This document shows positions 1 to 64,000 of a stretch of DNA of 64,000 bases, in pieces. This DNA is from Sphingomonas parva (ex Maeng et al. 2020). Lineage in GTDB: Bacteria; Pseudomonadota; Alphaproteobacteria; Sphingomonadales; Sphingomonadaceae. The translations under genes were made by a program, and so were the position numbers. The notes beneath the pieces are model-generated. The model was not told the DNA's origin. It did not search any database and saw only the letters and a list, made by a program, of their open reading frames with translations. The stretch lies in the NCBI RefSeq assembly GCF_004564275.1, contig NZ_SPDV01000012.1, positions 62,001 to 126,000 on the forward strand. Direction: 5' to 3'. Numbering within the stretch: the stretch's first letter is position 1; each line of letters starts with the position of its first letter.

Positions 1-791
1 GCTCGGCCCTCGCTTCGGAGCGGATCCGCCAGGCGGTGCTCGCCGCCAAGGCGAAGGGCCTGCCGGTGGTGGTGTCGATGGGCAGCCTCGCCGCCTCGGG
101 CGGCTATTGGGTCTCGATGGCCGGCGACAAGATCTATGCGGAGCCTTCGACGATCACCGGCTCGATCGGGGTGTTCGGCATCCTGCCCAGCTTCGAGGGT
201 GCGCTGACCAAGCTCGGCGTCGGCGCCGACGGGGTGAAGACGACGCCGCTGTCGGGCGAGCCCGACCTGCTGCGCGGCCCCTCGCCCGAGGCCGACCAGC
301 TGCTCCAGATGGGCGTCGAGAGCACCTACCGGCGCTTCCTGACGCTCGTCTCCGAGAAGAGGAAAATGCCGGTCGCGCGCGTCGACCAGATCGCCCAGGG
401 CCGCGTCTGGGACGGCGGCACCGCGCGTCAGCTCGGCCTCGTCGACGCCTTTGGGGGGCTCGACGACGCGATCGCCGAGGCGGCGCGGCTCGCCAAGGTG
501 GACGGCGACGATGCGCGGCCCGTCTGGCTCGAGCCGGGTCCCAGCTTCGCCGATACCCTGCTGATGGCGCTCGCCAGCGGCGAGGAGGAGGAGCAGGCCT
601 CGCCCGACGCGTTCGGCAGGATGGGGCTGATCCAGCGGCAGATGATGGCGCGTGCCGCCGCGGACGCCGAGCTTCTGGTCACCGGCGCCTCGGTCCAGGC
701 GCGCTGCCTCGCCTGCCCGGGATCGGAAGCGATCGCCCGGCCGCGCAAGGACGGCCTCGCCGCGATGCTGCTGCGGATGATCGGCGTGTGA
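1..791 (+). CDS. sppA: Signal peptide peptidase SppA, C-terminal part (5' end outside window)
   Basis: The frame is open from base 3, so the gene begins upstream of the window; 262 residues are visible. SppA is a membrane-bound serine protease that degrades cleaved signal peptides using a Ser/Lys dyad. The motif GSLAASGGYW, with the serine codon at about base 96, matches the conserved nucleophile region of the C-terminal repeat of the long (67K) family. The stretch after it (ITGSIGVFG) is also typical of S49 peptidases. The general-base lysine belongs to the missing N-terminal half. The next gene starts with a GTG overlapping this stop codon by 4 bases, so the two are probably co-transcribed. 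Family assignment is secure. Confidence 0.93.
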   Translation, partial: SALASERIRQAVLAAKAKGLPVVVSMGSLAASGGYWVSMAGDKIYAEPSTITGSIGVFGILPSFEGALTKLGVGADGVKTTPLSGEPDLLRGPSPEADQLLQMGVESTYRRFLTLVSEKRKMPVARVDQIAQGRVWDGGTARQLGLVDAFGGLDDAIAEAARLAKVDGDDARPVWLEPGPSFADTLLMALASGEEEEQASPDAFGRMGLIQRQMMARAAADAELLVTGASVQARCLACPGSEAIARPRKDGLAAMLLRMIGV

Positions 792-1339
792 GGATCCGGG
801 CGGCGACCGCCAGGGACGCCGCCGCGATCGCGCGCATCTATGCGCCTTATGTCGATGGCTCGATCGTGACGTTCGAGGAGGTCGCGCCGAACGCGGCCGA
901 GATGGCCCCGCGGATCGAGAGCGGCGGGGACCTCTATCCCTGGCTGGTCGCGGAGGAGGCGGGAGAGATTGCCGGCTACGCCTCCGCCGCAGCGTTCCGG
1001 ACGCGCACCGCCTACCGCTTCGCGGTCGAGACCAGCGTCTACGTGCGCCAGGGCGTGGAACGGCGCGGGATCGGCAGCGCGCTCTACCGACCGCTGATCG
1101 GGACGCTCGAGGCGCAGGGCTTCACCCAGGCGATCGCCGCGATCAGCCTTCCCAATCCGTCCAGCGTGAAGCTGCACGAGCGCTTCGGCTTCGCGCCGGC
1201 CGGCGTCTACCGCCAGGTGGGGTGGAAGCTCGGCCGGTGGATCGACGTCGGCCTGTGGCAGAGGATGCTGGCGGCGCCGACCGATCCCCCGCGCGAGCCG
1301 CGCCCGGTCAGCGGCGATAGGCCGGCAGCGACAGGCTGA
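788..1339 (+). CDS. GNAT family N-acetyltransferase, phosphinothricin acetyltransferase-like
   Basis: A 183-residue GNAT protein. The N-terminus (IRAATARDAAAIARIYAPYV, then a TFEE motif) and the acetyl-CoA loop ERRGIGSALY near residues 91-100 are typical of the PAT/YncA branch, which acetylates small amines such as methionine sulfoximine or phosphinothricin. I chose the GTG at 788 because it overlaps the sppA stop codon (GTGA) and places the domain at residue 2; the open frame continues upstream only as a shadow of sppA. Its 3' end overlaps the convergent TRIC gene by 32 bases. The substrate cannot be told from sequence. Confidence 0.9.
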   Translation: MRIRAATARDAAAIARIYAPYVDGSIVTFEEVAPNAAEMAPRIESGGDLYPWLVAEEAGEIAGYASAAAFRTRTAYRFAVETSVYVRQGVERRGIGSALYRPLIGTLEAQGFTQAIAAISLPNPSSVKLHERFGFAPAGVYRQVGWKLGRWIDVGLWQRMLAAPTDPPREPRPVSGDRPAATG

Positions 1340-1937
1340 ACGCGATCGCCGCGCCGCGCAATGCGAAGCCGGCCGCGGTCGCGAGCAGAGCGGCGATCAT
1401 CGCATTGACGCCGAGCTGGACGAGAAGAACCGAGAGAGCTGCGGAGAGCGCCGCCGCCGTGACGTAGAGCTCGGGGCGCATCAGGATCGAGGGCTGCCCC
1501 GCGAGGACGTCCCGCAATATGCCGCCGACGCAGCCGGTGAGCACGCCCATGCCTATCGCGGGGATCGGCGCGACGCCGTAGGCAAGGCCCTTGGCGGCCC
1601 CGTAGGTGGCATAGGCGGCAAGTCCCGCGGCATCGAGCCAGAGCAGGGCCCGGCCGTGCCAGACCCGTGCGGGGAGGAACCAGACGAGCAGGGCGGCGGC
1701 GAGGCAGATCAGCATCACGGCATTCTGATGAACCCAGAAGACCGGCGCGCCGATCAGCAGATCACGCACCGTGCCGCCGCCGACGCCGGTGGAAACGGCG
1801 AAGAAGAAGAAGGTCACCAGGGTCTGGCGGTGCGCCGCGGCGACCAGCGCCCCGGACAAAGCGAAGACGGCGAGGCCCGCCCAGTCGAGATAGACGAGCA
1901 AAGGATCGAGATCGACGCGAATGGGGAGCGGCGGCAT
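1308..1937 (-). CDS. Trimeric intracellular cation channel (TRIC/UPF0126) family membrane protein
   Basis: A 209-residue inner-membrane protein with about seven hydrophobic segments. It has the internal duplication typical of UPF0126: a Gly-rich motif followed by Arg-Asp near residues 51-60 (GVGGGTVRDL) and again near 135-146 (GCVGGILRDVLA). Prokaryotic members related to TRIC channels conduct potassium; the physiological role of this YadS-like branch is unsettled. The start ATG at 1937 precedes a short polar N-terminus. Its C-terminal codons overlap the convergent acetyltransferase gene. Confidence 0.9.
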   Translation of the reverse strand: MPPLPIRVDLDPLLVYLDWAGLAVFALSGALVAAAHRQTLVTFFFFAVSTGVGGGTVRDLLIGAPVFWVHQNAVMLICLAAALLVWFLPARVWHGRALLWLDAAGLAAYATYGAAKGLAYGVAPIPAIGMGVLTGCVGGILRDVLAGQPSILMRPELYVTAAALSAALSVLLVQLGVNAMIAALLATAAGFALRGAAIAFSLSLPAYRR

Positions 1938-1965
1938 TCCGGCCGCTTAGCATGTCCACCGCCGC

Positions 1966-2667
1966 TTAGACACGCTCGCTCGGCCCTTCCGCGCCGCGGC
2001 GGCGGCGGATGGTCAGCGGCAACATCACCAGCGCCATGAGCGTGGTCGCGAGGCCGAGGATGCCGAAGCCGATGACGAGCGGATTGTGGGTGTCTTCGCG
2101 AGTCTCGAGATCCATGATGTGGAGGCCCCACATCCAATCGTAGACGCGCCACCAGCGCGTCCGGCGCGCGACGATCTCGCCGGTCGCCGCGTCGAGGTAG
2201 AAGCGGGTACCGTCGGTCATCGTCACCCGCCAGGCGTCGATCGGCCGGCGCAGGTCGATCGGCGGTGCATCGCGCGAGATGCGGTCGATCGCGCGGATCG
2301 AGCCCTTGCCGGCATAGCGAGCGGCGAGCTCGCGCGCCGCCTCGGCGGCACCGAGCGGCGGCAGCAGCCGGCCGTCGCGGGGATCGGCGCGGCGGCTTTC
2401 CCCGTCCTGGTAGCGGACGATCCAGCGCGGGCCGTCGGCGCGGGCCTCCAGCTTCAGCGAGGCGACCGGCCGCGGGCCGATCGCCGGTGGCACCGGAACG
2501 AGTCCAAGCGGCAAAGGCGGCGCCTCGGCGATCAGATCCTCGCCGCGCACCTCCTCGATCGGCTTCGCGACCATGACCAGGCCGCTCACCGTCCAGGCAA
2601 GAAAGGGCAGGGCCACGATCCAGCCGAGCCAGATGTGCCAGCGGCGAAGTTGCTGACGAAGCTTCAT
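1966..2667 (-). CDS. PepSY-domain membrane protein
   Basis: 233 residues. The N-terminus (LRRWHIWLGWIVALPFLAWT) is the first helix of PepSY-associated membrane proteins. A periplasmic region of about 165 residues follows, then a C-terminal helix near residues 203-222. The short form with one periplasmic PepSY repeat differs from the larger four-helix siderophore-reductase-like proteins. The motif WRVYDWMWGLHIMDL is characteristic of the family. Function is unknown; related proteins are often linked to iron or heme. It lies upstream of the TRIC gene on the same strand with a 28-base gap. Confidence 0.85.
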   Translation of the reverse strand: MKLRQQLRRWHIWLGWIVALPFLAWTVSGLVMVAKPIEEVRGEDLIAEAPPLPLGLVPVPPAIGPRPVASLKLEARADGPRWIVRYQDGESRRADPRDGRLLPPLGAAEAARELAARYAGKGSIRAIDRISRDAPPIDLRRPIDAWRVTMTDGTRFYLDAATGEIVARRTRWWRVYDWMWGLHIMDLETREDTHNPLVIGFGILGLATTLMALVMLPLTIRRRRGAEGPSERV

Positions 2668-2728
2668 GCGGCGCCCCCCAATTCGCGCCGTTTCTAGGGC
2701 GTGGGGCGGGGCAGGGGAAGCGTGAGAG

Positions 2729-2751
2729 ATCCTCCCCGCAAGCGGGGAGGA
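2729..2751 (-). terminator. Palindromic terminator-like element after lpd
   Basis: The sequence ATCCTCCCC-gcaagc-GGGGAGGAT forms a perfect 9-bp stem 14 bases past the lpd stop. It has no long T-run. It resembles short GC-rich palindromes common between genes in sphingomonads, so it may be a 3' stabiliser rather than a classical terminator. Confidence 0.5.
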
Positions 2752-2764
2752 TTGGAAGGCTGGC

Positions 2765-4162
2765 TCAGATGTGGATCGGCAGGCCCTGGACCGCCATCGC
2801 CGCTTCCTTGACCGCCTCGGAATGGGTCGGGTGGGCGTGGCAGGTGTAGGCGATGTCCTCGGACGTGGCGCCGAACTCCATCGCCTGGGCGGCCTGGGCG
2901 ATCATCGTGCCGGCGACCGAGGCGATGATGTGGACGCCGAGCACGCGGTCGGTGCGGGCGTCGGCGATCACCTTGACGAAGCCGTCCATGTCGCGGTTGG
3001 TCTTGGCGCGGCTGTTCGCCATCATCGGGAACTTGCCGACCTTGTAGTCGATGCCGGCGTCCTTCAGCTCGTCCTCGGTCTTGCCGACCGAGGCGATCTC
3101 CGGATGGGTGTAGACCACCGCGGGGATCACCTCGTGGTTCACGATCCCGGTCTGGCCGGCGATGTTCTCCGCGACGGCGACGCCCTCGTCCTCGGCCTTG
3201 TGGGCGAGCATCGGGCCCGGCGTCACGTCGCCGATCGCCCAGATGCCCGGCACATTGGTGGCGAAATCATGATCGACCTCGATCTGGCCGCGCTTGTTGA
3301 CCGCAAGCCCGGCCTTCTCGAGCGCCAGCCCGTCGGTGTTCGGCCGGCGGCCGATCGAGACGAGGACGGCGTCCGCCTCGATCGTCTCGGCAGCGCCGCC
3401 GGCGGCGGGCTCCACCGTCACGACGGCGCCGGCGCCGCGGCGCTCGACGCCGCTGACCTTGGTCGAGGTGCGGATCTCGAAGCCCTGCTTCTTGAAGATC
3501 TTGCGCGCTTCCTTGCGGACCTCGCCGTCCATGCCGGGCAGGATCTCGTCGAGATATTCGACGACGGTGACCTTGGCGCCGAGGCGCCGCCAGACCGAGC
3601 CGAGCTCGAGGCCGATCACGCCGCCGCCGATCACGACGAGGTGGTTCGGCACCTTCGGCAGCGCGAGCGCGCCGGTCGAATCGATCACGACCTCATTGTC
3701 GATCGTCACGCCGGGCAGCGGCGTCACCGAAGAGCCGGTGGCGATGACGATGTTCTTCGCCGTGTAAGCAGTGCCGGCGACTTGGATGCTGTTGGCGCCG
3801 GTGAAGGACGCCTGCCCCTTCAGCCACTCGATCTTGTTCTTCTTGAACAGGAAGGCAATGCCTCCGGTCAGCTCCTTCACCGCCTTCGCCTTCTCGGCGT
3901 GCATGGCGTCGAGATCGATCTCCACGCCGCTGGTCTTCACGCCCCATTTGGCGAGCGTGCCGTGGCTCGCTTCCTCGAACAGTTCGGAGGCGTGGAGAAG
4001 CGCCTTGGAGGGAATGCAGCCGACGTTGAGGCAGGTACCGCCGAGCGTCTCGCGGCTTTCGACGCAGGCGGTCTTCAGCCCGAGCTGGGCCGCGCGGATC
4101 GCCGCGACATAGCCGCCCGGTCCCGCCCCGATCACGATCACGTCGAAATTGGTCTCTGCCAT
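2765..4162 (-). CDS. lpd: Dihydrolipoyl dehydrogenase (E3) of the 2-oxoglutarate dehydrogenase complex
   Basis: 465 residues, FAD- and NAD-dependent; reoxidises the dihydrolipoyl group of the E2 subunit. Visible motifs are the FAD site GAGPGG (about residues 12-17), the redox disulfide CLNVGC (Cys44 and Cys49), the NAD site VVIGGGVIGLELG (about 180), and the His-Glu pair in HAHPTHSEAV near the C-terminus. I chose the ATG at 4162 because AGAAGGAAG lies just upstream in the transcript and MAETNFDVIVIG is the family start; a 12-residue upstream extension is unlikely. It is last in the mdh-sucD-sucA-sucB-lpd run. A second E3 gene (43378-44760) sits beside the pyruvate dehydrogenase E2. Confidence 0.96.
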   Translation of the reverse strand: MAETNFDVIVIGAGPGGYVAAIRAAQLGLKTACVESRETLGGTCLNVGCIPSKALLHASELFEEASHGTLAKWGVKTSGVEIDLDAMHAEKAKAVKELTGGIAFLFKKNKIEWLKGQASFTGANSIQVAGTAYTAKNIVIATGSSVTPLPGVTIDNEVVIDSTGALALPKVPNHLVVIGGGVIGLELGSVWRRLGAKVTVVEYLDEILPGMDGEVRKEARKIFKKQGFEIRTSTKVSGVERRGAGAVVTVEPAAGGAAETIEADAVLVSIGRRPNTDGLALEKAGLAVNKRGQIEVDHDFATNVPGIWAIGDVTPGPMLAHKAEDEGVAVAENIAGQTGIVNHEVIPAVVYTHPEIASVGKTEDELKDAGIDYKVGKFPMMANSRAKTNRDMDGFVKVIADARTDRVLGVHIIASVAGTMIAQAAQAMEFGATSEDIAYTCHAHPTHSEAVKEAAMAVQGLPIHI

Positions 4163-4248
4163 GTCTCGCTTCCTTCTGTCGCGATGCGAGGCCGGCACTC
4201 CGTCCGACCTCGCCGCGTCCGGTTACCCGGATATATGGTGTGTGTTGC

Positions 4249-5547
<1,299 letters not shown>

Positions 5548-5559
5548 TCTACTCCCTTT

Positions 5560-8361
5560 TTATCCGGCTTTGCGCTGCGACACGGGGTCGCTGGAATGAC
5601 CCAGCGCATCGGCGATCAGCGCCGCCTGCTCGGCGGCATGGCGCTTGGCGAGGCCCGTGGCCGGCGAGGCGGAGGCGGCGCGGCCGGCATAGGCGGGGCG
5701 CTGCGGCCTGACGCCGGCATCGACGAGGCATTGCTCGAGATAGGGCTCGACGAAGGTCCAATAGCCGTTGTTCTTCGGCTCTTCCTGGGCCCAGACCACG
5801 TCCTCGAGACTGGTCATCCGCTTCAGGCGCTTGACCAGAGGCTCCGACGGAAACGGATAGAGCTGCTCGATGCGCACGATCGACGTGTTGCGATCGCCCG
5901 CATTGTCGCGCGCCTCCATCAGCTCGTAGGCGACCTTGCCGGTGCACAGGACGAGACGCTTCACGTCCTCGTCGCGCGGCGCGTTGAGATCCGAGAGGAT
6001 CCGCCGGAAGTGGCTGTCGCCGGTGAAATCGGCGAGCGTCGAGACCGCCAGCTTGTGGCGGAGCAGCGACTTCGGAGTCATCACGATCAGCGGCTTGCGG
6101 AAGTCGCGGTGCATCTGCCGGCGCAGCATGTGGAAGTAATTGGCCGGCGTGGTGACGTTCGCCACCTGCATATTGTCCTCGGCGCAGAGCTGCAGATAGC
6201 GCTCGGGACGCGCGGAGCTGTGCTCCGGTCCCTGGCCCTCGTAGCCGTGCGGCAGCAGCATGACGAGGCCGTTGGCGCGCAGCCACTTCGCCTCGCCGCT
6301 GGCGATGAACTGATCGATGATCACCTGCGCGCCGTTGGCGAAATCGCCGAACTGGCCTTCCCACAGCACCAAGGTCTGCGGATCGGACAGAGCATAGCCA
6401 TATTCGAAGCCGAGCACGCCGAATTCGGACAGCGGGCTGTCGCGCACCTCGAAGCGGCCGCTGCCGACCCTGGTCAGCGGAATGTATTTGTGGCCGTCGT
6501 TCTGATCGACCCAGACCGAGTGGCGGTGGCTGAAGGTGCCGCGACCACTGTCCTGGCCGGAGAGGCGGACCTGATAGCCTTCGTGGACCAGCGCACCGAA
6601 GGCGAGCGCCTCGCCGGTTGCCCAGTCGAACCCTTCGCCGGTCTCGAACATCTGGCGGCGGGCGTCGATCACCCGCTGCAGCGTCTTGTGGACGATGAGT
6701 CCCTCCGGGACGGTGGTGAGGATCTTGCCGACCTCGCGGGCGACGTCCGCGTCGATCGCCGTCTCGGCATTGCGCCGCGCGGTGACCGGACCTTCCGGAC
6801 GGCCGAGGCCGGTCCAGCGGCCCTCGAACCAGTCCGCCTTGTTCGGGAGATAGGTCTTGGCGGCCTCGAACTCGTTCTCCAGCACCGCGGTGAATTCCGC
6901 GACCCGGCCGTCGACCCAGCCGGCGTCGATCACGCCTTCGGAGACGAGGCGCGCGCCGTACAGCTCCGAGACCGGCGGATGGCTGCGGATCTTCGCGTAC
7001 ATCTGCGGCTGGGTGAAGCTCGGCTCGTCGCCCTCGTTGTGGCCGAAGCGGCGGTAGCACCACATGTCGATGACGATGTCGCGCTTGAACGTCTGGCGGA
7101 ACTCGATGGCCAGCTTGCAGGCGAAGGTCACCGCCTCCGGATCGTCGCCGTTGACGTGAAGGATCGGCGCCTGGACCATCTTGGCGACGTCGGACGGGTA
7201 AGGCGACGAGCGCGCGAATTGCGGCGAGGTCGTGAAGCCGACCTGGTTGTTGATGATGAAGTGGACGGTGCCGCCGGTGCCGTAGCCCGGCAGGCCGGAG
7301 AAGCCGAGGATCTCGGCGACGATGCCCTGGCCGGCGAAGGCGGCGTCGCCGTGGAGCAGGACCGGGAGCACCTGGCTGCCCTCGTCATCGCCGCGCGCGA
7401 CCTGGCTGGCGCGGGCCTTGCCGAGCACGACCGGATTGACCGCCTCGAGATGGCTCGGATTGGGCAGCAGCGAGAGGTGGACCTTGACGTCGTCGAACTC
7501 GCGGTCCGACGAGGTGCCGAGATGGTATTTGACGTCGCCCGAGCCGCCGACGTCGGCCGGGTTCGAGGCGCCGCCGGCGAACTCGCTGAAGATCGCGCGA
7601 TAGGGCTTGCCCATCACGTTGGAGAGCACGTTGAGGCGGCCGCGATGGGCCATGCCGATCACGATCTCCTGGACGCCGAGCACGCCGCCGTACTTGATCA
7701 CCGCCTCGAGCGCGGGGATCATCGATTCGCCGCCGTCGAGGCCGAAGCGCTTGGTGCCGACATATTTGCGGGCGAGGAAGCGCTCCCACTGCTCGCCCTC
7801 GATCACCTTGGCGAGGATCGCCTGCTTGCCCTCGGTGGTGAAGCGAATCTCGGCGTCGCGGCCTTCCATCCGATCCTGGAGGAATTTGCGCTCCTCCACA
7901 TCGTTGATGTGCATGTACTCGAGGCCGACCTTGCCGCAATAATTGGCCTTCAGCACCTCGACGAGCTCGCGGACGCTCGCCCATTCGAGGCCGAGCACGC
8001 CGCCGAGATAGACCTTGCGATCGAGTGCGGCGCCGGTGAAGCCGTGATATTCGGGGGTGAGCTCCGGGGTCAGCTCGCGTTGGGCGAGACCGAGCGGATC
8101 GAGATCGGCGGCGAGGTGCCCGCGCACCCGATAGGTGCGGATCAGCGTCATCGCCTGGATCGAATCGCGGGCCGCCTGCTCGACCTCGGCATCGGATTTT
8201 CCGGAGGCGGCCGCGGCCGTCTTCGCCTTGGCCGCGACCTTCTCGATCGCCATCAAGGTGGGATCGAGCCCGGCGTTGACCGGATCGAGATCGGTCACGG
8301 GCCAGTTGTCGCGCGCCCAGCTGGGGCCTTGTTCCCGTTCGCCGCCGCCGAAAATATCCAC
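5560..8361 (-). CDS. sucA: 2-oxoglutarate dehydrogenase E1 component
   Basis: 933 residues, thiamin-diphosphate-dependent; decarboxylates 2-oxoglutarate and passes the succinyl group to SucB. Conserved blocks include GMAHRGRLNVL, the ThDP region LHGDAAFAGQGIV and RRFGHNEGDEPSFTQP, and C-terminal pyrimidine-binding blocks such as HGYEGQGPEHSS. The length matches the usual 930-950 residues. The N-terminus (SWARDNWP) carries the short E2-docking segment of bacterial SucA. Co-transcribed with sucD upstream (60-base gap) and sucB downstream (12-base gap). Confidence 0.97.
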   Translation of the reverse strand: MDIFGGGEREQGPSWARDNWPVTDLDPVNAGLDPTLMAIEKVAAKAKTAAAASGKSDAEVEQAARDSIQAMTLIRTYRVRGHLAADLDPLGLAQRELTPELTPEYHGFTGAALDRKVYLGGVLGLEWASVRELVEVLKANYCGKVGLEYMHINDVEERKFLQDRMEGRDAEIRFTTEGKQAILAKVIEGEQWERFLARKYVGTKRFGLDGGESMIPALEAVIKYGGVLGVQEIVIGMAHRGRLNVLSNVMGKPYRAIFSEFAGGASNPADVGGSGDVKYHLGTSSDREFDDVKVHLSLLPNPSHLEAVNPVVLGKARASQVARGDDEGSQVLPVLLHGDAAFAGQGIVAEILGFSGLPGYGTGGTVHFIINNQVGFTTSPQFARSSPYPSDVAKMVQAPILHVNGDDPEAVTFACKLAIEFRQTFKRDIVIDMWCYRRFGHNEGDEPSFTQPQMYAKIRSHPPVSELYGARLVSEGVIDAGWVDGRVAEFTAVLENEFEAAKTYLPNKADWFEGRWTGLGRPEGPVTARRNAETAIDADVAREVGKILTTVPEGLIVHKTLQRVIDARRQMFETGEGFDWATGEALAFGALVHEGYQVRLSGQDSGRGTFSHRHSVWVDQNDGHKYIPLTRVGSGRFEVRDSPLSEFGVLGFEYGYALSDPQTLVLWEGQFGDFANGAQVIIDQFIASGEAKWLRANGLVMLLPHGYEGQGPEHSSARPERYLQLCAEDNMQVANVTTPANYFHMLRRQMHRDFRKPLIVMTPKSLLRHKLAVSTLADFTGDSHFRRILSDLNAPRDEDVKRLVLCTGKVAYELMEARDNAGDRNTSIVRIEQLYPFPSEPLVKRLKRMTSLEDVVWAQEEPKNNGYWTFVEPYLEQCLVDAGVRPQRPAYAGRAASASPATGLAKRHAAEQAALIADALGHSSDPVSQRKAG

Positions 8362-8421
8362 GATTACCGCCTTCTCAGATGTGTCCCGGGGAAACGTCCG
8401 GTTTCCCCGCTCTTTCCCTCT

Positions 8422-9306
8422 TTAGACGCCAAGAAGCTGGACGAGGGTCTTTCCGAGCTCAGATGGGCTCGGCGAGACGCGAATTCCAGCCTCCTCCATG
8501 GCCGCGATCTTGTCCTCGGCGCCGCCCTTGCCGCCCGAAACGATCGCGCCGGCATGGCCCATGCGGCGGCCCGGAGGCGCGGTGCGGCCGGCGATGAAGC
8601 CGACGGTGGGCTTGGAGCGGCCGCGCTTCGCCTCGTCCTTGAGGAACTGGGCGGCTTCCTCCTCGGCCGAGCCGCCGATCTCGCCGATCATGATGATCGA
8701 CTGGGTCGCCTCGTCGGCGAGGAACAGCTCGAGCACGTCGATGAAGTTGGTGCCGTTCACCGGATCGCCGCCGATGCCGACGGCCGTGGTCTGGCCGAGG
8801 CCTTCGTTCGAGGTCTGGAACACCGCCTCGTAGGTGAGGGTGCCGGAGCGGCTGACCACGCCGACCGAGCCCTTCTTGAAGATGTTGCCCGGCATGATGC
8901 CGATCTTGCACTCGCCCGGGGTGAGGACGCCGGGGCAGTTCGGGCCGATCAGCCGCGAGCTGGAGCCGGCGAGGGCGCGCTTGACCCGGACCATGTCGAG
9001 CACCGGAATGCCCTCGGTAATCGCGACGATCAGAGACACCTCGGCGTCGATCGCCTCGAGGATGGCATCGGCCGCGCCGGCCGGCGGCACGTAGATCACC
9101 GAAGCGTCGGCGCCGGTCGCCTCGCGCGCCTCGAGCACCGTGTCGAACACGGGAAGGCCGAGATGGGTCGAGCCGCCCTTGCCGGGCGAGGTGCCGCCGA
9201 CGACCTTGGTGCCGTAGGCGATCGCCTGCTCGGTGTGGAAGGTCCCCTGCTTGCCGGTGAAGCCCTGGGTGATGACCTTGGTGTTCGAATTGACGAGAAT
9301 GGACAT
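8422..9306 (-). CDS. sucD: Succinyl-CoA ligase, alpha subunit
   Basis: 294 residues. Forms the CoA-binding and phosphohistidine-carrying half of succinyl-CoA synthetase. The N-terminal nucleotide-fold motif [13 protein letters not shown] and the active-site histidine in [13 protein letters not shown] (about residue 251) are intact. The beta subunit gene sucC, usually directly upstream, is absent: the next gene upstream is mdh, 66 bases away. SucC must therefore come from elsewhere in the genome. Confidence 0.97.
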
Positions 9307-9372
9307 TCAGATTTCTCCGGCGCTCAGGGAGCGGGATCTTGGAAGATGGCGGCGAAGGCGCGCACGTGCGCC

Positions 9373-10568
<1,196 letters not shown>

Positions 10569-11975
10569 CTATTTGCCCGCGAGTGCCTTCAGCATGTCGA
10601 CCCAATGGTCGACGTCGTCGTACAAGGCCTTGACCGGCAGCCGCTCGTCCCGGCCGTGGGCGCGAAGGTCGTCCGGCACCACGCCCCAGGCGCCGTCGAC
10701 GCCGTAGACAGGAATGCCGCTGACCCGGAACGGGCGTGCGTCGGTCGCCCCGGTGCTCATCTCCGGCATGATCGGGGCGGTCGGGTGCCGGCGGTGGACG
10801 GCGGCCGTATAAGCGGCGACCACGTCGGGGCGGAGCGGCGAGGCGAGCGACATCTTCTGATCGTCGGTGCGCTCGACCGTGACCTCGGGATCGTTCACCA
10901 CCCGCTCGAGCTCGTCGCGGACGGCAGCGGGCTCGACGCCCGGCATGATCCGGCAATTGACGGTGGCGCGGGCGAGCTGGGGCAGGGCATTGTCCGCATG
11001 GCCACCCTCGAGCCGGGTCGCGACGCAGCGCGTCCGGGTGATGCCGACCTCGCCCTCGTCGGCCTCGATTGCGTCGGCGGCGGCGCCGTCCGCCGGATCC
11101 TTGAGCCAGGCGCGCATCGCGTCGCCGAGCGGCCCCGTCTCGCTCTTTTCGCGCACCGAGAAATAGGCGCGGGTCGTCTCGTTCAGCATCGGCGCGAAGC
11201 GATGCGCCTCGAGCCGCTTCAGCGCCTCGGCGAGCGTGTAGATCGCATTGTCCTTGCGCGGCTTCGAGCTGTGGCCGCCGCGGTTGCGGACGGTGAAGCT
11301 GTACATCGAATAGGTCTTCTCCGCGGCCTGGAGCGAGAAGCCGAGCGGCCGCCCCTGCTTGTCGAAGCCGCCGCCGCCGGCGTCCGAGTTCAAGGCGAAT
11401 TCGGCATCGGTCCACTTGCGCCACTCGGCCGCGCCGAGCCGCGCGCCCTCGCCGGTCGTCTCCTCGTCGCCGGTGAAGAACAGGACGAGGTCGCGTTTCG
11501 GCCTGAATCCTTCGGCGCGCAGGCGCAGCAGGGCGGTGACCAGGGCCACCGCGCCGCCCTTGTTGTCGCTGGTGCCGCGGCCGTAGAAATAGCCGTCCTG
11601 CTCGACCAGCCGGAAAGGGTCCATCGACCAGTCTTCCCGCTTCGCGTCGACGACGTCGAGATGGGCCATCAGCAGGATCGGCTTCCCGCCCGGTTTACCC
11701 GTCGCCGGCCAGCGGGCGATCAGCGCCGCCGTCTGGTTGTCCGGCGCCGCCTGATAGGGAAGGATGTGGAGGTCGCCCTCCGCCCAGCCAGCGGCCTTCA
11801 GCTGATCGGCGAAATAGGCCGCCTGCGCCGGCACCTGGCCGCGCCCGGCCACGGTCGGGAAGGCCACCGAGCGCTCGAGCAGCTCGCGCGCCTTCGCGTC
11901 CCAGCGGTCCGCATTGGGCTCGGCGGCAAAGGCGACGGAGGGAAGCAGCAGGGGGAGGGGGGCGAGAAGGCGCAT
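10569..11975 (-). CDS. Secreted M20 family metallopeptidase
   Basis: 468 residues with a cleavable signal peptide (MRLLAPLPLLLPSVAFA-AEP). The zinc-peptidase motifs are in order: MAHLDVVDA (His ligand), YGRGTSDNKGG (bridging Asp), FTGDEETTG (catalytic Glu and ligand), NSDAGG (Asp ligand), a dimerisation domain with RNRGGHSSKP, and a C-terminal HGRDERL carrying the last His. This matches the CPSS1-like carboxypeptidase branch. I placed the start at 11975 because the signal peptide begins there. It follows zapE by 53 bases. The substrate, presumably periplasmic peptides, is inferred. Confidence 0.92.
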   Translation of the reverse strand: MRLLAPLPLLLPSVAFAAEPNADRWDAKARELLERSVAFPTVAGRGQVPAQAAYFADQLKAAGWAEGDLHILPYQAAPDNQTAALIARWPATGKPGGKPILLMAHLDVVDAKREDWSMDPFRLVEQDGYFYGRGTSDNKGGAVALVTALLRLRAEGFRPKRDLVLFFTGDEETTGEGARLGAAEWRKWTDAEFALNSDAGGGGFDKQGRPLGFSLQAAEKTYSMYSFTVRNRGGHSSKPRKDNAIYTLAEALKRLEAHRFAPMLNETTRAYFSVREKSETGPLGDAMRAWLKDPADGAAADAIEADEGEVGITRTRCVATRLEGGHADNALPQLARATVNCRIMPGVEPAAVRDELERVVNDPEVTVERTDDQKMSLASPLRPDVVAAYTAAVHRRHPTAPIMPEMSTGATDARPFRVSGIPVYGVDGAWGVVPDDLRAHGRDERLPVKALYDDVDHWVDMLKALAGK

Positions 11976-12028
11976 CGGCAGAGCTCCCGTGGAGGATCGG
12001 GGAAGGCTGCAGCGGCCCCGCCTGCCGG

Positions 12029-13141
12029 TCAACCGTCCTCGCCGTGCCCCGCGGCGAGATAGTCCTCGCTCTGCATCTCGATCAGACGGGAGACGGTGCG
12101 CTCGAACTCGAAGGCGCCGTCGCCCGCCTGGTAGAGGCCGGCGGGATCGGCGTCGGCGGCGGCGAGCAGCTTGACCTTATGCTCGTAGAGGGCGTCGATC
12201 AGCGTGACGAACCGCGCCGCCTCGTTGCGGTTCTCCGGCCCCATCCTCGGAATGCCGACGATGATGACGCTGTGATAGCGCCGGGCGATCGCCAGATAGT
12301 CGGCCGCGCCGCGCGGCTCGCCGCAGAGCCGCCTGAACGAGAAGACGGCGACACCCTTCAGGCTCTTCGGCACGTGCAGCGTCCGGCCGCCCTGGAGCGG
12401 AATGTCCTCCGAGGGGACGTGCTCCCGGTCCTCGGGCGGATAATCGGTGAGGCGGAAGAAGGCGGCGCTGAGCGCCTCGGTCGCCTCGGGGCCGTTCGGC
12501 ACGTACCAGGTGGGGAAGCCTCCGAGCCGGGCGCGCCGATAGTCGGTCGGGCCGTTCAGCGATACGACGTCGAGCTCGCGCTCGATCAGGTCGATGAACG
12601 GCAGGAAGAGCTCGCGGTTGAGTCCGCCGAGATAGAGGTCGCGCGGCGGCCGGTTCGAGGTGGTGATCACCGTCACCCCCTCGTCCAGCAGGTGCGAGAA
12701 GAGGCGGGAGAGGATCATCGCGTCGGCGCTGTTGTTGATCACCATCTCGTCGAAGGCGAGCAGACGCGCCTCGGCGGCGATGGCGCGGGCGACCGGCGGA
12801 ATCGGATCGCCTTCCTCCTTGCGGCGCTCCTCGCGCAGCCGCTCGTGCACCTCGAGCATGAATTCGTGGAAGTGGACGCGGCGCTTCCGTTCGATCGGGA
12901 TGGCGCGATAGGCCAGCTCCATCAGCATCGATTTGCCGCGACCGACGCCGCCCCACAGATAGACTCCGCGCGGCGCCGGCGGTCCCTTGCCGGCGATGCG
13001 GGCGAAAATGCCGCGCTTCCGGGTCCGCGCGAGCTCGGCGGCGACCCGGTCGAGAACGGCCGCGGCGGCGCATTGGTCCTGATCGGCGCGCAGCTCGCCC
13101 GCCGCGATCAGCGCCTCGTAGCTGGCGACGACGCCGCTCAT
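12029..13141 (-). CDS. zapE: Cell division protein ZapE (AFG1-like ATPase)
   Basis: 370 residues. Walker A is GVYLWGGVGRGKSML, with the AFG1-type HFHEFMLEVHERL segment after it and Walker B LLAFDEMVI further on. ZapE is a P-loop ATPase associated with the FtsZ ring in E. coli and is related to mitochondrial AFG1. The ATG at 13141 overlaps the thioesterase stop by 4 bases (ATGA), which fixes the start; the 54-residue upstream extension is a shadow of the thioesterase gene. It belongs to the sdhB-thioesterase-zapE-M20 unit. Confidence 0.95.
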   Translation of the reverse strand: MSGVVASYEALIAAGELRADQDQCAAAAVLDRVAAELARTRKRGIFARIAGKGPPAPRGVYLWGGVGRGKSMLMELAYRAIPIERKRRVHFHEFMLEVHERLREERRKEEGDPIPPVARAIAAEARLLAFDEMVINNSADAMILSRLFSHLLDEGVTVITTSNRPPRDLYLGGLNRELFLPFIDLIERELDVVSLNGPTDYRRARLGGFPTWYVPNGPEATEALSAAFFRLTDYPPEDREHVPSEDIPLQGGRTLHVPKSLKGVAVFSFRRLCGEPRGAADYLAIARRYHSVIIVGIPRMGPENRNEAARFVTLIDALYEHKVKLLAAADADPAGLYQAGDGAFEFERTVSRLIEMQSEDYLAAGHGEDG

Positions 13142-13584
13142 CCCTTCGCCTTGCGAAGCGTTCCGGAGAAGGATGCGATCGCCGCGCCGTCCTGGACGAG
13201 GAGGCCGCGCAGGAAGACGAGGCGGCCGGTCTCGCGCAGGATCTCGACCTCGGCGTCGAGCGGGGTCCCGGGCTTGCCCGGTGCGAGGAAGCGGGTCTCG
13301 CAATCGAGCGTCACCGCGAAGGCGACGTCGGCGCCGGCCAGCGCTCCGCCGGCGAAGAAGGCCATGTCGATGAAGGTCATCACCGCGCCGCCGTGCATCG
13401 CTCCGGAGAGGTTGGTGTGCGCCTCGCCCGGGAACATGCGGACCCGGGCGCGCGCCGGCGCTTCGGCCCGGACGAGAAGCTTGCCGACCGTCGACGCGAA
13501 GCGGCCGTCGCCCGGCAGGTCCCAGGTAGACCAGCCGGGATGATCGGGATCGGGCGCGTGGCGGATCTGCGGGTGGATGCGCAT
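13138..13584 (-). CDS. PaaI-family hotdog-fold thioesterase
   Basis: 148 residues. The hotdog signature NLSGAMHGGAVMTFIDMAFF contains the HGG-x-x-x-x-x-D pattern of the PaaI/YdiI family, which hydrolyses acyl-CoA thioesters. The start at 13584 (MRIHPQIRHAP) is preferred because the open frame upstream lies in an intergenic palindrome. The position between sdhB and zapE is conserved in appearance but says little on substrate. Confidence 0.88.
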   Translation of the reverse strand: MRIHPQIRHAPDPDHPGWSTWDLPGDGRFASTVGKLLVRAEAPARARVRMFPGEAHTNLSGAMHGGAVMTFIDMAFFAGGALAGADVAFAVTLDCETRFLAPGKPGTPLDAEVEILRETGRLVFLRGLLVQDGAAIASFSGTLRKAKG

Positions 13585-13596
13585 GTTCGTCAATCC

Positions 13597-13676
13597 GTCA
13601 TTCCGGCGGAGACCGGAACCCCCGGTCGGAAGGGCCCGGACCGCCGCCACGAGGTCCCGGCCCGCGCCGGGATGAC
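13597..13676. repeat. Intergenic palindromic repeat element
   Basis: An 80-base imperfect palindrome between sdhB and the thioesterase gene. Its ends are inverted copies, GTCATTCCGGC at 13597 and GCCGGGATGAC at 13666, and the interior holds further GGCC-rich complementary arms. Elements of the form GTCATTCCGGCG...GACCGG are commonly scattered in alphaproteobacterial genomes as REP-like or MITE-like repeats. Only one copy is visible in this window. Confidence 0.5.
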
Positions 13677-13684
13677 GCGGCGCG

Positions 13685-14467
13685 TCAGACCGCGCGCTCG
13701 ACCAGCATCTTCTTGGTCTCGGCGATCGCCTTGGCGGGGTTGAGGCCCTTGGGGCAGACGTTCGCGCAGTTCATGATCGTGTGGCAGCGATAGAGGCGGA
13801 ACGGATCCTCGAGCTCGTCGAGCCGCTCTCCCGTCATCTCGTCGCGGCTGTCGGCCAGCCAGCGATAGGCCTGGAGCAGGATCGCCGGGCCGAGGAAGCG
13901 GTCCGAATTCCACCAATAGCTCGGGCAGGAGGACGAGCAGCAGGCGCAGAGGATGCACTCGTAAAGACCGTCGAGCTTGGCCCGGTCCTCCGGCGACTGC
14001 AGCCGCTCCTTGCCGGAAGGATCGGGCGTCTTGGTCTTCAGCCACGGCTCGATCGAGGCGTATTGGGCAAAGAAATGGGTGAAGTCCGGCACCAGGTCCT
14101 TCACCACGTCCATGTGCGGCAGCGGAGTGATGCGGACGTCGCCCTTGTAATCCTCGATCGCGGTCGTGCAGGCGAGGCCGTTGCGGCCGTTGATGTTCAT
14201 CGAGCACGAGCCGCAGATGCCCTCGCGGCACGAGCGGCGGAAGGTGAGGGTCGGATCGACCTCGCTCTTGATCTTGAGCAGGGCGTCGAGGACCATCGGC
14301 CCGGTCTCGTCGAGATCGAGCTCGAACGTGTCGTAGCGCGGGTTCTCCCCGGTCTCGGGATCGTAGCGGTAGATCTTGAACTTCTTCACCCGTCCGCCGG
14401 CCGGAGCCTTGTGGTTCTTGCCCCGGGAGGAAATCCTGCTGTTCTTGGGAAGGGCGAATTCGGCCAT
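13685..14467 (-). CDS. sdhB: Succinate dehydrogenase iron-sulfur subunit
   Basis: 260 residues. All three iron-sulfur clusters are supported: [12 protein letters not shown] for the [2Fe-2S] centre, [12 protein letters not shown] for the [4Fe-4S] centre and [17 protein letters not shown] for the [3Fe-4S] centre. SdhB links the flavoprotein SdhA to the membrane anchor in complex II. The expected neighbours sdhC, sdhD and sdhA are not upstream; instead an ATP-grasp gene ends 51 bases away. The N-terminus has a basic extension (about 25 residues) before the ferredoxin fold, which is usual in sphingomonads. Confidence 0.97.
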
Positions 14468-14518
14468 GTGTTCAGATCCTTGATGCTGCCGGGGCGATAG
14501 CCAATCAGGGGCGCGGGC

Positions 14519-15580
14519 TCAATGTTCGAGAAGACCGTGACGGCGCAGGCTCTCGCAGAGGATCGTCTCGATCAGCTGCGACTGGCTCAGGCCCGCGAGG
14601 TTGGCGGAGCGGCCATAGACCTTCTGCGACCACAGATTCGCCTGCAGGTTCACCTCGAGGAACTGGACCTTGCCGCCTTCGCGGTCGAGCCGGAACTCGA
14701 AGCGGCCGTAATCGAACGGGCGGAATTCTTCGGCCATCCTGCGGGTGTGCTCGGCGATGATCGGCATCCACTCCGCATCCTCGAACGGCACCAGCTGGTA
14801 CTTCTGGGCACGGTCGACGAGGTCGCGCTTCTCGTAATAGGTGCGCAGGTGGGTCGGATCGGCCTGCTCGAACAGCATCATCGGCATCACCACCGGTTTG
14901 CCGTCGATGGTGATCACCGGAACCTCGACGTCGCTGCCGTTGAGGAACGGCTCGACGATCGCGTCGTGATTCTGGCTGTGGATGTTCGCGACCGCCGCTT
15001 CGACGCCGGCCCAGTCGTGCGCGTCCTGAACGCCCCAGCTCGCCGAGGAGGCGTTGGGCTTGATCACCAGCCGCTCGCCGGCCGGGCAGCGCGCCGGATC
15101 GACCGGCGCGCCGCGGCGGTAGACCGTCCACGGCGCCGTCGGAATGCCGCGGGCGTGCGCCGCCATCTTGGTGAGGTGCTTGTCGTCCGCGAGGCCGCGC
15201 AGGATCGGCGAGGCGCCGAGGAACGGCAGGCCGGCGCGCGTGCAGAGCAGGGGCAGCATCATCTCGCTGTTGAGGAAGCCGCCGCGGTTGAGGAGCGGGA
15301 AGACGAAATCGACGTCCGGCTTCTCGAACAGGGTGTCGTAACGGTTGGCGAGCGTCAGGTTGAGGCCGAGCTCCCTGAGGATCTCGCGGACCTCGACGTG
15401 ATAGAGCGCGTGATTGCCGTCCTCTGGGTGCAGCCCACCATCCCAAAGAGCATGTTTGGCGATGAACATGATCCGAAGCCGGTCCTTGGCTTCCTGGGGG
15501 ATCGTGAGAGGACGGATTTGCTCGGGCACGAGGATGAGAGCCTTTCGAAGGAGGCCGCCGGGTGGCGGTGGGCGCGACAT
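14519..15580 (-). CDS. ATP-grasp ligase of unknown substrate (D-Ala-D-Ala ligase-like)
   Basis: 353 residues from the ATG at 15580. The first ~130 residues form a pre-ATP-grasp region (RIMFIAKHALWDGG, then FPLLNRGGFLNSE). An ATP-grasp core follows with LVIKPNASSASWG (ATP-binding Lys and Ser loop), a DVEVPVITIDGKPVV strand, and a metal-binding FLEVNLQANLWSQ near the C-terminus, equivalent to the E-x-N of D-alanine-D-alanine ligases. Such enzymes join a carboxylate to an amine through an acyl phosphate. It is divergent from the PLP enzyme at 15645 with only 64 bases between starts, which suggests a shared promoter region. I do not recognise a characterised homologue. Confidence 0.8.
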   Translation of the reverse strand: MSRPPPPGGLLRKALILVPEQIRPLTIPQEAKDRLRIMFIAKHALWDGGLHPEDGNHALYHVEVREILRELGLNLTLANRYDTLFEKPDVDFVFPLLNRGGFLNSEMMLPLLCTRAGLPFLGASPILRGLADDKHLTKMAAHARGIPTAPWTVYRRGAPVDPARCPAGERLVIKPNASSASWGVQDAHDWAGVEAAVANIHSQNHDAIVEPFLNGSDVEVPVITIDGKPVVMPMMLFEQADPTHLRTYYEKRDLVDRAQKYQLVPFEDAEWMPIIAEHTRRMAEEFRPFDYGRFEFRLDREGGKVQFLEVNLQANLWSQKVYGRSANLAGLSQSQLIETILCESLRRHGLLEH

Positions 15581-15644
15581 AATGCGGCCATGGTCGCAGG
15601 CCAAGAGCGCCGTTACAGGGGCCGTCCGAGGAGGAGAAGAGTTG

Positions 15645-16790
15645 ATGCACGAGGACAGCGCGGCGACCGTGGCGATGACGAAGGGCGGAGACGCGCGCAT
15701 CCTGCTGGACCCGGCGACCGGGCTGAACCGCTATTATTCGGCGCCGAGGCCGAGCAGCGTCCTTGCTTATGCATCGTCGACCGCGAACGACATCTCCCCG
15801 GCTGCCCATGAAGTCGCCGAAAGGCTGATCGAGGCGATCGGCGCGACGCCGTCCGCCGTGGCCTATGGAGAGCATTTGAGCCGGCTTCGGAAACGGATCC
15901 GTGCCGCTTATGCGATCCCGGGCGACGCCGACATCGTCTTCGCGCCCTCCGGCACCGACCTCGAATATGTCGCGCTGGCCTCGGTCGCCGGCCGCGGCCG
16001 CGGCACCCACAACATCCTGCTCGGCGCGGACGAAGTCGGCAGCGGCTGCATCCATTCCGCCTTCGGCCGCTATTTCGCCGAGAGCACCGCGCTGGGCATC
16101 GCCACGGTCGCGGGCACGCCGGTGCCTGGCATCGGCGAGACTCACGTCGAGATGATCGACATCCCGGTCCGCGACGATCACGGCCGCGCCCGTCCCTCCT
16201 CGGTGATCGCCGACAAGATGGGAGCGGCGATCGCCGGCGTCCGCGACGAGGGGCGCCACGTCCTCATCCACGTCGTCCACGGATCGAAGACGGGGCTTAT
16301 CCTGCCCTCGCTGGACGACATCGACCGGCTGCGCGCCGCGCACGGCGACCGGGTGAGCTTCGTCGTCGACGCCTGCCAGGCGCGGATCACCTCCCCGGCG
16401 ATCGCCGATTATCTCGCCCGCGATGCGATCGTCTTCATCACCGGCTCCAAGTTCATGGGCGGCCCGCCGTTCAGCGGCTTCGCCATCGTGCCCGCCTCGT
16501 TCCGCGCAGCGGCCCGGCCGCTGCCCGAGGGGCTCGCCACCGTCTTCCGCCGCGCCGAATGGCCGGAGGGCTGGCCCGGCCGCGAGATGCTGGAGGACAG
16601 CGCCAATCCCGGCCTGCTGCTGCGTCTCGAAGCCTCGATCTTCGAGCTCGAGCGCTTCCAGGCCTTCAGCCTCGAGGCCGTCACCCGCGTGATCCTGAGC
16701 TTCCACCAGGCGGTGCGAACCGAGATCATCGAGAAGACGCCGGCGACGCCGCGTCGCGCCCCATCGCCTGGCAGCTGCCGGCCGGGGTGA
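15645..16790 (+). CDS. PLP-dependent class V-fold enzyme, truncated at its 3' end
   Basis: 381 residues as read, starting at the ATG at 15645 behind GAGGAGGAG. Fold-type I features are clear: FAPSGTDLEYVAL in the cofactor-phosphate region, FVVDACQARI with the PLP-ring Asp, and ITGSKFMGGPPFSG with the Schiff-base lysine. This resembles the cysteine-desulfurase/aminotransferase class V group but I know no characterised close relative. The last ~16 residues after EIIEKTP are low-complexity (Arg/Pro/Ser/Gly) and read across a junction where another frame becomes dsbD. The native C-terminal domain therefore seems deleted, and activity is doubtful. Confidence 0.72.
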   Translation: MHEDSAATVAMTKGGDARILLDPATGLNRYYSAPRPSSVLAYASSTANDISPAAHEVAERLIEAIGATPSAVAYGEHLSRLRKRIRAAYAIPGDADIVFAPSGTDLEYVALASVAGRGRGTHNILLGADEVGSGCIHSAFGRYFAESTALGIATVAGTPVPGIGETHVEMIDIPVRDDHGRARPSSVIADKMGAAIAGVRDEGRHVLIHVVHGSKTGLILPSLDDIDRLRAAHGDRVSFVVDACQARITSPAIADYLARDAIVFITGSKFMGGPPFSGFAIVPASFRAAARPLPEGLATVFRRAEWPEGWPGREMLEDSANPGLLLRLEASIFELERFQAFSLEAVTRVILSFHQAVRTEIIEKTPATPRRAPSPGSCRPG

Positions 16791-18565
16791 CGGCTGGAGA
16801 CCCTGATTATCCGGTCCCTCAGCGGCTCACCGTCGCCGGGCTGATGAACTATGTCTACGAAGGCGAATATGCGCTGCTGATCGATCTCGCCGTGCCGCGC
16901 GGCCTCGCTCCGGGGACGATGCTGCCGATCCGCGGCAAGGCCGATTATCTGGTCTGCACCGACCAGATCTGCGTCCCCGAAAGCGCCGAGCTGGCGCTGG
17001 ACCTGAAGGTCGGCAGCGGTCGCGGAGAGCCGCGCTTCGACCGCTGGCGCGAAGCCATGCCGAGGCCGCTCGGCAGCCCGGCGCGTTTCGATCGCGCGGG
17101 CAAGATGCTGCGCATCGCCATTCCGCTCCCGGCGGCGGTGGCGCTCGACGATCCCTATTTCTTCCCCGAGACGGAAGGGGCGATCGACCATTCCGCCGTG
17201 CAGACCGTCTCCCGCACCGGCGACGTGGTGGTGATCGAGACGCCGGCGGGGCCGCTCGCACCGCAAGCGGTGGACGGCGTCCTGGGCCTCGGCAACGGGC
17301 AGGGGCTGACGCTGCGCGCGACGCCCGGCCCCGTGCCCGATGCGGGCAAGCCGGTGCACGTCGCCGAACGATCGGACGAAAGTGTCGCCGCCGCGATCCT
17401 GCTGGCGCTTGGCGGCGCGCTGCTCGGCGGCCTGTTGCTGAACGTCATGCCCTGCGTCTTCCCGATCCTCAGCCTGAAGGCGCTGAGCCTCGCCAAAGCG
17501 GGCGGCGAGGAGAAGAACGTGCGGCGGGAAGCCATGGCCTACACGCTCGGCGTGGTCGGCACCTGCCTCGCGCTCGGCGCCGCCCTGCTCGCGCTGCGGG
17601 CGGGGGGCGCCGCGGCCGGCTGGGCCTTCCAGCTGCAGGACCCGCGGGTAATCCTGTTCCTGCTGCTGCTGGTGACGGCGATCGCGCTCAACCTGGCCGG
17701 GCTGTTCGAGCTGCCGTCGCTCGGCGGCGGCGGGCGGCTGGCGGAGAGCGGCGGCACGGCCGGCGCTTTCTGGACCGGCGCGCTGGCGGCGTTCGTCGCG
17801 ACCCCGTGCACCGGTCCGTTCATGGGCGCCGCGCTCGGCGCCGCGCTCGTTCTGCCGGAAGCGGCGGCGCTCGCCATCTTCGCCGGCCTCGGCCTCGGCC
17901 TCGCGCTGCCCTTCCTGCTGCTCGGCTTCGTCCCCGCCTTGCGGCGGCGGCTGCCCAGGCCGGGGCCGTGGATGGTCCGCTTCCGGCGCGTCCTTTCCAT
18001 CCCGATGTTCCTGACCGCGCTCGGCCTGGCCTGGATCCTGGAGCGGCAGGCCGGCACGAGCGGTGTCGCGCTGGGGCTCGGCGCGACCGTGATCGTTGCG
18101 GCCGCCCTCTGGTGGGCCGGGAATCGCCATGGCTGGGCCGCCCTGGCGCCGGCGGTGCTGGCCGTGACGGCGGCGCTGTTCCTCGTTCCCATCGTCTCGT
18201 CGCCCGCCGCGGCGCGGGACGCCGGCGAGCTCGGCGCCGAGCCGTTCAGCGAGCAGCGCCTTGCCGCCCTGCGCGCCGAGGGGCGGCCGGTCTTCGTCTA
18301 TTTCACCGCCGATTGGTGCGTCACCTGCAAGGTCAACGAGAAAGCGGTTCTCGCACGGGACGAGGTGGCCGAGGCGTTCGAGACCCGGGACGTGGCGGTA
18401 CTGGTCGGCGACTGGACCCGCGGCGATGCCGAGATCGGCCGCTTCCTCGAGAAGCACGACCGCTCCGGCGTGCCGCTCTACCTCTGGTACGCGCCGCGCG
18501 CCGCCGCGCCCAAGGTGCTGCCGCAGATCCTCACCGTCGGTGCAGTGACGGGGCTGGTAGGATAA
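16739..18565 (+). CDS. dsbD: Protein-disulfide reductase DsbD, 5'-truncated (probable pseudogene)
   Basis: From codon 16742 on (GDAASRPIAWQLPAGVTAG) the frame reads as DsbD. It contains the rest of the periplasmic alpha domain (LMNYVYEG, DYLVCTDQICVPE), eight-helix beta domain with both cysteines (NVMPCVFPILSL and VATPCTGPFMGA), and the thioredoxin-like gamma domain with FTADWCVTCK. Missing are the signal peptide and roughly the first 60-70 residues. Upstream the sequence belongs to the PLP gene in another frame. A GTG at 16787 overlaps the PLP stop and could restart translation, but no signal peptide would be made, so correct membrane insertion and alpha-domain folding are unlikely. Confidence 0.75.
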   Translation, partial: AGDAASRPIAWQLPAGVTAGDPDYPVPQRLTVAGLMNYVYEGEYALLIDLAVPRGLAPGTMLPIRGKADYLVCTDQICVPESAELALDLKVGSGRGEPRFDRWREAMPRPLGSPARFDRAGKMLRIAIPLPAAVALDDPYFFPETEGAIDHSAVQTVSRTGDVVVIETPAGPLAPQAVDGVLGLGNGQGLTLRATPGPVPDAGKPVHVAERSDESVAAAILLALGGALLGGLLLNVMPCVFPILSLKALSLAKAGGEEKNVRREAMAYTLGVVGTCLALGAALLALRAGGAAAGWAFQLQDPRVILFLLLLVTAIALNLAGLFELPSLGGGGRLAESGGTAGAFWTGALAAFVATPCTGPFMGAALGAALVLPEAAALAIFAGLGLGLALPFLLLGFVPALRRRLPRPGPWMVRFRRVLSIPMFLTALGLAWILERQAGTSGVALGLGATVIVAAALWWAGNRHGWAALAPAVLAVTAALFLVPIVSSPAAARDAGELGAEPFSEQRLAALRAEGRPVFVYFTADWCVTCKVNEKAVLARDEVAEAFETRDVAVLVGDWTRGDAEIGRFLEKHDRSGVPLYLWYAPRAAAPKVLPQILTVGAVTGLVG

Positions 18566-18569
18566 CAGC

Positions 18570-18598
18570 CCTCCCCATCGCCTGCGGCGACAGGGAGG
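18570..18598. terminator. Hairpin between convergent dsbD remnant and amidohydrolase
   Basis: CCTCCC-ca-TCGCC-tgc-GGCGA-ca-GGGAGG forms an interrupted 11-bp stem lying 4 bases past the dsbD stop and 7 bases past the opposite gene's stop. It could serve both directions. No T-run follows. Confidence 0.5.
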
Positions 18599-18605
18599 AT
18601 TGTAG

Positions 18606-20255
18606 TCAGTTCGGCCAGGCGCGGGTGCCGGCGATCCAGGTCTGGAGGACCTTGGTCTCGCGGATCGCGGCGGGCGACAGATCGGCGAAGATGTCGCGGT
18701 CGATCAGCACGAAATCGGCATATTTGCCGCGCTCGAGCGTACCGATCCGATCCTCGGCGAATCCGGCGTAGGCGGCGCCGAGCGTGAAGGCGCGCAGCGC
18801 CTGCTCGAGATTGAGGCGCTGCTCGGGCATCCAGCCGCCCGGCGGCTGCCCCTGCGCATCCTCGCGGCTGATCGCGACCGCGAGCCCGTGGAACGGGTTC
18901 GGGCTCTCGACCGGGAAGTCGGAGCCGAAGGCGAGCGGGACCTTGTTGGCCAGCATCGTCTTCCAGGCATAAGCGCCGCCGAGCCGTTCCATGCCCATCC
19001 GCGCCTCGGCCATCCGCCAGTCCGACGCTTCATGGACAGGCTGCATCGACGCGATCGTGCCGAAGCGGGCGAAGCGGGGAAGATCGGCCGGATCGACGAT
19101 CTGGGCGTGCTCGACGCGCCAGCGGCGATCGCCCTTGTAGGTATCGGCGAGCTCCTCGATCGCACCGAGCAGCTGGGCGTTGGCGGCATCGCCGATCGCA
19201 TGCACGGCGACCTGGAAGCCGTCCATCGCCGCGCGGCTCATCAGGTTGCGGATCTCGTCGTCGCGCAGGAAGCCGAGCCCGCTCTCGCGCGGCGAATCCT
19301 TGTAGGGATGCTTGAGCCAGGCGCCGCGCGAGCCGAGCGCGCCGTCGCGGTAGAGCTTGACGCCGCCCATGCGCAGGCGGCCGTCGTAGAGCCAGGGCGT
19401 GGGGCCGGTGCCGGCGACGGCGAGGATCGACTCGATACCCGCGCCGTAGGACATGATCCGCACCTTCAGCCGGCCGGCGTCACCGGCGCGGCGGATGGTC
19501 AGCCAGTCCTCGGGGCTGGTCCCCATGTCGGCGGTGGCGGTGAGGCCGTTCGAGAGCATCAGCTCCTGCGCCTTGGCGAGAGCCTGGTCGCGGATCCTGG
19601 GGAGCGGGGCGGGGACGACCTTGGCGACCAGCTCACTCGCCGCATCGACGAAGATGCCGCTCGGCTGTCCGCCCGCACCCTTTTCGATCTTGCCGCCGCC
19701 AGGGGCCGCCGTTTTCGCGGTAATCCCGGCTTCCTTCATCGCCAGGCTGTTCGCCCAGCCGGCATGTCCGTCGATTCGTTCGAGCCACACCGGCCGATCC
19801 TTCACCACCGCGTCGATGTCGGCCGCGGTCGGGAAGCGGCCGAGGCCCCAGCGTTCCTGGTTCCAGCCGCGGCCGACGATCCAGCGCGGGCTCGGGTTCG
19901 CCGCGGCATAAGCGGCGATCTTCGCCTGCGCTTCCTGGAGCGAGCCGGTGTCGGAGAGGTCGAGCTGGAGGGCGGTGAAGCCGAGGCCCATGACATGGCC
20001 GTGGCCGTCGATCAGGCCCGGGATCAGCGTCTTGCCCTGGGCGTCATAGCGGTACCGGGTGCGCTCGGGCTTCTTGTCCCCGCGCTGGAAGAGCCGCTCG
20101 ACCTTGCCGTCGTCCCCGACCAGCAAAGCGGCGAAGCGGACCAGCCGGCCTTCGCTGGTCAGCGTGTAGCCGTTGACGTTGTCCACCAGCACGTCGGCGG
20201 CGGCGGGGGAGACGCAGAACAGGGCGGCAGCGGCGGCCGCCAGGAGCTTCTTCAT
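18606..20255 (-). CDS. Secreted amidohydrolase, family 3 (YtcJ-like)
   Basis: 549 residues with a signal peptide (MKKLLAAAAAALFCVSPAAA). The metal motifs are GLIDGHGHVMG, VAVHAIGDAAN, WRVEHAQIVD and FGSDFPVESPNP, as in the amidohydrolase_3/YtcJ group. The start at 20255 is supported by GAGAAGG upstream in the transcript. The family covers N-substituted amino acid and cyclic amide hydrolases; this substrate is unknown. Divergent from the threonine ammonia-lyase gene, with 112 bases between starts. Confidence 0.88.
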   Translation of the reverse strand: MKKLLAAAAAALFCVSPAAADVLVDNVNGYTLTSEGRLVRFAALLVGDDGKVERLFQRGDKKPERTRYRYDAQGKTLIPGLIDGHGHVMGLGFTALQLDLSDTGSLQEAQAKIAAYAAANPSPRWIVGRGWNQERWGLGRFPTAADIDAVVKDRPVWLERIDGHAGWANSLAMKEAGITAKTAAPGGGKIEKGAGGQPSGIFVDAASELVAKVVPAPLPRIRDQALAKAQELMLSNGLTATADMGTSPEDWLTIRRAGDAGRLKVRIMSYGAGIESILAVAGTGPTPWLYDGRLRMGGVKLYRDGALGSRGAWLKHPYKDSPRESGLGFLRDDEIRNLMSRAAMDGFQVAVHAIGDAANAQLLGAIEELADTYKGDRRWRVEHAQIVDPADLPRFARFGTIASMQPVHEASDWRMAEARMGMERLGGAYAWKTMLANKVPLAFGSDFPVESPNPFHGLAVAISREDAQGQPPGGWMPEQRLNLEQALRAFTLGAAYAGFAEDRIGTLERGKYADFVLIDRDIFADLSPAAIRETKVLQTWIAGTRAWPN

Positions 20256-20367
20256 CGGACGGGCCTTCTCGGGCGGATGCGGAGAGGCCCGAATAAGGGG
20301 AGTTTCGGCGCGGCGCCAGATGGCACGCCGTGGGCCTGCCAAGTCCCCGAGACAGAAGGACCTTCGC

Positions 20368-21624
20368 ATGTTAGAGGCCGCCGCGATGGCCAGTCCCGCT
20401 CCCCAGTCCGCCCCGATCGTCACTCTCGCCGAGGTGGAGGCGGCCGCCCGCCGGATCGAGGGCGCTGTGATGCACACGCCGACCCTGCTCAGCCGAACCC
20501 TCTCCGAGGTCACCGGCGCGACCGTCTACGTGAAGTTCGAGAACCTTCAGTTCACTGCCGCCTACAAGGAGCGCGGCGCGCTCAACAAGTTGCTGCTGAT
20601 GGACGAGGCGACCCGCTCCCGCGGCGTGATCGCCGCCTCGGCGGGCAATCACGCCCAGGCAGTCGCCTATCACGGCCGTCGGCTCGGCGTTCCGGTGACG
20701 ATCGTGATGCCGACCGCGACTCCCACCATCAAGGTGATGCAGACCGAGGGGCACGGCGCCCAGATCGTCCTCCACGGCGACAGCTTCGACGATGCCTATA
20801 CCCACGCGCTGCGGCTCGAGCAGGAGCGCGGCCTCACCTTCGTTCATCCGTTCGACGATCCGCAGGTCATTGCCGGCCAGGGGACGGTCGCGCTCGAGAT
20901 GCTGGCCGATGCGCCGGAGATCGACACCCTGATCGTTCCGATCGGCGGCGGCGGCCTCGTCTCCGGCGTCGGCATCGCCACCCGTGCGCTTCGCCCCGAC
21001 ATCGAGATCATCGGCGTCCAGACCGAATTCTATCCGTCGATGTATTGCCGGATCAGCGGCAAGGAGCTGCCGTCCGCGGGCGACACGATCGCCGAGGGCA
21101 TCGCGGTGAAGAAGCCGGGCGCCACGACCGCCGAAATCATCCGCGGCGTCGTCGACGACATCCTTCTCGTCCCCGAGCGCGACATCGAGACCGCGGTCAG
21201 CCTCTACCTGCAGATCGAGAAGACGGTCGCGGAAGGCGCGGGCGCGAGCGGCCTCGCCGCCCTGCTCAGCCATCGCGAGCGTTTTGCCGGCAGGAACGTC
21301 GGCCTGATCCTCACCGGCGGCAACATCGACACGCGGCTGCTGGCCACGGTGCTGCTGCGCGATCTCGCCCGCTCGGGGCGGATGGCCCGGCTGCGCATCC
21401 AGCTGCAGGACGTGCCGGGTGCGCTGTTCCGGGTCGTGCGGCTGTTCGACGAGCATCGCGTCAACATCATCGAGGTCTATCACCAGCGCGTGTTCACCAC
21501 GCTGCCGGCCAAGGACACGTCGATCGAGATCGAGTGCGAGGCGCGCGATGCCGATCAGTTGAAGGCGCTTGTCGACGGGCTCGGTCAGGCGGGGTTCAAC
21601 GTCCAGCCGGTAGAGATTCACTAG
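20368..21624 (+). CDS. ilvA: Threonine ammonia-lyase, ACT-domain type
   Basis: 418 residues. The PLP lysine is in FTAAYKERGALNKL, with SAGNHAQ and PIGGGGLVSGV binding the cofactor. A C-terminal ACT domain (about residues 335-418) begins at ARLRIQLQDVPGALFRVV. The single short ACT domain and total length match the catabolic TdcB/threonine dehydratase type rather than the long biosynthetic IlvA with two regulatory ACT-like repeats, though either name is used. It deaminates threonine to 2-oxobutyrate for isoleucine synthesis. AGAAGGA 8 bases before the ATG at 20368 supports the start. Confidence 0.9.
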   Translation: MLEAAAMASPAPQSAPIVTLAEVEAAARRIEGAVMHTPTLLSRTLSEVTGATVYVKFENLQFTAAYKERGALNKLLLMDEATRSRGVIAASAGNHAQAVAYHGRRLGVPVTIVMPTATPTIKVMQTEGHGAQIVLHGDSFDDAYTHALRLEQERGLTFVHPFDDPQVIAGQGTVALEMLADAPEIDTLIVPIGGGGLVSGVGIATRALRPDIEIIGVQTEFYPSMYCRISGKELPSAGDTIAEGIAVKKPGATTAEIIRGVVDDILLVPERDIETAVSLYLQIEKTVAEGAGASGLAALLSHRERFAGRNVGLILTGGNIDTRLLATVLLRDLARSGRMARLRIQLQDVPGALFRVVRLFDEHRVNIIEVYHQRVFTTLPAKDTSIEIECEARDADQLKALVDGLGQAGFNVQPVEIH

Positions 21625-21644
21625 GCGATCGTCCCACGCTGGAA

Positions 21645-21668
21645 CGGCTTGGGGCCGTCTCCGTTTTT
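21645..21668 (+). terminator. Candidate terminator after ilvA
   Basis: A short stem (ACGGC-ttggg-GCCGT) followed shortly by CCGTTTTTA. It is 20 bases past the ilvA stop. The stem is short, so confidence is moderate. Confidence 0.45.
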
Positions 21669-21747
21669 AGCGTAGCATGTTCTTTCCAACGGGCCTGGAA
21701 GCCGCATACAAGTCGCCGCAACCAGGCCTTGAACATCCGGAGCCACG

Positions 21748-22521
21748 TTGAGCGCACCTTTCCGCTTTCCCCGCTTCTTCGTGACGAGCCCTGCGCCGTG
21801 CCCCTATCTGCCGGGCAAGACGGAGCGGAAGGTGTTCACGGAGCTGACCGGACATCATGCGGCCGAGCTCAACGACGCGCTCGGCCGGATCGGCTTCCGG
21901 CGCAGCCAGGCCGTCGCCTATCGTCCGTCCTGCCTCGATTGCACCGCCTGCGTGTCGGTGCGGGTCGTCGCCAACGAGTTCCAGCCCAACGGCACCCAGC
22001 GGCGCATGCTGCGCCGGCATGCCGATCTTGAGGTCACCGCCTGCAAGCCCTGGGCAACCGAAGAGCAATATGAGCTGCTTCGCCGCTACCTGAAGAGCCG
22101 CCATCCGGACGGCGGCATGGTCGGCATGGACGAGAGCGACTTTGCCGACATGGTCGAGCAAAGCCCGGTCAAGACCTACGTCATCGAATATCGCGAGCCG
22201 GCCGTCGACGGAAAGCCGGGGCGGCTGGTCGGCGCCTGCCTGACCGATCAGCAGGGTGACGGCCTGTCGATGATCTACAGCTTCTTCGAGCCGGAGGACG
22301 AGACCCGGCCCGGCCTCGGCACCTACATCATCCTCGATCACATCGTGCGCGCCGGCCGCGCCGGCCTGCCCTACGTCTATCTCGGCTATTGGGTCGGCAG
22401 CTCGCGGCGCATGGCCTACAAGTCGCGCTTCCGGCCGCTCGAGAAGCTGGGCCCCAACGGCTGGCACCGCTTCGATCCGGACCAGGCCGAGCTGCCGCTG
22501 GTGTCGCCGAAGGCTTCGTAA
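21748..22521 (+). CDS. bpt: Aspartate/glutamate leucyl(arginyl)transferase Bpt
   Basis: 257 residues, starting at a TTG (21748). Family motifs include [16 protein letters not shown], the cysteine pair [22 protein letters not shown], and the C-terminal [21 protein letters not shown]. Bpt transfers leucine from tRNA to N-terminal Asp or Glu, marking proteins for ClpS-ClpAP in the N-degron pathway; related Ate enzymes use arginine. The length fits the family. No ATG offers a better N-terminus, and only a weak CCGGAG precedes the TTG. Confidence 0.92.
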
Positions 22522-22544
22522 GCGGACCGGCGCTGCGACGGTCG

Positions 22545-23219
22545 TCAGGGTCCGTCGGGGGCGACCGAGCTCTTCAGCAACATCCTTGCGACCCGCTCGG
22601 CCTGCGGCTGCGGCAGCTTCGCCACCGCCTCGTGCATCGCCGCGGCGCCGCGGCAAAGCTGGGCGGGCGTTGCGGCAGCCCGAAACTCCCGGTCCAGCAG
22701 CATCTTCTGCACCGGAACATCCGGCTGGATCTTCTCGATCGCCGCGATCCAGGCCGTGAGATCTTCAGCGTTCGGGTCGGGCGCCGCGGTTTTCCCCGCA
22801 GCCGGGCGGGCGGCCTCGATCAGGGCGGCGCCATATTCGTCGAGACCCGCGACGGGCAGCGCCGGCAGCATCTCCGTGCTGAACAGCCCGCGATCGCCGA
22901 CCCTGGCGCAGACCTGCACGTCCTTGCGTTCCACCGCACGCAGAAGCGCGGCCTGGCGGGCCTCCAGCGCGAGGATCGTGGCCGGCGGCGCGGCGACGAT
23001 GCTCTCGCGGTGCGACTGGAGGAAGCGCTGCATGCCGGCGTGAACCAGCGGCGCCGTCTCCCGAATGGACTTGCCGGCAAGGCTTGCTGCCAGCGTGCCG
23101 TGATCGGCGGGAAAGTTGCGTCGCAGCGCATCCATCGTCGCGGGCGCCGGAGAAGGCGCTTGGGCTTGCGCCGCCGCGATTGCGCCGCCCGCGAGCAGCA
23201 TGGCGAGAAGACTCTTCAT
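22545..23219 (-). CDS. Secreted protein of unknown function
   Basis: 224 residues from the ATG at 23219, with a signal peptide (MKSLLAMLLAGGAIAAAQAQA). The mature part is Ala-rich and mostly helical with no motif I recognise. It has two cysteines (in QVCARVG and AQLCRGAA) that could form a disulfide. The gene is convergent with bpt, 23 bases between stops, and divergent from the TonB receptor. Codon use is like its neighbours, so it is likely real. Confidence 0.65.
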   Translation of the reverse strand: MKSLLAMLLAGGAIAAAQAQAPSPAPATMDALRRNFPADHGTLAASLAGKSIRETAPLVHAGMQRFLQSHRESIVAAPPATILALEARQAALLRAVERKDVQVCARVGDRGLFSTEMLPALPVAGLDEYGAALIEAARPAAGKTAAPDPNAEDLTAWIAAIEKIQPDVPVQKMLLDREFRAAATPAQLCRGAAAMHEAVAKLPQPQAERVARMLLKSSVAPDGP

Positions 23220-23529
23220 CGGGACCTCTTTCCCACTCTGTTTCCCGGAGCTTAGCGGCGCGCACGACGGCGACAAGGATGTTGAGCGGACGGCCAAGCA
23301 AACCACCTCCCGCGAAGGCCGTTTGACCGGCGCCGCTCCGGCGCTGGTGATGCTCTCAGCGGCACAGGCCTCGAATCAAGAAGGTCCAGCAAAGCGGCAA
23401 TAGGCGCCGGTGCTTCGGCGGGCGGCGGCTGTCCAGCGCCGGCACGGGCGGCCGTGCGCCAGTGCGGCGTCCGACCAGGCAAGAAGCAGCGAGGAAAAAT
23501 GCTGCACTGCACCGTGGAAATAGTGGCTT

Positions 23530-23541
23530 GACACCGGTGTC
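23530..23541. promoter_or_regulatory. Operator 1, perfect 12-bp palindrome GACACCGGTGTC
   Basis: A perfect even palindrome centred on CpG-rich CCGG, typical in form of LacI-family operators. It overlaps a consensus -35 hexamer TTGACA (23528-23533), so binding here would block RNA polymerase. The locus encodes its own LacI regulator at 36662. Confidence 0.7.
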
Positions 23542-23561
23542 TCAACCGCAAGACAGTGCGA

Positions 23562-23573
23562 GACACCGGTGTC
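23562..23573. promoter_or_regulatory. Operator 2, perfect 12-bp palindrome GACACCGGTGTC
   Basis: An identical copy 32 bases (about three helical turns) downstream of operator 1; here the symmetry extends to 14 bp (AGACACCGGTGTCT). It would lie close to or past the transcription start implied by the TTGACA at 23528. I found no other copy in the window. Confidence 0.7.
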
Positions 23574-23641
23574 TTAGTGGCCGACAGACTCAAATGAGCA
23601 GGCGGGGACATGCGGTGAGATCGGTATGGGGAGGATCATCC

Positions 23642-26551
23642 ATGCGCAAAGTTCGCTCGTATCTGTTGAGCGCCACCGCCCTCGGACTCGCGGGCATCGC
23701 CTTCCACGCTCCGGCGTTCGCACAGGCTACGTCCGGCGGAGATCCCGCCGGCGAAGCCGTCCAGTCGGGTGATCCGGCGGCAGGAGAGGCCGCTGACGCG
23801 GCCGAGCCCGCCGGCGCGGAGGATTCGGGCGAGATCGTCGTCACCGGCTTTCGCGGCAGTCTCGAGCGTGCGCTCAACCTCAAGCGCAACAGCAATGCCG
23901 TGGTCGACACGATCGTCGCCGAGGACATAGCCAAGTTCCCCGACAACAACCTCGCGGAATCGATCGCCCGCGTGCCCGGCGTGACGATCACGCGTGACGG
24001 CGGCGAGGGCCGCAACATCTCGGTCCGTGGCCTCGGCGCCGAATTCACCCGGGTGCGCATCAACGGCATCGAGGCGCAGGCGACCACCGGATCGAACCGC
24101 GGCCGCGGCTTCGACTTCAACGTCTTCGCCTCGGAGCTGTTCAACCAGATCGACGTCCGCAAGACGCCCTCGGCCAGCGTCGAGGAAGGGTCGCTCGGCG
24201 CCACCGTCGACCTCCACACCGCGCGCCCGTTCGATTCGAAGCGCAACGTGCTCGCCGTCTCCGCCCAGGCCGGCTACAACGATCTTTCGAAGCAGGTCGA
24301 TCCGCGCTTCGCCGTTCTCGGGAGCGCCCGCTGGGAGACCGGGGTCGGCGAGTTCGGAGTCTCGGCCTCGCTCGCTTATTCCGAGAAGACGACGCTGCAG
24401 AACGGCGTCTCCACGGTCGGCTGGCAGCAGGGCAATGCCGACGGCGGGTTCTGCAATCCGGCGACCCGGCCCGTGCTCTGCGCGGGCACCAATCTCCCCG
24501 CCTATAACGTCGCCAGCCAGGCGACGACGCGCTACCCCCGGTTCCTGCGCTATCAGGACTATAATCTCGAGACCAAGCGGACCGGCGTGACCGGCTCGCT
24601 GCAGTGGCGGCCCGGCCCGCAGACGCTGCTGACCTTCGATGCGCTGTTCTCAAAGTTCAAGGGCGTGCGCAACGAGCGCCAGCTCGAATCGATCTCGCTC
24701 AGCCGCCCTGCGAGCACCGGGGGCAAGCCGGAGGTGGTGGTCCGCGACCTCGAAGTCGACGAGAACGGGACCGCCGTCTACATGGCCCTCGACAATGTCG
24801 ATATCCGCTCGGAAAACTACATCGACAAATACGATACCACCTTCCAGCAATACACCGTCCACCTCGAGCATGAGTTCAGCGATCGCTTCAGCATGAGCGT
24901 GCTGGGCGGCTACGTGAACAACGACTTCGACAATTTCTACGATCTGATCGCGCAGATGGATCGGCAGAACGTCGACGGCTATTCGTACGACATGCGCGAG
25001 ACGGGGATGAACTTTCCCGCCATCAACTACGGCTTCGATGTCACCAATCCGGCCAACTGGTACATCGGACCGGTGGTCACGGCGGCCGGCGGGACCGGCG
25101 CCAGCGGCCCCGACATCCGGCTCCGGCCGAACTGGAACGACAATACCTATCGCACCGCGCAGATCGATCTCAGCTACAAGCTCAACGACAATCTGACCCT
25201 CAGCGGCGGCTTGCAGCACAAGCATTACGATTTCGACGCGCGTGGCCAGCGCTTCGCCGCCGGCGAGACCAACATCCCGGCGCTGCCGGCCGGCACCACG
25301 GTTGCGGGGGTCACCGAGCTCTATTGCGGCTACGACGGCTTGCCCCTCCCGGCCGGCACCGATCGCTGCTGGCTGACGCCCAACCTCGACGCCATCGCCT
25401 CCGCCTACGGCGTGTTCAGCGGCAATCCGCGCTTCGCGCTGTCGGCCACGTCGCCGAGCGCCCGCGGCGACAACCGGACGGTCGGCGAGCGCGATACCGG
25501 CGGCTACATCCAGCTCGCCTTCAACTTCGAGCTCGCCGGCATGCCGGTGCGCGGCGACATCGGATACCGCCGGGTCCACACCCGGCAGCAATCGGGTTTC
25601 TACGCGACCGTGCCGACGACGGTGAACCCGAGCGGCTTCGAATGGACGACGGTCGGTCGCTCCTACGATGACGACCTTCCGTCGATGAACCTGGTGCTCG
25701 AGCCGTCGCGCGACGTCCTGCTCCGCTTCGGCGCGGCGAAGGTGATGGCGCGGCCTGGTCTCGCCAGCATCTCGGCCGCGACCAACGTGTCGGTGGCCGG
25801 TGCGTCGCGTTCGGTCTCGACCGGCAATCCGTTCCTGGAACCCTATCGCGCGACGACATTCGACGTCGCCGCCGAATGGTATCCGGCACGCGGCTCGATC
25901 CTCTCGGCCGGCCTGTTCTACAAGGACATCTCGACCTACGTGCAGAACGTGACCGTCCAGGGCACGTTCGCGTCGACCGGGCTGCCGGACTCGCTGATCG
26001 CCGGCACGGGCCTCACGCCCGCCGACCAGTTCCAGATCTCGAACGTGATCAACACCCCGGGCGGACCGCTCAAGGGCCTGGAGCTCAACCTGCAGCAGGC
26101 GCTCACCTTCCTGCCCGGCTTCCTGGCCAATTTCGGCGTGCTGGCCAACTACACCTACGTCGACGCCGACATCGACTACATCACCAGTACGACCAACGGC
26201 TCGGTCGTCACCGTGACGCAGCCGCTGCTCAACCTGTCGAAGAACGCGTTCAACGCGACCGTCTATTACGAGGACGGCCCCTTCCAGGCGCGCGTCTCGG
26301 CCAATTACCGGGACAACTACCTGACGTCGGTGCCGGCGGGCTTCAACACCGACGTGGGGGGATCGAAATCCTCCACCTATGTGGACGCCTCGATCTCCTA
26401 CCGGATCTTCGACAACCTGACGCTCAGCCTCGAAGGCATCAACCTCACCAACGAGCCGACCATCTCGTACACGGACTCGGTCGCCCAACGTGTCGGCGAC
26501 TATTTCCAGAGCGGGCGGCAGTTCTACGCCGGCGTCCGCTACAGCTTCTGA
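23642..26551 (+). CDS. TonB-dependent receptor (TIGR01782-like), probable pectin-oligosaccharide importer
   Basis: 969 residues. A signal peptide (to about residue 28) and an acidic Ala-rich linker precede a TonB-box-like EIVVTGFRGSL and the plug (about residues 75-200: AEDIAKFPDNNLAESIARVP, VSVRGL-type loop). A 22-stranded barrel follows, ending in aromatic Phe (AGVRYSF). This subfamily is expanded in Caulobacter, Xanthomonas and sphingomonads and often takes up plant oligosaccharides. The start at 23642 has GGGAGGAT upstream. First gene of the locus and downstream of the twin operators, so substrate induction through the LacI protein is inferred. Confidence 0.93.
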   Translation: MRKVRSYLLSATALGLAGIAFHAPAFAQATSGGDPAGEAVQSGDPAAGEAADAAEPAGAEDSGEIVVTGFRGSLERALNLKRNSNAVVDTIVAEDIAKFPDNNLAESIARVPGVTITRDGGEGRNISVRGLGAEFTRVRINGIEAQATTGSNRGRGFDFNVFASELFNQIDVRKTPSASVEEGSLGATVDLHTARPFDSKRNVLAVSAQAGYNDLSKQVDPRFAVLGSARWETGVGEFGVSASLAYSEKTTLQNGVSTVGWQQGNADGGFCNPATRPVLCAGTNLPAYNVASQATTRYPRFLRYQDYNLETKRTGVTGSLQWRPGPQTLLTFDALFSKFKGVRNERQLESISLSRPASTGGKPEVVVRDLEVDENGTAVYMALDNVDIRSENYIDKYDTTFQQYTVHLEHEFSDRFSMSVLGGYVNNDFDNFYDLIAQMDRQNVDGYSYDMRETGMNFPAINYGFDVTNPANWYIGPVVTAAGGTGASGPDIRLRPNWNDNTYRTAQIDLSYKLNDNLTLSGGLQHKHYDFDARGQRFAAGETNIPALPAGTTVAGVTELYCGYDGLPLPAGTDRCWLTPNLDAIASAYGVFSGNPRFALSATSPSARGDNRTVGERDTGGYIQLAFNFELAGMPVRGDIGYRRVHTRQQSGFYATVPTTVNPSGFEWTTVGRSYDDDLPSMNLVLEPSRDVLLRFGAAKVMARPGLASISAATNVSVAGASRSVSTGNPFLEPYRATTFDVAAEWYPARGSILSAGLFYKDISTYVQNVTVQGTFASTGLPDSLIAGTGLTPADQFQISNVINTPGGPLKGLELNLQQALTFLPGFLANFGVLANYTYVDADIDYITSTTNGSVVTVTQPLLNLSKNAFNATVYYEDGPFQARVSANYRDNYLTSVPAGFNTDVGGSKSSTYVDASISYRIFDNLTLSLEGINLTNEPTISYTDSVAQRVGDYFQSGRQFYAGVRYSF

Positions 26552-26563
26552 GGCCTCCCGCTG

Positions 26564-26598
26564 CCGCGGCGTCCCTTCAGGGGGACGCCGCGGTCTTT
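26564..26598 (+). terminator. Strong hairpin between TonB receptor and GH28 gene
   Basis: A perfect 12-bp stem, CCGCGGCGTCCC / GGGACGCCGCGG with a 6-base loop, followed by TCTTTG, 12 bases past the receptor stop. It could be a partial terminator or a 3' stabiliser that makes receptor mRNA more abundant than the downstream enzymes. Confidence 0.7.
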
Positions 26599-26620
26599 GT
26601 CTCGAAGAGGGTCCGGAACG

Positions 26621-28072
26621 ATGCCAATCGACTCCATTCGTACCAATCGGCGGAGCTTTCTGGGTGGAACGTGCTGCGCGGTCGCGATCCTGAGCCTGGG
26701 AGGCGGCGCGACGGCGGCGTCCGGCGCCGACCCGGCCTGGGCTGAGGCCGCAGCCATCCGCCGGCGAATCCGGCCGCCGCGTTTTCCGCGCGCGAACCGC
26801 TTCACGCCCCAGCAATTCGGAGGCGTGCCAGACGGCAGGACGCTCGCCACCGAAGCCTTCGCCAAAGCGATCGCCGCCGCCTCGCGGGCGCCGGGCGGCG
26901 GACGTGTCGTGGTCGAGGGCGGGGTCTGGCTCACCGGTCCCATTCACCTACGCTCGAACGTCGAACTCCATGTCGATCGCGACAGCATCATCCGCTTCGC
27001 ACGCGATCCCGCGCTCTACTTCCCTCCGGTGCTCACCCGCATGGAAGGCAATGAGCTGATGGGCATCTCCCCCTTCATCTACGCGCTCGACTGCGAGAAC
27101 GTGGCGATCACCGGTCATGGCGTGCTCGACGGCCAGGCGGACCGCGAGCATTGGTGGAACTGGACGCGCAGCCCCGCCGACGGGTCCGAGCGGCCGGGCG
27201 CGCGGCTGAAGCGCCTCGCCGAGGAGCAGGTGCCCGTTGCGAAGCGCGTCTTCGGGCCCGGCTCGACGATCCGGCCGCAATTCATCCAGCCCTATCGCTG
27301 TCGCAACGTGCTGATCGAGAACGTGACGATCATCCGGTCGCCGATGTGGGAGATCCACCCGGTCGAATGCGAGAACGTGACGATCCGAGGCGTCACGATC
27401 TCGAGTCATGGGCCGAACAACGACGGCTGCGATCCCGAAAGCTGCCGCGACGTGCTGATCGAGAACTGCCTGTTCGACACGGGCGACGATTGCATCGCGA
27501 TCAAGTCCGGCCGCAACGCCGACGGGCGCCGACTGAAGCGGCCGACCGAGAATGTGATCGTCTCGGGCTGCACCTTCGCGGACGGACATGGCGGCGTGAC
27601 CCTCGGCAGCGAGATCACCGGCGGCGTGCGCAACGTGTTCGTCGAGAATTGCCGGATGGACAGCCCCCAGCTCAACACGGCGATCCGTTTCAAGAACAAT
27701 GCGGCGCGCGGCGGCACGCTGGAAAACATCCACGTCCGGGACGTCACGGTGGGGCAGGTCGGCCGGGCGGCGATCACGATCGACTACAATTACGGCGAAG
27801 GCGCCAAGGGCGCCTACACCCCCGTCTTCAGGGGACTGACCGTCGAGCGGATGGTGGTCGGCCGCTGCCAGCGCGTGCTCGACCTGCAGGGCTTCGCCCA
27901 CGCCCCGATCCGCGACATCCGGCTCGTCGATTGCACGATCGTCCGCGCCGCCGAGCCCGACATCGTCAGCCATGTCGAGGGCCTGCGCTACGAGAACGTG
28001 CGGCGCAACGGGGAGGCGGTGACCGGGCCCACGCCCGGAGCGGCGGTCGAGCCCGCCGACATGTCGGGCTGA
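26621..28072 (+). CDS. Glycoside hydrolase family 28 (polygalacturonase-type), Tat-exported
   Basis: 483 residues. The N-terminus TNRRSFLGG followed by a hydrophobic stretch is a twin-arginine signal, implying export of the folded enzyme. The right-handed beta-helix carries all GH28 catalytic blocks: GPNNDGCDPES (Asp), DTGDDCIAIKSG (Asp-Asp) and ADGHGGVTLGSE (His), plus IRFKNNAARGG in the substrate-binding RxK position. The insertions and size resemble exo-acting bacterial polygalacturonases. It probably trims galacturonate chains in the periplasm after uptake. Followed by an esterase 21 bases downstream. Confidence 0.92.
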   Translation: MPIDSIRTNRRSFLGGTCCAVAILSLGGGATAASGADPAWAEAAAIRRRIRPPRFPRANRFTPQQFGGVPDGRTLATEAFAKAIAAASRAPGGGRVVVEGGVWLTGPIHLRSNVELHVDRDSIIRFARDPALYFPPVLTRMEGNELMGISPFIYALDCENVAITGHGVLDGQADREHWWNWTRSPADGSERPGARLKRLAEEQVPVAKRVFGPGSTIRPQFIQPYRCRNVLIENVTIIRSPMWEIHPVECENVTIRGVTISSHGPNNDGCDPESCRDVLIENCLFDTGDDCIAIKSGRNADGRRLKRPTENVIVSGCTFADGHGGVTLGSEITGGVRNVFVENCRMDSPQLNTAIRFKNNAARGGTLENIHVRDVTVGQVGRAAITIDYNYGEGAKGAYTPVFRGLTVERMVVGRCQRVLDLQGFAHAPIRDIRLVDCTIVRAAEPDIVSHVEGLRYENVRRNGEAVTGPTPGAAVEPADMSG

Positions 28073-28093
28073 GGGAGAGGAGGGATGATCGCC

Positions 28094-30196
28094 ATGAAGG
28101 GATATAGCCGTCGTTCGGCTGCCGCCGCAGCATTCGCGTTGCTTCTCGCCGCGCCCCCGCTCTCCGCCCAGGCACCGGCGCAGGGAAATGCGCGTGATCG
28201 TCTGATCGAGCATCTGACGAGCCTCGCCCGCGTGCAGGCGGCAAAGCGCGCCGCCACCGTCGCCGCGATCGCGACGGCCGAGGACGCGCGGCTGCGCCAG
28301 GTCCGGGTGCGGGCGCTGCTCGACGAGATGATCCGGCTCGAACGCGTCACCGGACCGGTTGCGTTCGAGGTCACCGGACGCAGCGAGGAGGAGGGCTACC
28401 GGCTCGAGAACCTCTGGTACGAGAGCCTGCCGGGGTATCGCGTCACCGCGAATCTCTACGTGCCCTCCGAGGGCAAGGGGCCGTTCCCGGCGATCATCAC
28501 CCAGCCGGGTCACGGCATCGACGGCCGTCTCGGCGGTCACGGCTTCGCGGTGAACCTCGCCCGCGCGGGCTTCATGGTCCTCGCCATCGACATCGTCGGC
28601 GAGGGCGAGCGCATCCAGCATTACGATCCGGAGATCGGAGCCTCCAAGGTGGGGCGCCCGACCGGCGAGCATTCGATGGCGTTCGGCCAGGCGCTGCCGA
28701 CGGGCGGCCACGTCTCCCGCTTCTTCATCCAGGATGCGATCCGGGGCGTGGACCTGCTGATGGCGCGAGCCGATGTCGACGATCAGAGGATCGGCGCGTT
28801 CGGCTGCTCCGGCGGCGGAACCATCACCGCCTATCTCGCGGCGATCGATCCGCGCATCAAGGCGACCGCGACCGCCTGCTACGTCAACGACTTCGATCAT
28901 CTGCTCGCACCCGGAGGCCCCGGGCCACAGGACGCCGAGCAGTCGATCCCCTTCTTTCTCGAGCGCGGGCTCGACCTTCCCGACTGGATCGAGGCGGCCG
29001 CGCCGCGGCCCTATGCGGTGGTCTCGACGACCGGAGACATGTTCCCGATCGCCGGCGCCCGGGCGGCTTATGCGGAAGCGCGCCGGTTCTACGAGATCCT
29101 CGGCGCGGGCGACCGCATCACGATGATCGAGGGACCCGGCGGCCACGGTAACCTCGCTCCGATCGCGCCCAAGATCATCGGTTTCTTCAACCGGTGGCTG
29201 AAGGACACGTCCGGCGAGCCCGCCCTTCAGAGCATCGTGACGGGTGATCCCACCCGGCTCTGGGCCACCCCAACGGGACAGCTCGTGACCTCCGGTGGCG
29301 GCGAGACGCTGCGGACGGTGATCGCCCGTGAGGCGCCCCAGCCGCCGGAGGTGCCGCAGGGAGAGACGGCGCAGGCGCGGCTCGAGCGGCTGCGCATTGC
29401 GATCCGCGACATCGCCCGCACGCAGGTCGCCCCCGGAGCTCCGGCCCCGGCCGTCACCGAGGCGCAGGCGGAGAGCCGTGACGGCTATGCCCTCTCGCGT
29501 ATCGGGTTCGACGCCGCCCCTGGCCTTCGCGTCGAGGGCCTGTATGCCCGCGCAGCGACGCGCGGACGCCGACCGACGATGCTGTTCCTGGCCAACCAGC
29601 CGCAGACGGCGCTGTCCGCACCGAATGGCCTGTTCGAGCGCTGGACGCAGGCCGGCTGGAACGTGCTGGCGCTGGAGCCGAGAGGTGCGGGCGGCACGGA
29701 GGAAGCGAAGTCCCCCCTGACCGGCGACTGGACCTTGCTGTCGCTCCGCGCGCTGCTGGTCGGGCGTACGCCGATCGGGATGCGGACCGACGATGCCCTC
29801 GCCGCGCTGAGCTGGCTCGCCACCCGCGCCGAGGTCGATCCGAGCCGGCTGGAAATCTATGGAGTCGGCGCGCTCGCGCCGGTGGCGCTACACGTCGGCG
29901 TCCTCGATCCCCGCGTGACCGCCGTGACCAGCGACGGCGGCATTCTTCGCTATCGCGACTTCGTAGCGCGGCCGCTCAGCCGTGACATGGCCGAGGTCAA
30001 CCTTCCCGCCGTGCTCACCCGCTACGACCTGCCCGATCTGATCGCGGCGCTGGGACCGAAGGTGCGGCTGGTCAATCCGGTGAACTCGGTCGGCGAGCCG
30101 CTCAGGCCGGACGACATCGCCGCGATCCTGCCGGGCGCGCCGCGTCCGATCCTGCGCAGCCCGCGCGACCCGATCCTGCCGCCACCCAGCCGATGA
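28094..30196 (+). CDS. Secreted two-domain alpha/beta hydrolase (probable carbohydrate esterase)
   Basis: 700 residues. A signal peptide covers about the first 26 residues. Two alpha/beta-hydrolase domains follow. The first (about 90-380) has an intact nucleophile elbow GCSGGG and a C-terminal GGHGN with the catalytic His. The second (about 455-700) aligns in layout but has GVGAL where GxSxG should be, so it looks inactive. I place the start at 28094, ten bases from AGGAGG, rather than at the ATG at 28085, which abuts it. Context in a pectin locus suggests removal of acetyl or methyl groups; this is inferred. Confidence 0.8.
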   Translation: MKGYSRRSAAAAAFALLLAAPPLSAQAPAQGNARDRLIEHLTSLARVQAAKRAATVAAIATAEDARLRQVRVRALLDEMIRLERVTGPVAFEVTGRSEEEGYRLENLWYESLPGYRVTANLYVPSEGKGPFPAIITQPGHGIDGRLGGHGFAVNLARAGFMVLAIDIVGEGERIQHYDPEIGASKVGRPTGEHSMAFGQALPTGGHVSRFFIQDAIRGVDLLMARADVDDQRIGAFGCSGGGTITAYLAAIDPRIKATATACYVNDFDHLLAPGGPGPQDAEQSIPFFLERGLDLPDWIEAAAPRPYAVVSTTGDMFPIAGARAAYAEARRFYEILGAGDRITMIEGPGGHGNLAPIAPKIIGFFNRWLKDTSGEPALQSIVTGDPTRLWATPTGQLVTSGGGETLRTVIAREAPQPPEVPQGETAQARLERLRIAIRDIARTQVAPGAPAPAVTEAQAESRDGYALSRIGFDAAPGLRVEGLYARAATRGRRPTMLFLANQPQTALSAPNGLFERWTQAGWNVLALEPRGAGGTEEAKSPLTGDWTLLSLRALLVGRTPIGMRTDDALAALSWLATRAEVDPSRLEIYGVGALAPVALHVGVLDPRVTAVTSDGGILRYRDFVARPLSRDMAEVNLPAVLTRYDLPDLIAALGPKVRLVNPVNSVGEPLRPDDIAAILPGAPRPILRSPRDPILPPPSR

Positions 30197-31611
30197 GGTT
30201 CCGAATGCTTTCCAATCGTCGCACCTTCCTCGCCGCTGCCGGTCTGACCTCGATCGCCGCCGCGCTCGGCACGTCCGCAACGGCAAAGGCACAAGCGCTG
30301 CCGCGGCTGCCCGCCAGGAGCGACACCCCTGCCCTCCGCCTGCGGCTGGACCCGCGCGAGTTCGGCGCGCGCGGCGACGGCAAGACCAAGGACACGGCGG
30401 CGGTGCAGCAGGCGCTCGACCGCTGCGCGGTGATGGGCGGCGGCGAAGTGCTCGTCTCTCCCGGCACCTATCTCGTCGGCGCGCTCCGCATCGGATCGAA
30501 CACCACGCTGCGGGTGAGCGACGGCGCGACGCTTCAGGGCTCGCCCGATCTCGCCGATTACCCCATCGTGCAGGTCCGCTGGGAAGGACGATGGGTGCCC
30601 GGCTACAGCGGACTGGTCTGGGCGCAGGACGCGCGAAACGTCACCCTGACCGGCAAGGGGCGGATCGTCGCGTCGAAGGAGATCCACCGGCGGGTGGCGG
30701 AATCGGGCCTGCGCCACCCGGCGCTGCTCGAGTTCGTCGATGTGCGCGGCCTCAGCGTGACCGAGCTCTACACCGAGCAGAACGACATGTGGTCGATCCA
30801 CCCGGTCTATTGCGAGGACGCGGTCTTCCGCGACCTCACGGTCAAAGGGAATGCCGACGGCATCGACGTCGATTCATGCCGCCGCGTGCACATCGACCGG
30901 TGTGATTTCGATACGGTCGACGACTGCATCTCGCTCAAGTCCGGCCGTGGCATGGAGGGGAACGTGATCGGCCGGCCGACCGAGGACGTGACCATCACCG
31001 ACTGCGTGTTCCGCGACAAGCGCTGGGCGTGCATCGGCATCGGCAGCGAGACGTCCGGCGGCATCCGGCGCGTGCTGGTCGAGAGGTGCCAATGCCTCCA
31101 GGCGCATACCTTCGCCATCTACATCAAGAGCCGGCCGGGACGCGGCGCCTTCATCGAGGACATCACGATGCGCGATCTCGACGTCTCCGGTGCGGGCTAC
31201 GGCTTCCTGCGGCTCAACTTCCTCGACAGCGGCAAGCAGGACCAGTTCCCGGTCGCCGGGCTGGAGGGCATCCCGACGGTGCGCAACTTCACCTTCGAGC
31301 GCATCCGGGTGAAGGACGTTCCAATCCTGGTCGAGGCGGTCAACATCCACCCGGAAAAGCCGCTCGACGGCTTCACGCTGCGCGGGATCAAGGGCACGTG
31401 CGGGCACGGCATCACGCTCGCCAACATGCGCAACGTCACTCTCGAGGCCATCGACGTGAACGTCTTCTCCGGCCCGAAGGTCGCGATGGCCAACGTGACG
31501 GGGCGGGGCCTCGATGGCGCTGCCCGACTCGTTCCGCCGGCCGTGCCGCCGGCGGTCGTCGCCACCACGCCGGCCTACCGGCTCGGGCAAAGCTCGGGGG
31601 CGCCGAACTGA
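30193..31611 (+). CDS. GH28-like right-handed beta-helix protein with altered active site
   Basis: 472 residues. A Tat-like signal (SNRRTFLAAAG) precedes the pectin-lyase-fold start PREFGARGDGKTKDTAAVQ. The GH28 Asp motifs are recognisable (GNADGIDVDSC, DTVDDCISLKSG), but the block that should read GHG is DKRWACIGIGSE, without the histidine, and the RIK-type motif reads YIKSRPG. It may act on a different uronic-acid linkage or be non-catalytic. Its ATG overlaps the esterase stop by 4 bases; an ATG at 30205 behind GAGG is an alternative start. The name polygalacturonase should not be taken as proven. Confidence 0.82.
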   Translation: MRFRMLSNRRTFLAAAGLTSIAAALGTSATAKAQALPRLPARSDTPALRLRLDPREFGARGDGKTKDTAAVQQALDRCAVMGGGEVLVSPGTYLVGALRIGSNTTLRVSDGATLQGSPDLADYPIVQVRWEGRWVPGYSGLVWAQDARNVTLTGKGRIVASKEIHRRVAESGLRHPALLEFVDVRGLSVTELYTEQNDMWSIHPVYCEDAVFRDLTVKGNADGIDVDSCRRVHIDRCDFDTVDDCISLKSGRGMEGNVIGRPTEDVTITDCVFRDKRWACIGIGSETSGGIRRVLVERCQCLQAHTFAIYIKSRPGRGAFIEDITMRDLDVSGAGYGFLRLNFLDSGKQDQFPVAGLEGIPTVRNFTFERIRVKDVPILVEAVNIHPEKPLDGFTLRGIKGTCGHGITLANMRNVTLEAIDVNVFSGPKVAMANVTGRGLDGAARLVPPAVPPAVVATTPAYRLGQSSGAPN

Positions 31612-31679
31612 GGGACGGCAGCGAGCGGCCAGGCGGCGAGGACCGCCGGCCGGACAGGAGACGATCAGGAAAGGCCCAG

Positions 31680-34600
31680 ATGATGCTTCGTACGCTGCTT
31701 CTCGCCTCCGCCGCGCTGGTCTCCGGGGCGCCCGTCGCGGCCCAAGCGGACTCCGGTGCCGAGGCCGGATTGCTGTTCAGCGCGCCGCTCGACACCGGGT
31801 TCGAGGCGGAGAGGGGGGCCGGCGAGGCGCGTCCGCTGTTCCTCGAGAATGTCGATCTGGTTGCGGATGGCGCCCAGGGCGGCGCCGCCCGGGCTGCCGA
31901 CAACCAGATCCTGGCTTGGGGCGCTGCCGGAAATCTCTACGCGCAGCGCGGCACCCTGTCCTTTTTCTGGCGATCGCACCAGCCGATCGGCCGCCGGCAG
32001 TTCGTCATCTTCCGCGTCGGCTATCCCGATCACACCAGCTGGGACATGACCTTCCTTCGGCTTGACTGGAACGGCCATGGCTTCGACGCCTTCGTCACCG
32101 ACGCAAACCTGGCGCGCGTCCGGGTTTCGTTCGATGCCCCGGCCCCTGACAAGGACCGGTGGACCCACTTCGCGCTCGCCTGGGACGAGGCGAAGGGGCT
32201 CGTCCTCTACGTGAACGGCCGCCCGGCGGCGCGAAGGATGCAGGCGGCGGTGCTCGACAACGCCCTCTACGCCTTCGGGCCGCACAGCCGCATCATCTCC
32301 GGCTACCAGGTGCAGAGCGCCTACGACTATCAGCGCGGCGGCGATATCGACGCGGTCTCGACGTTCGACCACATGCTCGGCGACGCCGAGGTCCTCGCCC
32401 TCGCCGAGGGTAGAACGACGCCCGGCACGGCAGCGCCGGTGCGCGACCTGGGCCAGGCCGCGTGGCGGGACGAATGGCGGCTGCGCTACGGCTTCAACCG
32501 CCCGGCCGATCCGCCGCCCTATCTCTCCGCAGCCTCGACGCGGATCGCCACGGTGCGCCCGGAAGAGGCTCGCGACCTCAAGGCCCGTTTCTGGCGCGGC
32601 AATGACGGCGTGCGCGAGACGACCTGGCCCGGAGTCTACAATCGTTCGCGGCTGGCCGGCCGCAGCGACTATTTCGTCCTGCCCGACTGGAACGTCTATT
32701 CGGAAGGCGGCAAGGCGCTGACGCTGAGCCTGCCCGACCGGGCGTGGAACCGGATCGAGATCCAGGGCGCGGCCGACGGGGCGCTGACCGCGCTGAAGGA
32801 CGGCCACGAGACCAGGATCGGCGTCAGGCCGCCGGGGCAGGAGCGCACGGTGCTGCAGCTCGCCGAGCCGCGCACCGGAGGCGCGCTCCGGTTCGAGAAC
32901 CGGCTCCAGGAGACGCCGATCCGGGAGATCGGTCTGTTCATGGTCGAGCCCGGCGCAGCGCCTGCGGGCGCGACCCGGCTCAACTATGTGGTGGAAGCGG
33001 GTGCGGGGGTCGATTACCCGGCGCTCGCGGAGCTGAACGGCTACATCGCCGGCCGGTTCGTCGCCGACGAGCGGCAGACGGTGGTTGCGCTCCCCGCCGG
33101 GGCCCCGCGGAAGGCCCGCGCGGCCAGGGCAGGGCGTTCGATGCCGCTGGTGCATGTGCTCATCCCCGCGGACTTCAGGGCAGTGGCACCGGGCGATCCG
33201 GTCGCGCGGTTCAGCTACGGCTGGACCAACATGGCCGAGGGGCTGGACGGGATCGAGCTCCGGATCCCGGCGCTTCGCGCGACCGCCACCCATGGCGGGC
33301 TGATCCCGCTCAACGTCCGTATCAAGGACCCATTGTGGCCCGACCGCGACCTGATCGACGTCAACGTGTCGGTGAAGCCGGGCGAGGCGCGAACCCTCTT
33401 CCTCGACACGCGCGACCGGCTGCTGCCGGGCGATCGCAGCGTCTACCTCCAGATCGCATCGGCCAGCCCTGATTTCGATGCGGCGGCGCTGGACGGCGCC
33501 GGCATCTCCCTGGTCTTCAAGCCGCGCGAGGCGGCGCTCGCCGAGCATGTCGCCGACCGCGAGGAGCAGGTCCGCGGCGCGCTGGCGCAATTCGTCGAGG
33601 AGCAGCCGAACAACAAGCTGTTGCCGGTCTACGAGCAGTTCGAGCGGGACGTCACCGATCTGCTCCGCGCCGATCCCGACAATCGCGTGGGGCGGATCTA
33701 CTGGGCCGAGCAGAATGGCGACCAGCCGCCGCCGCCGTTCACGCAGAGCGCGCCGACGCCGGGCGTGCCGCTCTGGGCGCAGCGTCAGATCGAGGATCTG
33801 AAGCTCGCGCGGCATTTCGTCGATTGGTGGATCGATCACCGACAGATTCCCGAGGGCGGCTTCGGCGGCGGCCTCTCGGACGATTCGGACCTTCTCCACC
33901 AATGGCCGCCGATCGCGCTGATGGGACTCGAGCCGGAGCGCATTCGGGCGAGCGTCGGGGCGACGCTCGACGCCATCTACCGCAGCGGCATGATCACGAA
34001 CGGCCTCAACACCATCCGCGCCGACGAGCTCCATTCCTACGAGGAAGGGATCAACACCGTCGCCCAATATGCGTTGCTCAACTGGGGCAGCCCGCGGGCG
34101 ATCGAACAGCTGATGGCGACCGCACGGCGCTACGACGATCTGACCGAGGTCAATCCTGCCGGGCACCGGCATTTCGTCTCCAACTCCTTTGCCGCCGGCG
34201 ACATGTGGCGCGAGGGACCTTGGCAGCGGCAGAAGGGCAACAACTTCCTGATGTTCCACCCGGGTGTGCTCCTGGTGCAGTGGAACGGATCGCCGCGGAC
34301 GCGGGCCTCGATCGTCCAGACGCTCGACGGCTTCCTGGCGCACGCCAGGCCCGCCGAGGGCGAAGGCGTGACGCTTCCGTCGCAGATCGACTGGCCGAGC
34401 GATGCGGAATTCGAGCCGGGCGGCCCCGCCGGCAACACGGCCGGCCTCGGGCTCGGCGGTTCGACCTCCGCCTTCTGGGCCGCCTATCGCTGGACGGGCG
34501 AGCGGAAATATCTCGGGCCCCTGCTGCCCGGCGCGCCGCGCAACTTGGTCGGGCTCGGCCCGGACGTGATGACCGAGCTCGGCCAGCGGGAGACCTGGGG

Positions 34601-35516
34601 GCCTATTTTCGAGAAAGCGGCCAGCGAGCCCAGCACCTACCGCCAGTCGAACACCGGTGGTCCCGGGAGCAGCCTGGCCCTTGCGCGCTTCGGTGCGTGG
34701 CAGACGTCCGGTGACAAGAGCTATCTCGAACAGCTCTATTCGGCCGAGATCCAGTCGGCGAGCCAGCGCATGTCGATGATGACCGAGGGCGAGCTCTGGA
34801 CCGATCGCGTCCAGATTCCCTCCGAGATCCTGCAGCGCTCGCGGCTCGGCGGGGTCGCCTCCCGGCGCGGCCAGATCTTCCCCGGCAATCGCGTGTCGTG
34901 GCGCTTCTCCGGACCGGACAGCGCCGAAAGCGTCGCCCTGCTCTTTCCCGAGGCCTCGGGCAGCAAGCTCCGCCTGATCGCCTACAATCTGACCGGCGTG
35001 CCCGTGGAGGCGACGATGGTCGGGGCGGACGTGGTCCCCGGCCGCTGGACGCTCGCGGAGGGGAGGGACGCGAACCAGGACGACCGCGCCGATGCGCCCC
35101 GCAGCAGCATCGTCAGGTTCGGGCCGGGCGAGGAGACGCGCCTGTCGCTGCCGCCCGGCCAGTCGGTCATCGAGTTGGACCTGGTCGAAGCCGGTCAGCC
35201 CAGCTGGACGCGCCCCGACGTCGGCATCGATCCGGAAGACGTCCGCGTCTCCGGCAACAGGATGCGCGTGACGGTCCACGGGCTCGGCGCCATAGCCTCG
35301 CCGGCAGGGCAGGTGATCGTCGAGGCAGGCGGGCGCGAGATCGGCCGCGGCCGCTTCCCCGCCCTTTCCGCGCCCGACGACCTCCGGCCCAAGACGGCGG
35401 TGGCGACGATCGGATTGCCACGCGGTGCGCCCGCGGCCGGCGTGCGCGTCCGGCTTTCCCTCGATGGCCAGCCGGCGGAGATCAGCCGCACCAACAACGA
35501 GGTGGTGTTGAAATGA
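31680..35516 (+). CDS. Large secreted multidomain protein of unknown function (LamG-like N-terminus)
   Basis: 1278 residues. A signal peptide ends near residue 23. Residues about 30-245 look like a concanavalin-type LamG domain (GTLSFFWRSHQP, WTHFALAWDEAKGLVLYVNG). Beta-rich regions continue to about 610. A helical region about 620-1060, likely an alpha/alpha toroid, has the conserved-looking GGFGGGLSDDSDLLHQW and SYEEGINTVAQYALLNWG. The C-terminus (about 1170-1278, ending EISRTNNEVVL) resembles a CARDB-like Ig domain. The position between GH28 proteins and an esterase suggests a polysaccharide hydrolase or lyase; I do not recognise the family. CAGGAAAGG precedes the ATG at 31680. Confidence 0.85.
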   Translation: MMLRTLLLASAALVSGAPVAAQADSGAEAGLLFSAPLDTGFEAERGAGEARPLFLENVDLVADGAQGGAARAADNQILAWGAAGNLYAQRGTLSFFWRSHQPIGRRQFVIFRVGYPDHTSWDMTFLRLDWNGHGFDAFVTDANLARVRVSFDAPAPDKDRWTHFALAWDEAKGLVLYVNGRPAARRMQAAVLDNALYAFGPHSRIISGYQVQSAYDYQRGGDIDAVSTFDHMLGDAEVLALAEGRTTPGTAAPVRDLGQAAWRDEWRLRYGFNRPADPPPYLSAASTRIATVRPEEARDLKARFWRGNDGVRETTWPGVYNRSRLAGRSDYFVLPDWNVYSEGGKALTLSLPDRAWNRIEIQGAADGALTALKDGHETRIGVRPPGQERTVLQLAEPRTGGALRFENRLQETPIREIGLFMVEPGAAPAGATRLNYVVEAGAGVDYPALAELNGYIAGRFVADERQTVVALPAGAPRKARAARAGRSMPLVHVLIPADFRAVAPGDPVARFSYGWTNMAEGLDGIELRIPALRATATHGGLIPLNVRIKDPLWPDRDLIDVNVSVKPGEARTLFLDTRDRLLPGDRSVYLQIASASPDFDAAALDGAGISLVFKPREAALAEHVADREEQVRGALAQFVEEQPNNKLLPVYEQFERDVTDLLRADPDNRVGRIYWAEQNGDQPPPPFTQSAPTPGVPLWAQRQIEDLKLARHFVDWWIDHRQIPEGGFGGGLSDDSDLLHQWPPIALMGLEPERIRASVGATLDAIYRSGMITNGLNTIRADELHSYEEGINTVAQYALLNWGSPRAIEQLMATARRYDDLTEVNPAGHRHFVSNSFAAGDMWREGPWQRQKGNNFLMFHPGVLLVQWNGSPRTRASIVQTLDGFLAHARPAEGEGVTLPSQIDWPSDAEFEPGGPAGNTAGLGLGGSTSAFWAAYRWTGERKYLGPLLPGAPRNLVGLGPDVMTELGQRETWGPIFEKAASEPSTYRQSNTGGPGSSLALARFGAWQTSGDKSYLEQLYSAEIQSASQRMSMMTEGELWTDRVQIPSEILQRSRLGGVASRRGQIFPGNRVSWRFSGPDSAESVALLFPEASGSKLRLIAYNLTGVPVEATMVGADVVPGRWTLAEGRDANQDDRADAPRSSIVRFGPGEETRLSLPPGQSVIELDLVEAGQPSWTRPDVGIDPEDVRVSGNRMRVTVHGLGAIASPAGQVIVEAGGREIGRGRFPALSAPDDLRPKTAVATIGLPRGAPAAGVRVRLSLDGQPAEISRTNNEVVLK

Positions 35517-36544
35517 CCGACGGCTTCAGCCGACGCGACCTGATGGCGATCACGCTCGCGGCGGCCGCGGCCTCGCCGACGCTGGCGCAGGCGCCGCAAG
35601 GCGAGACCTGGCCCGCCGCGGGCGAGGATCTGACCGGGACCCCCCAGCGGCCGGTCGTCATCCCGGCGCCGCCGGAACCGGCGGGACTGCTCTCGAGCGA
35701 GGTGATCGAGCTCTGGCCGAAGGGAAGGATCCCGGGATCCGTCGGCGTCAGCACGCGCCGCCTCGTTCTCGAACGTGGATCACCGGCTGCGCACGATCGC
35801 GCGGTGATGCGCGTGTCGCGCCCGATCCTCGAGGTCTTCCGACCGGCTCGGCCGAACGGCGCCGCGATGATCGTGCTCCCCGGCGGCGGCTACGTGCGGC
35901 TGGCGGTGGACAAGGAAGGCGCGGGTGGGGCCCGCTACCTGACCGGTGAGGGCGTCACGGCCTTCGTGCTCCATTACCGGTTGCCCGCCGATGGCTGGGC
36001 GGCCGGTTATGACGCTCCGCTTCAGGACGTGCAGCGCGCCGTCCGCCTGGTGCGCGCGAATGCCGCCCGCTGGGGCATCGATCCGTCGCGGATCGGCGTG
36101 ATGGGATTTTCGGCAGGCGGCCACCTCGCGGCGGCGTCGCTTACCCGCTACGACGCGTCGGTCTACGATCCCCTGGATTCGGCCGACCGCCTCTCCGCAC
36201 GACCCGACATGGCCGTGCTCGGCTATGCCGTGATGAACATCGGCGCGCGGCCCGGCCGCGCCGTCCAGGCGAGCGCCGAGGCGGCCCGCGCCCTCAACGA
36301 GCGCGTCCGATCCGGCCTCGCCCCGACGTTCGTCTTCCACGCTGCGGACGACCGGACGGTACCGGTGGCGAACAGTCTCGCCCTGTACGCCGCGCTTGCC
36401 GCCGCGGCGGTCCCGGCCGAGCTTCACGTCTACCAGGAGGGCGGCCACGGCTTCGGCTTCAGCCTGGCTTCGGATCGGCCGGCATCGCGCTGGCCGCAGG
36501 ACTGGCAGGCCTGGGCACGCCGGCTCGGGTTCCTCGGACGCTGA
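35513..36544 (+). CDS. Secreted alpha/beta hydrolase (BD-FAE/acetylesterase-like)
   Basis: 343 residues. A Tat-like N-terminus (SRRDLMAITLAAAAASPTLA) is followed by a single hydrolase domain with oxyanion HGGG-like LPGGGYVRL, nucleophile elbow GFSAGGHLA, a DDRTVP acid and EGGHGFGFS histidine. This is the layout of Aes/BD-FAE carbohydrate esterases that remove acetyl or feruloyl groups. The ATG overlaps the previous stop by 4 bases, so it is translationally coupled to the large secreted protein. A role in pectin deacetylation is inferred from context. Confidence 0.87.
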   Translation: MTDGFSRRDLMAITLAAAAASPTLAQAPQGETWPAAGEDLTGTPQRPVVIPAPPEPAGLLSSEVIELWPKGRIPGSVGVSTRRLVLERGSPAAHDRAVMRVSRPILEVFRPARPNGAAMIVLPGGGYVRLAVDKEGAGGARYLTGEGVTAFVLHYRLPADGWAAGYDAPLQDVQRAVRLVRANAARWGIDPSRIGVMGFSAGGHLAAASLTRYDASVYDPLDSADRLSARPDMAVLGYAVMNIGARPGRAVQASAEAARALNERVRSGLAPTFVFHAADDRTVPVANSLALYAALAAAAVPAELHVYQEGGHGFGFSLASDRPASRWPQDWQAWARRLGFLGR

Positions 36545-36661
36545 TCGCGCGGCTGTCGACCATGGGCACGCCACTGCTATTGAGGATCCGCACTCCGTCC
36601 CAGGGTGCGGCAGGAGTGATCAGCGCCGCGCGGGAACCGGCGCCCGGACGCGGAGGGGACG

Positions 36662-37738
36662 ATGACCGACGTGCCTGACAACGAGCACACTCCGTCCGGC
36701 CCCGGAAAGCGGCCGACGATCAACGACGTCGCGCACCTCGCCGGAGTCTCGAAGAAGACGGTTTCGCGGGTGATCAATCGCGTCGCGACGGTCGGGGAGG
36801 ACGTCCGCGAGCGGGTCGACAACGCCATTTGCGCGCTCGGCTTCACGCCGAACCTCCAGGCGCGCAGCCTCGCCTTCCGGCGCTCGTTCCTCGTCGGCCT
36901 GATCTACGACAATCCGAGCCCCACCTACGTCGTCAACATGCAGCTCGGCGTCCTCGACGCGCTGGGACCCCTGGGATTCGAGCTGGTCGTGCATCCCTGC
37001 TCCCGCGAGGCGCCCTCGCTGCTCGACGACATCAGGGGCTTCGTCGAGCGGCAAAGGCTGGCGGGCGCGATCCTGCCGCCGCCGCTTTCCGAGGACGAGC
37101 GCATCATCGCCCTGCTCCGCGAGCTTGGCTGCCGTTATGTCCGGGTCGCCGCCCTCGCGCTCGACGAGCCGGAGGCGATGGTCACGACCAACGACCAGCT
37201 CGGCGCCGCCGAGGCTGCCCGCTGGCTCGTCGACCAGGGACACCGGCGCATCGCGCTCGTGCGTGGGCCCTCCTCCTTCTGCTCGTCGGAAGTCCGCGGC
37301 CAAGGCTTCCTGTCGGCGCTTGCCGAGCGTGGGATCACCCTGGATCCGGCCTGCGACGTGGCAGGCGCCTATACGTTCGAATCGGGCGTCGAGATGGGGC
37401 ACAGGCTGCTCGGCCTCGCCGATCCGCCGACCGCGATCTTCGCGCTCAATGACGACATGGCGATCGGGGTGATGCAGGCGGCGCGCGAGCGCGGCCTCGA
37501 TCTGCCTGCCCAGCTTTCGATCGTCGGTTTCGACGATCTTCCGATGGCGGCGCGGGTCTGGCCGAACCTCACCTCGGTGCGGCTGCCGATCCGCGAGATG
37601 GGGAACATGGCCGCCCTCAAGCTGCTCGCCCCGATCGTCGGCGACGCGCTCGAGCCGCTGTCGCTGCCCGACGTGCGTCCGGCGCTGGTGCTGCGCCAAT
37701 CGGCCATCGCGCTGCCCGGCGCCGAGCCGCCGCGCTAG
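36662..37738 (+). CDS. LacI-family transcriptional regulator of the pectin locus
   Basis: 358 residues. The helix-turn-helix is at about residues 17-40 (PTINDVAHLAGVSKKTVSRV), and a periplasmic-binding-protein-like effector domain follows (VGLIYDNPSPTYV, GFDDLPMAARVWP). LacI proteins usually repress until a sugar ligand binds. It ends the rightward gene series, 117 bases after the esterase, so it may have its own promoter. The twin GACACCGGTGTC sites before the TonB receptor are its most likely operators; direct evidence is lacking. Confidence 0.93.
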   Translation: MTDVPDNEHTPSGPGKRPTINDVAHLAGVSKKTVSRVINRVATVGEDVRERVDNAICALGFTPNLQARSLAFRRSFLVGLIYDNPSPTYVVNMQLGVLDALGPLGFELVVHPCSREAPSLLDDIRGFVERQRLAGAILPPPLSEDERIIALLRELGCRYVRVAALALDEPEAMVTTNDQLGAAEAARWLVDQGHRRIALVRGPSSFCSSEVRGQGFLSALAERGITLDPACDVAGAYTFESGVEMGHRLLGLADPPTAIFALNDDMAIGVMQAARERGLDLPAQLSIVGFDDLPMAARVWPNLTSVRLPIREMGNMAALKLLAPIVGDALEPLSLPDVRPALVLRQSAIALPGAEPPR

Positions 37739-37776
37739 CCGCTTCACGCGATTCGTGAAGGCGGCTGGGGCCCAAA

Positions 37777-37810
37777 GCAAAACCGGCGCCCGCTCGCGCG
37801 GACGCCGGTT
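37777..37810 (-). terminator. Intrinsic terminator after ctrA
   Basis: AACCGGCG...CGCCGGTT with an inner CCGC/GCGG forms a strong stem at 37781-37810. Read on the minus strand it is followed by TTTTGCTTT, a U-rich tract, 46 bases past the ctrA stop. On the plus strand it may also stop lacI transcription, though without a T-run. Confidence 0.75.
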
Positions 37811-37855
37811 CTTCCCCACGCCGGATGTCCGGCGTACGTGATCTTTCGGCCGGCG

Positions 37856-38557
37856 CTACGCGACCTGGGCCTGCTCGATGTCGTCCGGATCGCGCAGCAC
37901 GTATCCGCGGCCCCAGACGGTCTCGATGTAATTGTCGCCGCCACAGGCGAGGGAGAGCTTCTTGCGGAGCTTGCAGATGAAGACGTCGATGATCTTCAGC
38001 TCCGGCTCGTCCATGCCGCCGTAGAGGTGGTTGAGGAACATTTCCTTGGTCAAGGTCGTGCCCTTGCGGAGCGAGAGCAGCTCCAGCATCGCATATTCCT
38101 TGCCGGTGAGGTGGACGCGGGCGCTGTCGACCTCGACCGTCTTGGCGTCGAGGTTGACGGCCAGCTTGCCGGTGCGGATGACCGACTGGCTGTGGCCCTT
38201 GGAGCGGCGCACCACGGCGTGGATGCGGGCGACCAGCTCGTCGCGGTGGAACGGCTTGGTGACGTAGTCGTCGGCGCCGAAGCCCAAGGCGCGCACCTTC
38301 GAATCCATCTCGCTGATGCCGGACAGGATCAGGACGGGCGTGCCGACCTTCGCCATGCGGAGCTTCTTCAGCACGTCGTAACCGTGCATGTCGGGAAGGT
38401 TCAGATCGAGCAATATGATGTCGTAATCATAGAGCTTCCCGAGGTCCAAACCCTCTTCGCCAAGGTCCGTCGTGTAGACGTTGAAGCCTTCTGCGCCCAG
38501 CATGAGCTCGATGCTCTTCGCCGTCGTCGGCTCGTCTTCGATCAGCAGCACTCGCAT
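37856..38557 (-). CDS. ctrA: Cell-cycle response regulator CtrA
   Basis: 233 residues. Receiver domain 1-120 with phospho-acceptor Asp51 in ILLDLNLPD and Lys in [13 protein letters not shown]. An OmpR-type winged-helix domain follows ([33 protein letters not shown]). CtrA is the master regulator of the alphaproteobacterial cell cycle, polar development and, in many orders, motility. The start at 38557 gives the family N-terminus [10 protein letters not shown]. The protein ends in Val-Ala, not the Ala-Ala that ClpXP recognises in Caulobacter. A perfect CtrA box lies 98-112 bases upstream. Confidence 0.97.
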
Positions 38558-38654
38558 ATCGGCATCGCCCCTTTTGCTCCGCGTGCAGGGCATTTTTCGC
38601 CCTCGCTTCGCTGGTCGCCTAGTCATTAACTATTGGAGGTATGAACGCAAAAGG

Positions 38655-38669
38655 TTAATTCGAGATTAA
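38655..38669 (-). promoter_or_regulatory. CtrA box upstream of ctrA (TTAA-N7-TTAAC on the minus strand)
   Basis: On the minus strand the sequence reads TTAA-TCTCGAA-TTAACC, a perfect match to TTAA-N7-TTAAC. It lies about 100 bases before the ctrA start, as expected for autoregulation. A lone TTAAC is also present at 38626. In DNA this GC-rich the spacing is unlikely by chance. Confidence 0.75.
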
Positions 38670-38733
38670 GGCCGGATTACCGAAACTTGCGCGGGTCGTT
38701 GCGTATCCGCCACAGTCGTGGCAGGGCGGCGCG

Positions 38734-39393
38734 ATGTGGGAAGATCGCGTCCTCTTCATCGATGCCGAGGCGCTGGTGATCGACAAGCCCGCCGGCCTCG
38801 CCGTCCACCCCGGACCCCGGACCCGCGAGAGCCTCGAGCATTATCTGCCCGCCCTGCGCTTCGGCTTCCAGCGCCCGCCGGCGCCGGTCCACCGGCTCGA
38901 CCGCGACACCAGCGGCTGCCTTCTCCTGTCGCGAAATCCCAAGGCGCACAAGCGCTTCGCCGCTTCGTTCGAGGCGGGCGGGGTCGAAAAGACCTATCTC
39001 GCCGTGCTCGACGGCGTGCCGGAGGCGGAGGAAGGCGAGATCGACATGCCGCTCGCCAAGATCTCGAGCCGTGAGGCGGGATGGCGGATCGTGCCGGACG
39101 CGCACAAGGGCAAGCCGGCGGTAACGCGGTGGCGCCGCCTGGCGGTGAAGGACGGCCGGGCCTTGCTCCTGCTGATGCCGCAGACCGGCCGCACCCATCA
39201 GCTTCGCGTCCACGCCGCCGAAGGGCTCGGCCTGCCGATCGCGGGCGACCCGGTCTACGGCGCGGGGCGGGGGCCGATGCTGCTTCACGCGCGGACGCTG
39301 AGCGTCGAGCGGCCGGGCAAGGCGCCGATCGAGGCGCTGGCGCCGTTGCCGCCGACCTTCACCGCCGCCGGGTTCGCCGATGGAGACGCCTGA
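38734..39393 (+). CDS. RluA-family RNA pseudouridine synthase
   Basis: 219 residues. The catalytic motif HRLDRDTSGCLLLSRN contains the essential Asp, and PQTGRTHQLRVHA is the conserved binding segment. No S4 domain precedes the catalytic domain, so it belongs to the short RluA/TruC-like group. The exact rRNA or tRNA target cannot be read from sequence. Overlaps arfB by 14 bases. Divergent from ctrA; the intergenic space holds the CtrA box. Confidence 0.92.
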   Translation: MWEDRVLFIDAEALVIDKPAGLAVHPGPRTRESLEHYLPALRFGFQRPPAPVHRLDRDTSGCLLLSRNPKAHKRFAASFEAGGVEKTYLAVLDGVPEAEEGEIDMPLAKISSREAGWRIVPDAHKGKPAVTRWRRLAVKDGRALLLLMPQTGRTHQLRVHAAEGLGLPIAGDPVYGAGRGPMLLHARTLSVERPGKAPIEALAPLPPTFTAAGFADGDA

Positions 39394-39793
39394 GCCCTTC
39401 GTCCTCCCGGAAGACGCGCTCGAGGAGACGTTCATCGCCTCGAGCGGCCCGGGCGGGCAGAACGTCAACAAGGTGGCGACCGCGGTGCAATTGCGCTGCG
39501 ACGTCTTCAAGCTCGGCCTGGCGCCGCCGGTCTACCGACGGCTGAAGGAGCTCGCCGGCAGCCGGATGACAAGCGACGGCGAGATCGTGATCACCGCCCG
39601 CACCCACCGCAGCCAGGACGCCAACCGCCAGGAGGCGCGGGCGAGGCTGGCGGAATTGATCGGCAAGGCCCACATCCGCAAGCCTAAGCGGATCAAGACC
39701 AAGGTGTCGCGCGCCGCCAAGGCGAAGAGGCTCGAAGGCAAGAAGCAGCGCGGCGCAATCAAGCAGGGCCGCGGGCGGATCAGCCTCGACTGA
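39380..39793 (+). CDS. arfB: Alternative ribosome-rescue factor ArfB (peptidyl-tRNA hydrolase)
   Basis: 137 residues. Has the release-factor GGQ loop (SSGPGGQNVNKV, about residues 21-32) without a codon-recognition domain, plus a basic C-terminal tail (KAKRLEGKKQRGAIKQGRGR) that enters the empty mRNA channel. ArfB frees ribosomes stalled on broken mRNAs as a backup to trans-translation. The start ATG lies 14 bases inside the pseudouridine synthase gene, pointing to coupled translation. Confidence 0.94.
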   Translation: METPEPFVLPEDALEETFIASSGPGGQNVNKVATAVQLRCDVFKLGLAPPVYRRLKELAGSRMTSDGEIVITARTHRSQDANRQEARARLAELIGKAHIRKPKRIKTKVSRAAKAKRLEGKKQRGAIKQGRGRISLD

Positions 39794-39826
39794 GCGGCGC
39801 GCCCGCCGGAAGAGACGGAGACGAGA

Positions 39827-40336
39827 GTGTACGATTTCAGGATCGCGGCCGGAGACAAGGCCGAGTTGTACCGCGAGCTTGTCGCGGCGGCCGATTCGCT
39901 GACGGCCGGAGAGCCGGATGCGGTCGCCAACATGGCCAACATCGCGGCTTTGCTCTGGGAGACGCTGCCGGACCTCAACTGGGCCGGCTTCTACCGCAAC
40001 GTCGAGGGGGAGCTCGTCCTCGGGCCGTTCCAGGGTCGCGCCGCGTGCATCCGCATTCCGTTCGGCAAAGGCGTGTGCGGCGCCGCGGCGGCGACGCTCG
40101 AGCCGCAATGCGTGGAGGACGTGAATGCCTTCCCCGGCCACATCGCCTGCGACTCCGCCTCGGCGTCGGAGCTGGTCGTGCCGGTGGTGCACGAAGGCAT
40201 GCTGATCGGCGTCATCGATCTCGACAGTCCACGCACCGCACGGTTCGACGCGCAGGATGTCGCCGGCTGTGTCGATTTGGCACGGCTCCTGGCGCCGCGG
40301 CTCGCCTCGGTAGAAAAAACTGCGTCCAAGCGTTAA
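39827..40336 (+). CDS. Free methionine-(R)-sulfoxide reductase (GAF domain)
   Basis: 169 residues from a GTG at 39827. A single GAF domain containing NWAGFYRN, GRAACIRIPFGKGVCG and PGHIACDS. Cys84 and Cys108 fit the redox-active cysteines of the fRMsr (MsrC/YebR) family, which reduces free methionine sulfoxide using thioredoxin. The third gene of the rluA-arfB unit. The stop codon lies inside a CtrA box for the next gene. Confidence 0.92.
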   Translation: MYDFRIAAGDKAELYRELVAAADSLTAGEPDAVANMANIAALLWETLPDLNWAGFYRNVEGELVLGPFQGRAACIRIPFGKGVCGAAAATLEPQCVEDVNAFPGHIACDSASASELVVPVVHEGMLIGVIDLDSPRTARFDAQDVAGCVDLARLLAPRLASVEKTASKR

Positions 40337-40348
40337 GAAAGCGTTAAC
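40333..40348 (+). promoter_or_regulatory. CtrA box upstream of the RcnB-like gene
   Basis: TTAA-GAAAGCG-TTAAC is a perfect TTAA-N7-TTAAC site 56-71 bases before the ATG at 40404, a normal distance for a CtrA-dependent promoter. It overlaps the stop codon of the preceding gene. With the ctrA site it is one of only two such sites I found in the window. Confidence 0.65.
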
Positions 40349-40403
40349 GTCAGGACCGGCCTGCGGTTCGGGCGCGCCTGCTTACGCACAGGGGACTGCA
40401 GAG

Positions 40404-41348
40404 ATGAGCACGCTCAAGCTGGTTGTCGCATTGGCCGCATCGGCCGCTCTGGCGCCGGTCGCCGCGGCCCAGACCGTGTCCGATCCCGATCCTTATGCCG
40501 TGCCGCCCGTCGCGATCGCGGGCGCGGCGGCCGCCGGCGCCCAGGGTGCGCCGATGGCGCCGCGGGGAAGCCATTTGGGCTCGGCCGGGCCCGGCGCCGG
40601 CATGCGCCAGATGCATCGTCCGCCGCCGGGGGCGATGGTCGGTCACGCGCCCGGCCAGATGCACGGCGGCAATGTCACGCGCTTTCATCACAATATGCGC
40701 GGCGGCGGCGGGCGCTTCGGGCACATCTCGCGGATCAACCGGGGCGGCTTCGTTCCGTCCTTCTGGTGGGGCCCGCAGTTCGTCGTCCAGAACTGGGGGA
40801 TGTACGGCTTCCCGCAGCCCTACGCAGGCACGCGCTGGATCCGTTATTATGACGACGCCCTGCTGATCGACCGCGAGGGCCGGGTCCGCGACGGCCGCTA
40901 CGGTTATGAGTGGGACCGCTATCAGGATCGCTGGGGCTACGATCGCAGCGGCATTCCGGTCTATGTCGGAGACGGCGATTTCCAGCCCGAGCGCTGGGAC
41001 TATGAATGGGCCGAGAATTGCGACCGCAACGGCTGCGGCGGCGACGAAGCCTATGCCGAAGGGCCCGATTACGGCCCGCCGCCGCCGGGCCCGGGCTACG
41101 GGCCGCCGCCGCCGCCGGCCGGCTACCATCAGGGCTACGGCTATGGCTACGGCGCGACCTACGGCTATGGCGCCTGCTCGTGCGGACCGGTGGTGGTGAC
41201 GGAGACGACGGTGACCACCGCCCCCGTGGTCGAGCAGGTGACCTATTACGATTATGTCACCGAGCGGGCTCCGGCGCCGCGGGTGAAGGTCAGGACCAAG
41301 CGGGTGAAGGCGCACCGCGTCGCGCCGTATCCCGGCGAGCGGGGCTGA
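40404..41348 (+). CDS. RcnB-like secreted protein with Pro/Gly/Tyr-rich tail
   Basis: 314 residues. Signal peptide MSTLKLVVALAASAALAPVAA. The RcnB-type block FWWGPQFVVQNWGMYGFPQP, then WIRYYDDALLIDREGRVRDG lies near residues 125-175. The C-terminal third is low-complexity (PPPPGPGYGPPPPP, then GYGYG repeats) with a basic end. RcnB in E. coli modulates nickel and cobalt efflux; the sphingomonad relatives are uncharacterised and may be envelope proteins. A CtrA box directly upstream suggests cell-cycle control. Confidence 0.85.
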   Translation: MSTLKLVVALAASAALAPVAAAQTVSDPDPYAVPPVAIAGAAAAGAQGAPMAPRGSHLGSAGPGAGMRQMHRPPPGAMVGHAPGQMHGGNVTRFHHNMRGGGGRFGHISRINRGGFVPSFWWGPQFVVQNWGMYGFPQPYAGTRWIRYYDDALLIDREGRVRDGRYGYEWDRYQDRWGYDRSGIPVYVGDGDFQPERWDYEWAENCDRNGCGGDEAYAEGPDYGPPPPGPGYGPPPPPAGYHQGYGYGYGATYGYGACSCGPVVVTETTVTTAPVVEQVTYYDYVTERAPAPRVKVRTKRVKAHRVAPYPGERG

Positions 41349-41399
41349 ACCCCGGGGGACGCCGGCCGTTCCCTTCCACGCGCCCCGCAGGGCGGCCGC

Positions 41400-41855
41400 T
41401 CAGGTCAGGCGGTCCAGCGCCTCTTCGGCGAGTCGCTCGGGAACGATGACGAGCGGGCAGGGGAGCGTGCCGGCGATCGCCCCCGAGAAATGGGTGACCA
41501 GCGGCCCCGGCCCGCCTTCCGCGGCGGCGCCGAGGATCAAGGCCGAGATGTCGCTGCGCTCCTTCAGCAGCTCGGCGATCGCTTTCTCCGGTTCGCCCTG
41601 GCGGACCAGGATCGACGGGCGGATGCCCGCCTCCTCGACGATCGCGCCGGTCGCCTCGAGCAGCATCGCCTCGGCACGAAGCCGTGCCTCCTCCTCCATT
41701 GCCGCCTGGACGCCGCCCCATTGGACGAACTCGGCCGGCGGCACGATCGCCAGCACTTCGACGCTCGCGCCGGTCCGCGCCGCGCGCCGCGCCGAATAGC
41801 GCAACGCGACTCGTCCCTCGTTCGTGTCGTCGATCACCACCAGGTAGGAACCCAT
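41400..41855 (-). CDS. Universal stress protein (UspA family)
   Basis: 151 residues with a single Usp domain: [20 protein letters not shown] at the start and a degenerate nucleotide loop [18 protein letters not shown] near 107-124, followed by CPLVIVPE. The loop only loosely fits the ATP-binding pattern G-2x-G-9x-G-(S/T). Divergent from the pyruvate dehydrogenase E2 gene with 172 bases between starts. Confidence 0.88.
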
Positions 41856-42027
41856 GCTTGCCCCCGTTTCGAGCGGCCATGGTGCGACGGATCGACAGGC
41901 CTTTCAAGCGCAGCGGACGGCGGGCGGGTGCGCTGGCGGCGGTGCGCGCGAAGGACAGGCCTTGACCGCGGGCCTTCCTATGCTGTTTGGGCATGAAGCC
42001 AAGTCGACGCCCAGGAGTTCGGCGCAA

Positions 42028-43365
42028 ATGCCCATCGAACTGAAGATGCCCGCCCTTTCGCCCACGATGGAAGAGGGCACCCTCGCAAAATGGCTGGTCA
42101 AGGAGGGCGACACCGTCGCCGCCGGCGACCTGCTCGCCGAGATCGAGACCGACAAGGCGACGATGGAGTTCGAGGCCGTCGACGAAGGGACGATCGCCAA
42201 GATTCTCGTCGCGGAGGGGACCGACGAGGTGAAGGTCGGCACCGTGATCGCGCTGATCGCCTCCGAGGGCGAGGACGTCGGTGCCGCCTCCGCACCGGCC
42301 GCGGCGGCCGAGCCCGTCGCCAAGGACGGCGGCGAGACCGGCGCCGGCCAGCCGGCCACGCCCGCGCCGTCGCCCGAGGTGAAGGGCTATGGCGCCAACC
42401 CGGCCGAGGACAAGAAGATCGCCGCGGCGGCGCCGACGGGCGCGCAGCCCGGCGCAGGCGACCGCGTCAAGGCCAGCCCGCTGGCGCGGCGGCTGGCCGA
42501 GCAGAAGGGTATCGATCTTTCGGCGCTGCAGGGCACCGGCCCCGGCGGCCGCATCGTCAAGGCGGACATCGACGGCGCCCGGCCGGGTCAGCCCAGGCCG
42601 GCCGCAGCGCCCGCGGCGGCTCCGGCAGGTGCGCCCGCAGCGGCGCCGGCGCCGGTCGTCCACGGCGTGCCGGACATCCCGCACGAGGCAGTCAAGCTCT
42701 CCAACATGCGCAAGACGATCGCGCGCCGCCTCACCGAATCGAAGCAGACCGTCCCGCACATCTATCTCACCGTCGACGTCCAGCTCGACAAATTGCTCAA
42801 GCTGCGCTCCGAGCTCAACGCCGGGCTGGAGAGCCGTGGGGTCAAGCTGTCGGTCAACGACATGCTGATCAAGGCGCTGGCGGCGGCGCTGATGGAAGTG
42901 CCGAGCTGCAACGTCATGTACACGGGCAGCGAGCTGGTGACGTTCCAGCGCGCCGACATCTCGGTCGCCGTCTCGACTCCGACGGGGCTGATCACGCCGA
43001 TCGTCAAGGACGCCAATTCCAAGGCGCTCTCGGCGATCGCCACCGAGATCAAGGAGCTCGCCGGCCGCGCCCGCGAAGGCAAATTGAAGCCCGAGGAATA
43101 TCAGGGCGGCACCGCCAGCCTCAGCAACATGGGCATGTACGGGATCAAGCAGTTCGAGGCGGTGATCAATCCGCCGCAGGGCATGATCATGGCGATCGGC
43201 GCCGGCGAGAAGCGGCCCTACGTGGTCGACGACAGCCTGCAGATCGCGACCGTGATGAGCGCCACCGGCAGCTTCGATCACCGCGCGATCGACGGCGCCG
43301 ACGGCGCCCAGCTGATGCAGGCGTTCAAGCGCCTGGTCGAGAACCCGCTCGGCATGCTGGCGTAA
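42028..43365 (+). CDS. pdhC: Pyruvate dehydrogenase E2, dihydrolipoyllysine acetyltransferase
   Basis: 445 residues. One lipoyl domain with Lys43 in [12 protein letters not shown], a subunit-binding domain near 149-182 ([20 protein letters not shown]), Ala/Pro linkers, and a catalytic domain ending in [28 protein letters not shown] is the pyruvate-type N-terminus. The ATG at 42028 is the family start; the upstream open frame is intergenic. pdhA and pdhB are not adjacent, so E1 must be encoded elsewhere. The matching E3 gene starts 12 bases downstream. Confidence 0.96.
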
Positions 43366-43377
43366 GAGGGGGCGAGA

Positions 43378-44760
43378 ATGGCTGACACTTACGATCTCAT
43401 CGTTCTCGGCTCCGGGCCCGGCGGCTATGTCGCGGCGATCCGGGCGAGTCAGCTCGGGCTCAAGACGGCGATCGTCGAGCGCGAGAAGCTGGGCGGCATC
43501 TGCCTCAACTGGGGCTGCATCCCGACCAAGGCCCTGCTCAGGACCTCCGAGATCAACCATTATCTCACCCACGCCTCGGCTTACGGCCTCTCGGCGGAGA
43601 AAGTGAGCTTCGACCTCGCCAAGATCGTCGACCGCAGCCGTAAGGTCGCCGGGCAGCTCAACGCCGGCGTCAAGGGTCTGATGAAGAAGAACAAGGTCAC
43701 GGTCGTCGAGGGCGACGGCGCGCTGAAGGGCAAGGGCGTGCTCACCGTCACCAAGGACGGCAAGACGACCGAGCTCAACGCCAAGCACATCATCGTCGCG
43801 ACCGGCGCGCGGGCCCGCGACCTGCCGTTCGCGAAGGCCGACGGCAAGCGCATCTGGACCTATCGCCACGCCATGGTGCCGAGCGAGATGCCGTCGAAGC
43901 TGCTGGTGATCGGCTCCGGCGCGATCGGCGTCGAGTTCGCCAGCTTCTATTCGGACATGGGCGCCGAGGTGACGATCGTCGAGATGCTCGACCGCATCCT
44001 GCCGGTCGAGGACGAGGAGGTCTCCGCGTTCGTGCACAAGGCGCTGACCAAGCAGGGGATGAAGATCCACGTCAGCTCCGGCGTCGAGAAGATCGAGACC
44101 GGCGCCAGCGGCGTCAAGGCGACGCTGAAGGGCGGCGCGACCGAGGAATTCTCCCACTGCATCGTCGCGATCGGCATCGTTCCGAACACCGAGAACATCG
44201 GGATCGAGGCGCTCGGCATCGAGACCAACCGCGGCCATATCGTCACCGACGGCTACGGCCGCACCAACGTCGAGGGCGTCTATGCGATCGGCGACGTCAC
44301 CGGTCCGCCCTGGCTCGCCCACAAGGCCAGCCACGAGGGCGTGGTCTGCGTGGAGGCGATCGCCGGCAAGAAGCCGCATCCGTTCGAGACCTGGAACATT
44401 CCGGGCTGCACCTATTCGCGGCCGCAGGTCGCCTCGGTCGGGCTGACCGAGGCCAAGGCGAAGGAGGCGGGGCACGAGGTGAAGACGGGCAAGTTCCCCT
44501 TCATCGGCAACGGCAAGGCGATCGCGCTCGGCGAGGCGGAAGGCTTCATCAAGACCGTCTTCGACGCCAAGACCGGCGAGCTGCTCGGCGCGCACATGGT
44601 CGGCGCCGAGGTCACCGAGCTGATCCAGGGCTATGCGATCGCGCGGCAGCTCGAGACGACCGAGGAAGACCTGATGCACACGGTCTTCCCGCACCCGACG
44701 CTGTCCGAGATGATGCACGAGAGCGTTCTCGACGCCTACGGACGCGCGCTGCATTATTGA
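43378..44760 (+). CDS. lpdA: Dihydrolipoyl dehydrogenase (E3) of the pyruvate dehydrogenase complex
   Basis: 460 residues. FAD motif GSGPGG (11-16), redox disulfide CLNWGC (Cys42 and Cys47), NAD motif LVIGSGAIGVEFAS, and FPHPTLSEMMHE with the catalytic His. NWGCIPTK rather than NVGCIPSK sets it apart from the copy at 2765-4162 and is typical of the PDH-linked E3 of alphaproteobacteria. Co-transcribed with pdhC. Confidence 0.96.
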   Translation: MADTYDLIVLGSGPGGYVAAIRASQLGLKTAIVEREKLGGICLNWGCIPTKALLRTSEINHYLTHASAYGLSAEKVSFDLAKIVDRSRKVAGQLNAGVKGLMKKNKVTVVEGDGALKGKGVLTVTKDGKTTELNAKHIIVATGARARDLPFAKADGKRIWTYRHAMVPSEMPSKLLVIGSGAIGVEFASFYSDMGAEVTIVEMLDRILPVEDEEVSAFVHKALTKQGMKIHVSSGVEKIETGASGVKATLKGGATEEFSHCIVAIGIVPNTENIGIEALGIETNRGHIVTDGYGRTNVEGVYAIGDVTGPPWLAHKASHEGVVCVEAIAGKKPHPFETWNIPGCTYSRPQVASVGLTEAKAKEAGHEVKTGKFPFIGNGKAIALGEAEGFIKTVFDAKTGELLGAHMVGAEVTELIQGYAIARQLETTEEDLMHTVFPHPTLSEMMHESVLDAYGRALHY

Positions 44761-44765
44761 GCGAT

Positions 44766-44787
44766 CCGTTCCGCTGCGGCGGAACGG
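44766..44787 (+). terminator. Hairpin after lpdA
   Basis: CCGTTCCGC-tgcg-GCGGAACGG is a perfect 9-bp stem with a tetraloop, 5 bases past the lpdA stop. It is not followed by a T-run, so it may be a weak terminator or an mRNA end stabiliser. Confidence 0.55.
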
Positions 44788-44839
44788 CGCCTCTCGCGAG
44801 ACGTTCGGGGCCGATCATCATGATCGAGGAGGAGCGGCA

Positions 44840-45439
44840 ATGCGGCTCACCATCCTTTTCGCGTCGACGGCCCTGACCCTCGCCGCATGCAGCGGCGGCG
44901 GCGGCGCCAACGAGAGCGCCGAGGCGAGCGACAGCCTCGCCACCGACAACATGGCGACCGGCGAGCCCGCGACCGGCAACACGGCGGCGACCACCGAGGC
45001 CGGAACGGCCGCCGATTACGTCGCCACGGCGGCGGCGAGCGACATGTTCGAGATCGAGAGCGCCCGGCTCGCGCAGCAGAAGGCGCAGGATGCCGAGGTG
45101 AAGGCGTTCGCCGGGATGCTGGTGACCGATCACGAGAAATCGACTGCCGAGCTCAAGACGGCGGCGGCCCAGGTGCAGCCGCCCGTTCCCGTCCTGTCGG
45201 CCATGACCGCGGAGCAGCAGGGCAATGTGCAGGCGCTGCAGGCGGCGAGCGGCGCCGATTTCGACAAGCTCTTCCTCTCCCAGCAAATACCCGCGCACGA
45301 GACGGCGCTGGCCTTGGTCCAGGGCTATGCCGCGAGCGGCGACGCGGCACCGCTCAAGCAGCACGCATCGACCGTGGCGGCTCCGATCCAGCGTCACCTC
45401 GACCAGGCGAAGCAGCTGCAGGGCAAGATCGGCCAATAA
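44840..45439 (+). CDS. DUF4142 lipoprotein
   Basis: 199 residues. The lipobox LAAC (Cys17) predicts a lipoprotein. A Ser/Thr/Ala-rich linker leads to a helical DUF4142 domain (about 57-199: DYVATAAASDMFEIESARLA, MLVTDHEKSTAEL) with a ferritin-like four-helix pattern. DUF4142 proteins are abundant in proteobacteria and are often stress-induced; no activity is established. A ribosome site GAGGAGCGGC precedes the ATG. Confidence 0.9.
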   Translation: MRLTILFASTALTLAACSGGGGANESAEASDSLATDNMATGEPATGNTAATTEAGTAADYVATAAASDMFEIESARLAQQKAQDAEVKAFAGMLVTDHEKSTAELKTAAAQVQPPVPVLSAMTAEQQGNVQALQAASGADFDKLFLSQQIPAHETALALVQGYAASGDAAPLKQHASTVAAPIQRHLDQAKQLQGKIGQ

Positions 45440-45481
45440 GCGCTTCATTGCGCAGAGCCGGCGCCCATGCTGTGAAGCGGC

Positions 45482-46027
45482 GTGATTCCGCCTTCACACT
45501 CTGTCGACACGCCGCCGGCCAGTGCGCAGCCGAACGCCGGCACGTCCGTGGAATTGCGCTTCGCCACCGGCAACATGGGCTGTGTGCTGCCCCTGCTCGC
45601 CGTCTGCATCGTCGCCTTCGGAGTCGCAGCGGCTCGCCCCGGCTTCCTCGGGCACGGCAGGCGGCGCGCCCTCGCCGAACTCGCTAATGGCGCGACCGTC
45701 GGCGGCATAGCGGTGCTCTGGTTGCTTCCGGCCGGACTCCTGTTGTGGTGGTTCGTCCGGCTCGGCCACCGCTGGGCCGACGGAGTCGCTGCCACGGCGT
45801 CTCAGCGTGGCATATCTTTCCATCCGAGCCTCCGCGCACGACCTGCAGTCTGGGACGAGGTTGAAGATGTTCGCATTGAGACCCGACGCGCGAACTGGGT
45901 AGATGTGCGCGAGATCGTTTTAGAGTTGCGGCATGATCTCGTGCGAATCAGGGGCTTCGAAGACGATGATGGTGCCGCCGAGGCGTTCGTTGCCGCGGTG
46001 CGGGCGCGGCTGAACCGGCCGGCTTGA
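45482..46027 (+). CDS. Two-helix membrane protein with C-terminal PH-like domain
   Basis: 181 residues from a GTG. Hydrophobic segments lie near residues 34-52 (CVLPLLAVCIVAFGVAAA) and 73-92 (GGIAVLWLLPAGLLLWWFV). The C-terminal part (about 108-181: ISFHPSLRARPAVWDEVEDV, LVRIRGFEDDDG) looks like a bacterial PH-type domain but I cannot assign it firmly. Base composition is less extreme than in the neighbours. A hairpin CGCTTCA/TGAAGCG lies just upstream at 45441-45479. Function unknown. Confidence 0.65.
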   Translation: MIPPSHSVDTPPASAQPNAGTSVELRFATGNMGCVLPLLAVCIVAFGVAAARPGFLGHGRRRALAELANGATVGGIAVLWLLPAGLLLWWFVRLGHRWADGVAATASQRGISFHPSLRARPAVWDEVEDVRIETRRANWVDVREIVLELRHDLVRIRGFEDDDGAAEAFVAAVRARLNRPA

Positions 46028-46058
46028 AGCCCGTCGGAGGCCATGCTCTATCTCGGGC

Positions 46059-48092
46059 ATGAAATGTGCCTCTTCGCTCGCCGCCGCCCTTCTTTCCGCC
46101 ACCGCCATCGCACCGCTGTCCGCGGCACCGCGGAGCGAAAGCTACACCGTGATCGTCGGCGGGCGGAACGTCGGTCATCTCGATGCGACGACCGAGGGTG
46201 CGCGTACCTCGATCGAATGGGACGTCAAGAACAACGGGCGCGGGCCGACGATCGCCGAGACGCTGACCGTCGATGCGAACGGCATCCCCACCGCCTGGCG
46301 GGTGACCGGCGCGACGACGTTCGGCGGCAAGGTGGACGAGACGTTTGCCCTGAGCGGGAAGACGGCGCGCTGGACCGACACCACAGGCTCGGGGCGCGCT
46401 GCGGTCCAGGCGCCGAGCCTCTACATCGCCCAGAACGGCAGCCCCTTCGCGCTCGGACTCTACGGCCGCGCGCTGCTCGCCGACTCCGACCACCAGATGC
46501 CCGCGCGTCCCGGCGGGACGCTGCGGCTCGACAAGGGCGAGACGCTGACGGTGCGCGGCGCCGGCGGGCCGATCGAGGTCACCGCCTACGCCTTGACCGG
46601 AATGAGCCTCAATCCGACCTATTTCCTGCTCGACGGCGAGGGCCGGCTGTTCGCCTCGATCGGCGGCCGCGGCGTCACCGTCCGCAAGGGCTATGAAGGC
46701 GAGGACCAGAGGCTCCGCGATCTCGCCGAGACGATGTCGGCGGCGCGCTACGCCGAGATCCAGAAGGCCGCCGCCCATCGCTGGGAGGCGCCGGTGCGGA
46801 TCCGCAACGTGCGCCTGTTCGATCCCAAGGCGCTGGCGCTCACCGAGCCCAAATCGGTGCTGGTCTGGCGCAACGCGATAGCCGCCGTCGAGCCGCTCGA
46901 CAGCCCGGCGACGCCGGGCGAGGTGACGATCGACGGAGCCGGCGGCACGCTGGTTCCGGGCATGACCGAAATGCACGGCCACGTCTCCGAGGACGACGCC
47001 GTGCTCAACCTCGCCGCGGGGATCACCACGATCCGCGACATGGGCAACGACAATGACGAGCTCGAAGCCATCATCGCGCGCATCGAGAGCGGCCGGTCGG
47101 CCGGCTCGCGCATCGTCAAGAGCGGCTTCATCGAGGGCCGCAGCCCCTTCAGCTCGAACAACGGCATCGTCGCCGAGACCGAGGCCCAAGCGGTCGAAGC
47201 GGTGCGCTGGTACGGCGCGCGCGGTTATTGGCAGATCAAGATCTACAACAGCGTCGATCCGGCGTGGGTGCCGGCCATGGTCGCGGAGGCGCACCGCCTC
47301 GGCATGCGCGTCTCCGGTCACGTGCCCGCCTTCTCGACCGCCGATGCGATGATGGAGGCGGGCTATGACGAGCTCACCCATATCAACCAGTTCGTGCTCG
47401 GCTGGGTGCTCCAGCCCGGTGAGGATACGCGCAACCTGCTGCGGCTGACCGCGCTGCGGCGGCTCAAGGGCTTCGACCTCGATCAGCCGAAGGTCAGGAA
47501 GACGATGGACATGATCGTCAGCCGGAAGATCGCGATCGATCCGACGATCGCGATCCACGAGACGTTCACCCAGACGCGGAACGGCGAGGTTCCCGTCGGC
47601 ATGGCCGACTATCTCGACCATCTCCCGGTCGCCGAGCAGCGCCAGGCGAAGCAGGCCTGGGTCGATCTCTCCGAGCCGGGCGACGATGCTGCCTATCGTG
47701 CCGCCTTTGAGCAGATCGTCGCGACGCTGAAGGCGCTGCACCAGCGCGGCGTGATGATCGTGCCGGGCACCGATCTCGGCGGCGCCTTCACCTATCACCG
47801 CGAGCTCGAGCTGTTCCAGCGGCTCGGCATGAGCCCCGCGGAGGTGCTGAAGCGCGCGACCTGGGACATGGCGGCCTATCTCGGCCAGGATCAGAGGCTC
47901 GGCTCGATCGAGAAGGGCAAGCTCGCCGACTTCTTCCTCGTCCCCGGCGATCCCACGAAGGACCTGAAAGCGATCAAGACGATCTCGATGGTGGTGAAGG
48001 ACGGCACGGTCTATTTCCCGAGCGAGATCTACGCGAAGTTCGGCATCGCGCCGTTCGCCCCGCCGCCGCGCGTGACGGCCCCGGCGCAATGA
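46059..48092 (+). CDS. Secreted amidohydrolase with extra N-terminal domain
   Basis: 677 residues. Signal peptide to about residue 23, then a beta-rich domain of about 220 residues (SYTVIVGGRNVGHLDATTEG) not found in simple amidohydrolases. The catalytic barrel has TEMHGHVSEDD, IKIYNS (bridging Lys), GHVPAF, THINQF and PGTDLGG, the metal ligands of the imidazolonepropionase-like group. Overlaps the Nramp-type gene by 4 bases. Its substrate is unknown; secreted relatives cleave dipeptides or cyclic imides. Confidence 0.88.
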   Translation: MKCASSLAAALLSATAIAPLSAAPRSESYTVIVGGRNVGHLDATTEGARTSIEWDVKNNGRGPTIAETLTVDANGIPTAWRVTGATTFGGKVDETFALSGKTARWTDTTGSGRAAVQAPSLYIAQNGSPFALGLYGRALLADSDHQMPARPGGTLRLDKGETLTVRGAGGPIEVTAYALTGMSLNPTYFLLDGEGRLFASIGGRGVTVRKGYEGEDQRLRDLAETMSAARYAEIQKAAAHRWEAPVRIRNVRLFDPKALALTEPKSVLVWRNAIAAVEPLDSPATPGEVTIDGAGGTLVPGMTEMHGHVSEDDAVLNLAAGITTIRDMGNDNDELEAIIARIESGRSAGSRIVKSGFIEGRSPFSSNNGIVAETEAQAVEAVRWYGARGYWQIKIYNSVDPAWVPAMVAEAHRLGMRVSGHVPAFSTADAMMEAGYDELTHINQFVLGWVLQPGEDTRNLLRLTALRRLKGFDLDQPKVRKTMDMIVSRKIAIDPTIAIHETFTQTRNGEVPVGMADYLDHLPVAEQRQAKQAWVDLSEPGDDAAYRAAFEQIVATLKALHQRGVMIVPGTDLGGAFTYHRELELFQRLGMSPAEVLKRATWDMAAYLGQDQRLGSIEKGKLADFFLVPGDPTKDLKAIKTISMVVKDGTVYFPSEIYAKFGIAPFAPPPRVTAPAQ

Positions 48093-49510
48093 ACCGTTCG
48101 GGCGAGGGGCGGACGGAGGCCGAGGCGGGATATCTGCCGCCGCTCAAGCCGGCGACGCTGCCCGCGCCGCCCGCCTCGCCGTGGCGGATCGTCGGTCCCG
48201 GGATCGTCGCCGCGGGCGTCGGCCTCGCCTCGGGCGAGTTCATCCTCTACCCTTATATCGCGAGCCAGGTCGGCCTCGTCTTCCTCTGGGCCGCCGCCGT
48301 CGGCCTCGCCACCCAGTTCTTCATCAACATGGAGATCGAGCGCTACACGCTGGCGACCGGAGAGACGGTGCTGACCGGCTTCAGCCGCCTCGGCCGCCAC
48401 TGGGGCCTGGTCTTCGCCTTGCTCGCCATCGCCGCCAATCTCTGGCCGGGCTGGGCGACCGGCGCCGCCACCCTCGTCACCTATCTCGTCGGCGGGAACG
48501 TGCGCTGGATCGCGATCGGAATCCTGGTCGCGATCGGCCTGGTCCTGACGCTCTCTCCGGTCGTCTACCGGGCGCTCGAGCGAACGCAGATGCTGAAGGT
48601 CGCGGCGGTCGGCCTGCTGATCGTGGTCGCCACCTTGTTCGCAATCCCGCCCGGCGCGTGGATCGAGGCTCCGGCAATGGCCGCGCAAGTCGCGATGTCC
48701 GCGGGCGAGCTCGGCTGGCCGCTGTTGCTCGGTGCGCTTGCTTATGCCGGCGCCGGCGGCGGGCAGAATCTCTGCCAGTCGAACTGGATCCGCGACAAGG
48801 GCTTCGGCATGGGCGCGCACGCGCCGCGGATCGTCAGCCCGCTGACCGGCGAGCCGGTCGCCGATGCCGCGACGGGCTGGCGCTTCGAGCCCGATGCCGA
48901 GGCGATGGGGCGGTGGCGGGCCTGGTGGCGCTTCGCCAATGTCGAGCAGCTCGCCACCTTCGTCGCGATCAGCTTCGTCACCATCCTGTTCACCTCGCTG
49001 CTCGCCTACGCCACGCTTTCCGGCCGCGAGGGGCTGCCGCGAGACATCTCCTTCCTGGCGATCGAGGCCGGAATCCTGGCCGACAGGGTGGGGCCCTGGT
49101 TCGGCACCCTGTTCCTCGCGATCGGCGCCTTCTCCCTCTTCGCCGCGGCGCTCGGCATCGTCGACTATACCAGCCGCCTCGCCGCCGACGTGTTGCGCAC
49201 CAACTATTGGCGGCGGCGGAGCGAGAGCGTGGTCTATGCCGGCATCGTCTGGACGATCGTGCTGACCGGCATTGCGATCATCGCCAGCGGCATCGACCAG
49301 CCGCTCGTCCTGCTCGTCATCGCCGGCTGCGTCGCCGCCTTCATGATGTTCGTCTATTCGGCGCTGCTGATCGTGCTGAATCGCCGCCTGCTCGCGCCGG
49401 AGCTGCGCCCCGCCGGCTATCGGATCGCGGCCCTGGTCTGGGCCGTCGCCCTGTTCGGCCTGCTCTCCGGCATCACGGTGCTGGACCAGATGAAGAAGCT
49501 GCTGGCCTAA
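48089..49510 (+). CDS. Nramp-family related membrane transporter with atypical metal site
   Basis: 473 residues with about 11 membrane helices. The start WRIVGPGIVAAGVGLASGEF aligns with helix 1 of Nramp, but the metal-binding DPGN is absent and reads GLASGE. In helix 6 the MPH motif is also absent; the region reads AGAGGGQNLCQSNWIRDKGF. This matches a branch of Nramp-related transporters whose substrate is not manganese or iron and is unproven. Translationally coupled (ATGA overlap) to the upstream amidohydrolase. Confidence 0.87.
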   Translation: MNRSGEGRTEAEAGYLPPLKPATLPAPPASPWRIVGPGIVAAGVGLASGEFILYPYIASQVGLVFLWAAAVGLATQFFINMEIERYTLATGETVLTGFSRLGRHWGLVFALLAIAANLWPGWATGAATLVTYLVGGNVRWIAIGILVAIGLVLTLSPVVYRALERTQMLKVAAVGLLIVVATLFAIPPGAWIEAPAMAAQVAMSAGELGWPLLLGALAYAGAGGGQNLCQSNWIRDKGFGMGAHAPRIVSPLTGEPVADAATGWRFEPDAEAMGRWRAWWRFANVEQLATFVAISFVTILFTSLLAYATLSGREGLPRDISFLAIEAGILADRVGPWFGTLFLAIGAFSLFAAALGIVDYTSRLAADVLRTNYWRRRSESVVYAGIVWTIVLTGIAIIASGIDQPLVLLVIAGCVAAFMMFVYSALLIVLNRRLLAPELRPAGYRIAALVWAVALFGLLSGITVLDQMKKLLA

Positions 49511-49564
49511 TCCGTTTCGCTGCGGCTAGGTCGGCGTGCAACCTTGCCGACGGAGCCGTTACCG

Positions 49565-50845
49565 ATGCGCCATCTACTCCTCCTTGCGCTCCTGGCCGGC
49601 GCTGCCGCTGCTCCCGCGCCGGCAGAGACGGTCGTCGTCACCGCCGACCGGATGATCGACGTGCTCGCCGGCCGGGTCGTCGAGGAGCCGGTGGTGGTGA
49701 TCACCGACGGCCGCATCTCCACCGTGGTGTCGCGCAACGGCGGCCGCCCCAACATTCCCGACGGTGCGCGCCGCATCGATCTGCCCGGCAAGACGATCCT
49801 GCCGGGCCTGATCGACATGCACGTCCATCTCGACGCCAATCCGCGCTACGGCGGCTATTCGGGCCTGCAGTTCACCGACATGTTCTGGGTGGCGCAGGGC
49901 GTGCAGAATGCGCGCGACATGCTCCGCGCCGGCTTCACCACGGTGCGCAACGTCGGTTCCGAAAACTATTCCGACGTCGGCTACAAGCAGGCGATCGAGG
50001 AGGGGCTGATCGAAGGCCCGCGCATCGTGCCCGCCGCCCATGCGCTCGGCGCGACCGGCGGCCATTGCGACCAGACCTACCTTCCGCCCTCGCTCGCCGC
50101 GCGCGGCAAGGCGGTGGGCGACGGACCGCAGGAGCTTCGCGCCCGGGTGCGCGAGCAGCGCAAATACGGCGCCGAGGTGATCAAGGTCTGCGCCACCGGC
50201 GGAGTCTTCTCCCGCAACACCGAGCCCGGCCAGCAGCAGCTTTCCGAGGAGGAATTGCGGGCGATCGCCGAGGAGGCCCATCAATGGGGCCTAAAGGTCG
50301 CCGCCCATGCTCATGGCGCCGCCGGCATCAAGGCGGCGATCCGCGCCGGCATCGACACGATCGAGCACGCCAGCCTGATCGACGCGGAGGGCATTCGCCT
50401 TGCCAAGGAGCGCGGCGCCTATCTGTCGATGGACATCTTCAACACCGAATATACCCAGGCCGAGGGCGCCGCGAACGGCGTGCTCGAGGACAATCTGCGC
50501 AAGGACCGCGAGGTCGCGCAGATTCAGCGGGACAATTTCCGCGCTGCGCACCGCGCCGGCGTGAAGATGGTCTTCGGCACCGACGCCGGCGTGATGCCGC
50601 ACGGCACCGCCGCCGGCCAGTTCCGCTATATGGTCGAATACGGCATGACGCCGATGGAGGCGATCCAGGCGGCGACGCGCACCGCCGCCGAGGCTCTCGG
50701 CCGCGAGAAGGACGTCGGCGCGATCGCGATCGGCCGCTGGGGCGATATCGTCGCCGTCGACGGCGATCCGATCCGCGACGTCCGCGCGCTCGAGGATGTC
50801 GACGTCGTCATCAAGGGCGGCGAGATCGTGAAGAACGAGGGGTGA
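49565..50845 (+). CDS. Secreted imidazolonepropionase-like amidohydrolase
   Basis: 426 residues with signal peptide MRHLLLLALLAGAAAAPAPA. Motifs: GLIDMHVHLD (HxH), EVIKVCATGG (bridging Lys), AAHAHGAAG, TIEHAS and FGTDAGVMPHG (Asp). This is the Xaa-Pro dipeptidase/imidazolonepropionase-like secreted group. I prefer the ATG at 49565 to the upstream one because the signal peptide begins there and CGGAG lies upstream. It follows the transporter by 54 bases and probably acts with it on exported or periplasmic peptides; this is inferred. Confidence 0.9.
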   Translation: MRHLLLLALLAGAAAAPAPAETVVVTADRMIDVLAGRVVEEPVVVITDGRISTVVSRNGGRPNIPDGARRIDLPGKTILPGLIDMHVHLDANPRYGGYSGLQFTDMFWVAQGVQNARDMLRAGFTTVRNVGSENYSDVGYKQAIEEGLIEGPRIVPAAHALGATGGHCDQTYLPPSLAARGKAVGDGPQELRARVREQRKYGAEVIKVCATGGVFSRNTEPGQQQLSEEELRAIAEEAHQWGLKVAAHAHGAAGIKAAIRAGIDTIEHASLIDAEGIRLAKERGAYLSMDIFNTEYTQAEGAANGVLEDNLRKDREVAQIQRDNFRAAHRAGVKMVFGTDAGVMPHGTAAGQFRYMVEYGMTPMEAIQAATRTAAEALGREKDVGAIAIGRWGDIVAVDGDPIRDVRALEDVDVVIKGGEIVKNEG

Positions 50846-51171
50846 CGCCCGACCGCGCCAGCATCCGCGCCGCGTTCGAGGCGGCGGTCAACATGAGCGC
50901 CGAGGAGATCGAGGCGTGGCTGGAAACGGAGGAGAGCCGCGCGGTCGGCCAGACGCGGCCCGGGCAGAGCGAGAGCATCGGCCGGGCCTCGGCGCGGCGG
51001 ATTGCCGCGATCCTGCGCACGCCCGACGCCGCGCGCGACGACGAGGATTACGCCCACATGCGCAAGGTCGTCGGCTTCGTCCGCCGCCACCGTGCCCAGG
51101 AGCCGGAGAACATGGTGACCTCGCGCTGGCGCTATTCGCTGATGAACTGGGGTCACGATCCGCTCCGTTGA
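50842..51171 (+). CDS. DUF3140 domain protein
   Basis: 109 residues from a GTG overlapping the amidohydrolase stop (GTGA). The pattern AAFEAAVNMSAEEIEAWLET, then HMRKVVGFVRRHRAQEPEN, then SRWRYSLMNWGHDP matches DUF3140, a small soluble protein family of unknown role. The start is decided by the overlap and by the conserved length. Confidence 0.88.
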   Translation: MTPDRASIRAAFEAAVNMSAEEIEAWLETEESRAVGQTRPGQSESIGRASARRIAAILRTPDAARDDEDYAHMRKVVGFVRRHRAQEPENMVTSRWRYSLMNWGHDPLR

Positions 51172-51228
51172 GCGGGAACAGCGCAGCCGCCGCGCGTGTT
51201 CAGGAGCCACGAAAGGAGCGAAGAGCGA

Positions 51229-51630
51229 ATGAAGGGCTATTGCGACAACATCGAGGAGGTCACCGTCGCCAACGAGGATTTCCGGCGGGTGCTCTACACC
51301 GGCAAGAACCTCCAGCTGGTGCTGATGACGCTGAAGCCGGGCGAGGAGATCGGCGAGGAGGTCCACGAGGACCGCGACCAGTTCTTCCGCGTCGAGGAAG
51401 GCGAGGGCACCGTCTATATCGACGGCGCGGCCAATGCGGTGAAGGACGATTTCGCGGTGATCGTGCCGGCCGGCGCACGCCACAACGTCGTCAACTCCGG
51501 CGCCGAGCCGCTGCGCCTCTACACGATCTACGGCCCGCCCGAGCACAAGGACAAGGTGGTCCACAAGACCAAGGAGCAGGCCGAGCGCGACCACGACAAT
51601 GACGAGTGGACCGGCGAGACGACCGAGTAG
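51229..51630 (+). CDS. Cupin-domain protein
   Basis: 133 residues. A single cupin barrel: GEEIGEEVHEDRDQFFRVEEGEG supplies the first motif and VPAGARHNVVN the second, with His/Glu ligands for a metal. Small cupins of this MKGYCDNIEEVT type are widespread in proteobacteria and act on unknown small molecules. The ATG at 51229 follows AAAGGAG; an upstream ATG at 51196 is less likely. Function unknown. Confidence 0.88.
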   Translation: MKGYCDNIEEVTVANEDFRRVLYTGKNLQLVLMTLKPGEEIGEEVHEDRDQFFRVEEGEGTVYIDGAANAVKDDFAVIVPAGARHNVVNSGAEPLRLYTIYGPPEHKDKVVHKTKEQAERDHDNDEWTGETTE

Positions 51631-51665
51631 TTGGTTGTTCATCGCCGATGCGGTAGACAGGATGC

Positions 51666-51884
51666 ATGGACGTCGCTGAGCACACGCTGGAACTGCTGAA
51701 GCGAATGCATGCCGAGTTCGCCGACTTCCGGCGGGTTCAGGAAAGCCAGAACGCGCGCCTTTCATCGCTGGAGCAGCATGTTGCAGCGATGATGGGCGAC
51801 CTGGCCCAGATCCGCATGGAGCTGACGGGGCTCAGGACACGTATCGAACGGATAGAGCGGCGGCTGGATTTGACCGCGGCCTGA
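51666..51884 (+). CDS. Small coiled-coil protein
   Basis: 72 residues, almost entirely heptad-patterned helix (LEQHVAAMMGDLAQIRMELT, TRIERIERRLDL). Such short coiled-coil proteins recur near other alphaproteobacterial genes with no assigned role. The ATG at 51666 has CAGGATGC before it. It may be real but has no diagnostic motif. Confidence 0.55.
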   Translation: MDVAEHTLELLKRMHAEFADFRRVQESQNARLSSLEQHVAAMMGDLAQIRMELTGLRTRIERIERRLDLTAA

Positions 51885-51947
51885 GCCGTCGCGGCTGCCC
51901 GAGGGCGGCGAAACCGAATCCGCTCAAGGCCTTGCAAACTTCGCCCG

Positions 51948-51976
51948 TTGACCCATCTGGGACTCGCGGCTATAGG
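51948..51976 (+). promoter_or_regulatory. Promoter of the str operon (TTGACC-N17-TATAGG)
   Basis: A -35 TTGACC (51948-51953) and a -10 TATAGG (51971-51976) with ideal 17-base spacing. Transcription would start near 51983, giving a leader of about 165 bases before rpsL. Confidence 0.7.
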
Positions 51977-52075
51977 CCGCCTCGCCCGGGGCCGGTGGTG
52001 GTTCTTCTCGAAGACCCAGATGCCGTGCCTGGACGGGCACAAGAGCTTGAACATTGCTGATGCGACGCAAGGGCC

Positions 52076-52103
52076 AGGGGGCCGGTTGGCCGCCCTGTTT
52101 TTT
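52076..52103 (+). terminator. Intrinsic terminator (probable attenuator) in the rpsL leader
   Basis: AGGGGGCC-ggtt-GGCCgCCCT forms an 8-bp stem with one bulged base, followed by GTTTTTTG. It lies between the promoter and rpsL, 45 bases before the ATG, so readthrough is needed for expression of the operon. A small hairpin (GTGCC-tggacg-GGCAC) precedes it at 52025-52040. Confidence 0.7.
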
Positions 52104-52147
52104 GCGCATTTTGCGCCTCAGTAAAGTAACTTAAGGTGAAGGGCTTC

Positions 52148-52519
52148 ATGCCGACGATCAATCAGCTGATCCGCAAGGGTCGCGAGCCGCAGAAGGCGAA
52201 ATCCAAGGTTCCTGCGATGGAGCAGAACCCGCAGAAGCGCGGCGTCTGCACCCGCGTCTACACGACCACCCCGAAGAAGCCGAACTCGGCGCTTCGCAAG
52301 GTCGCCAAGGTTCGTCTGACGAACCAGCGCGAGGTGATCAGCTACATCCCCGGCGAAGGCCACAATCTCCAGGAGCACTCGGTGGTCCTGATCCGCGGCG
52401 GCCGCGTTCGCGACCTTCCGGGTGTCCGCTATCACGTCCTGCGCGGCGTGCTCGACACCCAGGGTGTCAAGGACCGTCGCCAGTCCCGTTCGAAGTACGG
52501 CGCCAAGCGTCCGAAGTAA
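52148..52519 (+). CDS. rpsL: 30S ribosomal protein S12 with Arg88
   Basis: 123 residues, complete. S12 lies at the decoding centre. [16 protein letters not shown] carries the usual Lys43, but the second decoding loop reads [13 protein letters not shown], so residue 88 is Arg, where Lys is usual. Lys88-to-Arg is a known streptomycin-resistance change in other bacteria. AAGGTGAAGGG precedes the ATG at 52148, which matches the family start [11 protein letters not shown]. Confidence 0.98.
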
Positions 52520-52568
52520 GGCTCTGCCGGCTCCGTCCGGCGCCTGAAGTTAAGAAGGGTATCAAACA

Positions 52569-53039
52569 ATGTCCCGTCGTCGTCGCCCCGAAAAGCGCGA
52601 AATCCTGCCCGACCCGAAGTTCGGGGACGTGGTGCTGTCCAAGTTCATGAACTCCGTCATGCTCGACGGCAAGAAGTCGGTCGCCGAAGGCATCGTCTAC
52701 GGTGCCCTCGACACGGTCGAGCAGCGCGCCAAGCGCGATCCGCTCGGCGTGTTCCATGACGCGCTGAACAACGTGAAGCCGGGCATCGAGGTCCGCAGCC
52801 GCCGCGTCGGCGGTGCGACCTACCAGGTGCCGGTCGAGGTCCGCGCCGAGCGCGCCCAGGCTCTCGCCATCCGCTGGCTGATCGGTTCGGCCCGCGCCCG
52901 CAGCGAGAACACCATGGCCGCCCGCCTCTCCGGCGAGCTGCTCGATGCCGCGAACAATCGCGGCAATGCGGTTAAGAAGCGCGAGGACACGCACCGCATG
53001 GCGGAAGCCAACCGCGCCTTCTCGCATTATCGCTGGTAA
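52569..53039 (+). CDS. rpsG: 30S ribosomal protein S7
   Basis: 156 residues, the usual length. [20 protein letters not shown] at the N-terminus and [20 protein letters not shown] in the centre are diagnostic. S7 nucleates assembly of the 30S head and in E. coli represses its own operon. Second gene of the str operon, 49 bases after rpsL, then a strong hairpin before fusA. Confidence 0.98.
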
Positions 53040-53049
53040 TCACTATATC

Positions 53050-53086
53050 GTCGGGATCGGGGCCGCTGGCGCGGTTCCCTCCCGAC
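53050..53086 (+). other. Intercistronic hairpin between rpsG and fusA
   Basis: GTCGGGA...TCCCGAC (7-bp) encloses a further CCGC-tggc-GCGG stem, giving about 15 base pairs in all. No T-run follows, so it is not a terminator; it may be an mRNA processing or translational control structure 16 bases before the fusA ATG. Confidence 0.55.
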
Positions 53087-53101
53087 ATTGGAGTTAAGAT
53101 C

Positions 53102-55174
<2,073 letters not shown>

Positions 55175-55219
55175 TCGCTGAACATTGAATTTGGAACTTC
55201 AAGACGAGGGTAAGGCACA

Positions 55220-56410
55220 ATGGCGAAAGCTAAGTTCGAGCGGACGAAACCGCACTGCAACATCGGCACCATCGGTCACGTCGACCACGGCAAGACGTCG
55301 CTGACCGCGGCGATCACGAAGGTTCTCGCCGAGACCGGCGGTGCGACCTTCACCAGCTACGACAACATCGACAAGGCGCCGGAAGAGCGCGAGCGCGGCA
55401 TCACCATCTCGACCGCCCACGTCGAGTATGAGACCGCCGACCGCCACTATGCGCACGTCGACTGCCCGGGTCACGCCGACTACGTGAAGAACATGATCAC
55501 CGGCGCCGCCCAGATGGACGGCGGCATCCTGGTCGTGTCGGCCGCCGACGGCCCGATGCCGCAGACCCGCGAGCACATCCTGCTCGCCCGTCAGGTCGGC
55601 GTTCCGGCGCTGGTCGTGTTCATGAACAAGGTCGACCAGGTTGACGATCCCGAGCTGCTCGAGCTCGTCGAGCTCGAGATCCGCGAGCTGCTCTCGTCCT
55701 ACGACTTCCCGGGCGACGACATTCCGATCATCAAGGGCTCGGCGCTCGCCGCCCTCGAGGATTCGGACCGCAAGATCGGCCACGACGCGATCCTGGAGCT
55801 GATGGCTGCCGTCGACTCCTACATCCCGCAGCCGGAGCGTCCGCTCGATCGTCCGTTCCTGATGCCGATCGAGGACGTGTTCTCGATCTCGGGCCGCGGC
55901 ACCGTCGTCACCGGCCGTGTCGAGACCGGCATCGTCAAGGTCGGCGAGGAAGTCGAGATCGTCGGCATCCGCGACACCGCCAAGACCACCGTCACCGGCG
56001 TCGAGATGTTCCGCAAGCTGCTCGACCAGGGCCAGGCGGGCGACAACATCGGCGCGCTGCTGCGCGGCACCAAGCGTGAGGACGTCGAGCGCGGCCAGGT
56101 CCTGTCCAAGCCGGGCTCGATCACGCCGCACACCGACTTCCAGGCCGAGGTCTACGTGCTCTCGAAGGACGAAGGCGGCCGTCACACCCCGTTCTTCGCC
56201 AACTATCGTCCGCAGTTCTACTTCCGCACGACCGACGTGACGGGCGAAGTGGTCCTGCCGGAAGGCACCGAGATGGTGATGCCGGGCGACAACGTGCAGC
56301 TGCGCGTCAAGCTGATCGCTCCGATCGCGATGGATCAGGGCCTGCGCTTCGCGATCCGCGAAGGTGGCCGGACCGTCGGCGCCGGGGTTGTCGCCGAGAT
56401 CACGAAGTAA
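55220..56410 (+). CDS. tuf: Translation elongation factor Tu
   Basis: 396 residues. GTPase motifs [20 protein letters not shown] and FMNKVDQVD are present; [20 protein letters not shown] is the usual start. EF-Tu delivers aminoacyl-tRNA to the ribosome. Last gene of the str operon, with a terminator-like hairpin downstream before rpsJ. A second tuf copy, common in proteobacteria, is not in the window. Confidence 0.98.
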
Positions 56411-56415
56411 TATAG

Positions 56416-56459
56416 GGCGTCAGCCGCCCGGGTCGGGAGATTCGGGCGGCTCGCCTTTT
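56416..56459 (+). terminator. Terminator after tuf
   Basis: AGCCGCCCG / CGGGCGGCT forms a perfect 9-bp stem, flanked by GGCG/CGCC that extends it after a 2-base bulge. It is followed by TTTTC. It separates the str operon from the S10 operon. The 97 bases after it should hold the S10 promoter, but I see no clear -10. Confidence 0.75.
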
Positions 56460-56556
56460 CAAGACGAGTTAAGGCCGAACCGGGGCCGCGAGGCTCCGGT
56501 AAAGCTTTGTTTGATTGCCCTCTCACGAGGGTTGGCTCTTTCGCATCGGTATGGAC

Positions 56557-56868
56557 ATGGAAACGCAGAATATCCGCATTCGCCTGAAGGCGTTCGATCA
56601 TCGTGTGCTCGACCAGGCGACCGGCGACATCGCCGATACGGCGCGTCGCACCGGCGCTCTCATCCGCGGCCCCAGTCCTCTCCCGACGCGCATCGAGAAG
56701 TTCACCGTCAACCGTTCGCCCCACGTTGACAAGAAGTCGCGCGAGCAGTTCGAGGTGCGCACCTACAAGCGGCTGCTGGATATCGTGCAGCCGACTCCGC
56801 AGACCGTCGACGCGCTTATGAAGCTCGACCTCGCGGCAGGTGTTGATGTCGAGATCAAGCTGGCCTAA
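56557..56868 (+). CDS. rpsJ: 30S ribosomal protein S10
   Basis: 103 residues, the family length. [20 protein letters not shown] is the family start, so I chose the ATG at 56557; an ATG two codons earlier (56551) is possible. S10 is also NusE, which bridges RNA polymerase and ribosome. No good Shine-Dalgarno sequence precedes either start. Confidence 0.97.
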
Positions 56869-57128
56869 AGGGCTGGCGCGGCTCCGAGATTCGGAGCCAA
56901 GGGATTCGGGTCACGCGGCGAAAGGCCGGCGTGGCGACGGGCTCCGAGGGGCCCGCACAAAGTAACACTTTGTGGGAATTGGGATACCGCACGGCTTGCC
57001 GTGGTCTGCGTCCCCCGCATCTCCGCTTCGGCGGGGAATGGCCCAAGCGGGGCACGTATCTTTTTTGGGCTGGCACGCCCGCGGGAACGCACAAGTTCTC
57101 GCGGGCCTCTGTTTAAGGAGTGTGGATC
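56869..57128 (+). promoter_or_regulatory. Structured spacer between rpsJ and rplC
   Basis: 260 bases without a gene inside an operon that is normally tight. It holds several stems: GGCTCCGA/TCGGAGCC (56880-56898), CACAAAGT/ACTTTGTG (56956-56974), CCCCGC (57013) with two alternative partners GCGGGG at 57031 and 57047, a T6 tract at 57061, and a 12-bp terminator-like stem at 57077-57106. It looks like a regulatory leader for rplC and the genes behind it. Confidence 0.65.
57077..57114 (+). terminator. Terminator-like hairpin just before rplC
   Basis: GCCCGCGGGAAC-gcacaa-GTTCTCGCGGGC pairs in all 12 positions (one G-U), followed by CTCTGTTT and then the AAGGAG site of rplC. It could end transcription or mask the ribosome site. 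Its 3' arm stops 8 bases before AAGGAG. Confidence 0.6.
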
Positions 57129-57860
57129 ATGCGCACTGGCGTGATCGCGAAGAAAATGGGTATGACCCGACTGTTCCAGGAAGACGGCCGCCACGTGCCG
57201 GTCACCGTCCTGGCTCTCGACAACGTTCAGGTGGTGGCGCGCAAGGAAGCCGACAACGACGGTTACGTCGCTGTCCAGGTCGGCGCGGGCACTGCCAAGG
57301 CCAAGAACCTGACCAAGCCGCAGCGCGGCCACTTCGGCAAGGCCGAGGTGGAGCCGAAGGCCCGCCTCGCGGAGTTCCGCGTGGCCGAGGACGCGCTTCT
57401 CGACGTGGGCGCGGAAATTTCCGCCGACCATTTCGCGATCGGCCAGCTGGTCGACATCCAGGGTGTGACCCAGGGCAAGGGCTTCGCCGGCGCCATGAAG
57501 CGCTGGGGTTTCGGCGGTCTGCGCGCCACCCACGGCGTCTCGGTCTCGCACCGTTCGCACGGCTCGACCGGTAACCGCCAGGATCCGGGCCGCGTCTTCA
57601 AGAACAAGAAGATGGCCGGCCACATGGGTGCCCGCAACCGCACCCAGCAGAACCTCGAGGTCGTCCGCACGGACGTCGAGCGCGGCCTGATCTTCGTCAA
57701 GGGCTCGGTTCCGGGCCACAAGGGCGGCTGGCTGCTGGTCAAGGACGCCGTCAAGGTCGCCCGCCACGCCGAGGCGCCGTATCCGGCCGGCATCCGCCAG
57801 GCCGCTTCCACCACCGACGCTCCCGCTCCGGCGGCAGCCACCGAAGCCCAGGAAGGCTAA
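57129..57860 (+). CDS. rplC: 50S ribosomal protein L3
   Basis: 243 residues, longer than the 210 of E. coli because of an Ala/Pro-rich C-terminal tail ([18 protein letters not shown]), common in sphingomonads. [20 protein letters not shown] and [14 protein letters not shown] are diagnostic. The ATG at 57129 has AAGGAG 9 bases upstream. It reaches the peptidyl transferase centre. Opens the long tight run to rpsQ. Confidence 0.97.
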
Positions 57861-57863
57861 GTC

Positions 57864-58490
57864 ATGAAGGTCAAGGTTCAGACCCTCGATGCCAAGGGCA
57901 GCGGCGAGATCGAGCTCAACGATGCCGTGTTCGGCGTCGAGCCGCGCGCGGACATCCTGCACCGCGTCGTCACCTGGCAGCTCGAGAAGCGCCGCGGCAC
58001 CGCCCGCGCCGCCCGCGAGCGCTCCGACGTCGCGCGCACCGGCAAGAAGTTCGGCCGCCAGAAGGGCGGCGGCACCGCCCGTCACGGCGATCGCCGCGCT
58101 CCCGTCTTCATCGGCGGCGGCAAGGCCCATGGTCCCCGCGTCCGCGACTTCAATCCGTCGCTGAACAAGAAGGTCCGCGCGCTCGGCCTGAAGATGGCGC
58201 TCAGCAGCAAGGCCGCGGCCGGCCAGCTGATCGTCCTCGACAGCCTGGACGTCCAGGAAGCGAAGACCAAGGCGGTTCGCGAGCAGCTCGGCAAGCTCGG
58301 GCTCGGCAAGACCGCGCTGGTGATCGACGGCGACGCGCTGAACGTCGGCTTCGCCCAGGCGTCGTCGAACCTGCGCCAGATCGACCTGCTGCCGGCGATC
58401 GGCGCCAACGTCTACGACATTCTGAAGCATGAGACTCTGGTGCTGACCCGCGCCGCGGTCGAGAAGCTGGAGGCCCGGTTCAATGGCTAA
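57864..58490 (+). CDS. rplD: 50S ribosomal protein L4
   Basis: 208 residues. [20 protein letters not shown] is the extended loop that lines the exit tunnel. In E. coli L4 represses the S10 operon by acting on its leader; whether this L4 acts on the structured spacer at 56869-57128 is untested. Starts 3 bases after rplC and overlaps rplW by 8. Confidence 0.97.
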
Positions 58491-58797
58491 GGCGAAGAAC
58501 AGCCAGGTCGACATCAATCATTACGATGTCGTCCTCGCGCCCCACATCACCGAGAAGACGACGCTGCTCAGCGAGCAGAACGGCTACGTCTTCAAGGTCG
58601 CGAACTCCGCCACCAAGCCGCAGATCAAGGCGGCCGTCGAGGCGCTGTTCGGCGTCAGCGTCAAGGGCGTGAACACCCTGACGCAGAAGGGCAAGACCAA
58701 GCGCTGGAAGGGTCGTCCCTACACGCGCTCGGACGTCAAGAAGGCGATCGTGACGCTGGCCGAAGGCCAGTCGATCGACGTCACCACCGGTATCTGA
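58483..58797 (+). CDS. rplW: 50S ribosomal protein L23
   Basis: 104 residues. [20 protein letters not shown] and [20 protein letters not shown] are diagnostic. L23 sits at the tunnel exit and docks trigger factor and SRP. Its ATG overlaps the rplD end by 8 bases, a coupling typical for the operon. Confidence 0.97.
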
Positions 58798-58810
58798 GGG
58801 CGCTCGAGAA

Positions 58811-59647
58811 ATGGCACTCAAGACCTATAATCCGACGACCTCGTCGCAGCGCGGCCTGATCCTCGTCGACAAGTCGGCGCTCTGGAAGGGCAAGCCGGTC
58901 AAGGCGCTGACCGAAGGCAAGCGCAAGACCGGCGGCCGCAACAACAAGGGCCACGTGACCTCGCGCGGCATCGCCGGCGGCCACAAGCAGCGCTACCGCT
59001 ACATCGACTTCAAGCGTCGCAAGTGGGACGTTCCCGCGACCGTCGAACGCCTGGAGTACGATCCGAACCGGACCGCGTTCATCGCTCTCGTCAAGTACGA
59101 GGACGGCGAGCAGGCCTATATCATCGCGCCGCAGCGTCTGGCGCCGGGTGACGTGATCGTCGCCGGCCGCCGCACCGACGTGAAGCCGGGCAACGCGATG
59201 GAGCTGGGCTCGATGCCGGTCGGCACCATCGTCCACAATGTGGAGATGAAGCCGGGCAAGGGCGCCCAGATCGCTCGCTCGGCCGGGACCTACGTCCAGG
59301 TCGTCGGCCGCGACCGCGGCATGGTGATCGTCAGGCTCAATTCAGGCGAGCAGCGTTATATCCACGCCAACTGCATGGCGACGGTCGGTGCGGTGTCCAA
59401 CCCGGACAACCAGAACCAGAACTTCGCCAAGGCGGGCCGCAGCCGCTGGATGGGCCGTCGTCCGCTGACCCGCGGCGTCGCCAAGAACCCGGTCGATCAC
59501 CCGCACGGTGGTGGTGAGGGCCGGACCTCGGGCGGCCGCCATCCGGTCACCCCGTGGGGCAAGCCGACCAAGGGTGCCCGCACCCGCAACAACAAGGCGA
59601 CGGACAAGATGATCATCCGTTCGCGCCACGCTAAGAAGAAGAGGTAA
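58811..59647 (+). CDS. rplB: 50S ribosomal protein L2
   Basis: 278 residues, full length. [20 protein letters not shown]-type loop near the N-terminus and [20 protein letters not shown] near the C-terminus, with the conserved His near the peptidyl transferase centre, are present. 13 bases after rplW. Confidence 0.98.
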
Positions 59648-59649
59648 CA

Positions 59650-59925
59650 ATGGCCCGCTCCGTCTGGAAAGGTCCGTTCGTCGAGCTGTCGCTGCTGAAG
59701 AAGGCAGAGGCCGCGCAGGACGCCAACAGCCGTGCGCCGATCAAGACCTGGTCGCGCCGTTCGACGATCCTCCCGCAGTTCGTCGGCCTCACCTTCAACG
59801 TCTACAACGGCAAGAAATTCATTCCCGTTTCGGTGAATGAAGAGATGGTCGGGATGAAGCTCGGCGAGTTCGCGCCGACCCGCTACTTCCCCGGCCACGC
59901 GGCCGACAAGAAGGGCAAGAGATAA
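59650..59925 (+). CDS. rpsS: 30S ribosomal protein S19
   Basis: 91 residues; [20 protein letters not shown] and [20 protein letters not shown] identify it. S19 partners S13 in the 30S head. Begins 2 bases after the rplB stop. Confidence 0.97.
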
Positions 59926-59928
59926 GCC

Positions 59929-60306
59929 ATGGGCAAGCAGGCATCCCCCCGCAAGGTCGCGGACAACGAGGCGCTGGCGGTCGGCACGACCATCCGCGGC
60001 TCGGCGCAGAAGCTGAACCTGGTCGCGGCGATGATCCGTGGTCGCAAGGCCGAGGACGCGCTCAACATCCTGTCCTTCTCGCCGAAGGCGATGGCGGTCG
60101 AGGTTCGCAAGGTGCTCGCTTCGGCGATCGCCAATGCCGAGAACAACCACAACCTCGACGTCGACGCGCTGGTCGTCGCCGAGGCCTCGGTCGGCAAGAG
60201 CATCTCGATGAAGCGGTTCACCCCGCGCGCGCGCGGTCGCTCGAGCCGGATCGTCAAACCGTTCAGCCGCGTGCGCATCGTCGTCCGCGAGCAGCAGGAA
60301 GCGTAA
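59929..60306 (+). CDS. rplV: 50S ribosomal protein L22
   Basis: 125 residues. [20 protein letters not shown] and the C-terminal beta-hairpin region [20 protein letters not shown] are typical; the hairpin lines the exit tunnel where macrolide-resistance changes occur. Three bases after rpsS. Confidence 0.97.
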
Positions 60307-60309
60307 ACC

Positions 60310-61005
60310 ATGGGTCAGAAAACCTCTCCGATCGGGCTCCGCCTCCAGATCAACCGGACCTGGGACAGCCGCTGGTACGCCGACGGCGCCGATTACAGCC
60401 GGCTGCTGGTCGAGGATCTCAAGATCCGCAAGTTCATCATGAAGACGCTGCCGCAGGCGGCGATCTCCAAGGTGGTGATCGAGCGTCCGGCCAAGCTGTG
60501 CCGCGTTTCCATCTATGCCGCGCGCCCCGGCGTGATCATCGGCAAGAAGGGCGCCGACATCGAGAAGCTCAGGAAGCAGCTCGGTGCGATGACGCAGAGC
60601 GACGTCAGCCTGAACATCGTCGAGATCCGCAAGCCGGAGATCGACTCCAAGCTCGTCGCCCAGGGCGTCGCCGACCAGCTCGAGCGCCGTATCGCGTTCC
60701 GCCGGGCGATGAAGCGCGCCGTGCAGTCCGCCCTCCGCCTCGGCGCGGAAGGCATCCGCATCACCTGCTCGGGCCGTCTCGGCGGCGCCGAGATCGCGCG
60801 GACCGAATGGTATCGCGAGGGCCGCGTTCCGCTGCACACGCTGCGCGCGAACGTCGATTATGCGGAAGCGACCGCCCACACCGCCTACGGCGTGTGCGGC
60901 ATCAAGGTCTGGATCTTCAAGGGTGAGATCCTCGGCCATGACCCGATGGCCCAGGACCGGCTGATGATGGAGGCTCAGACCTCCGGCGTCCGCCCGGCCC
61001 GCTGA
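60310..61005 (+). CDS. rpsC: 30S ribosomal protein S3
   Basis: 231 residues. KH domain motif [20 protein letters not shown] and the C-terminal [16 protein letters not shown] are intact. S3 is part of the mRNA entry helicase. Three bases after rplV. Confidence 0.98.
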
Positions 61006-61020
61006 GTTTAGGAACGAGCA

Positions 61021-61452
61021 ATGCTGCAACCGAAACGCACCAAGTTCCGCAAGGCCTTCAAGGGCCGCATCCATGGCGATGCCAAGGGCGGCACGGCGCT
61101 GAACTTCGGCGCTTATGGCCTGAAGGCGATGGAGCCGGAGCGGATCACCGCCCGTCAGATCGAGGCGGCCCGCCGCGCGATCACCCGCCACATCAAGCGT
61201 CAGGGCCGTCTCTGGATCCGGATTTTCCCGGACGTGCCGGTCTCCTCCAAGCCGGCCGAAGTCCGCATGGGCTCCGGTAAGGGCAGCCCGGAATTCTGGG
61301 TCGCCCGCGTCAAGCCGGGCCGGATCCTGTTCGAGCTCGACGGCGTGCCCGGCCCGCTCGCCAAGACCGCCTTCGAGCGTGCGATGGAAAAACTGCCGAT
61401 CAAGACCAAGGTGGTTGCCCGCCTTGGCGAATCGCTGACCGAGGAAGCCTGA
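61021..61452 (+). CDS. rplP: 50S ribosomal protein L16
   Basis: 143 residues. [19 protein letters not shown] and [20 protein letters not shown] identify it. L16 organises the tRNA path near the A site. AGGAACGAGCA precedes the ATG. Confidence 0.98.
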
Positions 61453-61453
61453 G

Positions 61454-61663
61454 ATGGCCCAGATCGACGATCTCAAGACCCGCACCGACGACCAGCTCCA
61501 CGAGCAGCTGGGCGACCTCAAGCGCGAGCAGTTCAACCTGCGCTTCCAGGCCGCCACCAACCAGCTCGAGAAGCCGTCGCGTGTTCGTGAAGTGCGCCGC
61601 ACCATTGCGCGCATCAAGACGCTGCAGAGCGACCGCGCCCGCGCCGCTCAGACCAAGGCCTAA
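61454..61663 (+). CDS. rpmC: 50S ribosomal protein L29
   Basis: 69 residues. The helical hairpin with [20 protein letters not shown] and [13 protein letters not shown] is typical of L29, near the tunnel exit. Starts one base after the rplP stop. Confidence 0.96.
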
Positions 61664-61675
61664 GGAGTAGATAGA

Positions 61676-61945
61676 ATGCCGAAGCGCGTTCTCACCGGCA
61701 GGATCGTGTCGGACAAGACCGACAAGACCGTGGTGGTCCTGGTCGAGCGGCGGGTGAAGCACCCGCTCTACGGCAAGATCATCAAGCTGTCGAAGAAGTA
61801 CCACGCCCATGACGAGACCAACGCGTTTCGTGAGGGTGAGACCGTCCGCATCGAGGAGACGCGGCCGATCTCGAAGCTGAAGACCTGGCGGGTCCTCGAT
61901 CGCGTGGACACCCACGCGACCCCGCAGAAGGCAGACGTCGCCTGA
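61676..61945 (+). CDS. rpsQ: 30S ribosomal protein S17
   Basis: 89 residues. [20 protein letters not shown] and [20 protein letters not shown] are diagnostic OB-fold segments. AAGGAGTAGATAG is the ribosome site. Last gene of the S10 operon; a 70-base gap follows before rplN. Confidence 0.97.
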
Positions 61946-62015
61946 GGCACGTACGCCTCGCGTTGAAACTGATCGCCGGACTTGTTCCGGTTGAAGTGAA
62001 AGAAGGAATGGATCG

Positions 62016-62384
62016 ATGATCCAGATGCAGTCGAACCTCGACGTTGCCGACAATTCTGGCGCCAAGCGCGTCCAGTGCATCAAGGTGCTCGGCGGCTCGA
62101 AGCGGCGCTTTGCCGGCGTTGGCGACGTCATCGTCGTCTCCGTCAAGGAAGCCGCGCCGCGCGGTCGCGTGAAGAAGGGTGACGTCCACAAGGCCGTCAT
62201 CGTCCGCACCGCCAAGGACATCCACCGTGCCGACGGATCGACCATCCGGTTCGATTCGAACGCCGCGGTGCTCGTCAACAACAACCAGGAGCCGATCGGC
62301 ACCCGCATCTTCGGCCCGGTCGTTCGCGAGCTGCGTGCCAAGAAGCACATGAAGATCATCAGCCTGGCGCCGGAGGTCCTGTAA
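62016..62384 (+). CDS. rplN: 50S ribosomal protein L14
   Basis: 122 residues, the invariant family length. [20 protein letters not shown] and [12 protein letters not shown]-type C-terminus are present. First gene of the spc group. The 70 bases upstream include a small CCGGA/TCCGG hairpin and GAAAGAAGGA, but no convincing promoter. Confidence 0.98.
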
Positions 62385-62388
62385 CATC

Positions 62389-62709
62389 ATGGCTGCTGCA
62401 AAGATCAAGAAAGGCGACCGTGTCGTCGTCCTGTCCGGCAAGGACAAGGGCAAGACCGGCGAAGTGACGAAGGCGATGCCGAAGGACGGCAAGGTCGTCG
62501 TCGCGGGCGTCAACATCATCACGCGTCACCGCAAGCCGTCGCAGGCCAACCCGCAGGGCGGCCTCGAGCGGAGCGAGGCGCCGCTTCACATTTCCAAGGT
62601 CGCGATCTCGGACCCGAAGGACGGCAAGCCCAGCCGGGTCCGCTTCGAGATCCGCGACGGCAAGAAGGTCCGCGTTGCCGCGCGGTCCGGGGAGTTGATC
62701 AATGGCTGA
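62389..62709 (+). CDS. rplX: 50S ribosomal protein L24
   Basis: 106 residues. [20 protein letters not shown] is the KOW motif. L24 starts 50S assembly. Begins 4 bases after rplN and overlaps rplE by 8 bases. Confidence 0.97.
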
Positions 62710-63286
62710 CGCCAAGTACACCGCGCGTCTGAAGCGCGACTATGACGAGCGCATCGTCCCGGCGATGATCGAGAAGTTCGGCTACAAGAACCGTCTCGAA
62801 GTGCCGAAGCTCGAGAAGATCGTCCTCAACATGGGCGTGGGCGAGGCGACGCAGGACAAGAAGAAGGTCGAGACCGCGGCTGCCGAGATGCAGCTGATCG
62901 CCGGCCAGAAGCCTGTCGTCACCAAGGCGAAGAAGTCGATCGCGCAGTTCAAGCTGCGCGAGGGCATGCCGATCGGCGTGAAGGTCACCCTTCGCCGCGA
63001 GCGCATGTACGAGTTCCTCGACCGCCTGATCACGATCGCGCTGCCGCGCGTCCGCGACTTCCGTGGCCTGAACGCCAAGTCGTTCGACGGGCGCGGCAAT
63101 TACGCGATGGGTCTCAAGGAGCAGATCGTGTTCCCGGAGATCAACTATGACCGCATCGAGAAGGTGCGCGGCATGGACATCATCGTCACCACCACCGCGA
63201 AGACGGACGAAGAGGCGCGCGAGCTGCTGCGCCTGTTCAACTTCCCGTTCCCGCGCACCGAAGAAGATCAGAAGCAGGCGGCCTGA
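62702..63286 (+). CDS. rplE: 50S ribosomal protein L5
   Basis: 194 residues; somewhat longer than the 179 of E. coli because of a C-terminal tail (TEEDQKQAA). [19 protein letters not shown] and [19 protein letters not shown] are diagnostic. L5 binds 5S rRNA. ATG lies inside the rplX end. Confidence 0.98.
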
Positions 63287-63327
63287 GGCCCCTCGCTTCT
63301 GAAGCAAGAAAGGCGAGAACTTAAGTC

Positions 63328-63633
63328 ATGGCGAAACTGAGTTCCATCAACAAGAACGAGCGTCGCAAGAAGCTGGTGAAGAAGTACTCCGGCCAGTATG
63401 CGAAGCTGAAGGCGATTGCGGACGACGAGAGCCGCGATGAGACCGAGCGTCTGATCGCGCGTCTGAAGATGGCCGAGATCCCGCGCAACGCGAACCCGAC
63501 CCGGGTCCGCAACCGCTGCCAGATCACCGGCCGCCCGCGCGCCAACTATCGCAAATTCGGACTTTCGCGAATCATGATCCGGGAACTGGGCAACAAGGGC
63601 CTCATCCCGGGCCTCACGAAGTCGAGCTGGTAA
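63328..63633 (+). CDS. rpsN: 30S ribosomal protein S14, zinc-free long form
   Basis: 101 residues with only one Cys and no CxxC pairs, so it is the zinc-independent form. [20 protein letters not shown] is the conserved C-terminal block. AGAACTTAAGTC lies upstream and 41 bases separate it from rplE. Confidence 0.97.
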
Positions 63634-63643
63634 GGTATAGATC

Positions 63644-64000
63644 ATGCCATTGACCGATCCCCTGGGTGATATGCTCACCCGCATCCGCAACGGCCAGCAG
63701 GCCCGGAAGGATAGCGTCGTCTCCCCGGCGTCGAAGCTGAGGGCCCGCGTCCTCGACGTGCTTCAGCGCGAGGGCTATATCCGCGGCTACACGGAAGAGG
63801 CGCTCGGCCGCCACGCCGGCCTGCGCATCGAGCTCAAGTATTTCGAAGGCCGTCCGGCGATCCAGCACGTGGCGCGCGTCTCGAAGCCGGGCCGCCGCGT
63901 CTACTCGGGCAGCCAGGATCTGCCGCGGGTCCGCAACGGCCTCGGCATCACCATCGTGTCGACTCCGCGCGGCGTTCTCTCGGACGCGGAAGCGCGCGAG
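63644..64000 (+). CDS. rpsH: 30S ribosomal protein S8 (3' end outside window)
   Basis: 119 codons are visible from the ATG at 63644; the family has about 131, so only the last dozen residues are missing. [20 protein letters not shown] and [16 protein letters not shown] are diagnostic. S8 binds central 16S rRNA and in E. coli represses the spc operon. Confidence 0.97.

Follow-up and report, generated by a model that had tools for sequence, protein, structure and literature searches.

Gene content of the locus

In the window, which is the whole stretch of 64,000 nucleotides of Sphingomonas parva DNA analysed here, the remnant of a gene for a fold-type I PLP enzyme runs directly into the remnant of a dsbD gene. 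A preliminary description made from the sequence alone had proposed that a PLP-enzyme gene and a 5'-truncated dsbD meet out of frame at this place; this was confirmed, and both truncations held when the genes were compared to those of relatives. The names of two further genes mentioned below, sdhA and metH, were taken from Pfam, and the names sdhB, amidohydrolase, threonine dehydratase and bpt are those which we presume from the sequences. The features of the locus are as follows:

13685–14467, minus strand: succinate dehydrogenase iron-sulfur subunit gene (presumably sdhB), located inside the inverted stretch
14522–15577, minus strand: gene for an ATP-grasp protein (D-Ala-D-Ala ligase-like), adjacent to the PLP gene and divergent from it; immediately next to dsbD in genome G015
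15645–16761, plus strand: remnant of the fold-type I PLP enzyme gene, from the ATG to the last base with clear homology to relatives (codons RRVAP)
16746, plus strand: one base more than in relatives, changing the PLP frame ahead of the join; placed here at all four gap penalties
16746–16790, plus strand: out-of-frame tail of the PLP open reading frame (TPRRAPSPGSCRPG) with TGA at its end
16761–16764, plus strand: join, where PLP homology ends and DsbD homology (I-A-W codons) begins
16763–18565, plus strand: dsbD remnant, containing the last part of the N-terminal periplasmic domain, which includes its CxxxxC pair, the membrane domain and the thioredoxin domain
16787–16790, plus strand: GTGA, a GTG codon in the DsbD frame that overlaps the PLP stop; candidate re-start point
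18606–20513, minus strand: amidohydrolase-like gene (name presumed), downstream neighbour of dsbD in 6/10 dsbD regions of other genomes
20173–21624, plus strand: threonine dehydratase-like gene (name presumed), in the same 6/10 dsbD regions as the amidohydrolase-like gene
21748–22521, plus strand: arginyl-tRNA-protein transferase-like gene (bpt; name presumed), in the same 6/10 dsbD regions

The PLP gene remnant

The PLP-like open reading frame starts with an ATG at 15645 and, as had been described, ends at 16790 with a nonsense-like tail: the TGA stop (16788–16790) follows a stretch that is not homologous to relatives. The window protein does not have a complete C-terminal part, as the last 109 amino acids of the G006 protein have no counterpart in it. 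By comparison, the C-terminal 114 amino acids of the G006 protein were present in 39/39 PLP loci compared, which are the best-scoring ones and come from 39 of the 66 other genomes that gave a PLP match. Eight PLP relatives were asked for the number of residues after RRVAP; seven gave a value, ranging from 109 to 129 amino acids, with G006 at 109.

The fold was assigned from a structure model of the full-length G006 relative, not of the window protein. The model had a mean pLDDT of 82.1 and a pTM of 0.87, and a Foldseek comparison with fold-type I PLP enzymes gave many matches with a probability of 1.00 and E-values down to 1.2e-12. The G006 protein is therefore predicted to share the fold common to these enzymes (cysteine desulfurase, SHMT, serine palmitoyltransferase, and others). 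It differs from them in that TM-scores by query length were 0.44–0.56, and sequence identity was 11–17%, among the 50 matches listed. No Pfam family matched the PLP protein at E up to 1, and a PDB sequence search with it returned no useful match. The lysine of a TGSKF motif was invariant in 15/15 aligned sequences; from the fold, we take this residue to be the putative PLP-binding lysine. In the G006 model, the last 109 residues, which are those lost in the window, form C-terminal strands and helices and include stretches conserved in relatives. Because the lost residues hold these elements, the PLP protein of the window likely lost its function, judging from the model.

The PLP family was found in 59/397 sampled genomes of the bacterial family, including the window's own. 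Three of the 59 PLP-positive genomes gave weak matches only, with internal stop codons (E 7e-5 to 9e-4). The PLP gene was divergent to an ATP-grasp gene in all 16 regions with a called PLP gene, window included. This PLP family, which has a fold-type I model but no Pfam match at E up to 1 and no useful PDB match, is represented by 15645–16761 of the window and by L085:5471–6922. In G152 (C7:107406–108445), the PLP gene reads as two adjoining pieces.

The dsbD remnant

Compared to the intact DsbD of G015, a genome of the same genus, the remnant lacks a signal peptide (by eye) and about 75 residues. This number was counted by hand on the G015 translation, as the residues before the isoleucine where homology begins. 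The missing signal peptide thus agrees with what had been described, while the estimate of 60–70 lost residues was too low. The DsbD-like frame matched only positions 41–116 of the 119 positions of Pfam DsbD_N, leaving the first 40 unmatched, whereas the G015 protein matched positions 3–116. Both other domains were kept (DsbD_TM, 5.9e-15; Thioredoxin_7, 5.1e-19). Like known DsbD proteins, which consist of DsbD_N, DsbD_TM and Thioredoxin_7, the remnant retains the membrane domain, the thioredoxin domain and, from the N-terminal domain, the end that bears the cysteines; it differs from them by the missing N-terminal part, which the relatives checked carry. The NPG..G motif of the DsbD N-terminus was present with its spacing in 29/29 DsbD loci compared, again the best-scoring ones, from 29 of the 55 other genomes that gave a DsbD match. 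When relatives were searched for the same short PLP gene or the same short DsbD, the parts missing in the window were found in all 39 PLP and all 29 DsbD loci compared.

In the family sample dsbD is near-universal, as it was detected in 356/397 genomes (E up to 1e-150). In G032 (C1:1705148–1707050), dsbD homology consists of three adjoining pieces in different frames, representing either a broken copy or sequencing errors; this genome has a completeness of 86% and a contamination of 7%.

Extent of the loss

The loss comprises 109 amino acids of the PLP protein (compared to G006) and about 75 amino acids of DsbD (compared to G015), which corresponds to a minimum of 327 + 3 + 225 = 555 bp, to which any DNA between the two genes has to be added. 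The possibility that the lost pieces had been relocated within the genome was rejected after a search of the window's own genome with the sequences of relatives, in which neither piece was found. With the PLP C-terminus as query, only the junction matched (E 0.01); the DsbD N-terminus matched the junction, a DsbD-like paralogue on contig C3 and, at E 0.06 or worse, four further places.

Gene order and inversion

To compare gene order, we clustered the ORFs of regions from relatives, up to 20 kb long, and searched these regions by tblastn. The older order was observed in G018 and G009, both of the same genus: sdhA – PLP gene (reverse) – ATP-grasp – sdhB, followed further on by metH – dsbD. Both genomes have the PLP gene on the strand opposite to dsbD, at a distance of about 33 kb. 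In G018, sdhA and the PLP gene are neighbours with one small ORF called between them, and metH and dsbD are neighbours with 2.4 kb without a called gene between them; G009 has the same basic order with more genes between. G298, which belongs to another genus, showed the older order from the PLP gene to dsbD in the two regions compared, which lie 10 kb apart.

On the window's contig, sdhA is followed by a reversed metH, the block then runs backwards, and the PLP gene is found directly before dsbD in the same direction. Both sdhA and metH, as well as the PLP gene and dsbD, are thus neighbours in the window, flipped relative to G018. The inverted stretch, from the place of the PLP gene to metH, measures about 27 kb in the window's genome. 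The inversion and the new neighbourhood of sdhA and metH are common to the window's genome (G000) and G015, with flipped order at both ends. G015 carries the ATP-grasp gene immediately next to an intact dsbD, and a search of the G015 genome for the PLP gene found none. An ancestral neighbourhood of the PLP gene and dsbD is supported only in part: the two are far apart in G018 and G009, and an inversion shared with G015 brought them together. The inversion and the loss might also have been one event in the window's lineage, with an independent inversion in G015.

Relatives in which an intact PLP gene and an intact dsbD lie side by side, as the preliminary description had anticipated, were looked for and not found among the loci compared. 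In 0/39 PLP loci was dsbD present within flanks of about 1.5 kb, and in 0/16 named loci was dsbD (E up to 1e-10) present near the PLP gene with flanks of up to 10 kb. The two halves were listed together in none of the 25 other genomes of the genus.

A beta-helix gene upstream of dsbD in several relatives was tried as a marker for the lost DNA. It was rejected as uninformative on the deletion, because it is located away from dsbD in G000, G015, and G018.

Possible use of the dsbD remnant and a second DsbD-like gene

The overlap of GTG in the DsbD frame with the PLP stop at 16787–16790 raises the question whether ribosomes finishing the short PLP open reading frame restart at GTGA, so that a truncated DsbD, a membrane reductase without the exported first part, would still be made and used. 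Such use would be compatible with a deletion history. In its favour, no stop codon interrupts the DsbD frame over 608 codons, each of the three domains still has its cysteine pair (by inspection), and changes at codon positions 1 and 2 are no more than in the intact dsbD of G015. Nevertheless, we consider it unlikely: no signal peptide was seen by eye, either when the frame was read from 16559 or from 16787, the first 40 of the 119 DsbD_N positions are unmatched, the short form was found in 0/29 DsbD loci checked, and the open frame is accounted for just as well by a recent loss.

The changes along each lineage were counted by codon position. For positions 1 and 2 versus position 3, the dsbD remnant had 38:40 and the intact G015 dsbD 50:47; with other outgroups the counts were 37:39 and 62:56, respectively. 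In the window's lineage, the ratios were 0.95 for dsbD and 1.06–1.10 for the PLP gene, compared to 0.20–0.72 for neighbouring genes; in G015 they were 1.06–1.11 for the intact dsbD and 0.22–0.82 for seven neighbouring genes. The changes in the PLP gene (34:31 in the window versus 20:26 in G006, and 35:33 versus 32:36 in G010) were too few to decide. No signal of relaxed selection in the dsbD remnant relative to G015 dsbD was detected by these codon-position changes. As the ratio of G015 dsbD is as high as that of the remnant, the test cannot date the loss, and it is a weak one because ratios of control genes span 0.20 to 1.18 over the lineages compared. The pattern of changes in dsbD suits a recent loss and would also suit a remnant that still works.

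When the genome was searched for another dsbD, a second, full-length DsbD-like gene with all three domains was found on contig C3. At this locus (L120:7467–11279), redoxin-like, DsbA-like and the second DsbD-like genes are arranged in a row, which is adjoined by genes for a response regulator and a histidine kinase. The paralogue matched only DsbD subfamily and TsoB models in NCBIfam (E up to 1e-5), far below their cut-offs, and no Scs model at the same threshold. With its DsbA-like, redoxin-like and two-component neighbours, the C3 paralogue resembles ScsB/ScsC-type thiol systems (PMC8900818); the likeness is one of gene neighbourhood.

As stated in PMC7347389, the N-terminal domain of DsbD hands reductant to CcmG, DsbC, and DsbG. 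The earlier proposal that the event at the join would inactivate periplasmic thiol reduction is weakened by the gene on C3: with this second, full-length DsbD-like gene in the genome, periplasmic reduction may have survived the event. It is quite improbable that the short DsbD, made through GTGA-coupled translation, serves as a membrane thiol reductase that has no exported N-terminal domain and works together with the C3 system, so that the pathway would be remodelled and not broken. Given that dsbD is near-universal, its truncated copy together with a second DsbD-like gene in this genome offers a natural test of whether such a paralogue is able to replace it.

Position of the join

To locate the join, we used a jumping alignment, which switches from a profile of 14 PLP sequences to one of 27 DsbD sequences, at four gap penalties. 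The profiles contain the loci that passed a motif filter (14/20 PLP loci and 27/29 DsbD loci); the rest were left out. All four gap penalties gave an insertion at 16746 and a switch from PLP to DsbD between 16763 and 16764. Directly after the extra base, 16747–16761 provide the 15 bases for the PLP codons RRVAP. This segment scored 19.1 bits as PLP, compared to 6.7 bits for the best of 3,499 other 15-mers (15001–18514). As DsbD, 16763–16780 scored 22.4 bits, and 16751–16762 scored −5.1 bits even with the best 3-base gap. The profile alignment and the segment scores therefore place the join between 16761 and 16764, and not at about 16740 as previously suggested. On these scores, the sequence shared at the join would amount to a base or two at most. 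Either a separate mutation or a sequencing error could account for the extra base at 16746.

An assembly or sequencing artefact, in which the flanks were joined wrongly or unreliable bases created the break, is rather hard to credit. The genome is a 111-contig assembly, and base-calling errors do produce changes like the single base added at 16746. However, G015 has the same order on both sides, ATP-grasp followed by dsbD, the sequence shared at the join would be far too short to mislead an assembler, and the missing pieces were found on no other contig, where a wrong join would have left them. A distant chimera was set aside because the gene order of G015 shows both flanks as true neighbours, and a chimeric assembly thus appears unlikely.

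The deletion was previously attributed to microhomology, because GGCGACGCC, read in the DsbD frame, gives the G-D-A of NPGDAG, a DsbD motif (as DsbD, 16742–16750 scored 11.7 bits). A deletion between direct copies of the 12-base word GCCGGCGACGCC, one in the PLP gene and one in dsbD, is nevertheless extremely unlikely. By the segment scores given above, 16747–16761 fits PLP and 16751–16762 does not fit DsbD, and the join was placed later at all four gap penalties. In addition, each of the 27 DsbD sequences listed carries another glycine and counts 11 residues from G to W; the window would have an alanine and 10 residues, one short. The 12-base microhomology was therefore rejected, and the fit of GCCGGCGACGCC to both genes is, from the alignment, a coincidence. 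What remains of the earlier account is a deletion that joined two unrelated genes out of frame, with DNA missing on both sides; the short repeats do not. A short word that fits both parents can be coincidence, and profile alignment places a join better than the eye.

Proposed history of the locus

The site is very probably the scar of a lineage-specific deletion at the end of an older inversion. In a first step, one inversion in the common ancestor with G015 would have brought the PLP gene directly upstream of dsbD in the same direction. In a second step, the window's lineage would have lost the last ~109 PLP codons, the intergenic DNA and the first ~75 dsbD codons, at least about 555 bp, and the ends would have been joined with little or no homology. 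On the G015 branch, the PLP gene would have been lost whole in a separate event, while dsbD was kept whole. Based on gene order, one inversion followed by two independent losses would be the simplest history. We infer the intermediate with both genes whole after the inversion, because no such genome was found. As an outcome, both genes in the window would be non-functional or nearly so.

Gene fusions and pseudogenes generated by deletion at the ends of rearrangements are known in bacterial genomes. The event described here is most likely an ordinary, lineage-specific gene loss, and its new parts are the corrected join and the inversion history. As in other deletion-generated fusions, two neighbours were truncated by one loss, out of frame and in one lineage, and one of the genes has a paralogue. 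It differs from typical cases in that the neighbours were first brought side by side by an inversion common to one other genome, and in that both inversion-bearing genomes then lost DNA at that place. The locus thereby presents a clear two-step gene loss, in which a rearrangement creates neighbours and a small deletion over the new border damages both.

Among the matches listed, the nearest PLP gene and dsbD on the same strand were found in G129 (L146:5634–11853), 2.7 kb apart from ORF to ORF. One gene is called between them, and that dsbD has other downstream neighbours; this pair is an independent approach of the PLP gene and dsbD.
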